The notes beneath the pieces are model-generated. The model was not told the origin of the DNA. It saw nothing but the letters and a program-made list of their open reading frames with translations, and ran no database searches. From Wenzhouxiangella sp. AB-CW3 (GTDB lineage Bacteria > Pseudomonadota > Gammaproteobacteria > Xanthomonadales > Wenzhouxiangellaceae), in assembly GCF_014725735.1 (NCBI RefSeq), contig NZ_CP061368.1, forward strand, positions 1,503,225-1,567,224: a DNA stretch of 64,000 nt, written 5' to 3'. Shown piece after piece: positions 1 to 64,000 of this stretch. The translations under genes were made by a program, and so were the position numbers. Each line of letters begins with the position of its first letter. The stretch's first letter is position 1.

Positions 1-1
1 C

Positions 2-700
2 CGTGGCGGCACTGAAAGGCTCTACGACGGTATGCCCACCGTCGATCAGCTTACCCGTCAACTGGAAAATCTGGGCTACTACATCGAAGGCGCCAAAGAC
101 AGCAGCGACCCCGACTGGCCCCGCTACCATCTTCGTCTCAACCCCAAGGCTATCGAGGTCCGAAGGCTCAGGCGAGAGATCGAGACGTTGACCGAACAGA
201 AGGATGTATTAGAGAAAAAGTTAGAGGAGGGCGAGGAACAGAAAAGAAACCTGTATTCCCAGGTTGAGAAGCTGCAAGACAAACTTGAGGAGCTCGAAGA
301 TTTTCGACGGACAGCAGAGCAGAATCCCGTGCTGGAGCAACAGAAGCGAGAGCTCGCTGACCAGATCCAGCAACGAGAACAACAGCTTCAAGCCGAGAAC
401 GACGCCTTGCGAAAGGAACTCGACTCAATCAGGGATGAAGTGCAACAACAACGAAGCGACATTTCCGTCGCCCTTCGACTGCAGAACCTTAGAGAGAATG
501 ATCTCAAGGACCTTCAGCAGCGCTATGGCCAGTTGATGCAGACAAATCAGGACCAGAAGGAGTTGCTGGGTAAGCTGCATAGGCGTCTGAGTGTGGCTGC
601 AGACTACCTGCGACTGATGAACGAGCAACAGGATGATCGTGGTGAACTTCAGGAAGGCCTGGTCCGTGCATTGATCGGCAACGATTCAGAAACCACTTGA
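2..700 (+). CDS. Coiled-coil protein, 5' end outside the window
   Basis: The reading frame is already open at the first bases of the window, so the true start lies upstream and only the C-terminal ~232 residues are visible. From about residue 45 onward the sequence is almost entirely charged heptad-like helix rich in Glu, Gln, Lys, Arg and Leu, which predicts a long coiled coil. No catalytic motif is visible. The stop overlaps the region where the [20 protein letters not shown] gene begins, so the two are probably co-transcribed. It may be the tail of a larger glycan-locus protein (for example a glycosyltransferase or chain-length-type protein), but the visible part does not allow a functional call. 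Confidence 0.7.
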   Translation, partial: RGGTERLYDGMPTVDQLTRQLENLGYYIEGAKDSSDPDWPRYHLRLNPKAIEVRRLRREIETLTEQKDVLEKKLEEGEEQKRNLYSQVEKLQDKLEELEDFRRTAEQNPVLEQQKRELADQIQQREQQLQAENDALRKELDSIRDEVQQQRSDISVALRLQNLRENDLKDLQQRYGQLMQTNQDQKELLGKLHRRLSVAADYLRLMNEQQDDRGELQEGLVRALIGNDSETT

Positions 701-717
701 CGGTACTGATCAGGCAT

Positions 718-1686
718 ATGAAGGACGACTACGGAATGCGGGTCACGACAAGTAAAGTAATGAGGCAAGTCCAGTCTGCAGTGCACGATGCGCTGGATCT
801 GTTGGACAATGCAGCACTGGACGGAACCCAGGGGCGCGATCGGATAGAGCCGGATCCGCTTCCCAGTCTACTCGAACAATGCGGTCATTTGGCAGAAACC
901 GATAAAACATCGGACGTCGAGCCCATCCGCACGATTCATCACTTTGCGTGTACTGGTGGCACACTGATCACAAAATGCTTGGCTTGCAGTCCGAATGTTC
1001 ACGCGCTTAGTGAAGTGGACCCACTGAGTACGGTTCCGGCCACTGTGGGCAAATTCGCTCCCAGTGACCTTATTCAGCTGACAGGATTCAGTAACCGTGC
1101 GTCCACCATGGAAGAGAAGCTGGATTTATTTTTGGGTAGCCTGAAAGTACTTCATCAATCCAATCAAAAGAAGGGATTGAGGGTTCTCGTTCGAGACCAT
1201 GCCCACGGCCATTTTTGCATCGGGTCAGCAATCCCTGAACGCCTGACTGTGCGAGAAATCCTCCATAGAACCTTCCCGGTACTTTCCATCGTTACTGTTC
1301 GCCACCCTATCGATTCCTGGTTGGCGTTAAAAGTGAATCACTGGCATCAATTTAATCCTGCGACAGCGGATGAGTATGCCAGACGCTATGAAGTTTTTCT
1401 GGATAAGTATCAAGATGTAATGATGTTTCGCTACGAGGACTTTCTTGAGGACCCGGCCGAGGAACTCGCTTCCATGTGCCGTGCCCTGAACCTTGCATAT
1501 CCAGAAGACTTTCAGGAGCTTTTTTCAGTGCATTCATTCTCTGGCGACAGTGGCCGGAGTGGGGGCAAAATTGAGCCAAGGGTACGCAGGTCAATTCCTG
1601 GTCACGTTCATCAAGAACTCAGGCAATCGAGAGCGTTGTGTCACCTTTGCGAGCGCCTCGGATATGAATGGAATCTGGATCATTGA
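718..1686 (+). CDS. Sulfotransferase-family protein
   Basis: Sulfotransferases move a sulfo group from PAPS to a sugar or other acceptor. Near residue 70 the protein has a strand followed by a Gly-Gly-Thr-containing loop (FACTGGTLITK), matching the 5'-phosphosulfate-binding loop of the family. Near residue 195 it has TVRHPIDSW, matching the 3'-phosphate-binding motif with the typical Arg-x-Pro. The length (~322 aa) suits the family. I chose ATG at 718; an in-frame TTG at 697 overlapping the previous stop is possible. The neighbours are glycosyltransferases, so a glycan acceptor is inferred. PAPS could come from cysD/cysNC near 40-43 kb. Confidence 0.75.
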   Translation: MKDDYGMRVTTSKVMRQVQSAVHDALDLLDNAALDGTQGRDRIEPDPLPSLLEQCGHLAETDKTSDVEPIRTIHHFACTGGTLITKCLACSPNVHALSEVDPLSTVPATVGKFAPSDLIQLTGFSNRASTMEEKLDLFLGSLKVLHQSNQKKGLRVLVRDHAHGHFCIGSAIPERLTVREILHRTFPVLSIVTVRHPIDSWLALKVNHWHQFNPATADEYARRYEVFLDKYQDVMMFRYEDFLEDPAEELASMCRALNLAYPEDFQELFSVHSFSGDSGRSGGKIEPRVRRSIPGHVHQELRQSRALCHLCERLGYEWNLDH

Positions 1687-1730
1687 TCAAGGGGAAATAG
1701 CGCATTCACAGGGATGCTAATTCAAATTCC

Positions 1731-4700
1731 ATGAATCCAACCATTTTCATAACTACTCCCTGTCTGAATGCGGAAGCTACCATAGACAAGACAATCCAGA
1801 GTGTTGTCTCGCAAGCGGGAAAGTTCTCTATTCGCTACCATGTTCAAGATGGTGGCTCACAAGATCGCACATTGGATAAACTGCAGTACTGGCAAACCAC
1901 TATTTCGTCCAAGGCATTCAAAAGCAATTGTGACTCTGTGCTGTTCAGCTACTCAGCCGCGCCCGATGCTGGCATGTATGATGCGCTATTCAATGCAATG
2001 GAAGAGCTGTGCGCGCCAGATCATGGATTTCTAACCTGGATCAATGCTGATGATCTCCTGATGCCCGGTGCTCTTTCGCTGGCTGTGGCCGTAGAGGAGC
2101 AGTTTATGCCCGATCAGCTCTCCTGGTTCGGGGGGGCAGTATGTGTGGTGTCCAATGATCTGATAACAGCTTGTTTTGACAGGCCGATTCCGCGTCAAGC
2201 ACTTCGAATGGGTATCTGTGATGGCACCCACTGGGACTTTTTACAGCAGGAGGGTACGTTCTTCCGCAAATGGCTATGGGATAAGGCGGCCCGAAATATT
2301 CGCGAAATGAAGTTGGCGGGCGATTGGGAGCTTTGGCGACAAATGGCTCATCACGCCGACTTTTTCCAGACCAAGTCGCCCCTGGGTGCCTTTTGTACAT
2401 CAGATCAACAAGCGTCCTTTCTTCAGAAAAGCTCCTACCTGGCTGAGATTGATGCCGTGCTGACGCCAGCTCAACGAACGCGGCATCTGGAAATGCTGTG
2501 TCAGGAGGATGACGTAACTCGCAAGTTACTGATAGTTAAAGATTTTAGAGGTTCCGAGCTGTCGATCAGAGAGGAGTCAGTCTCTGAGAAGCTACGTGAT
2601 CGAAGAAGCAAGATTCGGGCTCTAGAGAATTCTAAGCCTTCTGCTCGCTCCGTTGGTGCCGGAGAAGCAAGCCCACAGTCGCACGCATGCTCAAGAAGCG
2701 ATGCCGCCACTCGTATGGTTTCGTTTGCTTCCAAGCGAAGCAATACCAGGATATCTACGTCAAGAATTGTCTCATTCGACAGGGATTGGCAGTATCCGGC
2801 AATAACGGAGCAGCATGCCTTTGAGATGATGAAGCGCCACTCCTCCATTATCCCGGATCGTGCTGTGTATGTGGCTTTCCCATGGGCGACCCTGATTGAT
2901 AAGGTAAATACCAGGGCCGGCGATGCAGCCTTATACCTGAATCGCCTCGATGAGTTTTGTCGATCAATACCGAAGAAAGCTGTAAAGGTGACGGTATGTC
3001 AGCACATTTACGCGAAGAAGTACGCCAGATTTTTCGAGCAGGCTGGAATTACCCATCTGTTCTGGTCTCATGCCACAAGTGATGATGTACTGGAAAACGA
3101 GCAGGCTTCGTGTTCAATGCGGATCTTGCCCTTCCCCCTTTACCCCGTCCAGGTCCCGGAGTTGCAGAAAGGTGCTGATCTGGAGGAGGATTCGGACCAA
3201 CGAAAGCATCTGTTTTCATTCGTTGGTGCGCGCGCAAACCGATTTTATTTGAGTAAAGTCCGTGATTGGATTCTCGATTACCTGGAGGATGATCCCCGAG
3301 GCCTGATAGTAGGGCGAAACAGTTGGCACTACGAGAAGCTGGTATACGAGTGTCAAGTTCAAGGGGCGGTCGAGGAGGGGGGTGCCACTGCGTTGGTCAA
3401 CGAGGTGGCGTCCAATCAGTTCTGCAAAGTGCTCGGGAACAGCACGTTTTCGTTGTGTCCTTCCGGTACAGGCCCGAACTCCATTCGTCTGTGGGAATCC
3501 ATCGCGGCTGGAGCAATTCCGGTCATTCTGGCTGATACCTGGGCACCGCCAGGTCAGTTGCGCCTTTGGGAGCAGGCTGCTGTCTTTTGTCGAGAGTCAC
3601 CGGATGAAATCCGTGCTCTGCCTGATCAACTGGAGCGCATCGCTGCGGATCCAGAGCGACTTTCCCAGATGAGACAGGCGATGCGGCAGATCTGGCTGAT
3701 GTACGGACCACAATCATTTGTTACCGACATACAGAAACTCATGCTGACGGTCACATCCCCGGTATGCCCGGGGTCAGTGGGCGAGACCCGCCGACGGTTG
3801 ATGGACCGAGCTTGCCGGACACTGCTCAATAACAATGGCTCCTCACTGCTGAGACAATGTTCTACGGCTCTGCTGCTGGATCCGGTCGGCGCAATCAGTC
3901 AACTGGAATCAAATTCAAGTCTGTCCCTGGCGGTTGCCAGAGCTCAACGAGACCCAAGTGTCGACAGTGGATTGGTTCAGCATTATAGAACACTAGTTTC
4001 GCGTGCCCGGAAACGCGCCTTTGGTGGGCGATCCGGCTACCCAGCCGTGCTGCGTAAGTCCCCGCCCAAGATCTGCCTGTTTGGACGGCACTCCAACCGA
4101 ACCCCGCTCAGCTACGAGCCAATCAGGCGGCACCTGGGTGGACGCCTCAAGTTCGTAGATTCTCCAGAAGCCGCTGACCTGATTGTGTCAGGATTTAGAA
4201 TCGATTTCCGCGACGGTATCGATTCATTGTTGCCCGTGCTTGATCGATCAAAACCCCCAAAGTTGGCGGTGATTTCAGAAGAGCCCCTGTGGGACATTAC
4301 GTGGAGTGGGCCGTTTACCGGACGCAATGCCAGTCTGACCATCGGTGGCACCGAGATCAAGTACACGTTCCTGGGGCATGAAACCTCTGACATATTCAAG
4401 TTCGATCGCATTCCCTACTTTTTGCTTACCAGCGATGATTTTCCTGTTCGCTACGCCAATCTCATGGCCCGTTTCAAAAGTATGACGGCCGATGAGCTAA
4501 TGAGCATGTGGAAAGCTGCGCCCATTGCTGCGGCCTTCTTCCACGAAAAGAGAAACGGTGAGGGCTATTCAAACTCCTTCCCGGAAAGAGATGTACATGC
4601 ATTGAGCGCCTATCGAACCGAGGTGGCGGAATATGCCAGTGGAGAGGCTGTGCTTCGTGTTGGAAAAGGCTGGCACGGCGAAAAGCGACGACAGGATCTC

Positions 4701-5084
4701 CCGGACTGGCATCTTGATAAACTCGCACAACTGGATGGCCGCACCAGGGTGCTTTCAGCGTTTGAGAATGTTCATCAAAGTCAGTATGTTACAGAAAAGG
4801 TATTTGATGCTTTTGCAGTAGGGGCTATACCTGCTTACTGGGCTGGGCCAGGTCACCGGATCTTTGAGTTGGTTCCAAGAGATATTTTGATTAACACGTA
4901 TAGTCAATCAGTGGCGCAAGCAGTTAAGCGTATATCAGGGATCAGACCTAATGCCCAGCTTGCATGGCATTGGCGGGATACGGCACGCAGGTTAGTAGCG
5001 ATTTTCTCTGAGCACGAAAAAATCACTCTTGAGCGGAAACGTATCATGGATGCAGTTATAAGAGAGATATTGAGTCTTGTCTAA
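1731..5084 (+). CDS. Three-domain glycosyltransferase: GT2 + exostosin (GT47)-like + GT10 [22 protein letters not shown]
   Basis: This 1117-aa protein joins three transferase modules. Residues ~3-240 are a GT2-type GT-A domain (ITTPCLNAEATIDKTI start; NADD metal-binding motif near residue 104). Residues ~370-680 resemble exostosin/GT47, with FVGARANR near 495 and a CPSGTGPNSIRLWESIAAGAIPVI-type block near 580-600. Residues ~780-1117 resemble GT10 fucosyltransferases, including the diagnostic FENVHQSQYVTEKVFDAF block near 1011 followed by GAIPAYWAGP. GT10 enzymes use GDP-fucose, and gmd and fcl, which make it, lie at 11.6-13.7 kb. No transmembrane segment is obvious, so it is probably cytoplasmic or peripheral. 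The upstream Shine-Dalgarno is weak. Confidence 0.8.
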   Translation: MNPTIFITTPCLNAEATIDKTIQSVVSQAGKFSIRYHVQDGGSQDRTLDKLQYWQTTISSKAFKSNCDSVLFSYSAAPDAGMYDALFNAMEELCAPDHGFLTWINADDLLMPGALSLAVAVEEQFMPDQLSWFGGAVCVVSNDLITACFDRPIPRQALRMGICDGTHWDFLQQEGTFFRKWLWDKAARNIREMKLAGDWELWRQMAHHADFFQTKSPLGAFCTSDQQASFLQKSSYLAEIDAVLTPAQRTRHLEMLCQEDDVTRKLLIVKDFRGSELSIREESVSEKLRDRRSKIRALENSKPSARSVGAGEASPQSHACSRSDAATRMVSFASKRSNTRISTSRIVSFDRDWQYPAITEQHAFEMMKRHSSIIPDRAVYVAFPWATLIDKVNTRAGDAALYLNRLDEFCRSIPKKAVKVTVCQHIYAKKYARFFEQAGITHLFWSHATSDDVLENEQASCSMRILPFPLYPVQVPELQKGADLEEDSDQRKHLFSFVGARANRFYLSKVRDWILDYLEDDPRGLIVGRNSWHYEKLVYECQVQGAVEEGGATALVNEVASNQFCKVLGNSTFSLCPSGTGPNSIRLWESIAAGAIPVILADTWAPPGQLRLWEQAAVFCRESPDEIRALPDQLERIAADPERLSQMRQAMRQIWLMYGPQSFVTDIQKLMLTVTSPVCPGSVGETRRRLMDRACRTLLNNNGSSLLRQCSTALLLDPVGAISQLESNSSLSLAVARAQRDPSVDSGLVQHYRTLVSRARKRAFGGRSGYPAVLRKSPPKICLFGRHSNRTPLSYEPIRRHLGGRLKFVDSPEAADLIVSGFRIDFRDGIDSLLPVLDRSKPPKLAVISEEPLWDITWSGPFTGRNASLTIGGTEIKYTFLGHETSDIFKFDRIPYFLLTSDDFPVRYANLMARFKSMTADELMSMWKAAPIAAAFFHEKRNGEGYSNSFPERDVHALSAYRTEVAEYASGEAVLRVGKGWHGEKRRQDLPDWHLDKLAQLDGRTRVLSAFENVHQSQYVTEKVFDAFAVGAIPAYWAGPGHRIFELVPRDILINTYSQSVAQAVKRISGIRPNAQLAWHWRDTARRLVAIFSEHEKITLERKRIMDAVIREILSLV

Positions 5085-5164
5085 GCAATCCATTAATTCC
5101 TGCCTCGAAAGTATTAGTAGCTCTGGAAGTCATTTCATTTCAAAGTATCGCGCAAGTGGAACTC

Positions 5165-5992
5165 ATGACTGAAATAACAGATACCCAGCGATCCTTCAAA
5201 GAGCGTATGGATGATCGACTTGAGCGCTGGTATAAGGGCGCCGATCCGCATGCTGATTTTAAGTCACAGGAGCGCCTACGGTTTTTAGCGTCCCTTGTAA
5301 ACAAGGGGGTAATGCATGAATACATCGGTAAACTTGGGTTACGTCTGCCACGCCAGTACGCTGATTTTCAGACTCCTGGGGCGTTAAAACGTATGCACCT
5401 TCGCGACCGTGTTGTTATCAAGCCTAATAACAATGCCGATAGCAAGGGTGTGATGCTATTCGATGGTGACCGAGAGCTTCTTTCTGGCGATACGGTGATG
5501 CAATCGGATAGGCCTGCTTATATTGCCATGGTCTGCGAGCGCGATGGTGTCTTTGCCAAGTCTGGAACACGACTAATTGTCGAGGAGTTCGTGGAAGACT
5601 ATGATCCTGAATTCGCTATCCCTCGGGACTTCAAGGTCTTCGTCGCGGACGGGCGGGCACGGCTGATTCAAGTGATCGATCGCAACCCCGAGAAGAAGCT
5701 GCGCACGAGTTCCTTTTTTGATCGCGATTGGGGATTCATCCATGAGCGCATCAAAACCAACTACCGCATGGGGCCAGCCTATCCGCGCCCACCGCATCTG
5801 GAGGCGCTGCTGGCCGATGCCGACCGCATAGCCCGCGACATAGGTGTGTTCTATCGGCTGGATTTCTATCTCACCTCCACGGGGCCTGTATTCGGTGAGT
5901 TCACCTCCTATCCCTCGGCAGGTATGGCCTTCACGTCCTTCGGTGATCAACTGATGTGCGAGATGATGGACATGGACATTGAAGCCATTTGA
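5165..5992 (+). CDS. TupA-like ATP-grasp protein
   Basis: ATP-grasp enzymes of the TupA-like type activate a carboxylate with ATP and couple it to an amine; relatives are found in teichuronopeptide and exopolysaccharide loci. Visible features are the ATP-binding strand VVIKPNNNADSKG (near residue 90), a central IVEEFVEDYD segment and the C-terminal YRLDFYLT...GEFTSYPSAG, which supplies the Mg-binding acidic residues. The length of ~275 aa is normal. I prefer ATG 5165 to the in-frame GTG at 5156 because GGA lies just before it. A second, only distantly similar ATP-grasp gene is at 19419. The acceptor cannot be read from the sequence. Confidence 0.75.
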   Translation: MTEITDTQRSFKERMDDRLERWYKGADPHADFKSQERLRFLASLVNKGVMHEYIGKLGLRLPRQYADFQTPGALKRMHLRDRVVIKPNNNADSKGVMLFDGDRELLSGDTVMQSDRPAYIAMVCERDGVFAKSGTRLIVEEFVEDYDPEFAIPRDFKVFVADGRARLIQVIDRNPEKKLRTSSFFDRDWGFIHERIKTNYRMGPAYPRPPHLEALLADADRIARDIGVFYRLDFYLTSTGPVFGEFTSYPSAGMAFTSFGDQLMCEMMDMDIEAI

Positions 5993-6009
5993 GGCGGCTA
6001 TTATTAACC

Positions 6010-6643
6010 AAAATCGGGAAATCCCCCGGCTCTGCCGGGGTGACAGTAGAAGTTTGACATTTTAGGGGGTCCATTGGGAAAACTCCTTGTTGTGAGCCGC
6101 CAAGCACACATCAAAGGAGAATCCCAATGGACGAACCAGAGAGTTTAAGTCACTCCAAGTGGGAGTGTAAGTACCATGTTGTTTTCATTCCGAAATACAG
6201 GCGCAAGGCGCTATTCGGACAACTCAGACGCCACCTGGGTGAGGTATTCCATCGTCTGGCCAGGCAGAAGGAAAGCCGGATAGAGGAAGGCCACCTGATG
6301 CCGGATCATGTGCATATGCTCATTTCGATCCCGCCGAAGTATGCGGTTTCGCAGGTGGTTGGCTACATCAAAGGCAAGAGCGCAATCCACATTGCAAGGA
6401 ATTATGGAGAGCGCAAGAGGAATTTCGTGGGTCAGCACTTCTGGGCTCGGGGCTATTTCCTCTCCACGGTTGGTCGAGACGAGGGTGTCATCCGAGACTA
6501 CATTCGGAACCAGGAGTCTGAGGGTCGGCGCCGCGATCAGATGAATCTGCTGGGCTGATCAGCCACCTTTAGTGGCCCCAGGTTTTATTGCCGCTTTGAG
6601 CGGCTCACAAAATTAAAGCCCCCGGCTTTGCCGGGGGTATTTA
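6010..6643 (+). mobile_element. IS200/IS605-type element
   Basis: A single Y1-type transposase gene is bracketed by two subterminal hairpins: CCCCGGC-TCT-GCCGGGG at 6024-6040 and CCCCCGGC-TTT-GCCGGGGG at 6619-6637. Hairpin ends without terminal inverted repeats or target duplication are characteristic of IS200/IS605 elements. The outer ends are approximate. The right end abuts an IS630 element that begins at about 6644. Confidence 0.75.
6127..6558 (+). CDS. tnpA: IS200/IS605 family transposase (TnpA, Y1 HUH)
   Basis: This 143-aa protein matches IS200-type TnpA single-strand transposases. It has the HUH metal-binding motif as HVHMLI near residue 61, a basic start (KYHVVFIPKYRRK), and near the end the catalytic-tyrosine helix DYIRNQE. 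It is full length for the family and the frame is intact. The start ATG is preceded by AAAGGAGAATCCC, a strong ribosome-binding site. It lies between two subterminal hairpins. Confidence 0.9.
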   Translation: MDEPESLSHSKWECKYHVVFIPKYRRKALFGQLRRHLGEVFHRLARQKESRIEEGHLMPDHVHMLISIPPKYAVSQVVGYIKGKSAIHIARNYGERKRNFVGQHFWARGYFLSTVGRDEGVIRDYIRNQESEGRRRDQMNLLG

Positions 6644-6684
6644 CTACCTACATAAATAAAGCCTCATGAGTTATACTATGCAGC

Positions 6685-7212
6685 ATGACAGGACGAAGCA
6701 AGATTGATGCCCGCAAGCTGCCGCCTAAGGCGCAGGAGTTGCTTCGGCGCTCGGCCATGGAACGAGTCGATGCGGGAGAAAGTCCTGAGGATGTGGCAGC
6801 AGGCACTGGCATCAACCGGCGAACCATTTACAAGTGGATTTCGGCCTATCACTATTACGGGGAAGAATCATTCACCACAGGCAAGCGCCCTGGGCGTCCA
6901 GCGAAGCTGAATGGCAAGCAGTTGGAGAAGCTGGCCAAGATCATTCGCACCAAGAATCCGCAGCAGTTGAAGTTCGAGTATGCCCTTTGGACAATTCCGA
7001 TGATTCGTCGGTTAATCCGCGAACAGTTCGACGTCAAGCTTAGCGAGGTCTCGGTCGGGCGACTTCTCAAGCGACTTGGTTTGACGCCTCAGCGTCCCTT
7101 GTACCGCTGCCTGGCAGCAGGACAAGGTATTGGTCGAAAACTGGCGGGACAAGGAGTTTCCCAAGTTGTCTCGACGTGCAAAGAGCGAGAAAGCATTGAT
7201 CTTCTTTGCTGA
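6685..7212 (+). CDS. IS630 transposase, N-terminal reading frame
   Basis: This frame encodes the DNA-binding half of an IS630 transposase: an HTH region (EDVAAGTGINRRTIYKW near residue 38) and a second winged-helix segment ending LLKRLGLTPQRPLY. The family-like sequence stops at about nt 7108 and continues in the +1 frame; the last ~35 residues here are out-of-frame translation. The shift falls in CGCTGCCTGGCAG. It could be a programmed frameshift, which is common in IS630, or an inactivating deletion. Confidence 0.8.
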   Translation: MTGRSKIDARKLPPKAQELLRRSAMERVDAGESPEDVAAGTGINRRTIYKWISAYHYYGEESFTTGKRPGRPAKLNGKQLEKLAKIIRTKNPQQLKFEYALWTIPMIRRLIREQFDVKLSEVSVGRLLKRLGLTPQRPLYRCLAAGQGIGRKLAGQGVSQVVSTCKERESIDLLC

Positions 7213-7720
7213 TGAGTCCGGAATCCGATCTGATCATCATGCCGGGCGGACCTGGGCACCGAAGGGCCAGACACCGGTCATCGAGGCAACCGGCGCCCGT
7301 TTTTCAATGAACATGATTTCGGCCATCACCAACCGCGGTCAGTTTCGGCTCATGACCGTCGATGGCACTGTCACCGCCACCGTTTTTCGTGACTTTCTCA
7401 AGCGTTTGATTCAAGGTATGGAACGGAAGATCTACCTAGTGGTCGATGGGCATCCGACGCACAAGGCCAAGTTGGTCAGGACGTTTGTCGAAGCAAACAA
7501 GGATCGAATCGAATTGGTCACCCTGCCACCATACTCGCCGGAGCTCAATCCCGATGAACTGGTCTGGGCGCACGTCAAACAACGGGTTGGGAAGAAAGCG
7601 GTCCAGACCAAGGAAGAACTCATCAATGCGGTCAACGCGGCACTCAGAAGCCTACAGAGGCTCCCAGACATCGTGGCGAGCTTCTTCCATACACCCACAT
7701 GCTCTTATGCCGCTTTATGA
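7130..7720 (+). CDS. IS630 transposase, C-terminal DDE reading frame
   Basis: This frame carries the DDE catalytic domain: FADESGIRSD with the first Asp, VVDGHPTHKAK with the second Asp, and PPYSPELNPDELVW with the terminal acidic residue. Family-like sequence (WQQDKVLVENW) begins in this frame a few codons before the ATG at 7130, which shows that it is the continuation of the upstream frame rather than a separate gene. Confidence 0.85.
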   Translation: MVENWRDKEFPKLSRRAKSEKALIFFADESGIRSDHHAGRTWAPKGQTPVIEATGARFSMNMISAITNRGQFRLMTVDGTVTATVFRDFLKRLIQGMERKIYLVVDGHPTHKAKLVRTFVEANKDRIELVTLPPYSPELNPDELVWAHVKQRVGKKAVQTKEELINAVNAALRSLQRLPDIVASFFHTPTCSYAAL

Positions 7721-7829
7721 GGCTTTATTCCGTAGGTATTAGTAAAATGTGTGTAGGTGGGATGCTTGGGGTTTTGAGGCTCATGTTTTCGGGGAGTAAA
7801 GGCTTGCTTGCGACGGATGAAGGTTCTGT

Positions 7830-8564
7830 ATGAAAGAGGTGCTGTTTGTTTCTGGTGTTGCTAGGTCTGGGACTAGTGCATTGGTTAATGTGCTTAATAC
7901 CCATCAAGACATAATGATGGGTCAGGAAAGATTCTATTGGAGGATAAAGCGTGGCCAATTGAGTCCTGAGTATTTTTTTAAGGATCGTTATCTTGATATT
8001 CAGGAAGGGGATACGCACAACAAGAGGCCGTTATCTGATTTTTCTGATGGCGCTGAGCTTCGATACGATCGCGCAAGGTACATTGGTGACAAGTTCCCAT
8101 CTCTGTTTCGCCATTTTGATGATGTGATGGAGCAGTTCCCGGCTGCTAGGCATGTCTATATCTTGCGAAACCCTTTTTCTGTGGTGGAGAGCTATGAGGC
8201 CAGGTTTCAGGATGCGGAGGATTCTTGGAATCTGAGTTGGATGAATGGCTTGGAAGCTTGGAATGAGAGTGTTGGACGGGTTGCTAGATTGAGTGACAGG
8301 CAGGTAGCTAAGTTTACGATTCTTCAGTACGAAAGGTTTTTTTCTAGTGTCGATGTCATGAGGGGCATGTTTCTGAGCTTGGGTCTCTCGGGACCGGGTG
8401 GCAATGTGCTTGATCAGTTTGTGGCCAGATTTTGTCAGTTGAATGAAAAGTTGGTGCCAAGGAGAGATGATCTGCGCTGCTACGTCGCTCAGAATGCAGA
8501 TTGGGGTTCCTATAATAAGGTTTGTCGTCTGGCTTTAGGTGGATGGGACAAAGAGCCTAGTTAG
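7830..8564 (+). CDS. Sulfotransferase-family protein
   Basis: This 244-aa protein begins with FVSGVARSGTSALVNVLN, a clear 5'-phosphosulfate-binding P-loop of PAPS-dependent sulfotransferases. HVYILRNPFSVVESYEARF near residue 110 fits the 3'-phosphate-binding segment. It is small but within the range of bacterial family members. The base composition is AT-richer than the core genes to the right. It is caught between an IS630 and an IS3 element, so its original operon partners are unclear. A glycan acceptor is inferred from the surrounding locus. Confidence 0.8.
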   Translation: MKEVLFVSGVARSGTSALVNVLNTHQDIMMGQERFYWRIKRGQLSPEYFFKDRYLDIQEGDTHNKRPLSDFSDGAELRYDRARYIGDKFPSLFRHFDDVMEQFPAARHVYILRNPFSVVESYEARFQDAEDSWNLSWMNGLEAWNESVGRVARLSDRQVAKFTILQYERFFSSVDVMRGMFLSLGLSGPGGNVLDQFVARFCQLNEKLVPRRDDLRCYVAQNADWGSYNKVCRLALGGWDKEPS

Positions 8565-8680
8565 GGGGTTATTGTATTGATGGCAATTGCTGCTGGTTTA
8601 TGCAATCAAGCATCAGTTATGTTGTGGTCTTGACCCGCTTTCGTGGACACCTGATCCTTTGAGAATAGGAGGTGTTCCAA

Positions 8681-8995
8681 ATGCCAAGATCCCATTCCCC
8701 GTATCCGGAGGAGTTCCGCAAACAGATGGTCGATCTGGTCCGTTCAGGCCGCACGCCCGAGTCACTGGCCAAGGAGTTCGAACCAACCGCGCAGTCGATC
8801 CGCAACTGGGTCGTCCAGGCCGACCGCGATGAGGGCCGGCGCGGCGACGGTCTGACCTCGGCCGAGCGCGCTGAACTGACGAAATTGCGCGGTGAGAACC
8901 GGCGGCTGCGCCAGGAACGCGAGATCTTAAAAAAAGCCGCGGCCTGGTTCGCCAGGGAGAGCGAGTCGTCCCCGAAGAAGGGTTCCGGTTCGTGA
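8681..8995 (+). CDS. IS3 transposase OrfA
   Basis: This ~104-aa protein has the helix-turn-helix and leucine-zipper layout of IS3 OrfA (EEFRKQMVDLV..., then LTKLRGENRRLRQEREILKKA). I chose ATG 8681 because AGGAGGT lies 7 nt upstream, rather than the in-frame GTG at 8672. Near its end is a run of seven A (8929-8935) forming an A-AAA-AAA slip site. The -1 frame is open from there into orfB, so a fused OrfAB transposase by -1 frameshifting is expected. Confidence 0.9.
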   Translation: MPRSHSPYPEEFRKQMVDLVRSGRTPESLAKEFEPTAQSIRNWVVQADRDEGRRGDGLTSAERAELTKLRGENRRLRQEREILKKAAAWFARESESSPKKGSGS

Positions 8996-9876
8996 GCGCT
9001 CACCGGGCCGAATTTCCGGTTGCCACGATGTGCCGGGTGCTGGGTCTCTCCACCAGTGGGTACTACGCGTGGCGCCGACGCGATATCTGCCGCCGCAAGC
9101 GCGAGGACGCGCGTCTGTTGGCGCGCATTCGCGCCCATCATGCGGCCTCGAAGGGCCGCTACGGTGCGCCAAAGATCCACGCCGACCTGGTCGAAGAAGG
9201 CTGGCAAGTTGGTCGCAAGCGGGTCGCGCGCCTGATGCGCGAAGACGGCCTGGTGGGCGTGACCCGGCGTCGCTGGGTAGTGACCACCCGACGCGGCCGG
9301 ACTGACCGTGCCGCCCCGGATCGCGTTGAGCGAGACTTTACGGCCGAGCGTCCGGATCAGCTCTGGGTCGCCGATATCACCTACATTCCGACCTGGTCGG
9401 GTTTTCTGTATCTGGCGGTGGTGCTGGACGTGTTCAGTCGCCGGATTGTCGGCTGGTCGATGGCCGGTCATCTGCGGGCCGAGCTGGTGCTCGATGCCCT
9501 GGAGATGGCCATCCGGCGCCGGCAGCCGAGTCGGGTGATCCACCACTCCGACCAAGGCTGCCAGTACACCTCGCTGGAATTCGGCGAGCAATGCCGCAAG
9601 GCCGGGATAGTGCCTTCGATGGGCAGCGTTGGAGACTGCTACGATAACGCCATGGCCGAGAGCTTCTTTGCCACGCTCGAGTGCGAACTGCTTCAGGGCA
9701 GCCGGTTCCGGAACCATGCGCAGGCCCGCCGGGCTGTGTTCGAGTTCATCGAAGGCTGGTACAACCCTAGGCGTCGACATCAGAGTCTCGGTCAAGTCGC
9801 ACCGATGGAGTTCGAGAAGCGCTATGCTCAATTCACTTCAACCCCAAAACCTGAACTGTCCACTGAAGCGGGGTAA
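8992..9876 (+). CDS. IS3 transposase OrfB (DDE integrase)
   Basis: This is the rve-type catalytic domain. Its DDE residues lie in WVADITYIPTW (first Asp), HHSDQGCQYTS (second Asp) and the segment DNAMAESFFATLE (Glu). The N-terminal HTH_21-like part contains RYGAPKIHADL. It overlaps orfA by 4 nt (GTGA) and is also reachable by -1 frameshifting at the A7 run. Length and motifs appear intact. Confidence 0.92.
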   Translation: MSAHRAEFPVATMCRVLGLSTSGYYAWRRRDICRRKREDARLLARIRAHHAASKGRYGAPKIHADLVEEGWQVGRKRVARLMREDGLVGVTRRRWVVTTRRGRTDRAAPDRVERDFTAERPDQLWVADITYIPTWSGFLYLAVVLDVFSRRIVGWSMAGHLRAELVLDALEMAIRRRQPSRVIHHSDQGCQYTSLEFGEQCRKAGIVPSMGSVGDCYDNAMAESFFATLECELLQGSRFRNHAQARRAVFEFIEGWYNPRRRHQSLGQVAPMEFEKRYAQFTSTPKPELSTEAG

Positions 9877-9941
9877 GACCAGTTGAGTCAGCTTGGTGTG
9901 ATTTTGGGGCTACTGGCTAATGGCGGTATGCGAGTTTAGGT

Positions 9942-10820
9942 ATGAGTGAGTATGTGTTGGATCATAAAGCCTTACCAGTTGGGGTCGGTTCTGCGAATAT
10001 TGGCCTGGTTGTGCATCACTTTGGTAGATGGGGGAGAGTGTTTTTAAGGATTGTAGAGAAACGCACGGCGCGTATTCATGAAGGAACGTTTTATTTGCAA
10101 GCATATTCGATCCTGGAAGGGTCAAGGCTAAATGTTCCTCGGTTGTTTCATGCGTCTCAGCTTGGTGATAAACGATATATAATTATGACAGAGGAGATTG
10201 AGGGCGCTATGAAGCGTCCGCACCTATGTCACAAGAAGGGTTACGCATTGGGGTCGTATTTGGCCGAGATTTGCCTTTTAGGGCTTCCATGTAGTCGGGT
10301 GCATACCTTCGCGCGATCGCTACAACCGAAAGACGTGTTGTTGCTTGAGCAGGGTTTTGAGTCTGATGAAGAGAAAAGGGCTTGTAAAATAATTATACGG
10401 AACTTTGACCGCATCGAAAAGCGAGTTTCTGCGCTCCCTGATGTGACGTGCCATAACGATTTGAATTGGAACAATATGGCTATTCCGTCTAATGTCCATT
10501 CGGCTGCGCCATATCTTTTTGACTGGGGGTCGGTTGGAATGAACTGTTTGGGCGCAGATCTTCATTTCTTTGCGGAGCATTATCTGACTAAAGAAGAGTG
10601 GTCTGTTGGTATGGCGATTTTTGAAGGTTATGCCGATCGAGTGAATGCTACAAAGGGTTGGGCCAATGCGTGGGGTGTTGGGGATTTGATACTTTCCGCT
10701 TTCTTCTTTGGTCTTGGGGTTCGCGCAAATTGGGTTCAGAATATCGATCGGGCCAGACATCTAGCCTCGGCTGGCAGGATGTGTCGTTCGTTTGCTCGAT
10801 GTCTTGAGAGTGGGGTATGA
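9942..10820 (+). CDS. APH-like kinase/phosphotransferase family protein
   Basis: This 292-aa protein resembles aminoglycoside/choline/homoserine-type phosphotransferases. It has the catalytic loop CHNDLNWNNMAI near residue 171 (the HxDxxxxN pattern, supplying catalytic Asp and metal-binding Asn), followed by a strand ending in FDWGSVG, equivalent to the DFG-like metal-binding Asp. The N-terminal lobe is poorly conserved. In glycan loci such kinases can phosphorylate a sugar or lipid; the substrate here is not visible. It starts about 60 bp downstream of the IS3 element, which may have displaced its promoter. Confidence 0.7.
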   Translation: MSEYVLDHKALPVGVGSANIGLVVHHFGRWGRVFLRIVEKRTARIHEGTFYLQAYSILEGSRLNVPRLFHASQLGDKRYIIMTEEIEGAMKRPHLCHKKGYALGSYLAEICLLGLPCSRVHTFARSLQPKDVLLLEQGFESDEEKRACKIIIRNFDRIEKRVSALPDVTCHNDLNWNNMAIPSNVHSAAPYLFDWGSVGMNCLGADLHFFAEHYLTKEEWSVGMAIFEGYADRVNATKGWANAWGVGDLILSAFFFGLGVRANWVQNIDRARHLASAGRMCRSFARCLESGV

Positions 10821-11628
10821 GGGCCAATGGTCAGGATCTCCGTCATGTCGGACACTCAATTGTTTGGGTTCTTGATTCTGTGGGAACGGACAGCCTATTG
10901 GATTGATGAGTAGGCTGCGGTCAGTCTACCAACCTTCAAAGCTTGCCAAGGCTGAGCAAGTTTTGTACGACGTTGGAGGACAACGCCCTATGTCATGGCG
11001 TGTAGTCTTCGGTTTGAAAAGAGTACTTTGATTGCCGTGTCACCAGGGCATGGGTGCGATGGCACTACTGCACCCGTGCAGAGTGGGCGCAATTGTATCC
11101 GCTTTCAGAGCGGGGCAAAGTGATTCTCCGGTATGCTGTAACGACAGCGCAGCATCAGAACCAACCTACAGTTAGCTCACTTGGCATTCAGCTTCGAACA
11201 GAGTGAGTTGCAGGGGCTTTGAGCTGCGAAGGGTGTTGTAGATGATGCGAGTTCAGTGGGCTATCAAGTCTCTCTGGGCCCGGAGGCATGTTGGCGTCGT
11301 CGTTCCTCAGCGAGAGGAGTTTTGCTTGTGTCGCAATGGGCTCAATAGTAGATCTGGCTGGTGCTTTCGGAGTTCATCTAGATCAAGCTACTAATCCCGT
11401 TTAAGTGTTTTCAGCATTACAGTAAACTTGAAAGTAGTCATAGAGGATCATGGCTATGTTGTTTGTTGATGGATTTGGAGTTTTGGAGGTGTCGTGTGGC
11501 GCATGAACTGTTGGTAAATAAAATTCCGAGTTTAATGTTGTTTCGGCAGTCAATTTGAGCGCGTGATTGACGAGCTTTGAACTAGATTCCGCTAACTAGA
11601 CTTGGGCTGATACACATTGGAGTATTTC
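10821..11628 (+). other. Long intergenic region, no gene recognised
   Basis: No frame of useful length or family resemblance is visible on either strand. The composition is AT-richer than the core genome. It contains TTGACG at 11567 upstream of gmd, but no convincing -10 at normal spacing. It may hold the gmd promoter and degenerate remains of an older gene. Confidence 0.5.
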
Positions 11629-12753
11629 GTGAATAGTGTGGCGCTTATTACAGGTATTACTGGCCAGGATGGGTCTTATCTGGCAGAGTTTCTTCTGGAG
11701 AAAGGCTATGAGGTCCATGGGATCAAGCGCCGTGCATCCTCGTTTAATACCCAGAGAATTGATCATATATACCAGGATCCACATAGCAACCACCAACAGT
11801 TGAAGCTGCACTACGGTGATCTGACGGACAGTTCCAACCTGACCCGAATTCTGGCTGAGGTTCAGCCGGACGAGGTCTACAACCTGGGTGCCCAATCGCA
11901 TGTGGCGGTGAGTTTCGAGGCGCCGGAGTACACGGCTGATGTGGATGCCATGGGCACCCTGCGCCTGTTGGAAGCGATTCGTTTTCTGGGCATGGAGAAG
12001 AAGACGCGTTTCTACCAGGCTTCTACCTCGGAGTTGTACGGGCTGGTGCAGGAGGTGCCGCAGTCGGAGACCACGCCTTTTCATCCGCGCTCGCCTTATG
12101 GAGTGGCAAAGCTCTACGCTTACTGGATTTGCGTGAACTATCGCGAGGCCTACGGCATGTACGCCTGCAACGGTATTCTTTTTAATCATGAAAGTCCGCG
12201 CCGCGGTGAAACCTTTGTCACGCGAAAGATTACCCGGGGCCTTGCCAACATCGCACAGGGGTTGGAGGAATGCCTCTATATGGGAAACATTGACGCGCTG
12301 CGAGACTGGGGTCATGCCAGGGATTACGTGCGCATGCAGTGGATGATGTTGCAGCAGGACGAACCCGAGGACTTTGTCATTGCCACTGGCCAGCAGTTTT
12401 CGGTACGGGAGTTCATACGCTGGGCGGCCGAGGAGCTTGGGATCGAATTGCGTTTCGAGGGCCAGGGCGTGGAGGAGGTTGGTATCGTCAAGGGGGTTGC
12501 CGGCGAGTTGGCGCCGGGCGTCCAGCCCGGCCAGGTGATCGTGCGCATAGATCCACGCTACTTCCGTCCGGCGGAGGTGGAAACGCTACTGGGTGACCCT
12601 TCCAAGGCGAAGGAGAAACTGGGCTGGGAGCCGGAGATTACCGCTAAAGAGATGTGCGCCGAGATGGTGGCGGAAGATCTGAAGACTGCACAGCGCCACG
12701 CTTTGTTGAAAAAGCACGGTCTGGACTTGCCGGTCTCATTGGAAAACGGTTAA
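11629..12753 (+). CDS. gmd: GDP-mannose 4,6-dehydratase
   Basis: Gmd converts GDP-D-mannose to GDP-4-keto-6-deoxy-D-mannose, the first step to GDP-L-fucose and related sugars. The protein has the NAD(P)-binding Rossmann loop [20 protein letters not shown] at the N-terminus, [15 protein letters not shown] (NADP phosphate binding) and the catalytic triad region with STSELYG and YxxxK in [12 protein letters not shown]. The length (~374 aa) is normal. I chose GTG 11629 because GGAG lies 6 nt upstream; an in-frame TTG exists at 11617. It is followed after 12 nt by fcl, and together they feed the GT10-like domain encoded at 1731-5084. Confidence 0.95.
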
Positions 12754-12765
12754 GGAAGTGACTTG

Positions 12766-13737
12766 ATGTCAAAGATTTATGTTGCAGGCCATAGGGGAAT
12801 GGTCGGAAGTGCCATTCTTCGTCGCCTGGAAGCGCGTCGGGCACAAGGCGAGGCGTTGGAGCTCATCACTCGCACTCATGCAGAGCTGGATCTGACAGAT
12901 CAGACAGCGTTAAGCACCTTTATGCAAGCCGAGCGACCGGATGTGGTGATTTTGGCGGCAGCTCGGGTGGGCGGCATCCATGCCAACAATACCTATCCGG
13001 CCGACTTCATCTATGACAACCTCATGATCGAGGCTAATGTTATTCACCAGGCCTTTCGGGCGGGAGTGCGTCGTCTGCTGAACCTGGGCTCTTCCTGCAT
13101 CTACCCTCGAGAGGCTCCACAGCCGATGGCCGAATCGGCGCTGCTGATCGGCCCACTGGAGCCAACCAATGAGCCCTATGCCATTGCCAAAATTGCCGGC
13201 ATCAAGTTGTGTGAAAGCTACAATCGCCAGCATGGCACCGATTACCGTTCGGTAATGCCGACCAATCTCTACGGACCCGGAGACAATTTCCATCCGGAGA
13301 ACAGCCACGTGCTGCCCGCGCTGATTCGTCGGTTCCACGAAGCGGCTCGGGATGGTCTGGAGGAGGTCGTGATCTGGGGTACAGGCACTCCGCGGCGGGA
13401 GTTTCTGCATGTCGACGACATGGCCGAAGCCGCCCTGTTTGTCCTGGATCTGCCGCATGAAACCTACCAGGCACATACCCAGCCCATGCTCTCGCACATC
13501 AATGTAGGCAGTGGTGAGGATATCTCCATACTCGAACTGGCCCGGTTGGTTGCTGAAGTCACTGGTTTCCAGGGGCGGGTCGTGACCGATCCGGGCAAGC
13601 CCGATGGCACGCCGCGCAAACTGATGGATGTCACTCGCTTGGCTGAAATGGGTTGGCGCGCCCGTATAGGTCTGCGAGTAGGAATCGAGCAGACCTATCG
13701 GTGGTACCTGGAGAACCCGCAGTCAGTTCGGGGATGA
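12766..13737 (+). CDS. fcl: GDP-L-fucose synthase
   Basis: This epimerase-reductase converts GDP-4-keto-6-deoxymannose to GDP-L-fucose. The N-terminal Rossmann motif is [16 protein letters not shown]. The family hallmarks [14 protein letters not shown] (catalytic Ser/Cys) and [18 protein letters not shown] (YxxxK) are present, as is [24 protein letters not shown]. The length of 323 aa is typical. ATG 12766 is preceded by AAGGAAG. It forms an operon with gmd. Confidence 0.95.
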
Positions 13738-14889
13738 GCGCTGTTGCCGACAGCTGCCGGTTCCGGATGCCCCCATTGGGTCCTCAGGCGGTCTCTCGCC
13801 GGTTAGATCGTGCTCCATTCCAACTTCACTTCCGATCCGATGCTGGGTGGGCGGTGGCCCAGAAAATCAGGCTATATCCGGATCCCGCAAAGCCCTGATC
13901 CTGCGCAACGTCTGACCTGATCGGGTCTCTGGCGATTCTCACAGTGTACGGAACCGTGCCGGGATTTGCTCAGGCAAATCGACATCACCGACAGTGAGGT
14001 AGATCATGTCGGAGAATGCTTCAAGATGGCGGTAGCCGCTGGCCCGGTTTTTGACCATTCTGACGATACGGTTAATGCCTTCTGCGATCGCATTGGTGAT
14101 TCGGGTGTCGATGAAGGCGACCACGGCTTGTTGGTGTCTTTTAAGGGTGCGCACGAAGTGGCGCATGGGCTCGAGCCTGCTGAGCAAGGCGCTTTTCACC
14201 CAGCGCTTGAGAAAGCGCTCGGCTGCCCAGGTCGCCTTGTAGTTCCAGAACTGCTCAAACTCCTCTTTCAGGCGCCAGGCCCGGTAGATTCTGCGGTTGT
14301 GCTTGTCGAGGGCCTTGAGGCTTTGGGTATCACGCCGTGTGCGGGTGGATGAGTGGCGGTAGAGCAGCCACCGCATGCCTTTGAGTGCCTTGCGATCCGC
14401 TTGAGTCGCTTGCCGCCACTGCTCCTTGCGGACCTCGTCGACGGCCTCGTTGAGCGCTTTGACGATGTGGAAGCGGTCCAGCACCAGGGTGGCATTGGGA
14501 CAGTGCGCTTCGATGGCACCGATGTAGGTCTGGCTCATGTCACAGCAAGCGACTCGGATACGCGCTTTCTGGTAGTCGCTCAAGGCCTCGTCGAAGAACC
14601 GGTCGATCGCCTCGCGGCCCTTACCGTGGGCGATCCAGACGACACAGGAACGCTCCAGGTCGTAGACCAGCGTGGCGTATTTGTGGCCCCGGTGATAGGA
14701 GATTTCGTCGATGCCGATGGTTTTGAGTCCCCGGATACGATGGCCCTCGCGCAGGCGTTGAATCGAGCGATGCAGCAGGTCAGACAGCGTCGAGGCCGGC
14801 AGGCGCAGAAGCTCGGCAGCGGCCTTCTGCGACATGATCTGACAATATCGCAACATCAGGTACTCGAAGCGTGTTAATGGCCAAGTCAA

Positions 14890-15470
14890 CGACCACCGGC
14901 TAAAGCCGGTGGCTTGCTGTTACGGCTCAAAGCCGGATCGATCGGCCGTTCGGCCGATTGAAACCACCTCGAAATCATCGTCCGGCTCCGGGGGCGTCTG
15001 ATTCTTGATGTATTCCTTCCATACGTCGTCGGTCACGTTGCCGCTCGACGCAACCCAGTAGCCCCGGGCCCACAGGTGCTGGCCCCAATACCGCTTCTTT
15101 AGTGCCCGGAACTCCGATAACAGCTTGTGGGAACTCTTCCCCTTAAGATACTGCACCGCCCGAGACACCGACAACTGCGGGGGAATACCAATCAGCATGT
15201 GCACATGGTCCCGATTGATCGAGCCGGCGTAGATGATCATCTCCTTGCTCATCGCAATTTCACGCAACAGCGCCCTGCACCTCAGTCCAACATCACCGCC
15301 CAGCACCTGATAACGGTACTTGGTCGTCCACACCAGGTGGTACTTGCAATCCCAGACCGTATGGCTGCCGCGCTTGTAATCCTCCATCGCCTCACAATAT
15401 CATCCATCGCCTAAAGGCGAGGGGTTTACGGATCCCCTATCGGGGACTCTAAACTGACCCACTATTGGCC
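14890..15470 (-). mobile_element. IS200/IS605-type element inside the ISL3 transposase
   Basis: The element carries one Y1 transposase gene and hairpins near both ends: CCACCGGC-TAAA-GCCGGTGG at 14893-14912 and TCGCC-TAAA-GGCGA at 15407-15420. There is further dyad symmetry (GATCCCC-TATC-GGGGACT) near 15431-15447. The exact right junction with ISL3 is not resolved. Confidence 0.75.
14920..15387 (-). CDS. tnpA: IS200/IS605 family transposase (TnpA)
   Basis: This 155-aa Y1 transposase has DHVHMLIGIP (the HUH motif) near residue 60, WDCKYHLVWTTKYRYQVL at the start and the tyrosine helix WKEYIKNQ near residue 128. It is only moderately similar to the transposase at 6127-6558, so the two represent separate arrivals. 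The C-terminal ~20 residues, rich in acidic residues, go beyond the conserved domain. Confidence 0.9.
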   Translation of the reverse strand: MEDYKRGSHTVWDCKYHLVWTTKYRYQVLGGDVGLRCRALLREIAMSKEMIIYAGSINRDHVHMLIGIPPQLSVSRAVQYLKGKSSHKLLSEFRALKKRYWGQHLWARGYWVASSGNVTDDVWKEYIKNQTPPEPDDDFEVVSIGRTADRSGFEP

Positions 15471-15797
15471 AACAATTTTGACCCGGCCGTGGGTGACGCA
15501 GTGGATCTCGCGCGGCCAGTACATCAACCAGATCGACCAGGGCCCGACCGGAATGTCGCGCCAGTAGCGGGGCTCAGGTCGCTGTCGGACAATCGTGCCG
15601 CGCCGGCCACAATCCGGGTACCGACAGCCGTTCTTGAACGGCTTGATCAGCACATCAAGGCGATTACCGCGTCGAAAGGCCAGGCCGACACAGCGAAACC
15701 CTTTGAACTTGAGCAGCTTTCCGATAAGCTTGGACGTGGTCATGGGGCGAACCTCCTGTGTTGTTTGTTCGCAAAAACAAAACTTTACAGGACGCCC

Positions 15798-17071
15798 CAC
15801 TGCTGTCCCACAAACTTTCACGCGAGCACCAAGGCTTGTTGCGGATCCGGCGGCTCAGGTTCCGGTGGGCTGTCGTCAATCAGCTCCAGCAGTGACCTGC
15901 GCTCGAACAGATTGAGCTGAAGAAGGCGGAGAATCTGTTGCAGGCTTCGGCCGGTACGGCTGGTGAATTTCAGATAGGCCAGCAGCAGATAGACGCACAT
16001 CGCAATCCAGATCTGGGTCATGACGGCATTCTTCGAGGTGCCGAGAAAGGTCTTGATCTTGAGGTTCTGCTTGATCCATTTGAAGAACAATTCGATCTGC
16101 CAGCGCGACTTGTAGATCGCCGCGATCGTGGCTGCGGCCAGCTTGAAATTGTTGGTCAAGAAAACGTATTTTTTGCCAGTTTCGGGGTCACGGTATCCCA
16201 CCCGCCGCAATGGGATCGGGCAGGTTTTTCCCTTGGAGCTGGTCAGCTCGATGGTCTGGTCACAGGTCAGGTTCTGCCCAGCCTTGGTCTTGCGGCGCTC
16301 GATGACACGGTAGCGGGCATTGCGCTTCTGTCGGGTAACGAAGGAAATTCCTCGATCATTCAGTTGGTTATACCAAGTGTAGTCGGTGTAGCCACGATCA
16401 AAGGCAACAATCGATCCGGTCGGCAGCGCCAGTGCGCGACCTGCCGTAACATCGTGGGTCTTGCCGTCGGTGATCGAGACAAAGGTCGGAAGCATGCCTG
16501 CGTGGTCCAGGCCGACATGCAGTTTGATCGCACCTTTGGCCTGGCGGAACCTGGCCCAGGGAAACATCGACAGGCACACATCAATGGTCGAAGCGTCCAG
16601 TGAAAACAGCTTGTGCTTGAACCGGAAACCATGGCCTGGTGCTTGCTGCTGGCAACGGCTCAGCAACCTGAAAAACAGCGCTTCGTACAAGGTCCAGGGC
16701 TGCTTTTCATTGGTCCGCGCCAAACTGGAGCGAGTGACCAAGCCCACGCCGAGGTGATAAAGCTTGCTGGATTGAGCTGCGAGATTGCCGAGCAGATCAC
16801 GCAGGCTCGCGCGGCCGGTCAACTGGGCGCTGGCCATTGCCACGAACTGCACCCAGCGGCTGATCTTGCGCAACTTCCGGCCCTGATGGTGCTCTCTGGC
16901 CAGCGTTTCGAATTCATGTCTCGGCGACAATTTGAGCATTTGAGCCAGCACGGTGCTAGAATGAGCCATGGCCTGATTTCGCCTGTTGGTTCAACTGTTT
17001 AGCGATAACTCAATTGTACCAAACGGGTTGAAATCAGGCCTTCCTTTTTAGCTGTTTATGGGACAGCAGTG
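15798..17071 (-). mobile_element. IS4 family element with 9-bp target duplication
   Basis: The 1274-bp element has 18-bp terminal inverted repeats (CACTGCTGTCCCACAAAC at 15798-15815, and the reverse complement with one mismatch at 17054-17071). The 9-bp sequence AGGACGCCC flanks it on both sides (15789-15797 and 17072-17080), marking the insertion point inside the ISL3 element. It appears intact and is probably the youngest or a young insertion here. Confidence 0.92.
15818..16969 (-). CDS. IS4 family transposase
   Basis: This 383-aa transposase has an N-terminal DUF4372-like domain (residues ~1-75) and a DDE_Tnp_1 catalytic domain. Catalytic residues lie in KLFSLDASTIDV (Asp), VAFDRGYTDYTWY (Asp) and the YREK signature IYKSRWQIELFFKWIK (Glu). 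No frameshift or internal stop is present, and the element ends and target duplication are intact, so it is plausibly active. Confidence 0.93.
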   Translation of the reverse strand: MAHSSTVLAQMLKLSPRHEFETLAREHHQGRKLRKISRWVQFVAMASAQLTGRASLRDLLGNLAAQSSKLYHLGVGLVTRSSLARTNEKQPWTLYEALFFRLLSRCQQQAPGHGFRFKHKLFSLDASTIDVCLSMFPWARFRQAKGAIKLHVGLDHAGMLPTFVSITDGKTHDVTAGRALALPTGSIVAFDRGYTDYTWYNQLNDRGISFVTRQKRNARYRVIERRKTKAGQNLTCDQTIELTSSKGKTCPIPLRRVGYRDPETGKKYVFLTNNFKLAAATIAAIYKSRWQIELFFKWIKQNLKIKTFLGTSKNAVMTQIWIAMCVYLLLAYLKFTSRTGRSLQQILRLLQLNLFERRSLLELIDDSPPEPEPPDPQQALVLA

Positions 17072-17152
17072 AGGACGCCCCATGACCTCTCAAATCAGGC
17101 GGACAATGTCAGGAATTTCGTTGCGAGATTCGGATAGACCCTCATATTAGCT

Positions 17153-19273
17153 ATGTCAGCGTTAAAAAAAGCAAATGAGTACTTTCGGCGTGGTCAGCTT
17201 GATAGATCCCTACTGCTATACAGGCAGATAGCCATTACGCAACCCTATCTACGCGACCAGGTGGAGTTTAATATCCATTTGAATGAGCGAAGGCTGGGTG
17301 TCAAGAGCTCCGAAGCAATTTGTGAAGAAGATCAGCCCTTCGTCACCGTAATCGTTCCAGCGCACAATGTCGTGTCATATATTGGGCAGTGCCTTGAGTC
17401 TGTAAGAGCTCAGACACTTCATGACATTGAGGTCATTGTTGTAGATGATGGCTCCAATGACGGTACGTTCGATATCCTGAAGCAATTCAGTTCAAAAGAT
17501 AGTCGCTTTCGGGTTATTCGAAATAGGAAACCTTCAGGCAATTCAGGCGTGCCGAGGAACCAGGCATTATCTTTGGCAAGGGGTGAATATATTGCCTTTT
17601 TGGACTCTGACGACTGGTTGGAGAAAAATGCGCTTGAAGAACTGTATTCCGGCGCAATTGCGAGCAGGGCGGATGTCGCAGTAGCAACAAGCTTCTATCG
17701 GGAGCTTCAGGATGGCAGTACAAGGGTTGAGCAGGTAGAGCATGGCATCTATGAGTCGGCTTCACAGCCCTGCCGGGAGAAGCTATTTGAAAGCAAGTAC
17801 TGGACAATTGCGTGGTTGAGGATTTACAGACGCTCCTTAATCGAAAAGAACAGAATCCGGTTTGGGGAGTTCTCGACATCGTCTGATGCACCTTTCTCAT
17901 TCAAAGCGCTTTGTTGTGCCAACAGGGTTTCTGGAGTGAAGGGCGCCTTTTATCACTACCGGTTCGATAGGCCAGGATCCACTGTGCATAGACGTCGAGG
18001 GGCGGGCTCATTTGAAATGCTCAGATCCTACAAAATGATTGTTGAGGAATTGCATAGGTCCGGAAGATACGATCGTTTTATCCCATATGTCATCAGAAAG
18101 GCGCTTGGGGACTGGAAATACAATTGCAAGTTTCTACACGATAAGCACCGGTGTAAGTTTGAACAATTGATGGCCAGTTTTGTTGGAGTACATTATGAAT
18201 CAGCAAAGGACAGTGGCATATTATCCAAGTATTGGATGGACCAGTTGCGCCATTTGTATTCTTTACACCAAAGGAAGCATCGAGATCTATTCGATGCATA
18301 TCTTAAAGAACATGAGCGGGATAAGCCGTTTTTGTCCATCATTGTTCCAGCTCATAACGTTGAGGAGTACGTTCAAGAGACATTGAGCTCTGTTCTTTGT
18401 CAGAACGTAGATAATATTGAAATAATTGTTGTCAACGATGGTTCGACTGATGGAACAGCTGATGTTGTGCATGATTTTGAATGCCTGGATGGCCGGATCA
18501 AAATCATTGATATCCTGGAGGCAAGTGGTCGGCCAGGCTGCGCAAGAAATGTTGGGTTGGCTTACGTACAAGGCCAGTATGTTGGATTCGTCGATGCGGA
18601 TGACTGGATCGCAAGTGACTTCTGTGAGAAGCTTCTGAATGCCTCAGAGTCAATGACCGTTGATGTCGTGAGTGCAGCTGGATTTGTGCGGATGGAGGGT
18701 GATAAGGAGAGGAAGTTAAGAGTGCGTGCGCGAGACTTTAATGCTTGTTTTGGGGGGCGCGAGAATCGGAAGCGACTATTTCAACAGAGGTTCTTTTCCA
18801 ATATCTGGTATCGCATCTATCGCACTGATTTTCTGCGGTTGCACGGAATTGTATTTCCGAGAATGTACTATTCTGAGGATCTTTGTTTTTCCTTTGTGAC
18901 GCATGCATTGGCAGATACCATCAGGGTTGTCGAGTGTCGACCTTACTTTTATCGGTACGGGCGGCCAGGTTCGACAACAAGCCTTCGGCAGCAAAAGAAG
19001 GCGTTGGAGCATCTTGAGTATCTTGGGGTGGCGCTGGAGTACATTACCAGGTTCTGTAGGGATGAAAGGTATATAAAATGGTTTTTCTGTAAAATGATGA
19101 ATTCCTATCTTTTTACGTATCAAAAACTTCGTGAATTGCCCGCTAAAGTCGCATTCAAGCAACGGTTAATGGATATTTTGAGGGGGTACCCTGAAGAGTT
19201 GGTTGACTGGAATTTTTTCGATGAGGAGGAAAGGGGTAGACTGAGACTGCTTTTTCGTGAAGTGATGGGGTGA
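17153..19273 (+). CDS. Tandem GT2 glycosyltransferase with N-terminal helical cap
   Basis: This 706-aa protein has two GT-A domains of family GT2. The first starts at FVTVIVPAHNVVSYIGQCLE (~residue 62) with the metal-binding motif LDSDDW near 146. The second starts at FLSIIVPAHNVEEYVQETLS (~392) with VDADDW near 480. Before them is a ~50-residue TPR-like helical segment (LKKANEYFRRGQLDRSLLLY) that resembles the start of the giant glycosyltransferase at 25615. Two GT2 modules in one chain can build a disaccharide repeat or act on consecutive linkages. The ISL3 right end lies only 12 bp upstream, and no Shine-Dalgarno is evident. Confidence 0.88.
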   Translation: MSALKKANEYFRRGQLDRSLLLYRQIAITQPYLRDQVEFNIHLNERRLGVKSSEAICEEDQPFVTVIVPAHNVVSYIGQCLESVRAQTLHDIEVIVVDDGSNDGTFDILKQFSSKDSRFRVIRNRKPSGNSGVPRNQALSLARGEYIAFLDSDDWLEKNALEELYSGAIASRADVAVATSFYRELQDGSTRVEQVEHGIYESASQPCREKLFESKYWTIAWLRIYRRSLIEKNRIRFGEFSTSSDAPFSFKALCCANRVSGVKGAFYHYRFDRPGSTVHRRRGAGSFEMLRSYKMIVEELHRSGRYDRFIPYVIRKALGDWKYNCKFLHDKHRCKFEQLMASFVGVHYESAKDSGILSKYWMDQLRHLYSLHQRKHRDLFDAYLKEHERDKPFLSIIVPAHNVEEYVQETLSSVLCQNVDNIEIIVVNDGSTDGTADVVHDFECLDGRIKIIDILEASGRPGCARNVGLAYVQGQYVGFVDADDWIASDFCEKLLNASESMTVDVVSAAGFVRMEGDKERKLRVRARDFNACFGGRENRKRLFQQRFFSNIWYRIYRTDFLRLHGIVFPRMYYSEDLCFSFVTHALADTIRVVECRPYFYRYGRPGSTTSLRQQKKALEHLEYLGVALEYITRFCRDERYIKWFFCKMMNSYLFTYQKLRELPAKVAFKQRLMDILRGYPEELVDWNFFDEEERGRLRLLFREVMG

Positions 19274-19418
19274 AGCGAGGAGTTGTTCTAGCTCTGTTCT
19301 ATTGCTTTTTGGGGCTTGCGGATTGTTCGGTGGCGCTACGGAAGCTGTCTAGATAGGGCTTAAACGTAAAGGTGCTGACTTTAGGGAGTTTCCTTTTCTG
19401 AGAGAGTGCGGGTGAAAA

Positions 19419-20504
19419 ATGAATGGGCTTAAGCACAATGATTTGAAGGTGCTGGTTGAGTCGGCCGGGTCCTTCCCAGAGTTCCTGGATGCCTTGGCAG
19501 ACTCCTTGTCCCAGCAGGTTGCGGTTCAGGCCGGAATGAGTCGTGCATTAAAGAAAGTAGGTTACCTGGCGTTGCGTCGTTGGCCAGGGCACAGGTCGGA
19601 TCTTATACGGGCTCTTGCTGAGTACTCAACTGCCTGCACGGCGCCTCAATTGGTCGTGGAGACTGCTGCGCGGCAGGGTTACCTCTGGCAGATGGCTTCA
19701 TTCAAGACGTTGATGACTCTCAGATCGATCAAAAGAAGCGACCCTGAGTCACGACATAGCTGTTACGAGTGGGCCTTGGATGATAAGCATCGGGCAACCA
19801 AGTTTATTGATGCTCTGGGATTAAGGCGCCCACGGGTGTACTCCTATGGGAAGTCGATCGATGATGTAGATATTCAGCCGCCTTGTGCCCTCAAGCCAGC
19901 TTACGGAAAGGGTTCTCATGGAGTGTATCTGGCTTTTGCAGAAGATAGTATATTGAAGGTAAAAACCACAGAGAAACTCTCAAGCATAGGTGAGCTTAGA
20001 GACTCAGTCAGTCTTGATATGGAGCAGGGGAGAGTGCCTGGTGACTGTTGGATTGTGGAAGAGCTGCTTGGGAATGAGGGATGTCCTGCGGTGGATCTGA
20101 AGTTTTTCAGCTTTTATGGTGAGATTGAGCTGGTGTTGGAGGTTACTCGCTACCCGCTTGCCAGCAGGTGGTCTGAACCCGATGGTGAAACTATTGAATC
20201 GGAGTTTGATTTATACGACCACTACCACGATGGAGTGGGCGCCACCCCTGAGCAACTTGAGGTTGCGCGCAGGATTAGTTTGGAGGTGCCAGCCCCATTT
20301 CTTCGCATTGATTTCGTAAGCTCCGGCGGTGAGCTGTGTTTTGGTGAGTTTACGCCCAGGCCAGGGTCGTATGCTGACTTTTCCAGAGCGATGGATCAAA
20401 GGCTGGGCCTTGCGTTTCTCAAGGCGGAGGGCCGTCTTGCAGATGATCTCTTTAATGGAAAGAGGTTTGACACATTCAGGGGCTATCTGGGCCAGGGTGG
20501 TTAG
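19419..20504 (+). CDS. TupA-like ATP-grasp protein with N-terminal extension
   Basis: This 361-aa protein carries an ATP-grasp fold in its C-terminal two thirds. CALKPAYGKGSHGVYLAF near residue 152 is the ATP-binding strand and glycine-rich loop. CWIVEELLG near 210 is the nucleotide-contact segment. APFLRIDFVSSGGELCFGEFTPRPGS near 290 supplies the Mg ligands. The family forms amide-type bonds using ATP. The first ~100 residues are helical and unassigned. Together with the ATP-grasp gene at 5165 it suggests an amino-acid or amide decoration of the glycan, which is inference. Confidence 0.72.
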   Translation: MNGLKHNDLKVLVESAGSFPEFLDALADSLSQQVAVQAGMSRALKKVGYLALRRWPGHRSDLIRALAEYSTACTAPQLVVETAARQGYLWQMASFKTLMTLRSIKRSDPESRHSCYEWALDDKHRATKFIDALGLRRPRVYSYGKSIDDVDIQPPCALKPAYGKGSHGVYLAFAEDSILKVKTTEKLSSIGELRDSVSLDMEQGRVPGDCWIVEELLGNEGCPAVDLKFFSFYGEIELVLEVTRYPLASRWSEPDGETIESEFDLYDHYHDGVGATPEQLEVARRISLEVPAPFLRIDFVSSGGELCFGEFTPRPGSYADFSRAMDQRLGLAFLKAEGRLADDLFNGKRFDTFRGYLGQGG

Positions 20505-20545
20505 TGCAGGTTTGCGGGAAGTTGGTTTAAGGAGTTACATCGGGA

Positions 20546-21382
20546 ATGCAGAAGAACCTATTGGTGATCTATGGTGGACGCGAAGGAAGCTCCGCTATTG
20601 TCTCAGGTCTGGGCAGGCATACTTGCGTTAGTGTGCCGATTTTTGAGCACTTGGACCGGGCTAATGTCAAGAAAAGGTATGCTGAAGGTGAGGGGCTCCC
20701 GGAGGTTCATCGGGGCTTGAAGAGTTTGCTTTGCGGAGAACCTTTTGGTGACAGCATTTTCGAACTTGAGTCGTTGGGCGCATGTGATCGGCATGTTGTT
20801 TTCAAGTGGCGCCCTTGGGGGAATATGGTTAAGGTCTCTGAGGTGTTGTTGGATACCAATACGCATGTTGTCTACTTGACTCGCAGAGATATAGTCAATC
20901 ACAACCTCGTTCGGTATTTTTCGAATGAAGTGATAGGCGGAGGAAAAGGAGTTCATCATCCACAGTTCAAGCTAAAGAAGTTGTCGGAAGACGATCAGGA
21001 AGCTTACATAGAGGAAGTTCGAAACAGAATGTTTTCTGTGGATATTGGTGAGTTGAAGAATTATTTGAAGAAGTACGTTGAATCGAAGTCGGCGCTTGCT
21101 TCCAAGGCTGGTGTGATGCGTGAGCGCGGTGTGCCGGTTAGCCTGTGCTCTTATGAGGATTTTCTTGAGGATAAAGCAAGGTTTCTGGGTCGGCTTCTGA
21201 GCCTGATTGGCCTTGAGTTTGAAGATGCGGTCTTGGCATCAGATTTCAAAAAGGTTAATCGCGAAGACATCAGGGAACAGGTGGCTAATCTTGGAGAGGT
21301 TGAGCATGATCGGGAGATTCAGGGTTTGGTTGAACAATTTTCGGAATTGATGTTTGACCTGGAGAAACGCCTTGGTGGTTGA
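20546..21382 (+). CDS. [20 protein letters not shown] protein
   Basis: This 278-aa protein has an N-terminal strand-loop (LLVIYGGREGSSAIVSGLG) resembling the Stf0-type sulfotransferase nucleotide loop, and THVVYLTRRDIVNHNLVRYF near residue 107, matching the 3'-phosphate-binding arginine segment. A later VSLCSYEDFLEDKARFLGRLLSLIGL follows the usual C-terminal sulfotransferase pattern. The motifs are more divergent than in the genes at 7830 or 33783. It follows the ATP-grasp gene by 41 nt and may be co-transcribed. Confidence 0.65.
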   Translation: MQKNLLVIYGGREGSSAIVSGLGRHTCVSVPIFEHLDRANVKKRYAEGEGLPEVHRGLKSLLCGEPFGDSIFELESLGACDRHVVFKWRPWGNMVKVSEVLLDTNTHVVYLTRRDIVNHNLVRYFSNEVIGGGKGVHHPQFKLKKLSEDDQEAYIEEVRNRMFSVDIGELKNYLKKYVESKSALASKAGVMRERGVPVSLCSYEDFLEDKARFLGRLLSLIGLEFEDAVLASDFKKVNREDIREQVANLGEVEHDREIQGLVEQFSELMFDLEKRLGG

Positions 21383-21393
21383 CTCTCACTGAT

Positions 21394-21475
21394 CCGGCAC
21401 AAATACCTGGCCAGCGTGCTGTTTCCCAAGTATGGCAATGGGGTCTGGTGGGCGACTACGGTGGGCGATGTAGAG
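21394..21475 (+). pseudogene. Fragment of the giant glycosyltransferase gene (internal deletion)
   Basis: CCGGCACAAATACCTGGCCAGCGTG matches 25793 onward, and it is joined directly to GCTGTTTCCCAAGTATGGC, which matches 25935 onward; the ~130 bases between them in the intact gene are missing. This is therefore a decayed, internally deleted copy of the start of the gene at 25615-30834. Confidence 0.75.
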
Positions 21476-21500
21476 GTGCTTCACGCGGCCAGTGACTTGC

Positions 21501-21531
21501 CACAAAATGATATCGTTGATATCGTTTTGTG
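21501..21531 (+). promoter_or_regulatory. Probable toxin-antitoxin operator palindrome
   Basis: Two 14-bp arms (CACAAAATGATATC and GATATCGTTTTGTG, one mismatch) are separated by GTT, 23 bp before the antitoxin start. Ribbon-helix-helix antitoxins of this class usually repress their own operon at such palindromes. Confidence 0.65.
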
Positions 21532-21554
21532 ACGTTATCTGGCCGGAGTAAGCC

Positions 21555-21803
21555 GTGGCACAGTTTGTGGTCCGAAACCTGGACGCGGATGTGAAGGCAG
21601 CTCTGCAGCGACGGGCGATGGCGCACGGCTGCAACATGGAAGAAGAGGTCTACAGGATGCTGCGGCGTGCCGTTCAAGAGAGGGTTGGTGCAAGCGGCGG
21701 GCTTGGTTCGCGCATGTCCGCGCGTTTTGCAGTGATCGGTCTCAACGAGCCTCTGCCCGAGTTGCACGGGCACCAGATTGACCCACTGCCCCTGGGTTCT
21801 TGA
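21555..21803 (+). CDS. FitA/VapB-like ribbon-helix-helix antitoxin
   Basis: This 82-aa protein begins AQFVVRNLDADVKAALQRRA, the start typical of FitA/StbC-type ribbon-helix-helix antitoxins, followed by HGCNMEEEVYRMLRRAV. It should bind DNA as a dimer and neutralise a PIN-domain toxin. The GTG start at 21555 has GGAG 7 nt upstream. The partner toxin gene starting at 21807 is broken, so the antitoxin is an orphan. A truncated copy of its first codons recurs at 25524. Confidence 0.8.
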   Translation: MAQFVVRNLDADVKAALQRRAMAHGCNMEEEVYRMLRRAVQERVGASGGLGSRMSARFAVIGLNEPLPELHGHQIDPLPLGS

Positions 21804-21806
21804 TTC

Positions 21807-22227
21807 GTGATTTTTCTCGGTACCAACGTGATCTCGGCCGTCATACAGCGGCGTCCGGAGTCGGCAGTGGTGGCCTGGCTGGATACACAGGCGCTGATTC
21901 GCTGTGGATCAGCAGCGTGACGCTGTTCGAAGCGAGTTTAAGCATTGCGGCAATGCCCGATGGTCAGCGGAAGGCCGCTTCGCAGGAGGCTTTTGCGTCA
22001 CTGGTCGCTGATGATCTCGGTTTCCGGGTGGCAGCTTTCGATGTGGCCGCGGCGGAATCTGCGGCCGAGTTGTCTGCACTCAGGAAAAGCCTGGGACGGC
22101 CAGTGCATATTCGGGATACATTCATTGCCGGAATCCCCTGTCCCACGGCGATACCATTGCCACTCGGAACGTACGTCAATTCGAAGACCTGACAGTGCCG
22201 GTGGTTTATCCCTGGCAGTTTGGATAA
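21807..22227 (+). pseudogene. VapC/FitB-like PIN toxin, frameshifted and active-site mutated
   Basis: Starting at GTG 21807 the frame reads VIFLGTNVISAVIQRRPESAV, where the family has the catalytic Asp as DTNV; here it is Gly. After DTQA the reading shifts to another frame (DSLWISSVTLFEASL...GRPVHIRDTFIAGI). It shifts again near 22140 to SHGDTIATRNVRQFEDLTVP and ends at TAA 22225-22227. Two frameshifts plus loss of the catalytic Asp make it inactive. Confidence 0.85.
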
Positions 22228-22365
22228 GCCGCCGTATACGCAAGCAGCAATCGTGAACCTGAAGCAAGCCAACCAGGCCTTTCGCGCCAATCACTTATGG
22301 CGCGGCCATGCGTTCCTATCTGGAGGCGCTGGCCGCCAGCCCTGGGCTGGCGGGCGTGCCCCCTC
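22220..22365 (+). pseudogene. Truncated 5' copy of the giant glycosyltransferase gene
   Basis: From TTG 22220 the sequence encodes DKPPYTQAAIVNLKQANQAF, which closely matches the start of the gene at 25615 (DEPRYRQAALVNLKEANQAY). A frame disturbance follows at ACTTATGGCGCGG, and the homology ends where the IS3 element begins at 22366. Confidence 0.85.
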
Positions 22366-22427
22366 TGTCAGGATAGTTGTCGTCTCCTCTAAAATAGTCT
22401 CCAAGAGGGGGCGGACAGGAGCTGACA

Positions 22428-22922
22428 GTGAAGTATTCAGAAGAACGCAGAAAATCAGTGCTGGCCAAATTGTGCCCACCACATAATCGAACGGTCCGAG
22501 AAGTCGCCGCTGAGGAAGGCATTTCTGAGCCGACGGTGTACTTGTGGCGCAAGCAGGCTCGGGAGCGCGGAGAGCTGTACCCCGATGCCGGATCTGACGC
22601 CCAGGGCTGGAGTGCTCGGGACAAGTTCGCGGCCGTGATTGAAACGGCTTCGATGAACGAGTCTGAGCGCTCGGAATACTGCCGCAAGCGCGGCCTGTAT
22701 CCTGAGCAGCTGGCTGCTTGGCGTCGGGCCTGCGAGCAGGCCAACGACTGGGCCGAGGAACGCACCGCCAGCCAAGTGAAGGCTGACCGGGAACAACGCC
22801 GGAAGATGCGCGAACTCGAGCGCGATCTGGCACGCAAGGAAAAGGCCCTGGCGGAGACGGCTGCCTTGCTTACCTTGTCAAAAAAAGCCCGGGCGATCTG
22901 GGGGGACGGAGAGGACGAATGA
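22428..22922 (+). CDS. IS3 transposase OrfA
   Basis: This 164-aa protein has two HTH-like units (REVAAEEGISEPTVYLWRKQA near residue 24, and a second ending YPEQLAAWRRA) and a C-terminal coiled coil (REQRRKMRELERDLARKEKAL). A double-HTH OrfA fits the larger IS3 subgroups. The run AAAAAA near 22879 is a candidate slip site for an OrfAB fusion. Confidence 0.85.
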   Translation: MKYSEERRKSVLAKLCPPHNRTVREVAAEEGISEPTVYLWRKQARERGELYPDAGSDAQGWSARDKFAAVIETASMNESERSEYCRKRGLYPEQLAAWRRACEQANDWAEERTASQVKADREQRRKMRELERDLARKEKALAETAALLTLSKKARAIWGDGEDE

Positions 22923-23974
22923 TCAGCACCCCGGATCGCCAGAAAGCTGTTGAGCTGATCGACGAGGCCAGAACCGCTGGCGCCCGTCTCAGGCCCGCCT
23001 GCCAGGTGCTGGGCATCACGGCACGCACTTATCAGCGCTGGACGGCTGATGGCGGCGTGCGCGCCGACAAACGGCCTGAGGCAGTGCGCCCGTTGCCTTC
23101 TCACGCGCTCAAGCCTGAAGAACGGCAAGCGATTGTAACGGTCTGCAACGAGCCCGAGCACGCTTCCATGCCGCCGGGCCAGATCGTGCCGAAGTTGGCC
23201 GACGAGGGCCGCTACCTGGCCTCTGAGTCGAGCTTTTACCGCGTACTGAATGACGAGGACCAGCAGCACCATCGCGGTCGTGCCCGCAAGCCTGCAGCGG
23301 CCCGGCCGCCAGCGACGCACTGTGCCGATGCGCCCAACACCGTTTGGTGTTGGGACATCACCTGGTTGCCGGCCGATATCCGTGGGCGCTTCTTCTTCCT
23401 GTACCTGATCATGGATCTGTTCAGCCGCAAGATCGTAGGCTGGGAAGTGCATGATAGCGAGAGTGCCGTGCTGTCCAGTGAGCTGGTGCAGCAGACGGTC
23501 TGGCGGGAAGGCTGCGTCGATCAACCGCTGGTCCTCCATGGTGATAACGGCAGCCCGATCAAAGGTCAGACCGTCCAGGTCATGCTCGGCAAGCTGGGTA
23601 TCACGGCCTCGTTCAGCCGACCGCGGGTCAGTGATGACAATGCCTTCGTCGAATCGTTGTTCCGAACCTGCAAGTATGTGCCGGACTTCCCGAAGACTGG
23701 CTTTGCCTCGCTGGAAGCGGCACGCGAGTGGGTCGCGCGCTTTGTCGAGTGGTACAACCATCAGCACAAGCATCGCGGGATCAACTACGTCACCCCGCAC
23801 CAGCGCCACACTGGACAGGACATTGAGATCCTGGCCAAACGCCATGCCGTCTATCAAGCGGCGCGGGACAAGCATCCACAGCGCTGGAGTGGGGATACCC
23901 GCAACTGGTCTCCGGCAGGAGCCGTGTGGTTGAACCCGGAAAAGGAAAAGCAGCCGGAAAGTCAGGCTGCATGA
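22919..23974 (+). CDS. IS3 transposase OrfB (DDE integrase)
   Basis: This 351-aa rve-type transposase has catalytic residues in VWCWDITWLPADIRG (Asp), LVLHGDNGSPIKG (Asp) and DDNAFVESLFRTCKY (Glu). It overlaps orfA by 4 nt (ATGA). There is no internal stop, so the element is likely functional. Confidence 0.9.
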   Translation: MISTPDRQKAVELIDEARTAGARLRPACQVLGITARTYQRWTADGGVRADKRPEAVRPLPSHALKPEERQAIVTVCNEPEHASMPPGQIVPKLADEGRYLASESSFYRVLNDEDQQHHRGRARKPAAARPPATHCADAPNTVWCWDITWLPADIRGRFFFLYLIMDLFSRKIVGWEVHDSESAVLSSELVQQTVWREGCVDQPLVLHGDNGSPIKGQTVQVMLGKLGITASFSRPRVSDDNAFVESLFRTCKYVPDFPKTGFASLEAAREWVARFVEWYNHQHKHRGINYVTPHQRHTGQDIEILAKRHAVYQAARDKHPQRWSGDTRNWSPAGAVWLNPEKEKQPESQAA

Positions 23975-24041
23975 GTATGGAAAAGGCGACTTCTATCTTG
24001 ACAACCACCGCGTGCTGCGTCCGGAAATCTGCGGTTTGTTT

Positions 24042-24070
24042 TTGACATGGTAAGGAATAATCCTTACAAT
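24042..24070 (+). promoter_or_regulatory. Consensus sigma-70 promoter with embedded operator for prlF-yhaV
   Basis: TTGACA (24042-24047) and TACAAT (24065-24070) are separated by exactly 17 bp. An inverted repeat TAAGGA-ATAA-TCCTTA (24051-24066) lies in the spacer and touches the -10, the expected place for an autorepressing antitoxin operator. Confidence 0.8.
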
Positions 24071-24103
24071 GATGGCCTGTGCTAACTGAAAACAGGTGCC
24101 GCC

Positions 24104-24424
24104 ATGCCAAGCATTCGTGAAGAAGCCACCCTCACTTCAAAGGGGCAGATTACCTTGCCGAAGTCGATCCGGCAGGCTTTGGGCGTGACCGCGGGCGCCA
24201 AGATCTCCTTCGAGCTGCGGGGCGATAAAGTGATCGTCACCCGTGGTACTCATGCAGAACACGAGGACCCGGCCATAGGGGCTTTTCTTGCAGTGCTGGA
24301 GGCTGATATTCGCCAGGGCTCGCATGTTGGCGCCCTGCCGGAGGATCTCGCCCAGGCCATGCTGGCCAATTTGGGGCACGAAGTAGACCTGGATGAGGAC
24401 ATTAAGGGCGCGGTCAGTCTTTAA
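24104..24424 (+). CDS. prlF: PrlF antitoxin (AbrB-type)
   Basis: This 106-aa swapped-hairpin AbrB protein has EEATLTSKGQITLPKSIRQALGV at the N-terminus, the signature of SpoVT/AbrB DNA-binding antitoxins. PrlF neutralises the YhaV ribonuclease and represses the operon. It lies directly before yhaV, with stop and start sharing a base, and downstream of a consensus promoter with a palindromic operator. Confidence 0.9.
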   Translation: MPSIREEATLTSKGQITLPKSIRQALGVTAGAKISFELRGDKVIVTRGTHAEHEDPAIGAFLAVLEADIRQGSHVGALPEDLAQAMLANLGHEVDLDEDIKGAVSL

Positions 24425-24876
24425 TGCGGCGCCACGGCTGGATACTCTTGTTTCACGACTGCATCGTGAAGCAGTTGCAGAAAGTGTATGAGGCCAGCGA
24501 GCGGGCACGGCGCAAGGATCCGGAGGGCTACCAGGGCAATGCCAACGTCCGGCTGTTCCGGGCGCTGACGCACCTGATGCTGGAGGCTATTCCTTCTGAA
24601 CCGGGGCGTGATGAATATCGCCAGGGCAACACGTTGGGCCCGGCATTTCGTCACTGGCGACGAGCCAAGGTTGGAAGGCGTTTCCGGCTATTCTACCGAT
24701 ACGATTCCAGGTCCAGAACAATCGTGTTCGCCTGGGTCAATGACCAGCAGTCCCTGCGCGCGGTTGGCAGCAAGTCCGATCCGTATGCGGTATTCCGGAA
24801 GATGCTCATGCGCGGCAATCCCCCTGATGATTGGAAAACGCTTGTGGAAGCGAGTCGGGCCGATTGGAAAATGTAG
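24424..24876 (+). CDS. yhaV: YhaV toxin (RelE-like ribonuclease)
   Basis: This 150-aa protein matches YhaV along its length: GWILLFHDCIVKQLQKVYE at the start, LGPAFRHWRRAKVGRRFRLFYRYD in the middle and FAWVNDQQSLRAVGSKSDPY near the end. YhaV cleaves RNA during translation. The gene appears intact and is translationally coupled to prlF. Confidence 0.92.
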   Translation: MRRHGWILLFHDCIVKQLQKVYEASERARRKDPEGYQGNANVRLFRALTHLMLEAIPSEPGRDEYRQGNTLGPAFRHWRRAKVGRRFRLFYRYDSRSRTIVFAWVNDQQSLRAVGSKSDPYAVFRKMLMRGNPPDDWKTLVEASRADWKM

Positions 24877-24897
24877 TGTTAAAACTACAGTTGTGTT

Positions 24898-25419
24898 ATG
24901 CTTGAAATCAAGCAAACAGCCACGTTTCGAAAGTGGGAACGCAAGCTTCGCGATCAACGGGCCAAAGCACTGATTGCGGCACGTATTTTCCGATTAGCCA
25001 ATGGGTTGCGCGGCGACGTAGGGCCTGTTGGCGAGGGGGGCAGTGAGCTGCGTATCCACTATGGTCCTGGCTACAGAGTCTATTTCAAAGAAATTGGCAT
25101 GGAGATCGTCATTCTCTTGTGCGGTGGTGACAAGAGCACGCAGCAGCGCGATATTGAGACCGCTCGGCGGCTTGCAGCAGATTGGGATGTGTCATGGGTG
25201 AAAGAATATATGATTACGATCCGGCTGCTGCACTCGATAGTGAAGAGGCAATTTCTGTTTTTCTGGCAGATGCGCTGGAAACCGGTGACTCTGCGTATGT
25301 CGCCAAGGCATTGGGCATTGTCGCACGCGCGAAGGGCATGTCGGAACTGGCCCGGGAAACCGGACTGTCTCGTGAACAGTTGTATCGCTCTTTCAGCGAG
25401 CGAGGCAACCCTACACTGA
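24898..25419 (+). CDS. RelE/ParE-superfamily (Gp49-like) toxin with out-of-family C-terminal extension
   Basis: Residues 1-98 match the short addiction-module killer proteins (TATFRKWERKLRDQRAKALIAARIFRL; GSELRIHYGPGYRVYFKE; CGGDKSTQQRDIETARRLAADW). Family members normally stop about there, at the antitoxin start. Here the frame runs on for roughly 75 residues through most of the antitoxin gene. Either the native stop was lost by mutation or the tail is a frameshift product. An imperfect repeat GTAGTGTTAAAACTAC just upstream could be an operator. Confidence 0.8.
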   Translation: MLEIKQTATFRKWERKLRDQRAKALIAARIFRLANGLRGDVGPVGEGGSELRIHYGPGYRVYFKEIGMEIVILLCGGDKSTQQRDIETARRLAADWDVSWVKEYMITIRLLHSIVKRQFLFFWQMRWKPVTLRMSPRHWALSHARRACRNWPGKPDCLVNSCIALSASEATLH

Positions 25420-25520
25420 AAACGCTCTTGGCTGTTACCCGCGCGTTGGGTGTCGACTTGACAGCACGGCCACACGGATCGACCGCGGTGTGCGAGCGTA
25501 GTCCGGGCCGATTGGAGTGA
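25194..25520 (+). CDS. HigA-like addiction-module antidote protein
   Basis: This ~108-aa protein follows the usual layout: an acidic start (DYDPAAALDSEEAISVFLADALE), then an HTH (KGMSELARETGLSREQLYRSF) and NPTLKTLLAVTRALGV. I chose ATG 25194, internal to the longer frame from 25182, because it gives the family-typical start GERIYDYDP. It overlaps the 3' part of the toxin frame, and pairs with the RelE-like toxin at 24898. The last ~15 residues diverge from the family, next to the fused toxin-antitoxin remnant at 25524. Confidence 0.82.
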   Translation: MGERIYDYDPAAALDSEEAISVFLADALETGDSAYVAKALGIVARAKGMSELARETGLSREQLYRSFSERGNPTLKTLLAVTRALGVDLTARPHGSTAVCERSPGRLE

Positions 25521-25523
25521 GCC

Positions 25524-25635
25524 GTGGTGCAGTTTGTCGTCCGGAATCTCGATCAGGACATATGCCACTCCAAACGTACCTCACATCGAAGACCAGACTT
25601 GACTGTGCCGGTGGTTGATCCCTGGCAGTTTGGAT
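25524..25635 (+). pseudogene. Remnant fusing a FitA-like antitoxin start to a VapC end
   Basis: GTG at 25524 opens with the first codons of an antitoxin (QFVVRNLDQD) like the one at 21555. It jumps after ~36 nt into sequence matching the last ~70 nt of the vapC pseudogene (CTTGACTGTGCCGGTGGTT). The middle of the operon has been deleted. The remnant runs straight into the giant glycosyltransferase start, as the full copy does at 22220. Confidence 0.75.
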
Positions 25636-28600
25636 GAGCCGCGGTACAGGCAAGCAGCACTCGTGAACTTGAAGGAAGCCAACCAGGCCTACCGCGCCAG
25701 CCAGTACGGCGCGGCCATGCGCTCCTACCTGGAGGCGCTGGTCGCTAGCCCCGGGCTGGCCAGTGTGCTGCGCCAGAATATCCAGATGACCCGGCGCAAA
25801 TACCTGGCCAGCGTGGCCGATGGGCCATTGCGAGTGGTGGTATGCGGCTGGAGCCTGACGCACAATGCGGCTGGACGGGCGCACTTGCTGGCCAGGCTCT
25901 ATGGGGAGTTTGCCGAGGTGGAACTGGTCGGGGCGCTGTTTCCCAAGTATGGCGACGGGGTCTGGCCGCCGATTGCCGAGGGGGATATCGAGCCGTTCGT
26001 GTTTCGGGCCGATGATCAGCGCCGGTTTGTGGAACAGGCCATGGCGCTGGTGGCCGAGCATCCCTGCCAGGTGGTGCATCTTTCCAAGCCGCGCATGCCC
26101 AATATGCTGTTTGGCCTGCTCTACAAGCTGATCTGGGGCGCTCGGGTGATTGTCGATGTGGACGACAATGAACTGGCGTTTCGGCGTGGTGGCTTGAAAG
26201 GGGAGATGGATCTGGACCCGGCCACAATCGCGGCCCTGCCTTATCCGGATCGGCTTGCCGGTCCGAAGTGGACGGATGTGGCGGTCAGGCTCGTCTCCCT
26301 GTTTGATGGCGTGACGGTGTCCAACCCGGTGCTTGAGGGCTGGTATGGCGGCACGGTGATTCGGCATGCGCGTTGCGAGCGGGAGTTTGATCCTGCGCGG
26401 GTTGATCGTTTGGCCGTTCGCAAGAAATACGGTTTGCCGGACGGGCAGCGGATCGTGCTGTTTCTGGGCACGCCGCGGCCGCACAAGGGGTTGGTGGAAA
26501 CCGCCCAGGCATTGGCTCGCCTGGGACGTGATGATGTAATGATGCTGGTGGTGGGCAGCTTTGATGCCGATGCCCGGACGGTTCAGCGGCAGTTGAACGG
26601 TGTGTCCGGGGTCGAGATTCGATTTCTGGATGACCAGCCGCTCTCGGCCGCGCCGGAACTGGTCGCTTGTGCCGATGTCTGCTTGGCGCTACAGCATCCC
26701 GACAGTGACGTGACCAACGCGCAGGTGCCGGCCAAGCTGAGCGATGCGCTGGCCATGGGCCGTCCGGCGCTGGTGGTGCGCAATCCGGCGTTTGCGGATT
26801 TGCCGCTGGATGAGGTTGCCTTGTTTACTGACCTTTCCGATCTCGACCAGGTGCTGGATCGGGCCTTGTCGGATGAGTGGCAGAACGATGAGCGGCGGGC
26901 GCGGATTCGCCAGGTGTTTCTGGACGAGTTTTCCATCTCGGTCAATACCCGGCGGCTGCGCCAGGTGGTGGCGTCCTTGCCGGACGAGGACGATCCGCGG
27001 CTTCAGAATTACGCACGTCGCATCCTGCCGCATTTCCCGCATTTTCCAGAGGGCCTGCTGGGGCCGCAGGCCGCGCCCAGGCGCCAGCCCGAAGGCGAAG
27101 GGATTGCCGCGGGCCGACTGGATGAGATCCTGGACCAGGACAGCCGCGAGGGGCTGGCGCAGGCGCTCGAAGACAGTGACCGCAGTATTGCCGAGGCCGA
27201 GCAGCATCTGGCCGAAAGTGGCGTGAAGCCGCTGGTATCGATCATCATGCCCACCCACAACCGGGCGGCGATGATTGCCGAGGCCATTCAGAGCGTGCTT
27301 GAGCAGTCCTGGGCGCACTGGGAGCTGTTGGTCTGTGATGATGCCAGCACGGATGCCACGGCTGAAGTGGTGGCGCAGTTCGACGACCCGCGCATTCAGT
27401 ATCTCAAGCTGGAAAAACAGGGTGCGGCGGCGGCGCGCAACCGCGGGCTGGAACTGGCCCGCGGCGAGTTCATTGCCTATCTCGACAGCGACAACATGTG
27501 GCGGCCGGGGTACCTGGCGCGCATGCTGTGGGCGCTGATCGAGCAGCCGGGGCGTAGCTGTGCCTATGCCGATTTTCTTGATTACCGGGTGGATCGACAC
27601 GGCGGCATTCGAATCAAGTCTTTTCGACGGCCGGCATTTGATCATGAACGATTGCTCGACAAGAACTACATCGATCTCAATTCGTTCATGCACCGGCGCG
27701 AGCTCTATGACTGCTTCGGCGGGTTTACCGAGTCGCTGCCGCGCCGGCAGGACTATGACCTGATCATCAAGTACACCTGGCTGCGCGATCCGCTGCATGT
27801 GACCGATATCGTCACGCTGTATCAGCGCAACGAGAACCTCGAACAACTGACGGTGACCGCCAAGCATCAGAATCCGCTGGTCGAGCGCATTGTCGATGCC
27901 AATGTGGCCGGCTACCTGGCCGACGGCCTGCCACCGGCCGGTGATCCTGCCGTGCAGCGGGTGACGGTGATTTCCTGGGACATGTCGCGCAACCACTTTT
28001 CCAAGGCCTTCGCCGTGGCCGAGGCGCTGTCGCGCGACTATGACGTGCAACTGGTGTCGTTCCGGTTTTTCGAGGAAGAGATCTTTCCGCCGCTGGCAGG
28101 CGTCAAGCCGCCGTTCGAGACGGTGTATCTGCCCGGGCGCGAGTTTCCGGACTTTTTCGATGCCATGCGCCGTGCGCTGGCTCGGATCAGCGGCGATGTA
28201 ATCTACGTGGTCAAGCCGCGCCTGCCCAGTCTTGGCCTGGCGCTGCTGGCCCGGCATGTGTATGGCACGCCGATTGTGCTGGAGATCAATGATCTCGAAT
28301 CGGTGGTGCAGGCGCCGGGCCGGGATCGCGCCGAGGAGGCCATGCCGCTGGATCAGGCCCGGGCCGATGATCCGCAACTGGACAACCCCTACAGCCATCG
28401 CTGGTCGCTGTTGATGGAGTGGGCGGGCAAGCAGTTGCCGGTATTGACTACGCACAATCGCAATATCGACGCGCATTTCGGTCATCGCTGCCTGTACATG
28501 CGCAACCCCAAGGACGAGCGCGTGTACGATCCGGCCCGCTGGGATCGCGACGCCATTCGGCGCGACCTGGGGTTTTCCCGGTCCGATCGGGTGATTCTGT

Positions 28601-30834
28601 TCGGCGGGCTGATTCGCAAGCACAAGGGCATTTACGAACTGGTCGAACTGGTCAAGCGCCTGGGTGATGCGCGCTACAAGCTGTTGTTTGTCGGCTCGCG
28701 CATTTCGCCGGATCAGAAGCGGCTGGTGGCCGAGCATGGTGATCGCATAACCGTGCTGCCGCCGCAGGACCGTGAGGCGATGGCGCGCATCAACCTGGCC
28801 GCCGACCTGGTGGTGCTTTGGCTCAATCCCGACGTGCCGGCCAGCCACTACCAGATGCCCTACAAAGCCACCGATGCCCTGGCCATGGGGGCGAGCATCG
28901 TTGCCAACGATATTTCCGACCTGGGCGAGCTGGCCCGGCAGGGTTATCTGCACTTGGCGCCGTTTGGCGACTGGGCGGCCATCGAGCAGGCCATTCGTCG
29001 CGTTTTTGCCGACCGCAGGCAGCGCCGGGCCATGCAGGAAGCCGGGCAGCGACTGTTCAGGCGGCAGTTTTCCTATGCCGCCATGCGCTCCGGTTTCGAG
29101 CTGGCCGCGCGCCGGGCATTGCACGAAAACCCCGAACAGGAGGAAGTATCTGAGGCGTTCTACGACTTCTTTGCTAACTTCTATCGCCAACGATGCCTGG
29201 TTGATGAGGACTTCGCGTTGCCGGGGAATGTCGCCGGCGAACTGGCCGAAGCGATCGCAACGCCGAGCCTGGACGAGCTGGATGAACCGGAGACCCTGGC
29301 CAATTTGCCCGAAGACGGTGTGGTGGCCGTTCTCCCCGCCGTGCATCGCGGGCGCGGTCTGGCCACCGCGCGGCGGCTGGTCGCCCGCGCCGGGCATCGG
29401 CTCAAGGTCTTGATGGTGCCGGTGGCATCGGAAAGTGAAGCGGTTGAGGTTGTCGATAAAGCCGTCTCGATTCTGCCGTTTCACTATTTGCTGGTCGTGG
29501 GGGAGGGGGGTTTCACGGGCGTCGACTGGCTGAAAAAGGCGCTGGCGGTGGGCGAGGGCGGTGATGGGCAGGTGCTGGCGCTCAATGGTGGGCAGGCGCC
29601 GGGGGAGTGTTCATCGTGTGTGATGCTTGGGCGTGCCTGGCTGGAGCAGCTGGAGGAAAGCATTTCGCAAGCCGAGAATCTGGCTGGGTGGATTTCGGGT
29701 GTGCAGCAGCGTGGTGCCGAAGACGGGGTGTTGGCGCAGGTGCCCGAGGCGGTGGTTTATGACCTGGCCGCTGCCGAGCAGGAGCTTGCCCGTTTCGAGC
29801 CCGAACAGACCGATTATTCGCCGGCGGTGGGTTGGTTTGAGCGATTGCGGGCCGCTGTGTGGCGCTTGTTGGGGTTGGAGCGCGGATCCGAGGTCCCGGA
29901 TATCGGCTTGCGCCGATTCCGGGACGACATGACTCAGTCGGAGGCGCTGGCTACCGGGCCGCGTCGCTTTCGGGGCGACATGACTGAATCGGAGGCGTCG
30001 GATGCCGGTTTGCGTCGGTTCCGGGACGACAGGAATCAATCGGAGCCGGCGGGTGATGGCGCGCACCGGTTCCGGGACGGCGGGAGTGAATCGGAGGTTT
30101 CGGGTGCCGGCGGGGGGCGATTGCGAGACGGCATTGAGGTGATCGACGCTGAACAGTTGCGCCGGCTTGAGCGCGGCAGCGCCGACGACGTGGTGGTGAT
30201 CATGCCGTCGATTAACCGCCGCCGCGCCATCGCCACGGCCCGCCACCTGGCCCAGCGCGCCGGCATGCCGGTGCGCATCGTGGTGGTGCTCGACAACCGG
30301 CGCCGTGGTTTTGTCGATACCCTGAATCGTACTGCCAGAAGGATTACCGCGCGCTACCTGGTTTACCTGGCCGAGGATGCCGTGGCCGGGCAGGATTGGC
30401 TGAAGATTTCCCATGATGAGCTTGAGGGCAGCGGAAAAGGCCTGCTGGCCTTCAATTGCGGAAAGTGGCACGGGCGCATTGCTGCCTTTGGAATGGTGCG
30501 CACGGAATGGGTAAGAAAATGCTATGGAAATCAAGTATTTCATGGTGGCTATCGTGCGCACAGGGCCGATAATGAACTGACTGTTATCGCCCGGGCTACC
30601 GACGAGTTTGTATACTGTCCTCAGGCCTTGCTTCTGGAGAACGATCCCGGAAAGCTGGTGTTGGACCAGGGTGTGGAGCAGTCGCACGCGGCCGATCGAC
30701 GCCTGTTCCGTCAACGGTTCTCCAGGGCGTTTGACGGCCTGGCTGAGGCCGAAAGGCTGGCGGTGCTGGAAGCAGAGTACATCGATCCGGATCGTTCTCG
30801 CCTTCAATCAAATCATTGCCGGGTAAATACTTAA
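25615..30834 (+). CDS. Giant multi-domain glycosyltransferase (GT4-GT2-GT4-GT-A-like)
   Basis: This 1739-aa protein contains a TPR-like N-terminal cap (~10-65), a GT4-like GT-B module (~70-460, PHKGLVETAQAL near 291), and a GT2 module (~540-760, SIIMPTHNRA and the metal site LDSDN). A second GT4-like module spans ~780-1175 (IRKHKGIYELVELV near 1000; PYKATDALAMGASIVANDIS near 1082). Two short GT-A-like segments lie at ~1236 and ~1526 and look incomplete. A low-complexity linker with four 17-residue repeats lies between them. The start is uncertain (TTG 25615 or TTG 25630). It probably performs several steps in assembling the surface glycan. Broken copies of its 5' end lie at 21394 and 22220. 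Confidence 0.85.
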   Translation: MIPGSLDEPRYRQAALVNLKEANQAYRASQYGAAMRSYLEALVASPGLASVLRQNIQMTRRKYLASVADGPLRVVVCGWSLTHNAAGRAHLLARLYGEFAEVELVGALFPKYGDGVWPPIAEGDIEPFVFRADDQRRFVEQAMALVAEHPCQVVHLSKPRMPNMLFGLLYKLIWGARVIVDVDDNELAFRRGGLKGEMDLDPATIAALPYPDRLAGPKWTDVAVRLVSLFDGVTVSNPVLEGWYGGTVIRHARCEREFDPARVDRLAVRKKYGLPDGQRIVLFLGTPRPHKGLVETAQALARLGRDDVMMLVVGSFDADARTVQRQLNGVSGVEIRFLDDQPLSAAPELVACADVCLALQHPDSDVTNAQVPAKLSDALAMGRPALVVRNPAFADLPLDEVALFTDLSDLDQVLDRALSDEWQNDERRARIRQVFLDEFSISVNTRRLRQVVASLPDEDDPRLQNYARRILPHFPHFPEGLLGPQAAPRRQPEGEGIAAGRLDEILDQDSREGLAQALEDSDRSIAEAEQHLAESGVKPLVSIIMPTHNRAAMIAEAIQSVLEQSWAHWELLVCDDASTDATAEVVAQFDDPRIQYLKLEKQGAAAARNRGLELARGEFIAYLDSDNMWRPGYLARMLWALIEQPGRSCAYADFLDYRVDRHGGIRIKSFRRPAFDHERLLDKNYIDLNSFMHRRELYDCFGGFTESLPRRQDYDLIIKYTWLRDPLHVTDIVTLYQRNENLEQLTVTAKHQNPLVERIVDANVAGYLADGLPPAGDPAVQRVTVISWDMSRNHFSKAFAVAEALSRDYDVQLVSFRFFEEEIFPPLAGVKPPFETVYLPGREFPDFFDAMRRALARISGDVIYVVKPRLPSLGLALLARHVYGTPIVLEINDLESVVQAPGRDRAEEAMPLDQARADDPQLDNPYSHRWSLLMEWAGKQLPVLTTHNRNIDAHFGHRCLYMRNPKDERVYDPARWDRDAIRRDLGFSRSDRVILFGGLIRKHKGIYELVELVKRLGDARYKLLFVGSRISPDQKRLVAEHGDRITVLPPQDREAMARINLAADLVVLWLNPDVPASHYQMPYKATDALAMGASIVANDISDLGELARQGYLHLAPFGDWAAIEQAIRRVFADRRQRRAMQEAGQRLFRRQFSYAAMRSGFELAARRALHENPEQEEVSEAFYDFFANFYRQRCLVDEDFALPGNVAGELAEAIATPSLDELDEPETLANLPEDGVVAVLPAVHRGRGLATARRLVARAGHRLKVLMVPVASESEAVEVVDKAVSILPFHYLLVVGEGGFTGVDWLKKALAVGEGGDGQVLALNGGQAPGECSSCVMLGRAWLEQLEESISQAENLAGWISGVQQRGAEDGVLAQVPEAVVYDLAAAEQELARFEPEQTDYSPAVGWFERLRAAVWRLLGLERGSEVPDIGLRRFRDDMTQSEALATGPRRFRGDMTESEASDAGLRRFRDDRNQSEPAGDGAHRFRDGGSESEVSGAGGGRLRDGIEVIDAEQLRRLERGSADDVVVIMPSINRRRAIATARHLAQRAGMPVRIVVVLDNRRRGFVDTLNRTARRITARYLVYLAEDAVAGQDWLKISHDELEGSGKGLLAFNCGKWHGRIAAFGMVRTEWVRKCYGNQVFHGGYRAHRADNELTVIARATDEFVYCPQALLLENDPGKLVLDQGVEQSHAADRRLFRQRFSRAFDGLAEAERLAVLEAEYIDPDRSRLQSNHCRVNT
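29890..30132 (+). repeat. Palindromic repeat and 51-bp coding tandem repeat inside the glycosyltransferase
   Basis: Bases 29890-29928 match the intergenic palindromic repeat found at 38349-38391 and elsewhere (GAGGTCCCGGATATCG...GATTCCGGGACGAC). From 29911 a 51-bp unit is repeated four times plus a partial copy, giving 17-residue repeats of the form RRFRDDMTQSEALATGP. All copies keep the reading frame. Confidence 0.85.
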
Positions 30835-30846
30835 GGAGTCAGGGGC

Positions 30847-32790
30847 ATGAAAATTCGGATAATTCTGTTTGCGGCTTTGTTGAGTCCGGCTGCTGCCGCT
30901 CTGGGCAATACGATTCTTGTGCCTTCTCAACAGCCCACGATTCAGGCTGGGATTGATGCAGCATCTGACGGAGATACAGTGCTGATTGCCGCGGGGTCGT
31001 ACACCCCGGGACTGCTGGAGGTCAATGGGAAATCGATTACGCTGCGAGGTGATGGCGGATCCTCGGCGGTTATTCTGGATGGAGGAGGGCAGAATTCCCT
31101 GCTGGAAATACTTCATGTGCCCGCACCCGGCGTAACCATAGAGGGCATTACATTTCAAAACGGCCAGGCTGTGCAGACGCGGGAAGGTGGCTGTATGGTC
31201 ATCTTGAACTCCACTGCTGAGGTTAAAGATAGCCGGTTCGAAGGTTGTGAGACTGACCCTCTCAATCAGAGCAATTCCGGTGGGGCCATCAAGATCAGCA
31301 ATGGCAGCACTGCACGGCTGGAAGGTAACCATTTCGAAGATAACCGCAGCTATTCACAGGGCGGGGCGGTGCATTACCTGAATTCGACAGGTGAGGTGAT
31401 CGATAACACTTTTGTCAGCAATGTGAGCCAGGGAGGCGAAGTGTCTGGAGGCGGTGGCCTCAAGGTGACAAATCTTGCAGGCTCACCCATTGAAGTGCGC
31501 GGCAACACGTTTACGGATAATGAGGCGAGTTTCGCTGGAGGCGCAATCAGTATTTTCGACGGAGATGCCGAAATAGTCTCCAACGAATTACTGAACAACG
31601 GTAATGCCCGGTTTGGTGGGGCACTACATTTCGAGACAGGTCCTGTGGCTCGAATCCTTGAGTTGCACAACAATTTATTTTCAGGCAACTATGCGGTGGA
31701 TCGTGATGATCCAGAACTGACGACCGATTTCGAGCAGGTCTCTGGCGGTGCGGCCCATATCAATTTCATTGGCGGATCGTCGAACTCGTTTACCGACTCG
31801 GTTGCCCGAATTATCGGCAATGAGTTTATCGGCAATTCCGCTCTGGATAGTCGTTGCTCGCAGGGTGGGGGATCCAGCGATGACTGTGGAGTCGGCGGTG
31901 GAATGGAGTTTCTGCGGGGCCGAAACTTTGAGCAGGAGGTGCGCGGAAATGTCTTCGAGGACAATTTGGCTGATACCTATGCAGCTGCCAATTTCGACAA
32001 GGTCTGGCTGGATTTTAGGGAGAATATCATCCGTGACAATCGTGCCAACTTCAATCATCCCGGGATCGGGTGCGTGACAGATTCCCCTGGAACGGTGACT
32101 AGTTGCCTGATTGAGGCGAATACCTTCCATGGTAACGGTTATGTCAGTAGTAGCACCCCGACTTTGAATAATGCTGGCGTCATCAATGTAAGACGTAACA
32201 GCGCTGAGATCTATAATAATGAGATTTATGACAATGTTGGTCATTTTGCCTTGATTTTTATTCGGCATGAAGATATTGCCGGGGCAAGCACCAGCGTCGT
32301 ACACAATACATTCTTCGATAATGATGCGGTCAGCCCCAACTTCGGGATTGTCTATATACGTGGGAACGGGCTGATCCAGTCCAATACTTTCCAGGAGGGG
32401 TTCAGGGCCGTTCGGATTGACGACTTTGATGTGGGCAGCACCAATATCATTCGCAACAACAATATTTTCAACACAAGCAGCGGGGTTGCGCGGATCAAGC
32501 AGCCCGATGATAGTATTGCCCAGTTCAATAGCGTGTCTAACCTGAACTCTCAGAATGAGGCCGAGGGAAATATCTCGGTAGATTCTGGCTTCGTGTCTTC
32601 AGCAGGCCAGGACTTTAGCCTTGAGGAAACCTCTCCGCTCGTTGATGCCGTCGAGTGCTTCAGTGCGGTATTCCGGGACCGACAAGGTACAGAACGACCA
32701 TTTGGTGAAAATTGTGATATCGGTGCCTGGGAATTTTTCATTGATTTCACGATATTTTCCGATCGGTTTGAATCTGGTAATGCCTGGTGA
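30847..32790 (+). CDS. Secreted right-handed beta-helix protein
   Basis: This 647-aa protein has a signal peptide (IILFAALLSPAAAALG), a PSQQPTIQAGIDAASDGDTV entry motif typical of pectate-lyase-like parallel beta-helix proteins, and many short GNxFxxN-type coils throughout (~residues 50-600). The end, including SPLVDAVECFS and IGAWEF, matches choice-of-anchor-type right-handed repeat proteins. It finishes with FSDRFESGNAW, like the FxDxFESG tails common on secreted proteins of Wenzhouxiangella-like bacteria. AAGGAG lies 9 nt before the ATG. It could bind, modify or cleave the polysaccharide; no catalytic residues can be assigned. Confidence 0.8.
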   Translation: MKIRIILFAALLSPAAAALGNTILVPSQQPTIQAGIDAASDGDTVLIAAGSYTPGLLEVNGKSITLRGDGGSSAVILDGGGQNSLLEILHVPAPGVTIEGITFQNGQAVQTREGGCMVILNSTAEVKDSRFEGCETDPLNQSNSGGAIKISNGSTARLEGNHFEDNRSYSQGGAVHYLNSTGEVIDNTFVSNVSQGGEVSGGGGLKVTNLAGSPIEVRGNTFTDNEASFAGGAISIFDGDAEIVSNELLNNGNARFGGALHFETGPVARILELHNNLFSGNYAVDRDDPELTTDFEQVSGGAAHINFIGGSSNSFTDSVARIIGNEFIGNSALDSRCSQGGGSSDDCGVGGGMEFLRGRNFEQEVRGNVFEDNLADTYAAANFDKVWLDFRENIIRDNRANFNHPGIGCVTDSPGTVTSCLIEANTFHGNGYVSSSTPTLNNAGVINVRRNSAEIYNNEIYDNVGHFALIFIRHEDIAGASTSVVHNTFFDNDAVSPNFGIVYIRGNGLIQSNTFQEGFRAVRIDDFDVGSTNIIRNNNIFNTSSGVARIKQPDDSIAQFNSVSNLNSQNEAEGNISVDSGFVSSAGQDFSLEETSPLVDAVECFSAVFRDRQGTERPFGENCDIGAWEFFIDFTIFSDRFESGNAW

Positions 32791-32859
32791 TCTGTAACAA
32801 TATTGGTATGAAATGCCAGACAGCGCTTCCGTTAGATCGATGGATTTGACTGGCTAACT

Positions 32860-33786
32860 ATGTCTCTCGCCAAGTATGCTGATGCACTGGGAATCAGCCA
32901 TGATTTCTCTGAGCCGGCCACGACAGCTCTCGTTTTTGTGCTCGATTCCGCGTATCTTCCTGGATTGCGGACTTTGTGCTATAGCCTGTGCGTACACAAG
33001 ACATTGCTTGACCTCCCGGTCGTGGTCATCAGTAATGATCCGGCCGTGGTGGAGGATGCTTTTGTGAACCTCATTGCAGATCGGGTCAGGTTGATCAGCA
33101 ATGAGGAGATCGCGGAGTTCCGGGGAATATCAGCGAAGAAGGTGGAGAAGCGGCTGCGCCTGCGCTGGATCCCCAAGTACACCTACCTGAAATGGTTCAT
33201 GTTCGACGAATATGGTTACGATCGGCATTTGTTTATCGATGCCGACATTGTCTGCATGAAGCCAATTGATGAACTTCTGGACATTTCGGAGGCCGATCTC
33301 GCGGGTGGACCAGTGTTCGGTAAGGGGTTGCGGCAAGATAAGGATGGGCCGTTGCCGCCCCGCCAGGTAGATCAGAAAATCTGGCGCTTCGGATTCAAAA
33401 AGTCGCCTGGCGGCACCAGACTTAATACGGGGGTTTTGTCAGTTTCAAAGAAGCTGTTAACACCGACATTCCGAAACGAACTTATTGCGTATGCTGAGCA
33501 ACATCAGTTCTCGGTGGAGCAGGTGGCGGTGCGCTCGTATGTGACAGAAACACAGCAGGCAACGCTCGAGCTCATTTCACCTGTCTACAATTTCAATCAC
33601 TTCTATGTGGACAGGATGTCTGCACCATTCCAGGTCAAGGCGCTGGGGCGAATCAAGCTGTTGCATTTTGCCGGTGCGATCGACAATCCCTGGACTCTTT
33701 CTGCCCCGCGCACGCTGCCGGAGTTCGTGTGGCACGAATATGAAAAGAATCGCATACGCGATGAAGCAGAGAATGGCTTTGCATGA
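32860..33786 (+). CDS. GT8-like glycosyltransferase
   Basis: This 308-aa protein resembles nucleotide-sugar transferases of family GT8 and glycogenin-type GT-A folds. It has an N-terminal strand ALVFVLDSAYLPGLRTLCYSL, the metal-binding DxD motif in HLFIDADIVCMKP near residue 127, TRLNTGVLSVSKKL near 187, and a C-terminal LLHFAGAIDNPW (the His-containing loop). It overlaps the next gene by 4 nt (ATGA), so it is part of the operon running to about 38200. Sugar specificity is not readable. Confidence 0.8.
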   Translation: MSLAKYADALGISHDFSEPATTALVFVLDSAYLPGLRTLCYSLCVHKTLLDLPVVVISNDPAVVEDAFVNLIADRVRLISNEEIAEFRGISAKKVEKRLRLRWIPKYTYLKWFMFDEYGYDRHLFIDADIVCMKPIDELLDISEADLAGGPVFGKGLRQDKDGPLPPRQVDQKIWRFGFKKSPGGTRLNTGVLSVSKKLLTPTFRNELIAYAEQHQFSVEQVAVRSYVTETQQATLELISPVYNFNHFYVDRMSAPFQVKALGRIKLLHFAGAIDNPWTLSAPRTLPEFVWHEYEKNRIRDEAENGFA

Positions 33787-34610
33787 GTAGCGGTGTGCTG
33801 ACTCTTCATCTGGGCTTGCCGAAAACGGGAACGACCTGGCTCCAGGAGAAAGTGCTTCCCTCGGCCGTGGGGCTGAATGTCATCTACAAGAAGTTTCAGC
33901 CGGAGTTCTCTTATGCCATCCACAGGTTTCTTATCCATGGTGAATGGCGAGATCGCATCGATGTGAGTCAGCTTGCTGAGCTCGTGAACGCGGAGCGAAC
34001 CATTTTCACGGATGAGAATGTCTCGATTCCCATGCAGGGGATCTGGACGGGGAAGGGGTGTCGCCCTGATCGGGTGGCTCATAATGCACAGTTGCTGGCG
34101 ACTGAGCTGGGTGGATGCGAGATTCGGCTGATGATGACCCTGCGGCGTCAGGATACCTGGCTGGCTTCTAGATATGCAGAGTCGGCCAAGCATTTCGAAG
34201 AGCCGGGGCAGGAGGATTTTGAAAGGCTTGTCAGTCGGGTGCTGGAAAGGAATTCAAGAAGCAAGAGCTGGCTATATTTTGATCAGGTTTTCTGGGCATT
34301 TTCCGGTTTCCTGAATGAAGAGCAGATGATTTTCCTGACCCAGGAAGAGCTCGCAGAAGATCCAGATAGCTGTATGGAACGTCTGGCAGCCTTTCTGGAT
34401 GTTTCGTTTTCAGAGAAGCCTGGCTTGAAAAAGAAGCGTGTAAATCGCCTCCACGTCAGGCCGAATGTGTGGAAAATGAAGAACTGGGATGATTTAAAGG
34501 TGCAGTTGCGTGAAGAGGTATCAGCAGATGTTTTGGCGCATTTTGCCGAGTCCAACCGACGGTTCACCGGGTTGACCGGGGTGGACCTGTCGGAGCTGGA
34601 ATATTATTGA
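33783..34610 (+). CDS. [20 protein letters not shown] protein
   Basis: This 275-aa protein begins TLHLGLPKTGTTWLQEKVLP, a textbook PAPS-binding P-loop (PKTGTT) of sulfotransferases. LMMTLRRQDTWLASRYAESAKHF near residue 117 carries the Arg of the 3'-phosphate site. The AERTIFTDENVS segment resembles the same region of the gene at 36360. It lies in a tight operon between a GT8-like gene and a membrane protein gene. Confidence 0.85.
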   Translation: MSSGVLTLHLGLPKTGTTWLQEKVLPSAVGLNVIYKKFQPEFSYAIHRFLIHGEWRDRIDVSQLAELVNAERTIFTDENVSIPMQGIWTGKGCRPDRVAHNAQLLATELGGCEIRLMMTLRRQDTWLASRYAESAKHFEEPGQEDFERLVSRVLERNSRSKSWLYFDQVFWAFSGFLNEEQMIFLTQEELAEDPDSCMERLAAFLDVSFSEKPGLKKKRVNRLHVRPNVWKMKNWDDLKVQLREEVSADVLAHFAESNRRFTGLTGVDLSELEYY

Positions 34611-34613
34611 GTG

Positions 34614-36359
34614 ATGAATCTTCTGGCGGAAACCTGGCGCTCTTCGTTCTGGGTCGCCCGAGTGACCTGGCGGATAATGCAGGTCTGCTGGTTGCGGACC
34701 TTTACGCTTATTTTGACCATCGCCGGCAAGAAGCTCGCGTTGCTCCTTGCCTTTTTTCTACCTCTGAAAGTTATTCTCCTTGCCGGATCTGATGGGGTTC
34801 CGAGATACTTCCAGTTCTTTATTGATCCGGCACAGAAGGACCCATGGATTGTCGGTCTATCGGTTGGGGCCGTTGCCTTCTATCTGCTTTCTTTACTGTT
34901 CGAGTATGCGGCCACTCGCATATCCGAAAGCGGAACGCGGGATATAGCGACTTCCGCCAGCCAATATTCAGTCACCAGTGAAAACCTGCGAGAAATGCAG
35001 GGGTACTACAGAAAGCTAAGCAGAGTCAATGCAGATACCCTGGTGCTTGTTCTGGGTCTGGCGCTGATCTTCTGGCTGGATTTCGTGCTGTTTCTAACAG
35101 TCGGGTCACTGATTTTTCTATTTTACCTGATACCTTTGGTGGTGCTGAGCCGAGGGGATGTGCTCAACCCCACCCGGGTGATGAGCTTCATTCTGAATCA
35201 GACATCCGTCTATCTCCAGATCGCCCTGGCTGTCACTTTTCTCGGGGGGTTTTTTGCCATCCTCTCAAGTTTTATAGGCAATGGCGAAGGCAATATTCTG
35301 ATTGCGATTCTATCTTTGCTGCTGTTGCGCCAGGTTCTGGCCGGACTGTCGAGCAACGCCATGCTGCTGTCGACACTTTGGCCTTCCCGGCACCAGATTG
35401 AGCCGCTGGTTTTTCCTGAGCGCAAGATACAAAGCGAGCAGAACAAGGCCAGCCGTAATCTACGACTATTGTTCGCACCCGAGAGCAGAATAAGTGATCT
35501 CGCTCAAGCCTTGAGTTTGGGAGGCGGCGGACAAGATTCCGTATCATCAAGTTATGTCGATTGCTCGCTTTCAAAGATTTATCTGTTCAGGGTGGAGTTG
35601 AACACTAAGGACCCTGAGTCGCCGACGGTCTTGCAGCAGCAGGTTTTTGCGAAGAAATCAGTGCCGCGTCTGGAGCATGAGGATTTCCTGTTTCAGTATG
35701 TATCGAGAAGTGATTTTCGCGCCCCGTCGGTTCGGGCTCGCTATTCTGTCGGCCCTTTTGAATGTCAGGTTGTCGATTGGCCCCATCAGAAAAGACCTAA
35801 AGGCGTCAGCTTTAAATCAATGCAGCCGGAGATCATGTCTTTTTACTGGTCGATCTCGCCGCCGGCCTCTTTGGTCCGTGCATTCAAAAGCTCCCATATG
35901 ATGCTTGAAGATCGGTTGTCGTATGATCTTCTGGAACGATTGACGGTGGCGCTTGATTCCACTCAGTTGGTTAATTGCTTTGAGCGTTTCCTGGGCCAGA
36001 AGAAGCGGATTGCTGAGGTTCTCAAGGAACTTCCAGTTTTTGTGTGGAATCCTGATCTGAGTGCATCTCACGTGGAGCTTGAAAGTGGCGGTAGATGGTC
36101 TGCAATGATTTGGCATCGATGGAGCCTGCAGTATGTCGGGTGCGGCTTGCCGCCTTCCACTTCCAGAGATGAGATTGTCGGAATGATCGGGGCTGCGGCA
36201 AAAGAGCGAAAATGGCCTGACAACGCATTGACACCCGAGTATGTGTTGCTGGCTCGGGATTGTCATGAAATCGAGCAGTCGATCAAATGTGATGCCTTCA
36301 ACAAGGCCATAGGCCTCATGGCGGATGTTCTGAAGAATCCGGTGCTTGAGCATGGGTGA
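34614..36359 (+). CDS. Membrane protein: ABC-type-1-like transmembrane half plus kinase-like C-terminal domain
   Basis: The ~581-aa protein has about five to six hydrophobic segments in residues ~20-250, arranged like the transmembrane domain of type-1 ABC exporters but with no Walker A or ABC signature anywhere. The C-terminal half (~270-580) is soluble. It contains FVWNPDLSASHVELESGGRW, which vaguely recalls the catalytic loop of APH-like kinases (HxDxxxxN) with the His replaced. I do not recognise the family. GTG 34611 is an alternative start. It may be a membrane-bound regulator or modifying enzyme of the glycan operon. Confidence 0.6.
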   Translation: MNLLAETWRSSFWVARVTWRIMQVCWLRTFTLILTIAGKKLALLLAFFLPLKVILLAGSDGVPRYFQFFIDPAQKDPWIVGLSVGAVAFYLLSLLFEYAATRISESGTRDIATSASQYSVTSENLREMQGYYRKLSRVNADTLVLVLGLALIFWLDFVLFLTVGSLIFLFYLIPLVVLSRGDVLNPTRVMSFILNQTSVYLQIALAVTFLGGFFAILSSFIGNGEGNILIAILSLLLLRQVLAGLSSNAMLLSTLWPSRHQIEPLVFPERKIQSEQNKASRNLRLLFAPESRISDLAQALSLGGGGQDSVSSSYVDCSLSKIYLFRVELNTKDPESPTVLQQQVFAKKSVPRLEHEDFLFQYVSRSDFRAPSVRARYSVGPFECQVVDWPHQKRPKGVSFKSMQPEIMSFYWSISPPASLVRAFKSSHMMLEDRLSYDLLERLTVALDSTQLVNCFERFLGQKKRIAEVLKELPVFVWNPDLSASHVELESGGRWSAMIWHRWSLQYVGCGLPPSTSRDEIVGMIGAAAKERKWPDNALTPEYVLLARDCHEIEQSIKCDAFNKAIGLMADVLKNPVLEHG

Positions 36360-37418
36360 ATGAGCAAGCTGTTTCTGCATGCCGGCTTTCACAAGACCGG
36401 GACGACAGCCATTCAGCAGCTTGCTGCTCGTAACCGCCGCCGCCTCAAAACAGGCGGCTTTCTGTATCCGCGGTTGTGGCCGGCCACCTTCCGGCCCGCG
36501 TCGGCTCATCATTTCCTGGCCCATGCGGTGGCAGGCAACGAGCGTTTCGTGACTCATAAGCAGGCTCGCTTGCTGATCTCTCGCTGGCAACGCTGGGCCG
36601 CGCGGAGCGGCGGGCGGGTGGTGCTGAGCTCAGAGGCCATCTGTCGGCATCAGCTCGGCGATGCTGCCGACCCCATTGAACGGCAGCGTGCCTACCTGGA
36701 ACGGTTGGCGGGCCTGCTCGAGGGGTTCGAGGTGGAGCCCGTGCTGGTGGTGCGTCGCCAGGACGATTTTGCCCGCTCGCTGTACCAGGAACACGTTGCC
36801 GCCGGGCTCAGTGACAGCGCGCGGCGGACGTTTCCCGAGTTCATCGAAGCGCTGGGTGCCGGCAAGATCCGGTTTCTGGAGCGGCTCGAACTCTTTCGGC
36901 GTGTGTTTGGCCGGGTACGGGTGCTGGTCTACGAGGAGCTGGCCCAAGGGGACTTGCCGAGGTCATTTTTCGAGGCGTTTGGCGTTTCCGGTCTCGAGGA
37001 TGACGGTTCAGGAACGGTGCGCGAGAGCCTGACGGTTGGGGAAACCCTGGTCAAGCGGCATCTCAATCCATGGCTGAGGCGCCCGATGCAGAATCGGGCG
37101 CTGTTGTGGTGGTTGGGGCAGCAGCGAATCAGGCAGGCGATCGAAAGGGAGCTGGGCGCATGCACCTCGCTTTGGCCCGATGGGCGCATGCGCCAGGATT
37201 TTCTGGCCCGGTTCGACGATGAAAATCAGCGCATTGCAGAAGAGTTTCTGGGGCACAGTGGTAGTCTGTTTCCTCCGCTGGCTGGAGCGTGGCATGACAG
37301 TGGCGCTTGCAGCGCGGAGGAACAGTTGGCGGCGGTTCGGCGTGTCGTGCGGGCCGGGCGCCGGAGTTTGCAGGCGGTCCTGGGCAAGGCGGCGGTGGAA
37401 GGGATATTGCGGGTTTGA
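36360..37418 (+). CDS. [20 protein letters not shown] protein
   Basis: This 352-aa protein begins LFLHAGFHKTGTTAIQQLAA, a clear sulfotransferase P-loop (HKTGTT). VEPVLVVRRQDDFARSLYQEHVA near residue 125 matches the 3'-phosphate-binding segment. It is immediately adjacent to the upstream gene and overlaps the downstream GT2 gene by one base. Its GC content and codon use are higher than in the other sulfotransferases of the window, suggesting longer residence or a different source. Confidence 0.85.
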   Translation: MSKLFLHAGFHKTGTTAIQQLAARNRRRLKTGGFLYPRLWPATFRPASAHHFLAHAVAGNERFVTHKQARLLISRWQRWAARSGGRVVLSSEAICRHQLGDAADPIERQRAYLERLAGLLEGFEVEPVLVVRRQDDFARSLYQEHVAAGLSDSARRTFPEFIEALGAGKIRFLERLELFRRVFGRVRVLVYEELAQGDLPRSFFEAFGVSGLEDDGSGTVRESLTVGETLVKRHLNPWLRRPMQNRALLWWLGQQRIRQAIERELGACTSLWPDGRMRQDFLARFDDENQRIAEEFLGHSGSLFPPLAGAWHDSGACSAEEQLAAVRRVVRAGRRSLQAVLGKAAVEGILRV

Positions 37419-38200
37419 TGATGAGTGAAGAACAAGCGATCGGGCAGGGCGAGAAACAGTCACTCGAAGCCGGGGTGTCGGTGATCACGCCGGCGCACAA
37501 CGCGGCCGATGTGGTCGAGCGGGTGGTCGAGTCGGTGGCGCGACAGTCTTTCGCGGCGCTGGAGCATATCGTGATCGATGACGGGTCTGCCGACGATACG
37601 CTGGAAATGCTGCGTTCACTCCAGGCCCGGTTTGGTGCGTTACAGGTGATCTCCCAGCCGAAAAGGGGAGCGGCACAGGCGCGCAATGCCGGTATCGAGG
37701 TGGCCCGAGGCCGCTATATCGCCTTTCTGGATGCCGACGACGAGTGGCTGCCGGACAAGCTGGCGCGGCAGATCGGCTTCATGGAGGAAACCGGCACGCT
37801 GTTCAGTTACGGCGACTACTGGCGCTGTCGCGGTGCAAGCAAGGACAGGCGGAAGCTTGTGACAGGGCCGGCGGCGCTGACCTATGCCGACTTGCTCAGG
37901 GGCTGCCCGATCGGCTGCCTGACGGTGGCCTACAACCAGCAAGCCATGGGCAAGATGTACATGCCCGAGGTGCCGCGCGGCCACGATTGGGGCCTGTGGC
38001 TGAAGCTGACACGCGACGGCGAGCCGGCAAGGCGCTTTCCGGGCGTGGCGGCAATCTATCACATGCAGTCCCGCTCACTGTCGCGCAACAAGCTGGGAAA
38101 GGCATGTGACATTTACCGGATTTACCGGGAGCAGGAGGGAATTGGGATTCCGAGCAGCCTGAGGCATCTGGCGGAGCATAGTTGGAGGTCGGTTTTTTGA
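37418..38200 (+). CDS. GT2 family glycosyltransferase
   Basis: This ~260-aa GT-A transferase contains VSVITPAHNAADVVERVVESV near residue 23, HIVIDDGSADDT, AAQARNAGIEVARGRYIAFLDADDEW (metal-binding DADD) and the acceptor-side segment PRGHDWGLWLKLTRDG. I chose ATG 37418, overlapping the upstream stop, because the longer frame would put the GT2 core far from the N-terminus. It is the last gene of the glycan operon before the repeat-rich zone. Confidence 0.88.
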   Translation: MMSEEQAIGQGEKQSLEAGVSVITPAHNAADVVERVVESVARQSFAALEHIVIDDGSADDTLEMLRSLQARFGALQVISQPKRGAAQARNAGIEVARGRYIAFLDADDEWLPDKLARQIGFMEETGTLFSYGDYWRCRGASKDRRKLVTGPAALTYADLLRGCPIGCLTVAYNQQAMGKMYMPEVPRGHDWGLWLKLTRDGEPARRFPGVAAIYHMQSRSLSRNKLGKACDIYRIYREQEGIGIPSSLRHLAEHSWRSVF

Positions 38201-38258
38201 ACGTGTGAAGGGGCGGGCTTCGGCGGTTGGCTCGGTGGGGTGTTGGTTGGGGACTGAG

Positions 38259-38307
38259 GTGTTAGGTGTTAGGTGTTAGGTGTTAGGTGTTAGGTGTTAG
38301 GTGTTAG
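38259..38307 (+). repeat. Heptamer array, 7 x GTGTTAG
   Basis: Seven perfect head-to-tail copies of GTGTTAG are followed by GGGGGGCTCGCAC. The same unit followed by the same sequence recurs at 39479, forming a direct duplication around the toxin-antitoxin pair. Confidence 0.97.
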
Positions 38308-38311
38308 GGGG

Positions 38312-38537
38312 GCTCGCACATGGGTTCGGCGCGGTGGTGATCTCTATCTGTCGTCCCGGAATCGCCGTAGGCGATATCCGGGATCTCGCACATGGGCATC
38401 GGCGCGGTGGTGATCTCTATCTGTCGTCCCGGAATCGCCGTAGGCGATATCCGGGATCTCGCACATGGGCATCGGCGCGGTGGTGATCTCTATCTGTCGT
38501 CCCGGAATCGCCGTAGGCGATATCCGGGATCTCGCAC
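38312..38537 (+). repeat. 73-bp tandem repeat, three copies, each with a palindromic element
   Basis: The unit runs CTCGCACATGGGCATCGGCG... and includes the palindrome TGTCGTCCCGGAATCGCCGT...GGCGATATCCGGGATCTCGCAC at 38349, 38422 and 38495. The period is exactly 73 bp and copies are nearly identical (GGTTC versus GGCATC in the first). A single copy occurs at 39571-39653. Confidence 0.95.
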
Positions 38538-38598
38538 GGTGGTTGTTGGCACGGGTTGGAGTTGGGGTTTTTGGTGCAGGCCGTGCTGGTTGATCGGT

Positions 38599-38640
38599 GC
38601 GAGGTCCCGGCTCTCCGTTTCACTCCGGCCGGGACGACGG
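38599..38640 (+). repeat. Palindromic repeat, GAGGTCCCGG family (variant loop)
   Basis: GCGAGGTCCCGGCTCTCCGT...CCGGCCGGGACGACGG shares the outer arms GAGGTCCCGG / CCGGGACGAC with the other members but has a different centre. Two short copies of GGGACGACGGGGTTTATGGGCC follow in tandem (to ~38675). Confidence 0.85.
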
Positions 38641-38700
38641 GGTTTATGGGCCGGGACGACGGGGTTTATGGGCCGGGGCGACGGGGGGCGGAAGCGACGC

Positions 38701-39147
38701 TTATGGGGAGGTGGCTTCGTTGATTGTTGTGGTCAGGGGGTTGAGGATGGTCAGGTTTTCGATTTGCTGGCCGGGTTGCAGGTCTTCTGAGAGCAGCCAG
38801 TTGCAGCCGGCTTGTTGTGCGCTGGCGATGATGAGGGCGTCCCACCATGAGGTCTTATAGCGGTCTTCGATGAACCAGGCTTGTTCTAGGGTTTGCGCAT
38901 TGATATCGAGCGGCCGCCAAGTCAGCAGGTCGCGGATGTCTGACCGGGCCTGGTCCTGGGGCAGGCCCGGATCGAGGCGGTGGGTGACGACCTGGTAGTA
39001 CTCTTTTAGGACCTGTGTGCTGATTCGTCCGGCGCGGTTGGCCCACAGGTGCTTCAGCCAGGTCCGGGCCTGGCTATGCTTTTCTGGCTCGGTGGTGTCG
39101 CGGGCGTAGACGAGGACGTTGGTGTCAACGAAGTATGTCTCGGTCAT
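38701..39147 (-). CDS. PIN-domain toxin (VapC-like ribonuclease)
   Basis: This 148-aa protein has the PIN-domain acidic residues: YFVDTNVLVYARD (first Asp near residue 8), STQVLKEYYQVVT (Glu), and SWWDALIIASAQQ (the third conserved Asp). Such proteins cleave specific RNAs. It overlaps the upstream antitoxin gene by 23 nt. The frame is intact and the catalytic residues are present, in contrast to the vapC pseudogene at 21807. Confidence 0.9.
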   Translation of the reverse strand: MTETYFVDTNVLVYARDTTEPEKHSQARTWLKHLWANRAGRISTQVLKEYYQVVTHRLDPGLPQDQARSDIRDLLTWRPLDINAQTLEQAWFIEDRYKTSWWDALIIASAQQAGCNWLLSEDLQPGQQIENLTILNPLTTTINEATSP

Positions 39148-39367
39148 ACAGGTTCTCGCGGGTGGGGTAGGGTTCGTCGGTTTTTCTCATTTTCACGGGG
39201 GTGCGGCCAAAGAATCGGTCGGCGGCATTCTTGATTGCTTGTTCTCTTTCACGGTGTTCGCGCAGCATTTCGCCGACCAGGCGAGAAACGCTGGTGTTGC
39301 GGCGGGCTGCTTCCATACGGGCCCAGCGGGCGGTTTCGGGATCGAGTGTGATGGTGACGTTTTTCAT
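39125..39367 (-). CDS. Ribbon-helix-helix-like antitoxin
   Basis: I chose ATG at 39367, which gives KNVTITLDPETARWARMEAARR, the usual beginning of a ribbon-helix-helix DNA-binding protein, followed by NTSVSRLVGEMLREH. The ~80-aa size and position directly before the PIN toxin mark it as the antitoxin. Two heptamers GAAGTGT lie about 40 bp upstream of the start (39407-39420). Confidence 0.85.
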   Translation of the reverse strand: MKNVTITLDPETARWARMEAARRNTSVSRLVGEMLREHREREQAIKNAADRFFGRTPVKMRKTDEPYPTRENLYDRDILR

Positions 39368-39406
39368 GGCACGAAGTTCGTGGGGCACGAAGATAGTGTA
39401 CAGATT

Positions 39407-39420
39407 GAAGTGTGAAGTGT
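39407..39420 (+). repeat. Short heptamer array, 2 x GAAGTGT
   Basis: Two copies of GAAGTGT followed by GAAGGGGG lie upstream of the antitoxin gene. They are the same unit as the long array at 41044. Confidence 0.85.
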
Positions 39421-39478
39421 GAAGGGGGGGTTCGGGAAGTTTGGTGGGTAGTTGGGGTGGGTGCCTTTCGTCCGGGGG

Positions 39479-39569
39479 GTGTTAGGTGTTAGGTGTTAGG
39501 TGTTAGGTGTTAGGTGTTAGGTGTTAGGTGTTAGGTGTTAGGTGTTAGGTGTTAGGTGTTAGGTGTTAG
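39479..39569 (+). repeat. Heptamer array, 13 x GTGTTAG
   Basis: Thirteen perfect head-to-tail copies are followed by GGGGGGCTCGCACATGGGTT, exactly as after the 7-copy array at 38259. The different copy numbers at the two duplicated sites show that the array length changes. Confidence 0.97.
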
Positions 39570-39570
39570 G

Positions 39571-39757
39571 GGGGCTCGCACATGGGTTCGGCGCGGTGGT
39601 GATCTCTATCTGTCGTCCCGGAATCGCCGTCGGCGATATCCGGGATCTCGCACGGTGGGTGTTGGCACGGGCTGGCGCTGGGGCTTTTGGTGCAGGCTTT
39701 GCTGGGTATTTGTGTGGGAGGTCCCGGATAAATGCTGCGCATTTTCCGGGACGACGG
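39571..39757 (+). repeat. Second copy of the palindrome-bearing module
   Basis: It repeats the sequence after the first array (CTCGCACATGGGTTCGGCGC, palindrome at 39611-39653, then GTTGGCACGGG...TTTTGGTGCAGGC). It ends with another palindromic repeat at 39718-39757 whose centre is ATAAATGCTGCGCATTT. Confidence 0.9.
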
Positions 39758-39978
39758 CTTGGGTGGAGGGCGTTTTCCGGGCCGATGGTTTTTTTGGGGG
39801 TGGGGGATTACCGGCGATGCAACGCCGGTCTACGGGTGTTGGGTGGGTCGGGGATGTGTCCCCGGCGTGGAGCTGAGGGGGCGTTTTCCGGGCCGATGGT
39901 TTTTTTGGGGGTGGGGGATTGCCGGCGATGCAACGCCGGTCTACGGATGTTGGGTAGGCCGGGGCTGCATCCCCGGCG
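39758..39978 (+). repeat. 111-bp direct repeat with GTAG-headed palindromes
   Basis: Two near-identical copies (period 111 bp) each contain GGGCCGATGGTTTTTTTGGG, the palindrome CCGGCGATGCAACGCCGGTCTAC (39811-39833 and 39922-39944; GTAG on the reverse strand) and a second palindrome of the form GTAGGCCGGGGCTGCATCCC (39954-39978; degraded at 39846). The following ~160 bp up to cysD hold no gene. Confidence 0.85.
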
Positions 39979-40139
39979 AACACGACGATTGGGGGTGTTC
40001 ATTCCGGTTGGTCGTATGGTCATTACCGGAGCATCTGATTGCGGGGGGATTTCGGTGATACATTCTGCATTCGCGCCGGGGCGGGTCTTGGGTCCGTGTC
40101 GGTACTGACGGTTCATGCCTGGTTTTGGAGATTCACGGA

Positions 40140-41039
40140 GTGACGACATTGACGCATCTCGATGCCCTAGAGGCCGAGGCGATTCATATCATTCGCGAGG
40201 TGGCTGCCCAGTTTCAGCATCCAGTGATGTTGTATTCGGTGGGCAAGGACTCGTCGGTGCTTCTGCACTTGCTGGTCAAGGCGTTTTGCCCCTCGCCGCC
40301 ACCGATTCCGCTGTTGCATGTGGATACCGGCTGGAAGTTTCGCGAGATGATCGAGTTTCGGGACCGGCGTGCGCGGGAAACCGGTTGCCAGTTGTTCGCC
40401 TATACCAATCCCGAGGGGGTTGAGCAGGGCGTCGGGCCGGTGTCGCATGGTGCGTCGGTGCATACCGATGTGATGAAGACGCAGGCTTTGAAGCAGGCGC
40501 TGGACAAGTACCAGGTGGACGCGGCCATTGGTGGCGCCCGCCGCGACGAGGAGAAGTCACGCGCCAAGGAGCGGGTGTTCTCGTTCCGCAATCATCGCCA
40601 TCAGTGGGATCCGAAGAACCAGCGGCCGGAACTGTGGCAGCACTACAACGGCCGTATCAACCGCGGTGAGAGCGTGAGGGTGTTTCCGCTTTCGAACTGG
40701 ACGGAGCTGGATATCTGGCTCTATATCTACCGCGAGAACATCGAAGTGCCTTCGCTGTATTTCGCCAAGCCCCGCCCGGTGGTCGAGCGCGAGGGAATTC
40801 TGATCATGGTCGACGATGACCGTCTGCCGATCGAACCGGGGGAAGTACAGACCCGCACTGTACGCTTCCGCACCCTGGGCTGCTACCCACTGACCGGCGC
40901 CATCGAATCCGAAGCCGATTCCCTGGAAGCCATCATCAGCGAAATGCTGGTCGCAACCACCTCCGAACGCCAAGGACGGGTGATCGACAAGGATCCGGCG
41001 GATTCTATGGAGAAGAAGAAGATTGAGGGGTATTTCTAA
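40140..41039 (+). CDS. cysD: Sulfate adenylyltransferase subunit 2
   Basis: CysD is the PP-loop ATP pyrophosphatase subunit that, with the CysN GTPase, makes adenosine 5'-phosphosulfate from sulfate and ATP. It contains the PP-loop [55 protein letters not shown] and the conserved [24 protein letters not shown]. The length of ~299 aa is standard. I chose GTG 40140, with GGAG 9 nt upstream, rather than TTG 40125. It should form an operon with cysNC but is separated from it by a four-helix-bundle gene and heptamer repeats. Confidence 0.95.
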
Positions 41040-41043
41040 GTGG

Positions 41044-41134
41044 GAAGGGTGAAGGGTGAAGGGTTAAGTGTGAAGTGTGAAGTGTGAAGTGTGAAGTGTT
41101 AAGTGTTAAGTGTTAAGTGTTAAGTGTTAAGTGT
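41044..41134 (+). repeat. Heptamer array, 13 units (GAAGGGT, GAAGTGT, TAAGTGT)
   Basis: Thirteen consecutive 7-bp units begin immediately after the cysD stop: 3 x GAAGGGT, 1 x TAAGTGT, 4 x GAAGTGT, 5 x TAAGTGT. Variants are grouped in blocks, which points to growth by local duplication. The array ends 20 bp before the start of the four-helix-bundle gene. Confidence 0.97.
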
Positions 41135-41153
41135 GGCGTTGCGGGAGGTTTTT

Positions 41154-41570
41154 GTGGCTTACTTTTCGTTTGAGGATTTGGAGGTTTGGAAGCGCGGGTG
41201 TCGGGTGGCAGTGGAGGTTTGCTCCTTGCTGCGCGATTCGCGGGAGTGGGGGCTTCGGGATCAGATGATGCGGGCGGCGGTTTCGGTGCCGTCGAATATT
41301 GCCGAGGGTGCTGAGCGTAGTGCGCCGAGAGATTTTGCGCGGTTTTTGAACATTGCTCGCGGTTCGGCGGCGGAGTTGCGCACGCAGCTTTATATCGCGT
41401 CACAGACAGGTGTGGTGTCCAGCGAACGGGCATCTGAGTTGATCAAGGAACTGAAGGAAGTGTCATCCATGCTATACACGCTGGCCAATCAGCAAACGCA
41501 GAAGGTGAAGGAAGAAGATTCTTCACACTTCACACTTCACACTTCACACTTGCCCGCGGAGCACTCGTGA
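41154..41570 (+). CDS. Four-helix-bundle protein (S23 / 23S rRNA intervening-sequence type)
   Basis: This ~138-aa protein matches the S23-like four-helix-bundle family: [20 protein letters not shown] at the N-terminus, [21 protein letters not shown] in the middle and [19 protein letters not shown] in the third helix. Relatives are encoded in 23S rRNA intervening sequences, and the diversity-generating retroelement protein Avd shares the fold. Molecular function is not established for this type. GTG 41154 is chosen for its GGGAGG site. The last ~18 residues ([18 protein letters not shown]-like) are translated heptamer repeat. It splits the cysD-cysNC pair. Confidence 0.88.
41524..41551 (-). 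repeat. Inverted heptamer array, 4 units, inside the four-helix-bundle gene end
   Basis: Four copies of CACACTT on the + strand read AAGTGTG on the other strand, the same unit as the array at 41044 but in opposite orientation. The two arrays therefore bracket the four-helix-bundle gene as inverted repeats. Confidence 0.95.
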
Positions 41571-43444
41571 TGGCCACAGCAGACATCAAGGCCTACCTGG
41601 CTACCCATGAGACAAAGCCTTTGCTTCGCTTCATCACTTGCGGTTCGGTGGATGATGGGAAGTCGACGATGATTGGGCGTTTGTTGCATGATTCCAAGCG
41701 TTTGTTTGATGATCAGCTTGCGGCGTTGCAGGCGGATAGTCGGAAGCATGGTACGCAGGGGGAGAAGATTGATTTTGCGTTGTTGGTCGATGGCTTGTCG
41801 GCTGAGCGGGAGCAGGGGATTACGATTGATGTGGCTTATCGGTTCTTTGATACCGACCGGGCCAAGTTCATTGTGGCCGATTGCCCGGGTCATGAGCAGT
41901 ACACGCGCAATATGGCGACCGGGGCGTCGACTGCGCGGTTGGCGGTGGTGCTGGTTGATGCCCGCAAGGGGGTGTTGACGCAGACGCGCCGGCATTCCTG
42001 GATCTGCCGCCTGATGGGAATTGACCGGGTGTTGCTGGCCATCAACAAGATGGATCTGGTCGACTACAGCCAGTCGGTGTATGAAGACATTGCCTCGGAG
42101 TATCGTGCGCTGGCCGGTGAGCTGGGGATTGATCAGGTCAGTTGCATTCCGATTTCGGCGCTGGAGGGCGATAACGTGAGTCGTCAATCGGATCGCATGC
42201 CCTGGTATGACGGCCCGGTGCTGCTCGATGCGCTGGAGCAGGCGGCTGAATCGGTTGATCAGGTCCGTGGCGAGGCGTTTCGCTTGCCGGTGCAGTGGGT
42301 TTGCCGCCCGAATCAGAACTTCCGCGGGTTTGCCGGTCAGTTGATTGGCGGGCCGGTGGCCGTGGGTGATGAGGTGACGGTGTTGCCTTCCGGCACGCGG
42401 TCGCGGGTGGCTTCGCTGCATGTGGGCCCGGATGAGGTCGAGCGGGCTGAGGCCGGGCAGGCGGTGGTGCTGGCGTTTGAAGACGAGGTCGATGTCAGTC
42501 GCGGTGATGTACTGGTGGCCGCCCATGCCCCGCTGGAGGTGGCCGATCAGTTCAGTGCCCACCTGTTGTGGATGGATGAGCATCCGTTGATGGCGCATCG
42601 TGCCTACCGGGTGCGTATCGGCACCGTGGAGTGCGGGGGGCAGGTCAGCGAGATCAAGCACCAGGTGGATGTAAACAGCCAGGAGCATATCGCCGCGCGC
42701 CAGCTTGAGCTCAATGCCGTGGCCCGGGTCGATCTGGATATTGACCGGCATGTGGCTTTTTCGCGTTATGAGGATGATCGCGAGCTGGGCAGTTTTGTGC
42801 TGATCGATCGCCAGACCAACGCCACGGTGGGTGCGGGGGTGATCGACTATGCGTTGCGCCGCGCGCAGAACGTGCACTGGCAATCGCTGGAGGTCGACAA
42901 GGCGGCGCGCTCGCGGATCAAGGCGCAGGAGCCGGTGTGCATCTGGCTGACCGGGCTTTCGGGTTCGGGCAAGTCGACGATTGCCAATGCGGTGGAGCGC
43001 AAGCTGCTGGCGCGTGGCCATCATACGTATCTGCTCGACGGCGACAATGTGCGCCATGGCCTGAACCGCGACCTCGGCTTTACCGAAGCCGACCGGGTGG
43101 AAAATATTCGTCGGGTGGGTGAAGTGGCCCGCTTGATGACCGATGCCGGCCTGATCGTGCTGGTGAGCTTCATTTCGCCTTTCCGGGCCGAGCGGCGCAT
43201 GGTGCGCGAGCGTTTCGACAAGGGTGAGTTCATCGAGGTGTTCGTGGATACGCCGCTGGAGGTGTGCGAAGAACGCGACGTAAAGGGTTTGTATGCCAAG
43301 GCGCGCGCCGGCGAGATTCCCAATTTCACGGGCATCAGTTCGCCTTATGAGGAGCCGGAGAATGCGGAGTTGGTGCTGGATACGGTGGGGCGTAGTGCGG
43401 ATGAGTTGGCTGATGAGGTGATTCGGCGGGCGTTGGGGGAGTAG
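41570..43444 (+). CDS. cysNC: Bifunctional sulfate adenylyltransferase subunit 1 / APS kinase
   Basis: The N-terminal ~430 residues are the CysN GTPase (G1 loop GSVDDGKS at 25-32, [28 protein letters not shown]) with EF-Tu-like beta-barrel domains. Residues ~450-624 are CysC APS kinase (P-loop GLSGSGKS at 462-469, [34 protein letters not shown]). With CysD it makes APS, and then PAPS, the sulfo donor for the five [20 protein letters not shown] genes in this window. The ATG at 41570 overlaps the last base of the preceding gene; GTG 41567 is an alternative. A CysNC fusion is a known variant (NodQ type). Confidence 0.96.
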
Positions 43445-43447
43445 AGG

Positions 43448-43565
43448 AAAGTGTTAAGTGTGAAGATCTGTAGGCCGGGGCTGCGTCCCCGGCTTTTCTC
43501 TGGGGCCGTGCGGGTTGCATGGTGCGAGGTCCCGGATAAATGCTGCGCATTTTCCGGGACGACGG
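43448..43565 (+). repeat. Heptamer remnant and two palindromic repeats after cysNC
   Basis: GTGTTAAGTGTGAAG just after the cysNC stop is a two-unit heptamer remnant. It is followed by a GTAG-headed palindrome (GTAGGCCGGGGCTGCGTCCC, 43470-43493) and a GAGGTCCCGG-family palindrome (43523-43565) with the same ATAAATGCTGCGCATTT centre as the one at 39718. Confidence 0.85.
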
Positions 43566-43731
43566 TGGGGGGGCACCGCGGGGCGCCGGTGGGGGCACCG
43601 CGGGGCGCCGGTGGGGGCAGCCTGGGGGTGCTGGTGGGGGCAGCCTGGGGGTGCTGGTGGGGGCAGCCTGGGGGTGCCGGTGGGGTGGGGTGACGTTCGA
43701 AGGGTGGGTAGACCGGGGCTGCGTCCCCGGT
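43564..43731 (+). repeat. G-rich tandem repeat and GTAG-headed palindrome
   Basis: Five units of about 22-23 bp of the type GGTGGGGGCACCGCGGGGCG or GGTGGGGGCAGCCTGGGGGT span 43564-43690. Runs of four to five G make quadruplex formation possible. A palindrome GTAGACCGGGGCTGCGTCCC follows at 43708-43731. No gene is present before 43778. Confidence 0.9.
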
Positions 43732-43777
43732 GATTTGGGGTGGTTGTTTCCTGGGGGTTTTCGGTTAGGATGGGGGG

Positions 43778-44863
43778 ATGGAGGGCGTTTCTGTTCAGGG
43801 TTTGCTGGCGATTGTCGCCGGGTTTGTGTTTGTTTCGATTTTGATTCCGATGCTTTGCCGGCCGGCGGAGCGTCTGGGGTTGCTGGACCTGCCCGACGAT
43901 CGCAAGCTGCATGGTGAGCCGGTGCCGATGATTGGCGGCATCGCGATGTTTATCGCGTTCTGTGCCGCGATTCTGATTGTCGATGATCCGCTGCGGCCCT
44001 ATGCCAGCCTGGTGATCGGGATGGGGGTGCTGCTGGCTACCGGTCTGGTCGACGATGCCCTGGATATCACGCCGGCTTCCAAGCTCATCATGCAACTGGT
44101 CGCCGCAACGCTGATGGTGGCGTGGGGCGAGGTGCAGATCCACTCTCTCGGTAATCTGCTGGGAGAGGGCGAGGTCGAGCTGGGTGAGTGGGCCATTCCG
44201 TTTACCGTCTTGTGCACGGTGTTCATGATCAACGCCATCAATATGGCCGACGGAACCGATGGGCTGGCCGGTGGCCTGGCGGTGCTGATTCTGGTGGCCC
44301 TGGCCCTGCTGGGCTGGATGAACGGCGCGCGCGAGGCCTTTGTCGTGTTGACCGCCGTGCTGGCTGCCGTCACCCTGGGTTTCCTGTTGTTCAACATGAG
44401 AACGCCCTGGCGCAGCAAGGCGAGCGTATTCATGGGCGATGCCGGTTCAATGATGCTGGGCTTCGCGATTGCCTGGCTGGCGGTGTTTGTCAGTCAGCGT
44501 GATGGTGCGACGGTGTACCCGGTTGCCATTGCCTGGCTGCTGGTGTTGCCGGTTACTGATCTGGTCTCCAGTTTCTTCCGCCGCCTGGTTCGTGGACAGA
44601 GCCCGTTTTCTGCCGACAGCGAACACCTGCACCATGCGTTGTTGCGCGCCGGGGTGCCGGTGGGCGGTATCGTGGCCGGCATGCTGACTCTGCAGGTGTT
44701 GTTTGCCGGGGTTGGCATTCTGGGTTGGTGGCAGGGTTGGTCTGAGCTTTGGCTGGCCGTTGGCGTGGGTGGCGTGTTTCTAGCCCATTACCTGCTGTCC
44801 ATGAGGGCCTGGACTTTGATGAAGTGGGTCAAGCGATGCGGCCCCGGAGGCGACCGGCAGTGA
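43778..44863 (+). CDS. WecA/MraY-type undecaprenyl-phosphate sugar-1-phosphate transferase
   Basis: This 361-aa integral membrane enzyme has about ten to eleven hydrophobic segments. It begins the lipid-linked glycan by moving a sugar-1-phosphate (typically GlcNAc-1-P) to undecaprenyl phosphate. Diagnostic sequences are LLDLPDDRKLHGEPVPMIGGIAMF, LVDDALDITPASKLI, the metal-binding NAINMADGTDGLAGGL and FMGDAGSMMLGF, and the C-terminal HLHHALLRAG (His-rich loop). All key acidic residues are present. It overlaps the following gene by 4 nt and could prime the glycan encoded upstream. Confidence 0.92.
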   Translation: MEGVSVQGLLAIVAGFVFVSILIPMLCRPAERLGLLDLPDDRKLHGEPVPMIGGIAMFIAFCAAILIVDDPLRPYASLVIGMGVLLATGLVDDALDITPASKLIMQLVAATLMVAWGEVQIHSLGNLLGEGEVELGEWAIPFTVLCTVFMINAINMADGTDGLAGGLAVLILVALALLGWMNGAREAFVVLTAVLAAVTLGFLLFNMRTPWRSKASVFMGDAGSMMLGFAIAWLAVFVSQRDGATVYPVAIAWLLVLPVTDLVSSFFRRLVRGQSPFSADSEHLHHALLRAGVPVGGIVAGMLTLQVLFAGVGILGWWQGWSELWLAVGVGGVFLAHYLLSMRAWTLMKWVKRCGPGGDRQ

Positions 44864-46284
44864 CTGGCAGCGGGGCGGTGACGTTCCTCATGCTGCTTGT
44901 GTATTTCCTGCTGCCGACGCTTCTTGGCACGGTACTGGCCTGGCGGCTCGTGCCGCTGTCGGGCCCCGGACGGTGGACATTGTGGTTGGGCCTGGGGCTG
45001 GCGTTCGGGATGGCGCTCGCTGCCGGCAGTATATGGCTGCTGGATCTTCTAGGCTGGCCGTTTGCAAGGACAGCGCTGGCCGGAATGCTGGCCATGTTGG
45101 GGCTGGCGGTCTTGCTGCTGGTGTACTTGAGCGTTCGTTTTCTGAGGGGAAAGGGCGCCTGGCCGGCGGCAACGGATGCCTCCAGCGCGCAAGCGGGCAA
45201 CCCGCCCTGGGCGCGATGGCTGGTCTGGGGCCTGGCGGTCCTGGTTGTGTTGCGCTTCATTTCCGTGCTGCCCGACGCCCTGATGCGTCCGGTGTTCCCG
45301 TGGGATGCCTGGAAGTTGTGGGCCTGGATTGCCCGGGTGTGGTTCGAGACTGGTGAGCTGGTATTGCTGCTGCCGCAATCGGACTGGTTGCATGCCGCGG
45401 GCGATGAGTATGTTCGCGATGGCGTGCATCACCCGACGTTTGTTCCCTTGCTGATGCTGTATCCGGCCGTGGTGGTCGGCGCGTGGGACGACAGTCTGAT
45501 CGGTGTTGCCTGGCTGGTTGCCGGGCTGTCGTCGGTGATGATCGTGCATGGTCTGCTGCGGCACCTGGGGGTGGCACAGTGGATTTCGTGGCTGGGTATC
45601 TATCTGCTGGTTTCGGCCCCACTTTTTGCCACGCATATTGCCCTTTTTGGATATGCCGACCTGTGGGTCATGCTGTATATGCTGGTTTTCGGGTTGGGGT
45701 TGATGCTGTGGGTGCGGCATCGTGGCTGGCAGTCGCTGCTGGTGATGCTGTTTGCCGGGGTGATGATGTCGTTGGCAAAGGATACGGGTGTGTACTGGGT
45801 GCCCGTCCTGCTGCTGGCCTGGCTGGCCACTCTGATGTCAAACAGGCAGCTCATTCTGGTTCTGGCGGTTGCCGGCGGGCTGGCCGGCTTGCTGTGGCTT
45901 GTCGGGGTTGACCCGCTGCTGTGGCTCAGCTCGGACCGCTATTCGCTTGAAGCCCGGATTTCGGCCGAGGGTGTGATGGGCATTGCCCACCACCTGTTCG
46001 TGCGCCAGGACTGGCACCTGGCCTGGTATCTGCTGCCGCTGGTGTTTGCTCTGGCCATCTGGCGCGCTGGTGCAGCGCCGGAGTTGCGGGGGTTGCTGGT
46101 CCTTTCCGTATTGGCCACGGCTTATGCTCTGGCCGGATTCGTGTTGACCCGGGCCGCCGTTTACGCCGCCGATGGCACCTTGTTCAGCCGCATCGTCCTG
46201 CAGCTCTATCCAGTGCTGGTGCTGCTGGGCGTTCTGGTGCTGTGGCAGTTCCTGCGCGATTGGCAGCCGGGTAGTCAGCCATGA
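44860..46284 (+). CDS. Polytopic membrane protein, PMT/ArnT-like glycosyltransferase candidate
   Basis: This ~474-aa protein has about 12 predicted membrane segments. Between helices it has a short loop region FPWDAWKLWAWIARVWFETGE and HHPTFVPLL that recalls GT39/GT83-type lipid-linked sugar transferases, in which a loop acidic residue acts in catalysis. I chose GTG 44860 (GTGA overlap with the upstream stop, GGAGG about 11 nt before); ATG 44836 is an alternative. A polymerase or ligase function is also possible. It is translationally coupled to both neighbours. Confidence 0.6.
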   Translation: MTGSGAVTFLMLLVYFLLPTLLGTVLAWRLVPLSGPGRWTLWLGLGLAFGMALAAGSIWLLDLLGWPFARTALAGMLAMLGLAVLLLVYLSVRFLRGKGAWPAATDASSAQAGNPPWARWLVWGLAVLVVLRFISVLPDALMRPVFPWDAWKLWAWIARVWFETGELVLLLPQSDWLHAAGDEYVRDGVHHPTFVPLLMLYPAVVVGAWDDSLIGVAWLVAGLSSVMIVHGLLRHLGVAQWISWLGIYLLVSAPLFATHIALFGYADLWVMLYMLVFGLGLMLWVRHRGWQSLLVMLFAGVMMSLAKDTGVYWVPVLLLAWLATLMSNRQLILVLAVAGGLAGLLWLVGVDPLLWLSSDRYSLEARISAEGVMGIAHHLFVRQDWHLAWYLLPLVFALAIWRAGAAPELRGLLVLSVLATAYALAGFVLTRAAVYAADGTLFSRIVLQLYPVLVLLGVLVLWQFLRDWQPGSQP

Positions 46285-47885
46285 TCCGCCTGCTGTCGTC
46301 CATGGTGGTCTCGGCGTTGTTGCTGTGGGGCGGCTTCAGCCTCTATGCGCTGACCGGTGACCGCTACCAGCAGGTCATTCCGGGTATTGAGCTGGAGCCG
46401 GATATTCTGGACTGGCAGGTGCTTATTGGCGATGGAGGACTGGATGCCGCAGGCTACTGGCTGGTCAGCGGCGAGGAGCGCACGCGCCTCTTGCGCCTTG
46501 GGATTCGGCTGCCGCAACCGCTGGTGGCCGAAAGCGTGGAGCGGGTCAATCTGCAGTTTGGTCCGGGCGCGCAGCACCGTCGGATGGATCTGGGTTGGAG
46601 CAGGGATGGGACCTTCACGACAACCCGGCAGGCTTCGATCGAGATGGTTGACGGCGTCAACGGAACGGTTCGTACCGACTGGTACCCGCGCTGGGAAGAC
46701 GAGATTCGCTACCTGTCGGTAGAGCTAGTTGGCGGAACGCGCGAGCCGCTGGTACTCAGGCGCGTCGAGCTGGTGCCGGCACGTCCGGACATCCTGGCAT
46801 TCCAGCGGCGTCTGTTTGGCGAGTGGTTTTCCTTTCCGCCCTGGACTCAGCGTAGCGCGCATTTCACCATGGTGGCCGCGCACGAGGAAGTACTGTCCCC
46901 ATCGCTGGCCGTTGCCGCGTGGCTGGGGCTGAGCCTGTTGCTGCTGGCAGCCTGGTCGAGGCTGCGAGGAAACAGAATGCATTGGCAATGGCCGGTTTTG
47001 CTGGTGCCATTGGCTGTCGGCTGGCTGGTGCTGGATCTGCGCTGGCAGGCCAATATGGTGGTGCGCGCCGTGGATGCTTTTGATTCTTTCGGCGGATTGT
47101 CGTGGCAGGAGAAGGGTTCGGACCATTTTGATGGTGAGTTGTTCGACTTCATGCGCGAACTCGAGAAGAGCCTGGGACAAGAGTCGCCTCGGGTCTTCGC
47201 GCTGGGTTTCGGCGAGTTCTGGCGACTAAGGGCGCGCTATCACGGTTTGCCCCTGTCGATTCGGACCACTGACCGGCCGCTGGAGAAAGCCTGGGTGAGC
47301 CATCTGGCCGGCGGCGACCTCTTGCTGGTGCTTGATGCCCCGCATGTGCGCGATGAGCAACTGCCAGGCAGCGATTCGCCTGAAGGCGACGCAGGACCGG
47401 GCGACATCGCCCTGAAGCGAGCTGCGGGCAAGGACGCCAGGGTCGAGTTGGTTGATGGCCGTGCGGTGCTGTCGCTTCCGGACGGCACCGGGGAGCTGTT
47501 GCGTACCCGATTCCCGTTGTCGGGTCGGCCCGCGGCGTATCGGGTACGGCTGGAGCTGGCCACTGCCGGTCAGCCGGCCGACCTGAGTGTTGCCGTTCGG
47601 CGCCGATATGCCGACGGCCCATGGATGACCACCAGCGAACGTCAGTTGCGGGTCGAAGCGTATGGTGGTGTTCGCGACCTGGTTTTTGCCGCAGAGCAGG
47701 GCGCGCTGTATGAATTGACGGTCAATGGTGTGCAAGGGGAGGGGTTGCAGGTTCGTTCGGCCGCTGTAGACCTGGTGGAGGAGCCGGGGTTGGTCTACTT
47801 GCAGTCATCGGGGCAGGATGGGCCGTTGCTGGTGGTGCGGCCGATCAAGCGCGGCGCAATCGGCACTGCCTACGAGATTCTCTAA
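46281..47885 (+). CDS. Membrane-anchored protein of unknown function, partner of the upstream membrane protein
   Basis: This 534-aa protein has an N-terminal hydrophobic segment (SSMVVSALLLWGGFSLYAL) and two further membrane helices near residues 210-260. A large region lies between them, and a beta-rich C-terminal half (~330-534) follows. I do not recognise a family. The ATGA overlap with the preceding gene indicates co-expression. A large periplasmic domain next to a PMT-like membrane protein would fit a role in sugar transfer or chain handling outside the membrane, which is inference. The 3' end and stop lie inside a 26-bp tandem duplication. Confidence 0.65.
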   Translation: MIRLLSSMVVSALLLWGGFSLYALTGDRYQQVIPGIELEPDILDWQVLIGDGGLDAAGYWLVSGEERTRLLRLGIRLPQPLVAESVERVNLQFGPGAQHRRMDLGWSRDGTFTTTRQASIEMVDGVNGTVRTDWYPRWEDEIRYLSVELVGGTREPLVLRRVELVPARPDILAFQRRLFGEWFSFPPWTQRSAHFTMVAAHEEVLSPSLAVAAWLGLSLLLLAAWSRLRGNRMHWQWPVLLVPLAVGWLVLDLRWQANMVVRAVDAFDSFGGLSWQEKGSDHFDGELFDFMRELEKSLGQESPRVFALGFGEFWRLRARYHGLPLSIRTTDRPLEKAWVSHLAGGDLLLVLDAPHVRDEQLPGSDSPEGDAGPGDIALKRAAGKDARVELVDGRAVLSLPDGTGELLRTRFPLSGRPAAYRVRLELATAGQPADLSVAVRRRYADGPWMTTSERQLRVEAYGGVRDLVFAAEQGALYELTVNGVQGEGLQVRSAAVDLVEEPGLVYLQSSGQDGPLLVVRPIKRGAIGTAYEIL

Positions 47886-47926
47886 TACAAGATGGTGCCC
47901 AGATTCTCTAATACAAGATGGTGCCC
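47875..47926 (+). repeat. 26-bp tandem direct repeat at a CDS end and tRNA 3' end
   Basis: AGATTCTCTAATACAAGATG plus GTGCCC is repeated exactly twice (47875-47900 and 47901-47926). The second copy includes the 3' CCA end and first acceptor bases of tRNA-Leu. The first includes the stop of the preceding gene. Confidence 0.97.
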
Positions 47927-48005
47927 AGGGGGAGACTCGAACTCCCACGTCCTAATGGACACTAGCACCTGAAGCTAGCGCGTCTACCAATTCCGCCACC
48001 TGGGC
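47919..48005 (-). tRNA. tRNA-Leu (anticodon CAG)
   Basis: On the reverse strand the sequence folds as a tRNA with a long variable arm: acceptor GCCCAGG paired with CCTGGGC, D-arm GGCGGAATTGGTAGACGCG, anticodon stem CTAGC / GCTAG with loop TTCAGGT (anticodon CAG), a long variable arm around TGTCCATTAGGACG, T-loop GTTCGAGTC and an encoded CCA. It reads CUG codons. Confidence 0.96.
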
Positions 48006-48058
48006 AGGTGTGGGCTGTTGCCCTTGCGGTTGTTGCATGTGTGGCCAACAAGCGGCGC

Positions 48059-48087
48059 ATTATAGACCAGCTTGCGGCTGTTGTCAG
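48059..48087 (-). promoter_or_regulatory. Promoter of tRNA-Leu
   Basis: On the reverse strand CTGACA (48087-48082) and TATAAT (48064-48059) are 17 bp apart. They lie about 50 bp upstream of the tRNA 5' end. Confidence 0.8.
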
Positions 48088-48093
48088 CACCCC

Positions 48094-48130
48094 GGAAAAA
48101 AACGGCCGGAGCGATGGGCTCCGGCCGTTT
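48094..48130 (-). terminator. Rho-independent terminator-like hairpin
   Basis: ACGGCCGGAGC and GCTCCGGCCGT form a strong stem around a short GATGG loop. The flanking run of seven A (48096-48102) gives a T-tract on the reverse strand. On the + strand only TTT follows. It would insulate the tRNA promoter from reverse-strand transcription. Confidence 0.7.
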
Positions 48131-48141
48131 GGTGTTAGGTG

Positions 48142-48206
48142 TGGCCGAGGCAAGGGGGGAACCTCGGCCACAATCCGGATGGGGAAGGGGGGAACCCCGC
48201 TCCGGA
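48142..48206 (+). other. Paired hairpins upstream of the acyl-CoA dehydrogenase gene
   Basis: TGGCCGAGG (48142-48150) pairs with CCTCGGCCA (48162-48170) around CAAGGGGGGAA. A second stem uses the ATCCGG...CCGGAT-like bases around GAAGGGGGGAACCCC. The shared AAGGGGGGAACC loop motif suggests two related elements. Function is unknown. Confidence 0.5.
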
Positions 48207-48376
48207 ATCTTCAATTTTACGGGGTGGCCGGGGCGTGTCAACCCCGATATTCAGGAACGTGAAGGGCGTCACAGTATTGGTTGGTCAGTCCGGCTGACGG
48301 GGGCTGACACCCCCTTTGCGGTTGCTGACGGTATAATCGCGGCAGCCCCAAAAACAACCCGAGGAAAGCGTTTCTC

Positions 48377-49540
48377 ATGGATTTCAAACTGACTGACGAG
48401 CAGCAGATGATTCAGGCTGCTGCCCGCGATTTTGCACGTGACGAGATTGCTCCCGTGGCATCGGAGTTCGATGCTTCCGGCGAGTTTCCCCTGACCACCA
48501 TTCAGCGAATGGGTGAGCTGGGCCTGATGGGTATAGAGGTGCCCGAGGAATACGGTGGTGCCGGTCTCGACACGATTGGCTATGCCCTGGCCATGATGGA
48601 GGTTTCGGCGGCCGATGCGGCGCATGGGACGATCATGTCGGTCAATAACTCCCTGTTTTGCAATGGTATTCTCAAGCATGGCACCGAGGAGCAAAAGCAG
48701 AAGTATGTGCGTGCGGTGGCCACCGGTGCCGAGATCGGTGCCTATGCGCTGACCGAGCCGCAGTCGGGTTCGGATGCGGCCAACATGAAGTCGCGGGCCG
48801 AGTTGAGCGAGGACGGCAAGCACTACGTGATCAACGCCCGCAAGTCGTGGATCACGTCCGGCCCGGTGGCGCGTTACCTGGTGCTGTTTGCCGTCACTGA
48901 CCCCGATGCCGGGGCCAAGGGTGTGACGGCTTTTCTGATTGACGCCGAGCGTGATGGGTTCCACCGTGGCAAGTCCGAGCCGAAGCTGGGCATCCGGGCC
49001 TCGGCGACCTGCGAGATCGAGCTGACCGATTATCATTGCCCGGTGGAGGACCGCCTGGGCGAGGAAGGACAGGGATTCAAGATTGCCATGGGCGTGCTGG
49101 ATGCCGGCCGCATCGGTATTGCCGCCCAGGCCGTGGGGATTGCCCAGGCGGCCTACGAGGCCAGTGTGGACTATGCCCGCGAGCGCAAGGCGTTTGGCAA
49201 GGAGATCGGCACTTTCCAGATGATCCAGGCCAAGCTGGCCGATATGCGAACCCGGTTGGAGGCGGCCCGGCTGCTGACACTTCGCGCGGCCTGGGCCAAG
49301 ATGGAGGCGACGGCCACCGGTGCGCGCTTTACCCAGGAGGGTTCCATGGCCAAGCTGTTTTCCTCCGAGGCGGCGATGTGGATTGCGCACCAGGCGGTGC
49401 AGATTCATGGCGGCATGGGTTACAGCAAGGAGATGCCGGTCGAGCGTTATTTCCGCGATGCCAAGATCACCGAGATCTACGAGGGGACCAGCGAAATTCA
49501 GCGCATGGTCATTGCCCGTACCGAAACCGGCTTGCGCTAG
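48377..49540 (+). CDS. Acyl-CoA dehydrogenase
   Basis: This 387-aa FAD enzyme oxidises acyl-CoA to enoyl-CoA and passes electrons to ETF. The layout is canonical: N-terminal helical domain, YALTEPQSGSDAANMKSRAEL (FAD and substrate contacts), the RIGIAAQAVGIAQAAYEASVDYA helical domain, QIHGGMGYSKEMPVERYFRDAKI and the end EIYEGTSEIQRMVIAR, whose Glu is the usual catalytic base of short-chain (butyryl/isovaleryl-like) enzymes. GAGGAA precedes the ATG. The exact chain-length preference cannot be told. Confidence 0.95.
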   Translation: MDFKLTDEQQMIQAAARDFARDEIAPVASEFDASGEFPLTTIQRMGELGLMGIEVPEEYGGAGLDTIGYALAMMEVSAADAAHGTIMSVNNSLFCNGILKHGTEEQKQKYVRAVATGAEIGAYALTEPQSGSDAANMKSRAELSEDGKHYVINARKSWITSGPVARYLVLFAVTDPDAGAKGVTAFLIDAERDGFHRGKSEPKLGIRASATCEIELTDYHCPVEDRLGEEGQGFKIAMGVLDAGRIGIAAQAVGIAQAAYEASVDYARERKAFGKEIGTFQMIQAKLADMRTRLEAARLLTLRAAWAKMEATATGARFTQEGSMAKLFSSEAAMWIAHQAVQIHGGMGYSKEMPVERYFRDAKITEIYEGTSEIQRMVIARTETGLR

Positions 49541-49599
49541 TAGGTCGTTCCTTTCGTCGGGTGCTGCATCAGGGCCGGATTGGCCGGAGTTGAGGTGAG

Positions 49600-52500
49600 A
49601 TGAGTCACAAGGACAGTCGCAAGCAGGAGTTGCTTGAGGGGATTCACGACCGGGTATTCGAATCGACCGGGCGTGACGAGGTGGCAGCGGAGTTTGCCCG
49701 TCGCATGTTGCGGCGGATCCCCCTGGATGAGCTCGAGGAGATCGGAGCCGACAACCTGGCGGTGATGGCCGGCGAGTACCTGGAGTTTGCCCGCCGGCGG
49801 GTGCCTGGCGACATCAACCTTCGTGTCTACAACCCCGACCCCGAGCAGCATGGCTGGCATTCCTCGCGGACGATTATCGAAATCGTCAACGACGACATGC
49901 CCTTCCTGGTCGATTCGGTGGTGCTGGCGCTTTCGGAGCTGGGGATCTCGGTTCGATTGGTGATCCATCCGGTCATGCGCATCGAGCGCGATCCGGGCGG
50001 GCACTTGATGCGGCTCGTGCCCGAAGGCGACGAGAGTACCGGCCAGCAGGAATCGCTGATGCATTTGCAGGTCGAGCACCAGCGGTTTCCTGAGATCCTG
50101 GCGCGGATCGAGGAGCGGGTGCGGCTGGCCCTGGCCGATGTGCGCCGGGCGGTGAATGACTGGCAGCCGATGCTGGCGCAGGCCCGGGAGATTGCCGAGG
50201 AACTGGAGCGTACGCATCCGCAGATGAGCGAGGGAGCGCTGGAGGAAACCCGCGACTTCTTCGAGTGGCTGGCCAGCGATCACTTTACGTTTCTGGGCTA
50301 TCGCGAGTACGTCATTGAGGACGGCCAGGACGGGCGCGTGCTGCGGGCGATTCCCGAAAGCGGGCTGGGCATCATGCATACCTCGCATCGCGAGGCGCCG
50401 GTGCGTTCGCTCAAGGACCTGTCGCATGGCAGCGAGTCGACTTCGCCGGACGATCCGATCATCATCACCAAGACCAACGCCAGCTCCACGGTTCACCGGG
50501 CCGGCTACATGGACTACATCTCGGTGCTGTACTTTGACGACGACGGCAACGTGTCGGGCGAGAAGCGCCTGATCGGCCTGTTTACCTCTGGCGCCTATAT
50601 CCGTCGTTGCCAGGATACGCCGCTGGTCAGGCGCAAAGTCCAGAAGGTGTTGAAGCTTTCCGGGCTGCAGGCCAACAGTCATGCCGGCAAGGCCTTGCTG
50701 CACATCCTCGAGACCCTGCCGCGAGACGAGCTGTTCCAGGCCTCCAGCGAGGAGCTGCTTGAACTGGGTAGCGGTGTGCTGGACCTGCAGGAGCGCGCGC
50801 AGACGCGGCTGTTCATTCGCCGTGAGCGATTCGGCCGCTTCTTTTCGTGCATGGTGTTCATCCCGCGCGATCGATTCAATACCGAGAATCGCGAGAAGAT
50901 CCAGCAGATCATCAAGCGGTCTCTGAAAGGCGAGCGGCTGGATTTCGCCGTGCAGGTAGGAGAATCCAAGCTGGCCCGGGTGCAGTTGATTGTCCGGCCG
51001 CGCAGCGGGGAGTCGGTTGATTTCGATATCGACGACATCGAGCGCAAGATCAAGCAGGCCATCCGGTCGTGGAGCGATGAGCTGACCGATTGCCTTGTGC
51101 GTGAGCACGGCGAGGATCAGGGCGTGGAACTGGCTCGGCGTTATGCCCGCGCCTTTCCGGCCTCCTACATGGAAGACATTTCGCCGCACGTGGCCAGTTT
51201 CGACGTGGCCAATATCGCACGCTTGCGCGACCTTGACGACTTGCGCATGAGTCTGTACCGGCCACGCAAGCGTCATACCGGGATCCTGCGCTTCAAGCTG
51301 TTCCGCCACGGCTCACCATTGCCGCTGAGCGACGTGTTGCCCATGCTGGAGAACCTGGGGATGCGCATCGTGTCCGAGCGCCCCTACGAGTTGCGCATGG
51401 GTAGTGGCCACAGTGTCTGGATCCAGGATTTCGACATGAAGCCGCCGGGAGAGGCCGAGGTGGATCTGGACCGGGTGCGCGACAAGTTCCAGGAGGCGTT
51501 CGAGCAGACTTGGCGTCGTCGCTGCGAGAATGACGGCTTCAACCGCCTGGTGATGCTGGCCCGGATTGACTGGCGCCAGGTCAACGTGTTGAGAGCCTGT
51601 TGCAAGTACCTTCTGCAGACCGGCATGCCGTTTTCCCAGACCTACATGGAGCAGACGCTTTCGGCCTGGCCGCTGATCGCACGGTTGCTGGTGGAGTATT
51701 TCGAGGCCCGCTTCGACCCAGCTCGTGCCGAGGAGAGCAAGCAGCAGAAGGCGGCGGCCCGTCGTGACCTGGAGCAGCAATGCCAGGTCCTGGCCGAGGG
51801 GATCGAGGATGAAGTGCTCCGGGAGTTTCTCGGCGAAGTCTGCCAGGCGCGTGAGAGCGATGGCGACGAGACCGAGGGCGAGGTGCTGCGCAAGGCCATT
51901 CTCAGGGCACTGAACGCCGTGAGTTCGGCCGATCAGGATCGAATCCTGCGCGGTTTCTGCGATCTGGTGCGCGCCATGCTGCGCACCAATGCCTATCAGT
52001 CCAATCGCCGTGGCGGGCATGCCGAGTATCTCAGTTTCAAGCTGGATTCCGGACGTGTGCCCGACTTGCCGCAGCCGCGCCCGTATCGCGAGATCTGGGT
52101 GTATTCGCCGCGCATGGAGGGTATTCACCTGCGTGGCGGAAAGGTCGCTCGCGGCGGCTTGCGCTGGTCGGACCGGCGCGAGGACTTCCGTACCGAGGTG
52201 CTGGGCCTGCTGCGGGCCCAGAACGTAAAGAACACCATGATCGTGCCGGTGGGCGCCAAGGGTGGCTTCGTGGCCAAGCAGCTACCCGAGGGTGAGGACC
52301 GCGATGCCATGATGGCCGAGGTGGTGCACTGCTACCGCTCGTTCATCAACGGCATGCTCGATATTACCGACAACCTCGACGGTGAAAGGGTACTGCCGCC
52401 TTCGCAGGTGGTTCGCAAGGACGATGACGACCCGTACCTGGTCGTGGCCGCCGACAAGGGCACGGCCACGTTTTCCGATATTGCCAACGCGGTGTCGGCC

Positions 52501-54552
52501 GAGCACGACTTCTGGCTGGGTGATGCCTTCGCATCGGGCGGGTCCAATGGCTACGACCACAAGAAGATGGGCATTACCGCCCGGGGTGCCTGGGAGTCGG
52601 TCAAGCGGCATTTCCGTGAGCTGGGGCTGAACACGCAGGAAGAGGATTTCAGCGTGGTCGGAATCGGCGACATGGGCGGGGATGTGTTCGGCAACGGGAT
52701 GTTGCTGTCCAGGCACATTCGTCTCAAGGCCGCGTTCAATCACATGCATATCTTTCTCGACCCCGATCCGGACCCGGAAGCCAGTTTTGCCGAACGACGG
52801 CGCCTGTTCGAAAAGGACCGCTCGACCTGGGCGGACTACGACGAGCAACTGATTTCGAAAGGCGGCGGGGTGTTCTCGCGTCAGGCCAAGTCGATTGAGT
52901 TGTCCGACGAGGTCCGCGAATGGCTGGGGCTGGAGGCGGAGTCGCTGGCACCGCATGAATTGATTCGCGAGTTGCTCAAGGCCCCGGTCGACCTGTTGTG
53001 GAATGGCGGTATCGGCACTTACGTGAAGGGCGAGCATGAAGCCCATGCCGATGTGGGCGACCTGGCCAACAACCTGGTGCGCGTCAACGGCAATGACCTG
53101 CAATGCCGTGTCGTGGGCGAGGGCGGCAACCTGGGTCTGACTCAGCTCGGGCGGATCGAGTACGCCATGAACGGCGGGCGCATCAACACCGACTTTATCG
53201 ACAACTCGGCCGGTGTCGACTGCTCCGATCACGAGGTCAATATCAAGATCCTGCTGAACCTGGCCGTCGAGCGCGGCCAGCTTGATCTGACCGAGCGCAA
53301 CCGACTGCTGGAGTCGATGACCGAGGAAGTCAGCGGCCTGGTGCTCCGTTCCAATTACCTGCAGAACCAGGCGTTGAGCATGATGGAGGCGCTGACCCGG
53401 GATCGACTGGGTGCCGAAGCGCACTTTGTGGCCATGCTGGAGCGCCAGGGAGTGCTCGACCGCGACCTGGAGCAACTGCCCGATGAAGAAGAGTTGCGCG
53501 AGCGAGTGGCCCGCGGACAGGGTCTGACCCGACCGGAGCTGTCCCTGCTGCTGTCCTATGCCAAGATCCGGCTCTACGAAGAACTGCTTGATTCGGATGT
53601 GCCCGAGGATCCGTATCTTTCGCGCGAACTCAAGGACTACTTCCCCGGGCCTCTGCGTGAACGCTTCGCGGAGTTGATGCCTGAACACCGGCTGTGGCGC
53701 GAGATCATCGCCACCCGCGTGACCAACAGCATCGTCAACCGCATGAGTGCTCCCTTTGCCATGCGGATCAAGGAAGATACCGGCGCCAGTTCGGCCACGG
53801 TGGCCAAGGCCTACACGGTGGCCCGTGAGATTTTCGAAGCACGGGTTTTCTGGAAGCAGATCGAATCGCTGGACAACCAGGTGCCGGCTGCCCGGCAGGT
53901 CGAGGCATTGCAGGAGATGTGGAACCTGCTGCGCCAGGTCACCCGTCGCCTGATTACCCTGCCGGGTGGATACGGTATCGATATTTCCAGCCGTGTCGAG
54001 CGCTTCGCGCCGGGTATTCGGGAATACCGCAAGGTGCTGCCGAAACTGCTGATGGGCGATCTGCGTGAGTCGCTGGAGGAGCGCTGCGAGGAGCTGGTGA
54101 CCGATGGCTTCCCGCGTGAGCTGGCCCTGGAAGTGGCCACGCTGCGCTACGTGTATTCGGCGCTGGATATCGTCGACGAGGCGCGTCTCCAGGAGATGAA
54201 GGTCGAGGATGTGTCTCGTATCTACTTCCTGCTGTTCGACCGCTTGTGCCTGAAATGGCTGCGAGGCCAGGTCGAAAGCCTGCCGGTGGAGCGTCAGTGG
54301 CATGCCCATGCCCGCGGGCACCTGCGCGACGACCTGTACCGTCATCACCGCGAGTTGACCCGTCGTATCCTCAACGAAACCGGCGATCAGGAGGAGCCGG
54401 TGGAGGCCTGGTTCCAACGCCACGAGAACGAATCCGAGCGAGTCTCGATCATGCTCGAAGAGATGCGCAATACATCGAGTTCGCACGATTTTGCCGTGTT
54501 GCAGGTGGCCATCAATGCACTGGGCCAGTTGATGCACTCGACTTCGGACTGA
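49600..54552 (+). CDS. gdhB: NAD-specific glutamate dehydrogenase (large type)
   Basis: This 1650-aa protein belongs to the ~180-kDa class of NAD-dependent glutamate dehydrogenases, which convert glutamate to 2-oxoglutarate and ammonia. The N-terminal half holds the regulatory ACT-like regions. The catalytic core includes LRGGKVARGGLRWSDRREDFRTEVLGL, VPVGAKGGFVAKQLP and VVAADKGTATFSDIAN near residues 845-960, then VVGIGDMGGDVFGNGML (NAD-binding). The length matches the class and no disruption is seen. It is followed after 4 nt by nadK, so an NAD(P)-linked operon is plausible. Confidence 0.96.
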   Translation: MSHKDSRKQELLEGIHDRVFESTGRDEVAAEFARRMLRRIPLDELEEIGADNLAVMAGEYLEFARRRVPGDINLRVYNPDPEQHGWHSSRTIIEIVNDDMPFLVDSVVLALSELGISVRLVIHPVMRIERDPGGHLMRLVPEGDESTGQQESLMHLQVEHQRFPEILARIEERVRLALADVRRAVNDWQPMLAQAREIAEELERTHPQMSEGALEETRDFFEWLASDHFTFLGYREYVIEDGQDGRVLRAIPESGLGIMHTSHREAPVRSLKDLSHGSESTSPDDPIIITKTNASSTVHRAGYMDYISVLYFDDDGNVSGEKRLIGLFTSGAYIRRCQDTPLVRRKVQKVLKLSGLQANSHAGKALLHILETLPRDELFQASSEELLELGSGVLDLQERAQTRLFIRRERFGRFFSCMVFIPRDRFNTENREKIQQIIKRSLKGERLDFAVQVGESKLARVQLIVRPRSGESVDFDIDDIERKIKQAIRSWSDELTDCLVREHGEDQGVELARRYARAFPASYMEDISPHVASFDVANIARLRDLDDLRMSLYRPRKRHTGILRFKLFRHGSPLPLSDVLPMLENLGMRIVSERPYELRMGSGHSVWIQDFDMKPPGEAEVDLDRVRDKFQEAFEQTWRRRCENDGFNRLVMLARIDWRQVNVLRACCKYLLQTGMPFSQTYMEQTLSAWPLIARLLVEYFEARFDPARAEESKQQKAAARRDLEQQCQVLAEGIEDEVLREFLGEVCQARESDGDETEGEVLRKAILRALNAVSSADQDRILRGFCDLVRAMLRTNAYQSNRRGGHAEYLSFKLDSGRVPDLPQPRPYREIWVYSPRMEGIHLRGGKVARGGLRWSDRREDFRTEVLGLLRAQNVKNTMIVPVGAKGGFVAKQLPEGEDRDAMMAEVVHCYRSFINGMLDITDNLDGERVLPPSQVVRKDDDDPYLVVAADKGTATFSDIANAVSAEHDFWLGDAFASGGSNGYDHKKMGITARGAWESVKRHFRELGLNTQEEDFSVVGIGDMGGDVFGNGMLLSRHIRLKAAFNHMHIFLDPDPDPEASFAERRRLFEKDRSTWADYDEQLISKGGGVFSRQAKSIELSDEVREWLGLEAESLAPHELIRELLKAPVDLLWNGGIGTYVKGEHEAHADVGDLANNLVRVNGNDLQCRVVGEGGNLGLTQLGRIEYAMNGGRINTDFIDNSAGVDCSDHEVNIKILLNLAVERGQLDLTERNRLLESMTEEVSGLVLRSNYLQNQALSMMEALTRDRLGAEAHFVAMLERQGVLDRDLEQLPDEEELRERVARGQGLTRPELSLLLSYAKIRLYEELLDSDVPEDPYLSRELKDYFPGPLRERFAELMPEHRLWREIIATRVTNSIVNRMSAPFAMRIKEDTGASSATVAKAYTVAREIFEARVFWKQIESLDNQVPAARQVEALQEMWNLLRQVTRRLITLPGGYGIDISSRVERFAPGIREYRKVLPKLLMGDLRESLEERCEELVTDGFPRELALEVATLRYVYSALDIVDEARLQEMKVEDVSRIYFLLFDRLCLKWLRGQVESLPVERQWHAHARGHLRDDLYRHHRELTRRILNETGDQEEPVEAWFQRHENESERVSIMLEEMRNTSSSHDFAVLQVAINALGQLMHSTSD

Positions 54553-54556
54553 ACGC

Positions 54557-55327
54557 ATGAATGACCGCCTGGCGATGGCCGTCGTGGCCAGCGAGCACCC
54601 CGGCTCGCGCGAGGCGGCCGCCGAGTTGTGCCGACGTTACGGCGAGGTCGGCATCGACGAGTCCGAGGTGGTCGTGGTGCTGGGAGGTGATGGTTTCATG
54701 CTGCACACCCTGCATGAGAATGTCGATCGAGATGTGCCGGTTTTTGGCATGCGCCTGGGCGAAGTGGGGTTCCTGATGAACCGCTATTCGCCCGACGACT
54801 TGCCGGAGCGGGTTGCAGCGGCGCGCGAGGTGACGCTGCATCCGCTCGAAATGATTGCAACCACGGCCAGCGGCCAGCAGCATAGGGCGGTGGCCATCAA
54901 CGAGGTCGCGCTGCTGCGCCAGACCAATCAGGCCGCTCACATCCGCATCCTCATCAACGGCAGGGAGCGGATTGCCCGGCTGGTTTCGGATGGCGTGCTG
55001 GTGGCCACGGCGGCCGGGTCCACGGCCTACAACCTGTCGGCCCATGGTCCGATTCTGCCGCTGGGTACCGATGCGGTCGTGCTGACCCCCATCAGCCCGT
55101 TCCGTCCGCGGCGCTGGCAGGGCGCCATTCTGCCGGCTTCGGCCGAAGTTCGTTTCGAGGTGCTCCAGCCCGAGCGCCGTCCGGTCAGTGCCACTGCCGA
55201 CTATGACGAGGTGCGCAACGTGGTGCAGGTCGATGTGCGCCAGAACACTACTGCCACTCATCGCCTGCTGTTCGACCCCGAGCATTCCCTGGAAGAGCGC
55301 ATTTTGTCTGAACAGTTTTTCCAGTGA
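54557..55327 (+). CDS. nadK: NAD kinase
   Basis: NadK phosphorylates NAD to NADP. The 256-aa protein has the GGDG motif in VVVVLGGDGFMLHTL near residue 43, the substrate-binding NEVALLR, and the conserved DGVLVATAAGSTAYNLSAHGPILPLG near residue 145, with PISPFRPRRW following. It is slightly short, lacking the usual N-terminal helix, as is typical of a subgroup. It lies 4 nt after the glutamate dehydrogenase gene and ends inside the next promoter region. Confidence 0.94.
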   Translation: MNDRLAMAVVASEHPGSREAAAELCRRYGEVGIDESEVVVVLGGDGFMLHTLHENVDRDVPVFGMRLGEVGFLMNRYSPDDLPERVAAAREVTLHPLEMIATTASGQQHRAVAINEVALLRQTNQAAHIRILINGRERIARLVSDGVLVATAAGSTAYNLSAHGPILPLGTDAVVLTPISPFRPRRWQGAILPASAEVRFEVLQPERRPVSATADYDEVRNVVQVDVRQNTTATHRLLFDPEHSLEERILSEQFFQ

Positions 55328-55344
55328 TCGGGCCTCCGTATAAT
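55317..55344 (+). promoter_or_regulatory. Possible promoter for the TolB-like/amidohydrolase gene
   Basis: TATAAT at 55339-55344 is a perfect -10, and TTTTCC 16 bp upstream is a poor -35. It overlaps the end of nadK and lies 40 bp before the ATG at 55384. Confidence 0.5.
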
Positions 55345-55383
55345 GGCTCGGATTTCCAACCTACCCTCAGGAGACGCTCACCT

Positions 55384-58300
55384 ATGCGAGCCCCACTGTT
55401 TCTGATTTTGCTGGCCTTCCTCGCTCAGCCGCTGATGGCCGAGGAGTCGGGCAACGGCAATGACGACCCCTACGCGGACTGGTCGGTCACCGACCCCCCC
55501 GGTAACTGGGAAACCATCACCATCGACACCCGTGAAGTGACGTGGTCTGACGTGGATGTCAGCCCGGATGGCGATTCCCTGATTTTCCACATGCTGGGCG
55601 ACATTTACCGGGTCAGCATCGATGGCGGCGAGGCCGAGGCCCTGACCGACGATCTGGCCTGGAATTTCCAGCCGCGCTACAGCCCTGACGGGCGTTCGAT
55701 CGCCTTCATTTCCGATCGTGACGGCGCCGAGAACATCTGGATCATGGATGCCGATGGCGGCAATCTTGAACAGGTCAGCGAGGAGCGCGATCACCTGCTG
55801 CACAACCCGGCGTGGTCGCCCGATGGAGACTATATCGCGGCGCGCAAAGGGTACGTTTCGCAACGCTCCATTCCGGCCGGCTCGATCTGGATGTACCACC
55901 GCGGCGGCGGCAGTGGCGTGATGCTGGTCGACCTTCCGCATGGTGAGCAGTCGCAGAAGAACATCGCCGAGCCGTATTTTTCCCGCGCTGGACGCTATGT
56001 CTATTTCAGCCAGGACATCACCCCGGGTCGGGTGTGGGAATACAATCGCGATGCCAACGAAGGCATTTTCGCGATTCGGCGCCTGGATCGGGAAACCGGA
56101 GAGACCGAGAACGTGGTCTCCGGCCCCGGCGGGGCCGTGCGGCCGGTGCTCTCGCCCGATGGCACGCAACTGGCCTTTGTGCGTCGCAACCCGACCGAGT
56201 TGTCTTCGCGCCTGATGGTCAAGGACCTGGAGTCCGGCATCGAGCGCACCCTGTTTACCGGCCTGGAGCGTGACAAGCAGGAAACCTCCGGCGACATGGG
56301 CAATTTCCCGGCCTTTTCCTGGCACCCGGATGGTCAGTCCATCATTGCCTGGACCGGTGGCAAGTTCCATCGTATCGGTACCGACGGCTCGCACAGCGAG
56401 ATCGAGGTACACGTACAGGCCGAGAAGCAGGTCAGGCCGGCCTTGCAGCGCGATGTCGAGGTGTCGCCCGATACCTTCGATATCAAGATGGCCCGCTGGA
56501 CGCAGGTCAGCCCCGATGGTCGATATGCCATCTACCAGGCCATGGGGTATTTGTGGCTGCACGACCTGGAACGCGATCGTCGTTCGCGCCTGACTTCGCA
56601 GACCGATCACTGGGAGTTCTACCCTTCGTTCTCGCCGGATTCGCGCCACGTGGTCTACACCACCTGGGATGACGAGGAACTGGGTTCGGTACGCATCGAA
56701 CCGGTGGGCCGTGGCCGTGGCCGCACGCTGACCACCGAGCCGGGGCACTATGTCGAGCCGGCGTTTTCGCCCGATGGAAAGCAGGTGGTATTCCGTCGCA
56801 CCGGCGGTGGCTACCTGACTTCACCGGCCTGGTCGGAGCGCACCGGCCTGTATCGCGTACCAGCCGATGGCGGCGAGATGGTGCGTGTGCATGATTCCGG
56901 CGCGAACCCGCAGTTTTCGGCCGACAGCGAGCGCATCCTGTTTTCCACCCGCTCCGATCTGGCCCTGGTGCTCAACAGTGTCAATCTCGACGGCCATGAC
57001 CATCGCGAGCACCTCCGGGGCGACTGGGTCACCGGTTACCAGGTGTCACCCGATGGTCGCTGGGTGGCGTTTACCGAGCACTACAACGTCTACATCGCGC
57101 CGTTTTTCCCGGCCGGCCGCACGGTCAACCTCAACGCCAACCAGCGCGCCTTCCCGGTCCGCCAGGTCTCGGCACGCGGCGGTGAACACGTGCATTTCGT
57201 CAATGACAGCACCACGCTGGCCTGGTCGCACGGGGCCACGCTGTACCAGCGCGACCTGCACGATGCCTTTGCCTTTCTCGAAGGCGCGCCCGATGAACTG
57301 CCCGAGCCTGAAACCGAAGGGGTGCGTCTGGGCTTCGAGGTTGAAAGCGACCGTCATGACGGCCGCATTGCCCTGGTCGGCGCCCGCGTCGTGACCATGC
57401 GCGATGCCCAGGAGACTCGCGAGGTGATCGAAGACGGCGTGGTGCTGGTCGACGGGCATCGCATTGCCGCGGTCGGCAGCCGCGACGAGGTCGAGATTCC
57501 GCGTGGCTACGAGGTCTTCGAGATGGGTGGCAAGACCATTGTCCCGGGCCTGTTCGACGCCCATGCTCACGGCCCAATGAGCGCCCAGCAGTTGACACCG
57601 CAGCAGAACTGGTCGCAGATCGCCAACCTGGCCTACGGGGTGACGAGTATTCACGACCCGTCCAACGACAATGCAGCGATCTTCTCCATGGCCGAGCTGC
57701 AGCGCGCCGGCAAGGTGCTGGCACCGCGCATCTGGTCGACCGGGCGCATTCTGTACGGTGCGCTGTCTCCCGGTGCCACGGCCAAGATCGATTCCTATGA
57801 CGATGCCGAGTTCCATGTGCGCCGTCACAAGGAGCTGGGCGCGATCTCGGTCAAGAGCTACAACTACCTGCGTCGCGATCAGCGCCAGCAGGTCATCGAG
57901 GCGGGCCACAATCTCGACATCATGGTGGTGCCCGAAGGCGGCATGCGCCTGGAACAGAACCTCAACCAGATCATCGATGGCCACACGGGCATCGAGCACA
58001 GCCTGTCGGTCAAGCGGACCTATGACGACATGCGCCAGTTGTGGAGTCAGACCGATGTGGTCTATTCACCCACCTTCGTGGTGGCCTATGGCGGCATGAT
58101 GGGCGAGGAGTACTTCTATGACCGCCACGAAGTCTGGAAGAACGAGCGCCTGCTCAACTTCGTGCCGAAGTTCCTGGTCTATCCGCGTTCCATTCGCCGG
58201 CCGACTGCCCCGGACGAGTTGTACAACCACGTCGCCGTGGCCGAGGGAGCGAAGGTGCTCAACGAGCTGGGTGTGCCGGTGGTGATCGGTGCTCACGGTC

Positions 58301-58689
58301 AGTTGGCCGGCCTGGCCGCGCACTGGGAGATGTGGATCATGGTGCAGGGCGGATTCACGCCCTGGGAAGCCCTGCGCGGCGCGACCATCGATGGAGCGCG
58401 CTACTTCGGCATGGATGCCGACATCGGCTCCATCGAGGAAGGCAAGCTGGCCGACCTGGTGGTGATCGATGGCGACGTGCTCGATGATATCGAGCAGAGC
58501 CAGAACGTGGTCTGGACCATGCTCAATGGCCGTCTCTACGATGCCTCGAACATGAACCAGGTCGCACCCGAGCAGGTCGAGCGGGCGCCGTTCTTCTTCG
58601 AGCAGGAGGGTGGAGACGCCTGGATCCCCGAGACCATGAAGCATATCCACCAGCTCGGCGTCGACCATGGCTGGAAGTGCCGGCACTGA
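55384..58689 (+). CDS. Secreted TolB-like beta-propeller / amidohydrolase fusion protein
   Basis: This ~1101-aa protein has a signal peptide (APLFLILLAFLAQPLMAEE). Residues ~30-600 contain TolB/WD40-like repeats (DGDSLIFHMLGDIYRVSIDGG; FSPDGKQVVFRRTGGG), followed by an amidohydrolase domain (~660-1090). That domain has the metal-binding TIVPGLFDAHAHGPM (HxH), a Lys region SVKSYNYLRRDQ, and the C-terminal GSIEEGKLADLVVIDGDVL. Proteins of this layout occur in many gammaproteobacteria; the substrate is unknown, with peptide or amide hydrolysis likely. I chose ATG 55384 because CAGGAG precedes it and a signal peptide follows. Confidence 0.9.
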   Translation: MRAPLFLILLAFLAQPLMAEESGNGNDDPYADWSVTDPPGNWETITIDTREVTWSDVDVSPDGDSLIFHMLGDIYRVSIDGGEAEALTDDLAWNFQPRYSPDGRSIAFISDRDGAENIWIMDADGGNLEQVSEERDHLLHNPAWSPDGDYIAARKGYVSQRSIPAGSIWMYHRGGGSGVMLVDLPHGEQSQKNIAEPYFSRAGRYVYFSQDITPGRVWEYNRDANEGIFAIRRLDRETGETENVVSGPGGAVRPVLSPDGTQLAFVRRNPTELSSRLMVKDLESGIERTLFTGLERDKQETSGDMGNFPAFSWHPDGQSIIAWTGGKFHRIGTDGSHSEIEVHVQAEKQVRPALQRDVEVSPDTFDIKMARWTQVSPDGRYAIYQAMGYLWLHDLERDRRSRLTSQTDHWEFYPSFSPDSRHVVYTTWDDEELGSVRIEPVGRGRGRTLTTEPGHYVEPAFSPDGKQVVFRRTGGGYLTSPAWSERTGLYRVPADGGEMVRVHDSGANPQFSADSERILFSTRSDLALVLNSVNLDGHDHREHLRGDWVTGYQVSPDGRWVAFTEHYNVYIAPFFPAGRTVNLNANQRAFPVRQVSARGGEHVHFVNDSTTLAWSHGATLYQRDLHDAFAFLEGAPDELPEPETEGVRLGFEVESDRHDGRIALVGARVVTMRDAQETREVIEDGVVLVDGHRIAAVGSRDEVEIPRGYEVFEMGGKTIVPGLFDAHAHGPMSAQQLTPQQNWSQIANLAYGVTSIHDPSNDNAAIFSMAELQRAGKVLAPRIWSTGRILYGALSPGATAKIDSYDDAEFHVRRHKELGAISVKSYNYLRRDQRQQVIEAGHNLDIMVVPEGGMRLEQNLNQIIDGHTGIEHSLSVKRTYDDMRQLWSQTDVVYSPTFVVAYGGMMGEEYFYDRHEVWKNERLLNFVPKFLVYPRSIRRPTAPDELYNHVAVAEGAKVLNELGVPVVIGAHGQLAGLAAHWEMWIMVQGGFTPWEALRGATIDGARYFGMDADIGSIEEGKLADLVVIDGDVLDDIEQSQNVVWTMLNGRLYDASNMNQVAPEQVERAPFFFEQEGGDAWIPETMKHIHQLGVDHGWKCRH

Positions 58690-58720
58690 GCTGGGTAGAC
58701 CATCACGATGGGCAAAAAGC

Positions 58721-58752
58721 AAAAAGGCCCTGCCGTCTGGCAGGGCCTTTTT
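58721..58752 (+). terminator. Bidirectional rho-independent terminator
   Basis: AAAAAGGCCCTGCC - GTCT - GGCAGGGCCTTTTT is a perfect 14-bp stem with A and T runs on the two sides. It serves the convergent genes ending at 58689 (+) and 58782 (-). Confidence 0.95.
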
Positions 58753-58781
58753 CGTTCAGGGGGGGCTGAGGAGCAGAGCGG

Positions 58782-59270
58782 TTAGCGCTGGCGAGAACGA
58801 GACTGCCGGCGCCTCTCAGCAGCTCTCTCGATGATCTCCTCGCCGGTCATGCCGTCCAGTGACCGGAACAGCGCTTCGGCCCCGCCCCATCCTTCGGGAG
58901 AGTTCATTTGCAGGTCACGGATGGCAGAATCGAGTTGCTGATACTGTTCATCTGTCGAGTCCGAGGCAATCAGCTCTAGGCTCTGTTGGAAAGCCTCAGG
59001 AGAACTGCCATCGACGATCATGGTCAGCCCATGCCCGTCCACTTCGGCGGCTCCCTGCAAATGTGGCAGTCGCCTCGGGTCCGCGTCGGTTGTCCTGGTG
59101 GGTTCTTGTGGTTCCTGTTCGCTTCTTCGGCGAACCTCGCGGCGGGGCTGTTGTTCGGTTTGCTCCGCGGCCGGTGCCGTTTCGACTTCGTTGGCGGCTT
59201 CGTCTTGGTCGTCGGATCCGCAGCCGACCAGGAAGAAGGTGGCGGCAATTGGAACAATCAACTTTTTCAC
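58782..59270 (-). CDS. Putative lipoprotein
   Basis: Starting at GTG 59270 (GGAG 6 nt upstream) the protein begins KKLIVPIAATFFLVGCGS, a signal with lipobox LVGC, so Cys would be lipidated. A linker of ~50 residues rich in Glu, Gln, Arg and Pro follows. The small C-terminal domain (~70-162) includes VDGSSPEAFQQSLELIA and ALFRSLDGMTGEEII, resembling a small domain seen in other short gammaproteobacterial lipoproteins. Its function is unknown. An in-frame ATG at 59282 is the alternative start. Confidence 0.8.
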   Translation of the reverse strand: MKKLIVPIAATFFLVGCGSDDQDEAANEVETAPAAEQTEQQPRREVRRRSEQEPQEPTRTTDADPRRLPHLQGAAEVDGHGLTMIVDGSSPEAFQQSLELIASDSTDEQYQQLDSAIRDLQMNSPEGWGGAEALFRSLDGMTGEEIIERAAERRRQSRSRQR

Positions 59271-59345
59271 GTTGGACTCCATCTTGATTGGGTTTGAAGA
59301 ATGTGAATGACGTCGCCTTAGACGCATTCGGGCCGGGACGGTTCC

Positions 59346-60689
59346 TCAGTCTTCGTGCGGCCTGGCGTAGAGATCGTAGTCGTCGGCATCGGTGATGCGC
59401 ACGCGCACAAATTGCCCGGGCGACACGCCGCTCGCTCCCTGGATAATGACCAGCCCATCGATTTCTGGGGCGTCGCCGTAGCTGCGGGCAATCACCTGAT
59501 CGTTCTCGACATGGTCAACCAGCACGGTTTCGACCGAGCCGATCCGCTGGGCCAGACGTTCGGCACTGATGGCGGCCTGGTGCTGCATGAAGCGATGCCA
59601 GCGCTCTTCCCGCACTGCGTCCGGTACCGCACCGGGCAGGTCGTTGGCCGCGGCCCCTTCAACCGGCGAGTACTGGAAGCACCCGACCCGGTCCAGTTGT
59701 GCTTCTGTAAGCCATTCCAGCAGTTGCTCGAAGTCCTGTTCGGTTTCGCCGGGGAAGCCGACGATAAAGGTCGAGCGGACCACCAGCGACGGGCAGCCCC
59801 GGCGCCAGGCCTGGATTCGCTCCAGGGTGTTATCGGCCGCCGCGGGGCGCCGCATGGCCTTGAGAATGCGCGGGCTGGCGTGCTGGAACGGGATATCCAG
59901 GTAGGGCAGGATGCGGCTCTCGGCCATCAGCGGCATCAGGCGGTCGACATGCGGGTAGGGGTAGACGTAGTGCAGTCTCACCCAGGCGTCCAGTTCGCCC
60001 AGCGCGCGTGCCAGGTCTAACAGTCGGGTTTCCCATTCGCGGTCGCGCCAGTAGTCGGTCTGGTAGCGCTGATCGACGCCGTAGGCGCCGGTATCCTGCG
60101 AAATGACCAGCAGTTCGCGCACGCCTCGATCCACCAGCGCTTCGGCCTCTTTCATCACCAGCCCCAGCGGTCGACTGACCAGGCGGCCGCGCATCGAGGG
60201 AATGATGCAGAAGCTGCACTTGTGATTGCAGCCTTCCGAGATCTTGAGGTAGGCGTAATGACCGGGCGTGAGCTTCAGACCACCGGGAGGCACCAGGTCG
60301 ACGCGCGGGTCGTGCGGGCGCGGCAGGTGGCTGTTGATGGACTGGACCACCGCCTCGCTCTGATGCGGTCCGGTCACGTCCAGCACTTTCGGATGGATGC
60401 TGCGAATGTCTTCCGGGCGGGCGCCCATGCAGCCGGTGACCAGTACCTTGCCGTTGGCCGACAGTGCCTCGCCGATGGTTTCCAGGGACTCGGCCTTGGC
60501 CTCGTCGATGAACCCGCAGGTATTGACTACCACCAGGTCGGCGCCCTGGTAATCCGGGGCGATGCGGTAGCCCTCGGCACGCAGGCGGCTGAGAATGTCC
60601 TCGGAATCAACCAGCGCCTTGGGACAACCCAGCGACACCATGCCGACGGACGGTGTCGGTCCGTCCTGCCTTTCTGAATGCTGACTCAT
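59346..60689 (-). CDS. rimO: Ribosomal protein S12 methylthiotransferase
   Basis: RimO adds a methylthio group to Asp89 of ribosomal protein S12 and is a radical-SAM enzyme with two 4Fe-4S clusters. The 447-aa protein has an N-terminal UPF0004 domain with cysteines in [25 protein letters not shown] and GCMGARP. The radical-SAM motif CNHKCSFC lies near residue 153, and a C-terminal TRAM domain ([15 protein letters not shown] onward) follows. It overlaps the upstream patatin gene by 4 nt (ATGA), so the two are co-transcribed. Confidence 0.96.
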
Positions 60690-61915
60690 GGCTGCCTCAG
60701 GGTGCGTTCCAGGCTGTCCAGTGTCCGGTCCAGGGTGTTGCCCACCGGCGCGAAGTGCACCGGTTCGTGTTGCAGGCTGTCGCTGAGCGTCTGTTCGCGC
60801 TCGAGCAGCGTGCGGTTGACGCCCAGCCGGTAGGGTTCCAGAAAGGCTTCGAGCTGATCGGCGTGTTCCAGCAGTTCGCGGCGCGTGGTCTGATAGGCGT
60901 GTTCGGCCAGATCGCTGCGCGAGCGGTAGCTGAACACGTTGGTGTAGAAGATCTTCTCGTCGTCGCGATTGGGCTCGACCAGCATCACCGAGGCACCGGG
61001 ATAGTCCGATTCGTACTTGCGCATGCCGATCTGCATGCGCGACTGAATCAGCGAGCGGAAGGTCTGCGACAGTACGATCGGCAGCCCGCCCCGAACCATG
61101 CGGTCGCGGGGTTGGGTGTGGTCCGTGTGTTCACCTTCGGCATCGAAAGGCACCAGCGGGTTGATGGCCAGCAACAGGTCTGTGCCCTGTTCGAGTGCAA
61201 CCGAGGCATGCAGGGTGCGACGCAGCGCGCCATCGACGTAATAGCGCCCGTCGATTTCGACCGGGGGGTACAGGCCGGGCAGGGCGGCCGAGGCCTGCAC
61301 TGCCGTTGAAATGGGCACATGATCATGACCGGGTTCGCCGAAGCGTACGGCCTGCCCGGTGTCGAGTTCCACGGCAATAATGCGCAGGCGCGCCTGCAGT
61401 TCACGGAAATCATTGCTGCGCCCCGGCTTTTCCAGCGCCTGGGCGACAAAACGCTCGATATTGACGTTGTCGAAGATGCCCGTCGGGATCAGGCGGCTCA
61501 GCCCTTCCACGCTCTCCAGGCTGGTCAGCCGCTCGGGGTGGCGAATAAGCTCGGTGAGCATGTCGAACAGTACACCGGGCACGCTGGCGGCCCGACTGAG
61601 GTACTCCCGGAAAGCCGGTCGCAGAAAGGTTTCGGGGTGGAAATCGTATTCCGCATCCGGCGAGGTCATGAAAACCCGTGCCATCTGACTGGCGGTAATC
61701 CGGTTGGCCAGGCTGGCCGACAGGAAAGCCCCCGAGCTGACGCCTACATAAACATCGAGGTCGTGGACGTGGACCCCGTCGATGGCTTCGTCAATGGCCT
61801 GCAGGACGCCCAGTTCGTAGATGGCGCCCAGCGGGCCGCCGCCGGCAATGGCGAGGCCGATGGTCGGTCTGCGGTCCTGGTCCCGAGGTTGGCTGGCCGG
61901 TGTCAGTGTGAGCAT
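60686..61915 (-). CDS. Patatin-like phospholipase
   Basis: This ~409-aa serine hydrolase has the patatin hallmarks: oxyanion loop [17 protein letters not shown], nucleophile motif [12 protein letters not shown] (GxSxG), and a catalytic Asp in [11 protein letters not shown] (DG motif near residue 230). It probably hydrolyses acyl esters of phospholipids. I prefer ATG 61915 because the longer frame to 61978 would overlap TATAAT-like promoter sequence and the divergent peroxiredoxin start. rimO follows with a 4-nt overlap. Confidence 0.88.
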
Positions 61916-61954
61916 GAGCGGTGAAGATCTCGACGGTACGGAAACAATCAAATC

Positions 61955-61962
61955 ATTATAAT
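61955..61962. promoter_or_regulatory. Shared, symmetrical -10 for divergent promoters
   Basis: ATTATAAT is its own reverse complement, so TATAAT is present on both strands. On the + strand the expected transcript start falls within a few bases of the ATG at 61971. On the - strand it lies about 33 nt before the patatin start. Matching -35 boxes are weak. Confidence 0.5.
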
Positions 61963-61970
61963 GCAAAGCC

Positions 61971-62420
61971 ATGACCATCCCGATTGGCCACAGCGCCCCC
62001 GACTTTACCCTGCCGGACCAGGACGAGCAGCCCTTCCGCTTGTCCGATTCGGCCGGGAAGCGCCTCCTGCTGGTGTTTTACCCGGGAGACGAGACCCCGG
62101 TCTGCACCCGGCAGCTTTGCGACTACCGCGACGGTCTGGACAGTTTCGCCGACCTTGGCGTGGAAGTCGTCGGCATCAGCCGTGACGATGCCGAGTCTCA
62201 CCGGCGCTTTCGCGAACGTCACCAGCTGCCCTTCACCCTGCTCAGCGATCCGGACATGAGCGTGGCGGACCAATATGGTTGCCGCGGGCTTCTGGGGATG
62301 AAGCGCGGGGTGTTTCTGGTGGATGAGTCTGGCATCGTGCGTTATGCCCATGTCGAGGCGGTTGCTGCTTTTCGCCGTCGACGCGAGGAGCTGGTCGAGG
62401 CGATCGGGTCGCTGGAATGA
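61971..62420 (+). CDS. bcp: Thioredoxin-dependent peroxiredoxin, Bcp type
   Basis: This 149-aa AhpC/TSA-fold peroxidase reduces hydroperoxides. It has the peroxidatic Cys in PGDETPVCTRQLCDYRD, with a second Cys five residues later, the spacing used for the resolving Cys in many Bcp proteins. GISRDDAESHRRFRERHQLPFTLLSD and FLVDESGIVRYAHV are typical. The start has no Shine-Dalgarno, and a -10 lies only 8 bp upstream, so a leaderless mRNA is possible. It overlaps the next gene by 4 nt. Confidence 0.92.
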   Translation: MTIPIGHSAPDFTLPDQDEQPFRLSDSAGKRLLLVFYPGDETPVCTRQLCDYRDGLDSFADLGVEVVGISRDDAESHRRFRERHQLPFTLLSDPDMSVADQYGCRGLLGMKRGVFLVDESGIVRYAHVEAVAAFRRRREELVEAIGSLE

Positions 62421-63160
62421 AGGAATCGGCCGCGGTCGCTCACCTGGTCGAGCAGATCGACCGCAACCTGGCCATTGCCGAGCGCATTCCCGAGGAGGGG
62501 CCGTGGCGGGAATCGCTGGACCGTCTGCAGGCCTGGCAGGTGGCGCGCCTGGACGAGACCTATGCCGATCTGCGCGCCACCGACCGGTTCAGGCCGGCAT
62601 GCGACTTCTTTCTCGATGAACTCTACGGTGGTCGCGAGGTGCATGCCCGCGACCGCCAACTCAAGCGCGTGGTGCCCATCATGCGCCGCTTCCTGCCCGG
62701 GCACCTGCTGTTTGCCATCGGCGAAGCCATGCACCTGCAGGCCATCAGCCTGGAATTCGATTTTCGCCTGGCCGAGCACCTGATCGACATCGAAGAGATT
62801 ACCCAGCCGGTCTATGCCCACGCCTACCGCGCAGACGGTGACTGGGAAGGCCGGGAAGAGCAACTGCGCCTGATCCGCGAACTCGGCGACCTGCTGGTCG
62901 AGACGGTGCGCAAGCCCATGGTGCACCGCCTGATCCGCATGATGCGCCTGCCGGCCGAACTGGCCGGCGTGGGCCTGCTGCAGGACTTCCTGCAACGCGG
63001 CCTGGACGCCTTCGCTCACATGGACGGCGACCCACGCTTCCTGTCGACCATCGAAGAACGCGAAACCGACGCACTCCGACGCCTCCAGAGCGGAGAAGAC
63101 TGGCCGTTCGAACCCTGGATAGGCCACTGGCCAGCACGCGAGGCCCCGGATAATCGCTGA
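62417..63160 (+). CDS. FFLEELY-type conserved protein of unknown function
   Basis: This 247-aa helical protein contains FFLDELYGGREVHARDRQLKR near residue 55, the motif of a conserved gammaproteobacterial family named for FFLEELY. No enzymatic residues are recognised. It is coupled to the peroxiredoxin gene by an ATGA overlap. The last residues (AREAPDNR) and the stop codon are supplied by a GAGGTCCCGG-family palindromic repeat, so the native C-terminus may have been replaced. Confidence 0.8.
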   Translation: MKESAAVAHLVEQIDRNLAIAERIPEEGPWRESLDRLQAWQVARLDETYADLRATDRFRPACDFFLDELYGGREVHARDRQLKRVVPIMRRFLPGHLLFAIGEAMHLQAISLEFDFRLAEHLIDIEEITQPVYAHAYRADGDWEGREEQLRLIRELGDLLVETVRKPMVHRLIRMMRLPAELAGVGLLQDFLQRGLDAFAHMDGDPRFLSTIEERETDALRRLQSGEDWPFEPWIGHWPAREAPDNR

Positions 63161-63490
63161 CGCGATTTCCAGGGCGACGAATCACTGTCGTCCCGGCCGG
63201 AGAGCCGGGACCTCGCACGTATCAGTTTTGCACGGCGTCAATTGGTTGGCTTTGTTCTGGGCCGTGCAGAGGGTTCGCGTGCGAGGCCCCGGATATCGCC
63301 TGCGGCGATTCCGGGGCGACGGGTTGGGGTGATTTTCGGGGTGACACCTCGCTGTCGTCCCGGCCGGAGCGAAGCGCAGAGCCGGGACCCCGCACGCTGC
63401 AGTTTCGCACGGCCTAATGCTTCTGTCGTCCCCGCTCCATCCAACGTTTTCCCGGCTCCCGGATCAAGCCCGGGACAGGCTCCGAGCCGG
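63138..63490 (+). repeat. Cluster of palindromic repeats (GAGGTCCCGG family)
   Basis: Copies lie at 63138-63180, 63186-63219, 63279-63322 and 63353-63396, with a degraded one from 63424. All share arms of the type GCGAGGYCCCGG / CCGGGRCGAC, with centres such as ATATCGCCTGCGGCGATT or GAGCGAAGCGCAGAG, and they occur in both orientations. No gene lies between 63161 and 63558. Confidence 0.88.
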
Positions 63491-63558
63491 GGGGCATGTT
63501 TCAAGTCCACATTGTATGGAGACCGGGGCTTCCCCCAGCGCTCTGTTGTCCGCTCTTG

Positions 63559-63600
63559 TTAACCCGGCACGAATGTGACCTACCATTCGTGCCGGGTTAA
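63559..63600 (+). terminator. Long perfect inverted repeat, probable terminator
   Basis: TTAACCCGGCACGAATG and CATTCGTGCCGGGTTAA are 17-bp perfect arms separated by TGACCTAC. The hairpin sits just past the 3' end of the reverse-strand GIY-YIG gene. It lacks a strong T run, so another role is possible. Confidence 0.55.
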
Positions 63601-63618
63601 TAGCACCGGATGCCGTCG

Positions 63619-63942
63619 TCAATACGGCACATGGGTATCCACACCCTCGGAGTGGGCAATCCGCGGGTACAGGTCCTGCCATTGCGGGTTGTCTTTTTCG
63701 ATCAAGGTCAGCTTCCAGTCCCGACGCCAGCGCTTCAGGCGCTTCTCCCGCTCAATGGCATGACCGAAATCGCTGAAGTGTTCGAAGTACACCAATCGGC
63801 GCAAGCGGTATTTTTGGGTGAATCCTGGAACCAGCCCCAGGCGATGCTCCCAGACTCTGCGTATCAGATTGTTGGTGACACCCACATACAACGTGCCGCG
63901 CAGGCGGTTGGTCACTATGTAGACAAAGCAATCGCGTTCCAT
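63619..63942 (-). CDS. GIY-YIG domain protein
   Basis: This 107-aa single-domain protein starts FVYIVTNRLRGTLYVGVTNNLIRRVWEHR, the GIY-YIG nuclease core with its Tyr and Arg residues. It continues TQKYRLRRLVYFEHFSDFGHAIEREKRLKRW, where the Glu of the REK segment is the expected metal ligand. Such small proteins (UPF0213/YhbQ-like) are common in bacteria, and most have no assigned role. It lies next to a dense cluster of palindromic repeats. Confidence 0.88.
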   Translation of the reverse strand: MERDCFVYIVTNRLRGTLYVGVTNNLIRRVWEHRLGLVPGFTQKYRLRRLVYFEHFSDFGHAIEREKRLKRWRRDWKLTLIEKDNPQWQDLYPRIAHSEGVDTHVPY

Positions 63943-64000
63943 GCTTGGCAGTTTGCCCGCAAAGCCTGGAGTCAGGCGATGGCAGGCCGGCGATAGTGTT

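Follow-up and report, generated by a model that had tools for sequence, protein, structure and literature searches.

RAYT transposases are encoded by genes flanked by REPs, repeats of fixed sequence that are dispersed in the genome and whose number tracks the gene. Genes of the S23 family, which are present in many bacterial phyla and have no settled function, are known from the intervening sequences (IVS) of 23S rRNA. There the S23 gene lies within terminal inverted repeats, which form a 28-bp stem that is cut by RNase III; a past mobile element has been proposed for the IVS, as has a mobile or selfish nature (PMC4990558). Tandem heptamers form another class of repeats; their abundance in bacteria is on record, but there is no agreed explanation for it (PMC4692102). 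Examples are TAACTGA of Beggiatoaceae (PMC4679880), GGGAATC of Xanthomonas and GGGGA(C/T)T of Nostoc (PMC4692102), and the heptanucleotide elements of Geobacter metallireducens (PMC2700814); according to PMC4692102, the repeats described there were generally not found with mobile elements. The main text of PMC4679880 contains no S23, 23S or four helix, that of PMC4692102 no four-helix or 23S, that of PMC2700814 no S23 or four-helix, and those of PMC4853749 and PMC3542288, where looked for, no S23 and/or four-helix. A search of the open-access literature, subscription papers being outside its scope, found no account of S23 genes that are enclosed by heptamer arms.

The window, i.e. the whole stretch of 64,000 nt that was analysed (G000:C1:1503225-1567224), belongs to a genome of 3.84 Mb in a single contig (G000). 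It contains an S23 (23S_rRNA_IVP) four-helix-bundle gene (41154..41570, plus strand) between cysD (PAPS_reduct; 40125..41039, plus strand) and cysNC (41570..43444, plus strand, with the ATG at 41570). The left arm (41037..41135, plus strand) consists of about 14 heptamers (TAAGTGG, GAAGGGT, GAAGTGT, TAAGTGT), and the right arm (41521..41551, minus strand) of 4.4 heptamers that read CTTCACA on the plus strand, which is the unit of the left arm in reverse complement. TRF reports period 7 for both, with 14.0 copies and 92% matches at 41038-41135 and 4.4 copies and 100% matches at 41521-41551. The first-pass annotation had counted 13 and 4 units, the longer array beginning right after the cysD stop; the counts are right within one unit, and the stop at 41037 is itself supplied by the first heptamer, TAAGTGG, so that the stop codon of cysD is now array-derived. 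The GTG start of S23 was picked by alignment with the orthologue of a related genome (G017). The C-terminal tail of the protein is translated through the right arm, and its TGA overlaps the ATG of cysNC in a TGATG (41568..41572, plus strand) that in relatives joins cysD and cysNC.

The boundaries of the insert follow from empty sites. A CysD search over 43 genomes from the family yielded 28 strong matches, and in the nearest relatives that lack S23 at this place, G027 (CysD 93% identical), G031 (89%), G020, G018 and G033, cysD and cysNC overlap as TTC-TGATG; in G027 and G031, TATTTC directly adjoins TGATGG. The distance from the start of the stop codon to a fixed CysN motif is 59 nt in relatives vs 590 nt in the window, which implies an insert of 531 nt, or 177 codons, between TTC and TGATGG (41037..41567, plus strand), extending from the last cysD sense codon to the TGATG before cysNC; the original TGATG now serves S23 and cysNC. 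The gene and both arms are thus one insert in an otherwise contiguous operon, as the first-pass annotation had supposed. No target-site duplication is visible at the insert. In the family as a whole, cysD and cysNC are contiguous at 19 of the 28 junctions (the CysN motif being no more than 88 nt away; G006 by eye), S23 is present at two (G000 and G017) and another small ORF at three (G040, G041, G042), and cysNC is absent from the 700 nt examined in two (G014, G037). Repeat-like letters but no S23 are seen at the G034 junction, and at that of G032 an array runs to the contig end (both by eye), so that arms can occur at the cysD junction without an S23 gene.

The window ORF matches PF05635, its sole domain, with 113.2 bits (cut-off 33.8) and TIGR02436 with 111.7 bits (cut-off 24). 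The AlphaFold2 model (pLDDT 95.4) matches the four-helix bundles 2gsc (TMq 0.70-0.75) and 2rld (0.66-0.69), both of which are also retrieved by sequence search, in agreement with the S23-type gene that the first-pass annotation had placed between the arrays. Its remark that the fold is shared with Avd of diversity-generating retroelements (DGR) also stands, with TM 0.67 for 4dwl and 0.65 for 8ube, though the Foldseek E-value of 0.025 is weak and the window S23 has no match to the Avd profile NF033474. This likeness would fit a scheme in which S23, in the manner of Avd, serves a distant reverse transcriptase that copies the arms in trans. We consider such a scheme highly improbable, given that the window protein matches TIGR02436 and not NF033474, that PF00078 reverse transcriptases are found in 12 of the 43 genomes and in 7 of the 23 S23-positive ones (some genomes are incomplete), and that G017 combines five S23 matches with no PF00078 reverse transcriptase. 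The absence of the enzyme from 16 of the 23 S23-positive genomes largely rules out that such copying in trans is the general mechanism. In G000, nine reverse transcriptase matches, four of them equal-scoring, lie in a cluster at G000:C1:3792391-3820990; the locus described here is at 1.54 Mb.

Other functional assignments were considered for the protein. An anti-phage defence system was rejected because the two S23 proteins scanned have no match among PADLOC defence profiles, and phages were rejected as carriers because the window S23 has no match in phage records at E 1e-5. Separately, at least ten near-identical Avd-like genes are listed in genome G297; the eight examined (L404-L407) occur with CGATTAA heptamer arrays, and at one of these loci an array or gene end lies at the ATG of a 1693-aa ORF. 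The neighbours are presumably a lectin-like and a transposase-like ORF, and the gene names in L405 are likewise assumed. A recent burst of S23 in G297 was rejected, since the protein is Avd-like (matching NF033474 below the cut-off) and is encoded beside DGR-like genes.

In G017 (CysD 92%), the orthologous S23 gene adjoins cysNC and further modules, which we take to be VapBC, RelBE and BrnTA, are located on the cysD side (L204 1960-5417, G017:C22), set apart by arrays of the heptamer seen in the window; the RelE of this junction is also matched by PF05016. Comparison of S23 between G000 and G017 gives a dN/dS of 0.18 at dS 0.97 (one genome pair, first 122 codons), and the S23 protein of the cysD-cysNC site is under purifying selection. 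In the window, a VapC-like PIN gene and its partner (weak DUF6364 match) lie between heptamer arrays at 38251-39574 on the minus strand, upstream of cysD; G017 has a module like this pair, but downstream of cysD. Other tandem repeats round the cys operon are found at 38313-38537 (73 nt, 3.1 copies), 39768-39978 (111 nt, 1.9 copies) and 43555-43685 (22-24 nt).

The association between S23 genes and arrays was scored over 122 loci, namely 24 from the family, 24 from the class (which we take to be Gammaproteobacteria) and 74 from many phyla, the last being drawn from the best 80 of at least 588 matches. An array was called at 18 or more of 21 matches at a given lag, no more than 300 nt from the gene. 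The genome searches gave loci for part of their matches, so the locus sets are subsets; loci that were too short or near a contig end were dropped (10, 5 and 6 from the three S23 sets; 5 for BrnT, 11 for ParE, 1 for GxxExxY, 2 for CysD and 12 for RpmG). Lag-7 arrays are found beside S23 in 15/24 family, 17/24 class and 24/74 many-phyla loci, and each other lag gives at most one array save lag 8 (4, 0 and 5 per set). Among the control families, the lag-7 counts are 0/25 for BrnT, 0/19 for ParE (in the same 43 genomes) and 0/29 for GxxExxY, for which 1, 2 and 1 calls were made at lags 8, 9 and 10. The pooled comparison, 56/122 vs 0/73 (Fisher 1.2e-14), bears out the association for which the first-pass annotation had suggested such scoring; at a looser threshold of 16/21 it becomes 83/122 vs 1/73. 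Correspondingly, 66 of the 122 S23 loci have no array at 18/21 and 39 have none at 16/21. Lag-7 arrays also occur near CysD (3/28) and RpmG (3/18); two of the three CysD matches (3/26 in a 450-nt scoring) are those of G000 and G017, both with S23 there, and RpmG is a neighbour at an S23 hot spot.

The arrays are concentrated next to the gene. Locus ends away from S23 carry arrays in 4/24, 1/24 and 1/68 cases. In 250-nt blocks, a first scan found them in 7/297 far blocks vs 23/53 to the left and 27/55 to the right of S23 (covering 55 of 63 S23 loci, eight being without the motif regex, and with the right flank starting inside the 3' part of the gene), and a second scan in 24/1275 far blocks vs 16/79 to the left and 21/80 to the right. 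The loci of G017 and G002 had suggested that arrays generally carry toxin-antitoxin (TA) modules; this was rejected on the BrnT and ParE zeros, and we regard the TA loci of these two genomes as hot spots and not as typical. The G002 locus (L408 1742-5207, G002:C50) contains three S23 genes among heptamer arrays of differing units, in what we take to be a polysaccharide-type cluster with a Phd/PIN-like module.

What recurs in these arrays is not their sequence. In G000, all six S23 genes (PF05635) have period-7 repeats near both ends with a different unit each (by eye; strict scoring calls four, L001-L004); units of the GGTGACA, GAAGTGT, AGTTGTA, AGGTGAA and TCGAGGT types are inverted and those of L001 direct (by eye). 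Over all sets, the reverse complement of the unit is present in the opposite flank (at least 17/21) for 55 of 76 arrays vs 14/912 when flanks of other loci are used; the 76 arrays come from 56 loci, some of which count twice. Direct instead of inverted arrays account for 5/76 by score and are seen by eye in L001 and plasmid locus L420. Among the 56 loci there are 47 distinct inward-reading units, with G exceeding C on the inward strand in 35 and C exceeding G in 4. A heptamer consensus was rejected, with circular alignment reaching 3.42 bits vs 2.81-3.30 for ten shuffled sets (run with fewer restarts). The period is thus nearly fixed and the unit sequence free, and arms are matched within a locus and different between loci. 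The premise of a single repeat, made in the first-pass annotation, holds for the cysD-cysNC insert, where the right arm is the inverted left-arm unit, but it needs amending for S23 loci at large, most of which have a 7-mer of their own; the recurring features are the period, the pairing of inverted arms and the bias between strands.

An exceptionless period of 7 was rejected, since 9/122 S23 loci have a lag-8 call at 18/21 (for example L061 on the right and L167 on both sides). Octamer repeats at S23 genes were also observed in L051, L062 and L417. Matched inverted flanks extend beyond the strictly called arrays, being found in 83 of 120 S23 loci (two of the 122 were left out for runs of N) and in 39/65 of those without a strict array; twelve non-strict loci that were printed show mostly degenerate heptamers or octamers. 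The corresponding control counts are 0/25 for BrnT, 2/19 for ParE and 1/28 for CysD. At a junction that we take to be carA-carB, the unit differs by species (GGGGTCA/GGGACTA, GGGGCGA, GGGACTC) and both arms change together (partly by eye); the unit in Pseudoxanthomonas L148 is GGGACCG, with flanks homologous to L039. The gene names radC and glyA-nrdR are likewise presumed, having been assigned from sequence. The unit of S23 arrays behind the rpmG terminator similarly varies from species to species, and at this junction a bare arm pair without S23 is seen in G015 and G028 (both by eye). An inward-reading frame of more than 120 codons ends within -60 to +90 nt of the array start in 53 of the 76 cases (a descriptive count), 27 of these at no more than 12 nt (hand count), so that arms often abut or contain the stop codon of the neighbour. 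In L106, L111, L134 and L137 (Pseudoalteromonas and other Gammaproteobacteria), extra arrays of the AGCTNNN type are located about 1.0-1.25 kb upstream of S23.

At the level of whole genomes, S23-positive ones have more array matches (Mann-Whitney p 0.0008, Spearman 0.52 over 43 genomes, with kinship not corrected for and with S23 counts that include two matches below the family cut-off, in G001 and G009). Exceptions include G024 (334 array matches) and G028 (186), which have no S23 match, and G005, which has two S23 and 0 array matches. A backward-read control pattern also matched often (190 vs 300; 475 vs 779 in G000), so these counts represent arrays in general and not one motif; the control matches presumably stem from arrays of other units. 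In samples of 40 kb per genome, chosen for long enough contigs, 6 arrays in 3 genomes were found among ten S23-positive class genomes (of 59) vs 0 among ten S23-negative ones (p 0.04). Within the genus, samples of 200 kb each of G037 (one S23) and G015 (none) held 0 arrays. In 380 kb of G000, 34 lag-7 arrays were found, with 0 at lags 5, 6, 8, 9 and 11, 2 at lag 10 and 1 at lag 12, an excess at lag 7 beyond chance; S23-free arrays abound in this genome, and 8 of 12 neighbouring array pairs (less than 300 nt apart) have inward geometry and no S23. Arrays alone at many sites, which the first-pass annotation had held to speak against a link with S23 if no association above chance remained, thus do occur in G000, but the association stays strong.

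These S23-free arrays suggest an alternative in which the arrays came first, by slippage or repair at gene ends, and became landing sites for small genes such as S23 and TA modules, with S23 passive. The S23-free repeats seen by eye at cysD in G034 and G032, and at rpmG in G015 and G028, fit this order of events, as do the four kinds of modules, S23 included, that lie among arrays at the G017 junction. Bacteria in general have an excess of heptameric repeats, for which an origin by slippage has been put forward (PMC4692102). Nevertheless, we regard this second alternative as decidedly unlikely: the small genes for BrnT and, in the same 43 genomes, ParE are found without arrays, the 19 contiguous cysD junctions lack any array, and seven of the ten S23-positive class genomes have no array in 40 kb, yet most class S23 loci do have one. 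Moreover, slippage leaves the locus-specific inverted pairing unexplained, and the count of 55/76 vs 14/912 strains it.

The history of S23 loci can be followed in pairs of related genes. Pairs that are 73-79% identical, with no flank homology found, include L105/L111 (both flanks) and L111/L137 (left flank); in other pairs, both flanks are retained at protein identities as low as 61% (among pairs of at least 60% that were listed). Judged from these alignments, some sites probably represent old residence and others relocation or transfer. S23 relatives are also found in 20 plasmid records, of which six cyanobacterial ones were examined: the lag-7 score is at least 17 on both sides of S23 in five, and 13 and 16 in the sixth (Stanieria). 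In the Nostoc edaphicum plasmid NZ_CP054697.1 (L418), S23 is on the strand opposite to two ribonucleotide reductase (nrd) subunit genes and hence S23 is not always read from a host operon; in Pseudanabaena galeata NZ_CP112875.1, it is located beside cas6 and cas4 and the arms are direct.

The main alternative is DNA transposition, with S23 and its arms forming a transposon-like unit, solo arm pairs being MITE-like as in RAYT/REP systems, and the protein together with host enzymes moving the DNA between inward arms. Such movement would account for the exact insert at cysD-cysNC, the solo inward pairs in G000 (8/12) and at the rpmG junctions of G015 and G028 (by eye), the similar S23 genes without flank homology and the tendency of array matches to go with S23 across genomes. 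It is at odds with a protein that has PF05635 alone and no catalytic domain, with the lack of a visible target-site duplication, with arms whose unconserved sequence offers no fixed end to recognise, and with those S23 pairs that keep both flanks to 61%, which look like old residence. On balance, we consider transposition unlikely.

Instead, we lean towards reading the insert as an intron-like selfish element of the IVS type that settled at an operon gene junction instead of in 23S rRNA. We base this preference on the five empty sites, the S23-array association, the inverted pairing, the parallel with the 23S IVS, the dN/dS value, the correlation across genomes, the arms on cyanobacterial plasmids and the RNA fold. 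The last was computed for a 534-nt RNA, with an MFE of -211.3 kcal/mol vs -179.4 (sd 5.66; 100 shuffles; z -5.64), and in the predicted structure the two arms pair with each other in a long stem round the ORF. Counted against the IVS-like reading are the 66 loci without an array, the direct arrays, the S23-free arrays, genomes G024 and G028, the junctions of G034 and G032, the orientation of L418, the lack of a target-site duplication and the lack of a phage match. As we infer the mobility of the element and the action of its protein, the arms would pair in the transcript into the long stem, which by analogy with the 23S IVS could let RNase III cut or isolate the insert while the host operon tolerates it. 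The in-frame insert would keep both host genes readable, with the TGATG overlap kept before cysNC. An S23 oligomer might bind its own arms, perhaps with one subunit per 7-nt step, and such binding, along with copying between the arms, could keep them complementary while the unit drifts; arm pairs, with or without the gene, would occasionally spread to other gene junctions.

A second family appears to have an array grammar of its own. GxxExxY genes (PF13366; L374-L403), named in two papers and mentioned in passing in one of these (PMC8934634), are flanked by inward cores of the CACAGAG/CGCCAAG/CGCAAAT type in 24/29 loci and on both sides in 20, a descriptive count because the CACAGAG-like core was defined on the same loci; outward-reading cores are found in 4 loci. 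The spacing of the cores is 8, 9 or 10 nt in 37, 56 and 18 of 113 distances. CACAGAG-like cores are absent from the other loci (S23 0/122, BrnT 0/25, ParE 0/19, CysD 0/28), and in 20/29 GxxExxY loci the locus-specific pairing beats all of the locus's own controls; neither result depends on the definition of the core. Slippage alone hardly accounts for array grammars that differ from one protein family to another, and the GxxExxY parallel suggests that the S23 arms are not a single oddity. We tentatively offer the wider proposal, about which we remain more doubtful than convinced, that both belong to one class of selfish elements: the gene for a small protein would be bracketed by inward inverted arrays, a family-specific spacing grammar (7 nt, rarely 8, for S23 and 8-10 nt for GxxExxY nucleases) would be recognised more than sequence, the arms would be rewritten in concert and much of the unexplained heptameric repeat DNA of bacteria would consist of solo arms. 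If the protein indeed copies the arms in concert, or has them copied for it, the ends of such an element would be set by a period and would be missed by sequence-based searches. The statistical tie between S23 genes and heptamers makes both the function of the former and the abundance of the latter testable, and the cysD-cysNC locus offers a test case with one protein family, one spacing rule and genomes that have the exact empty site.

Compared with known systems, the S23 arms resemble the heptameric repeats described in the papers cited above in being tandem, often intergenic and sometimes inverted, with a unit that varies between organisms. The four-helix-bundle fold is shared with Avd of DGRs, whereas there is no reverse transcriptase near the window S23 and the Avd model is not matched. 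The RAYT/REP systems may be comparable, in that repeats like those beside the gene are also dispersed in the genome and their number goes with the gene, although the dispersed arrays of G000 consist of many different units and the correlation over the 43 genomes is uncorrected for relatedness; S23 has no HUH/tyrosine transposase domain, and its arms have a fixed period and a free sequence. The 23S rRNA IVS has the same protein family, an ORF enclosed by complementary stem-forming ends and a sporadic distribution (PMC4990558). It differs from the insert described here, which sits between cysD and cysNC and not inside 23S rRNA, and which has arms of tandem heptamers with a locus-specific unit that also exist as solo pairs.
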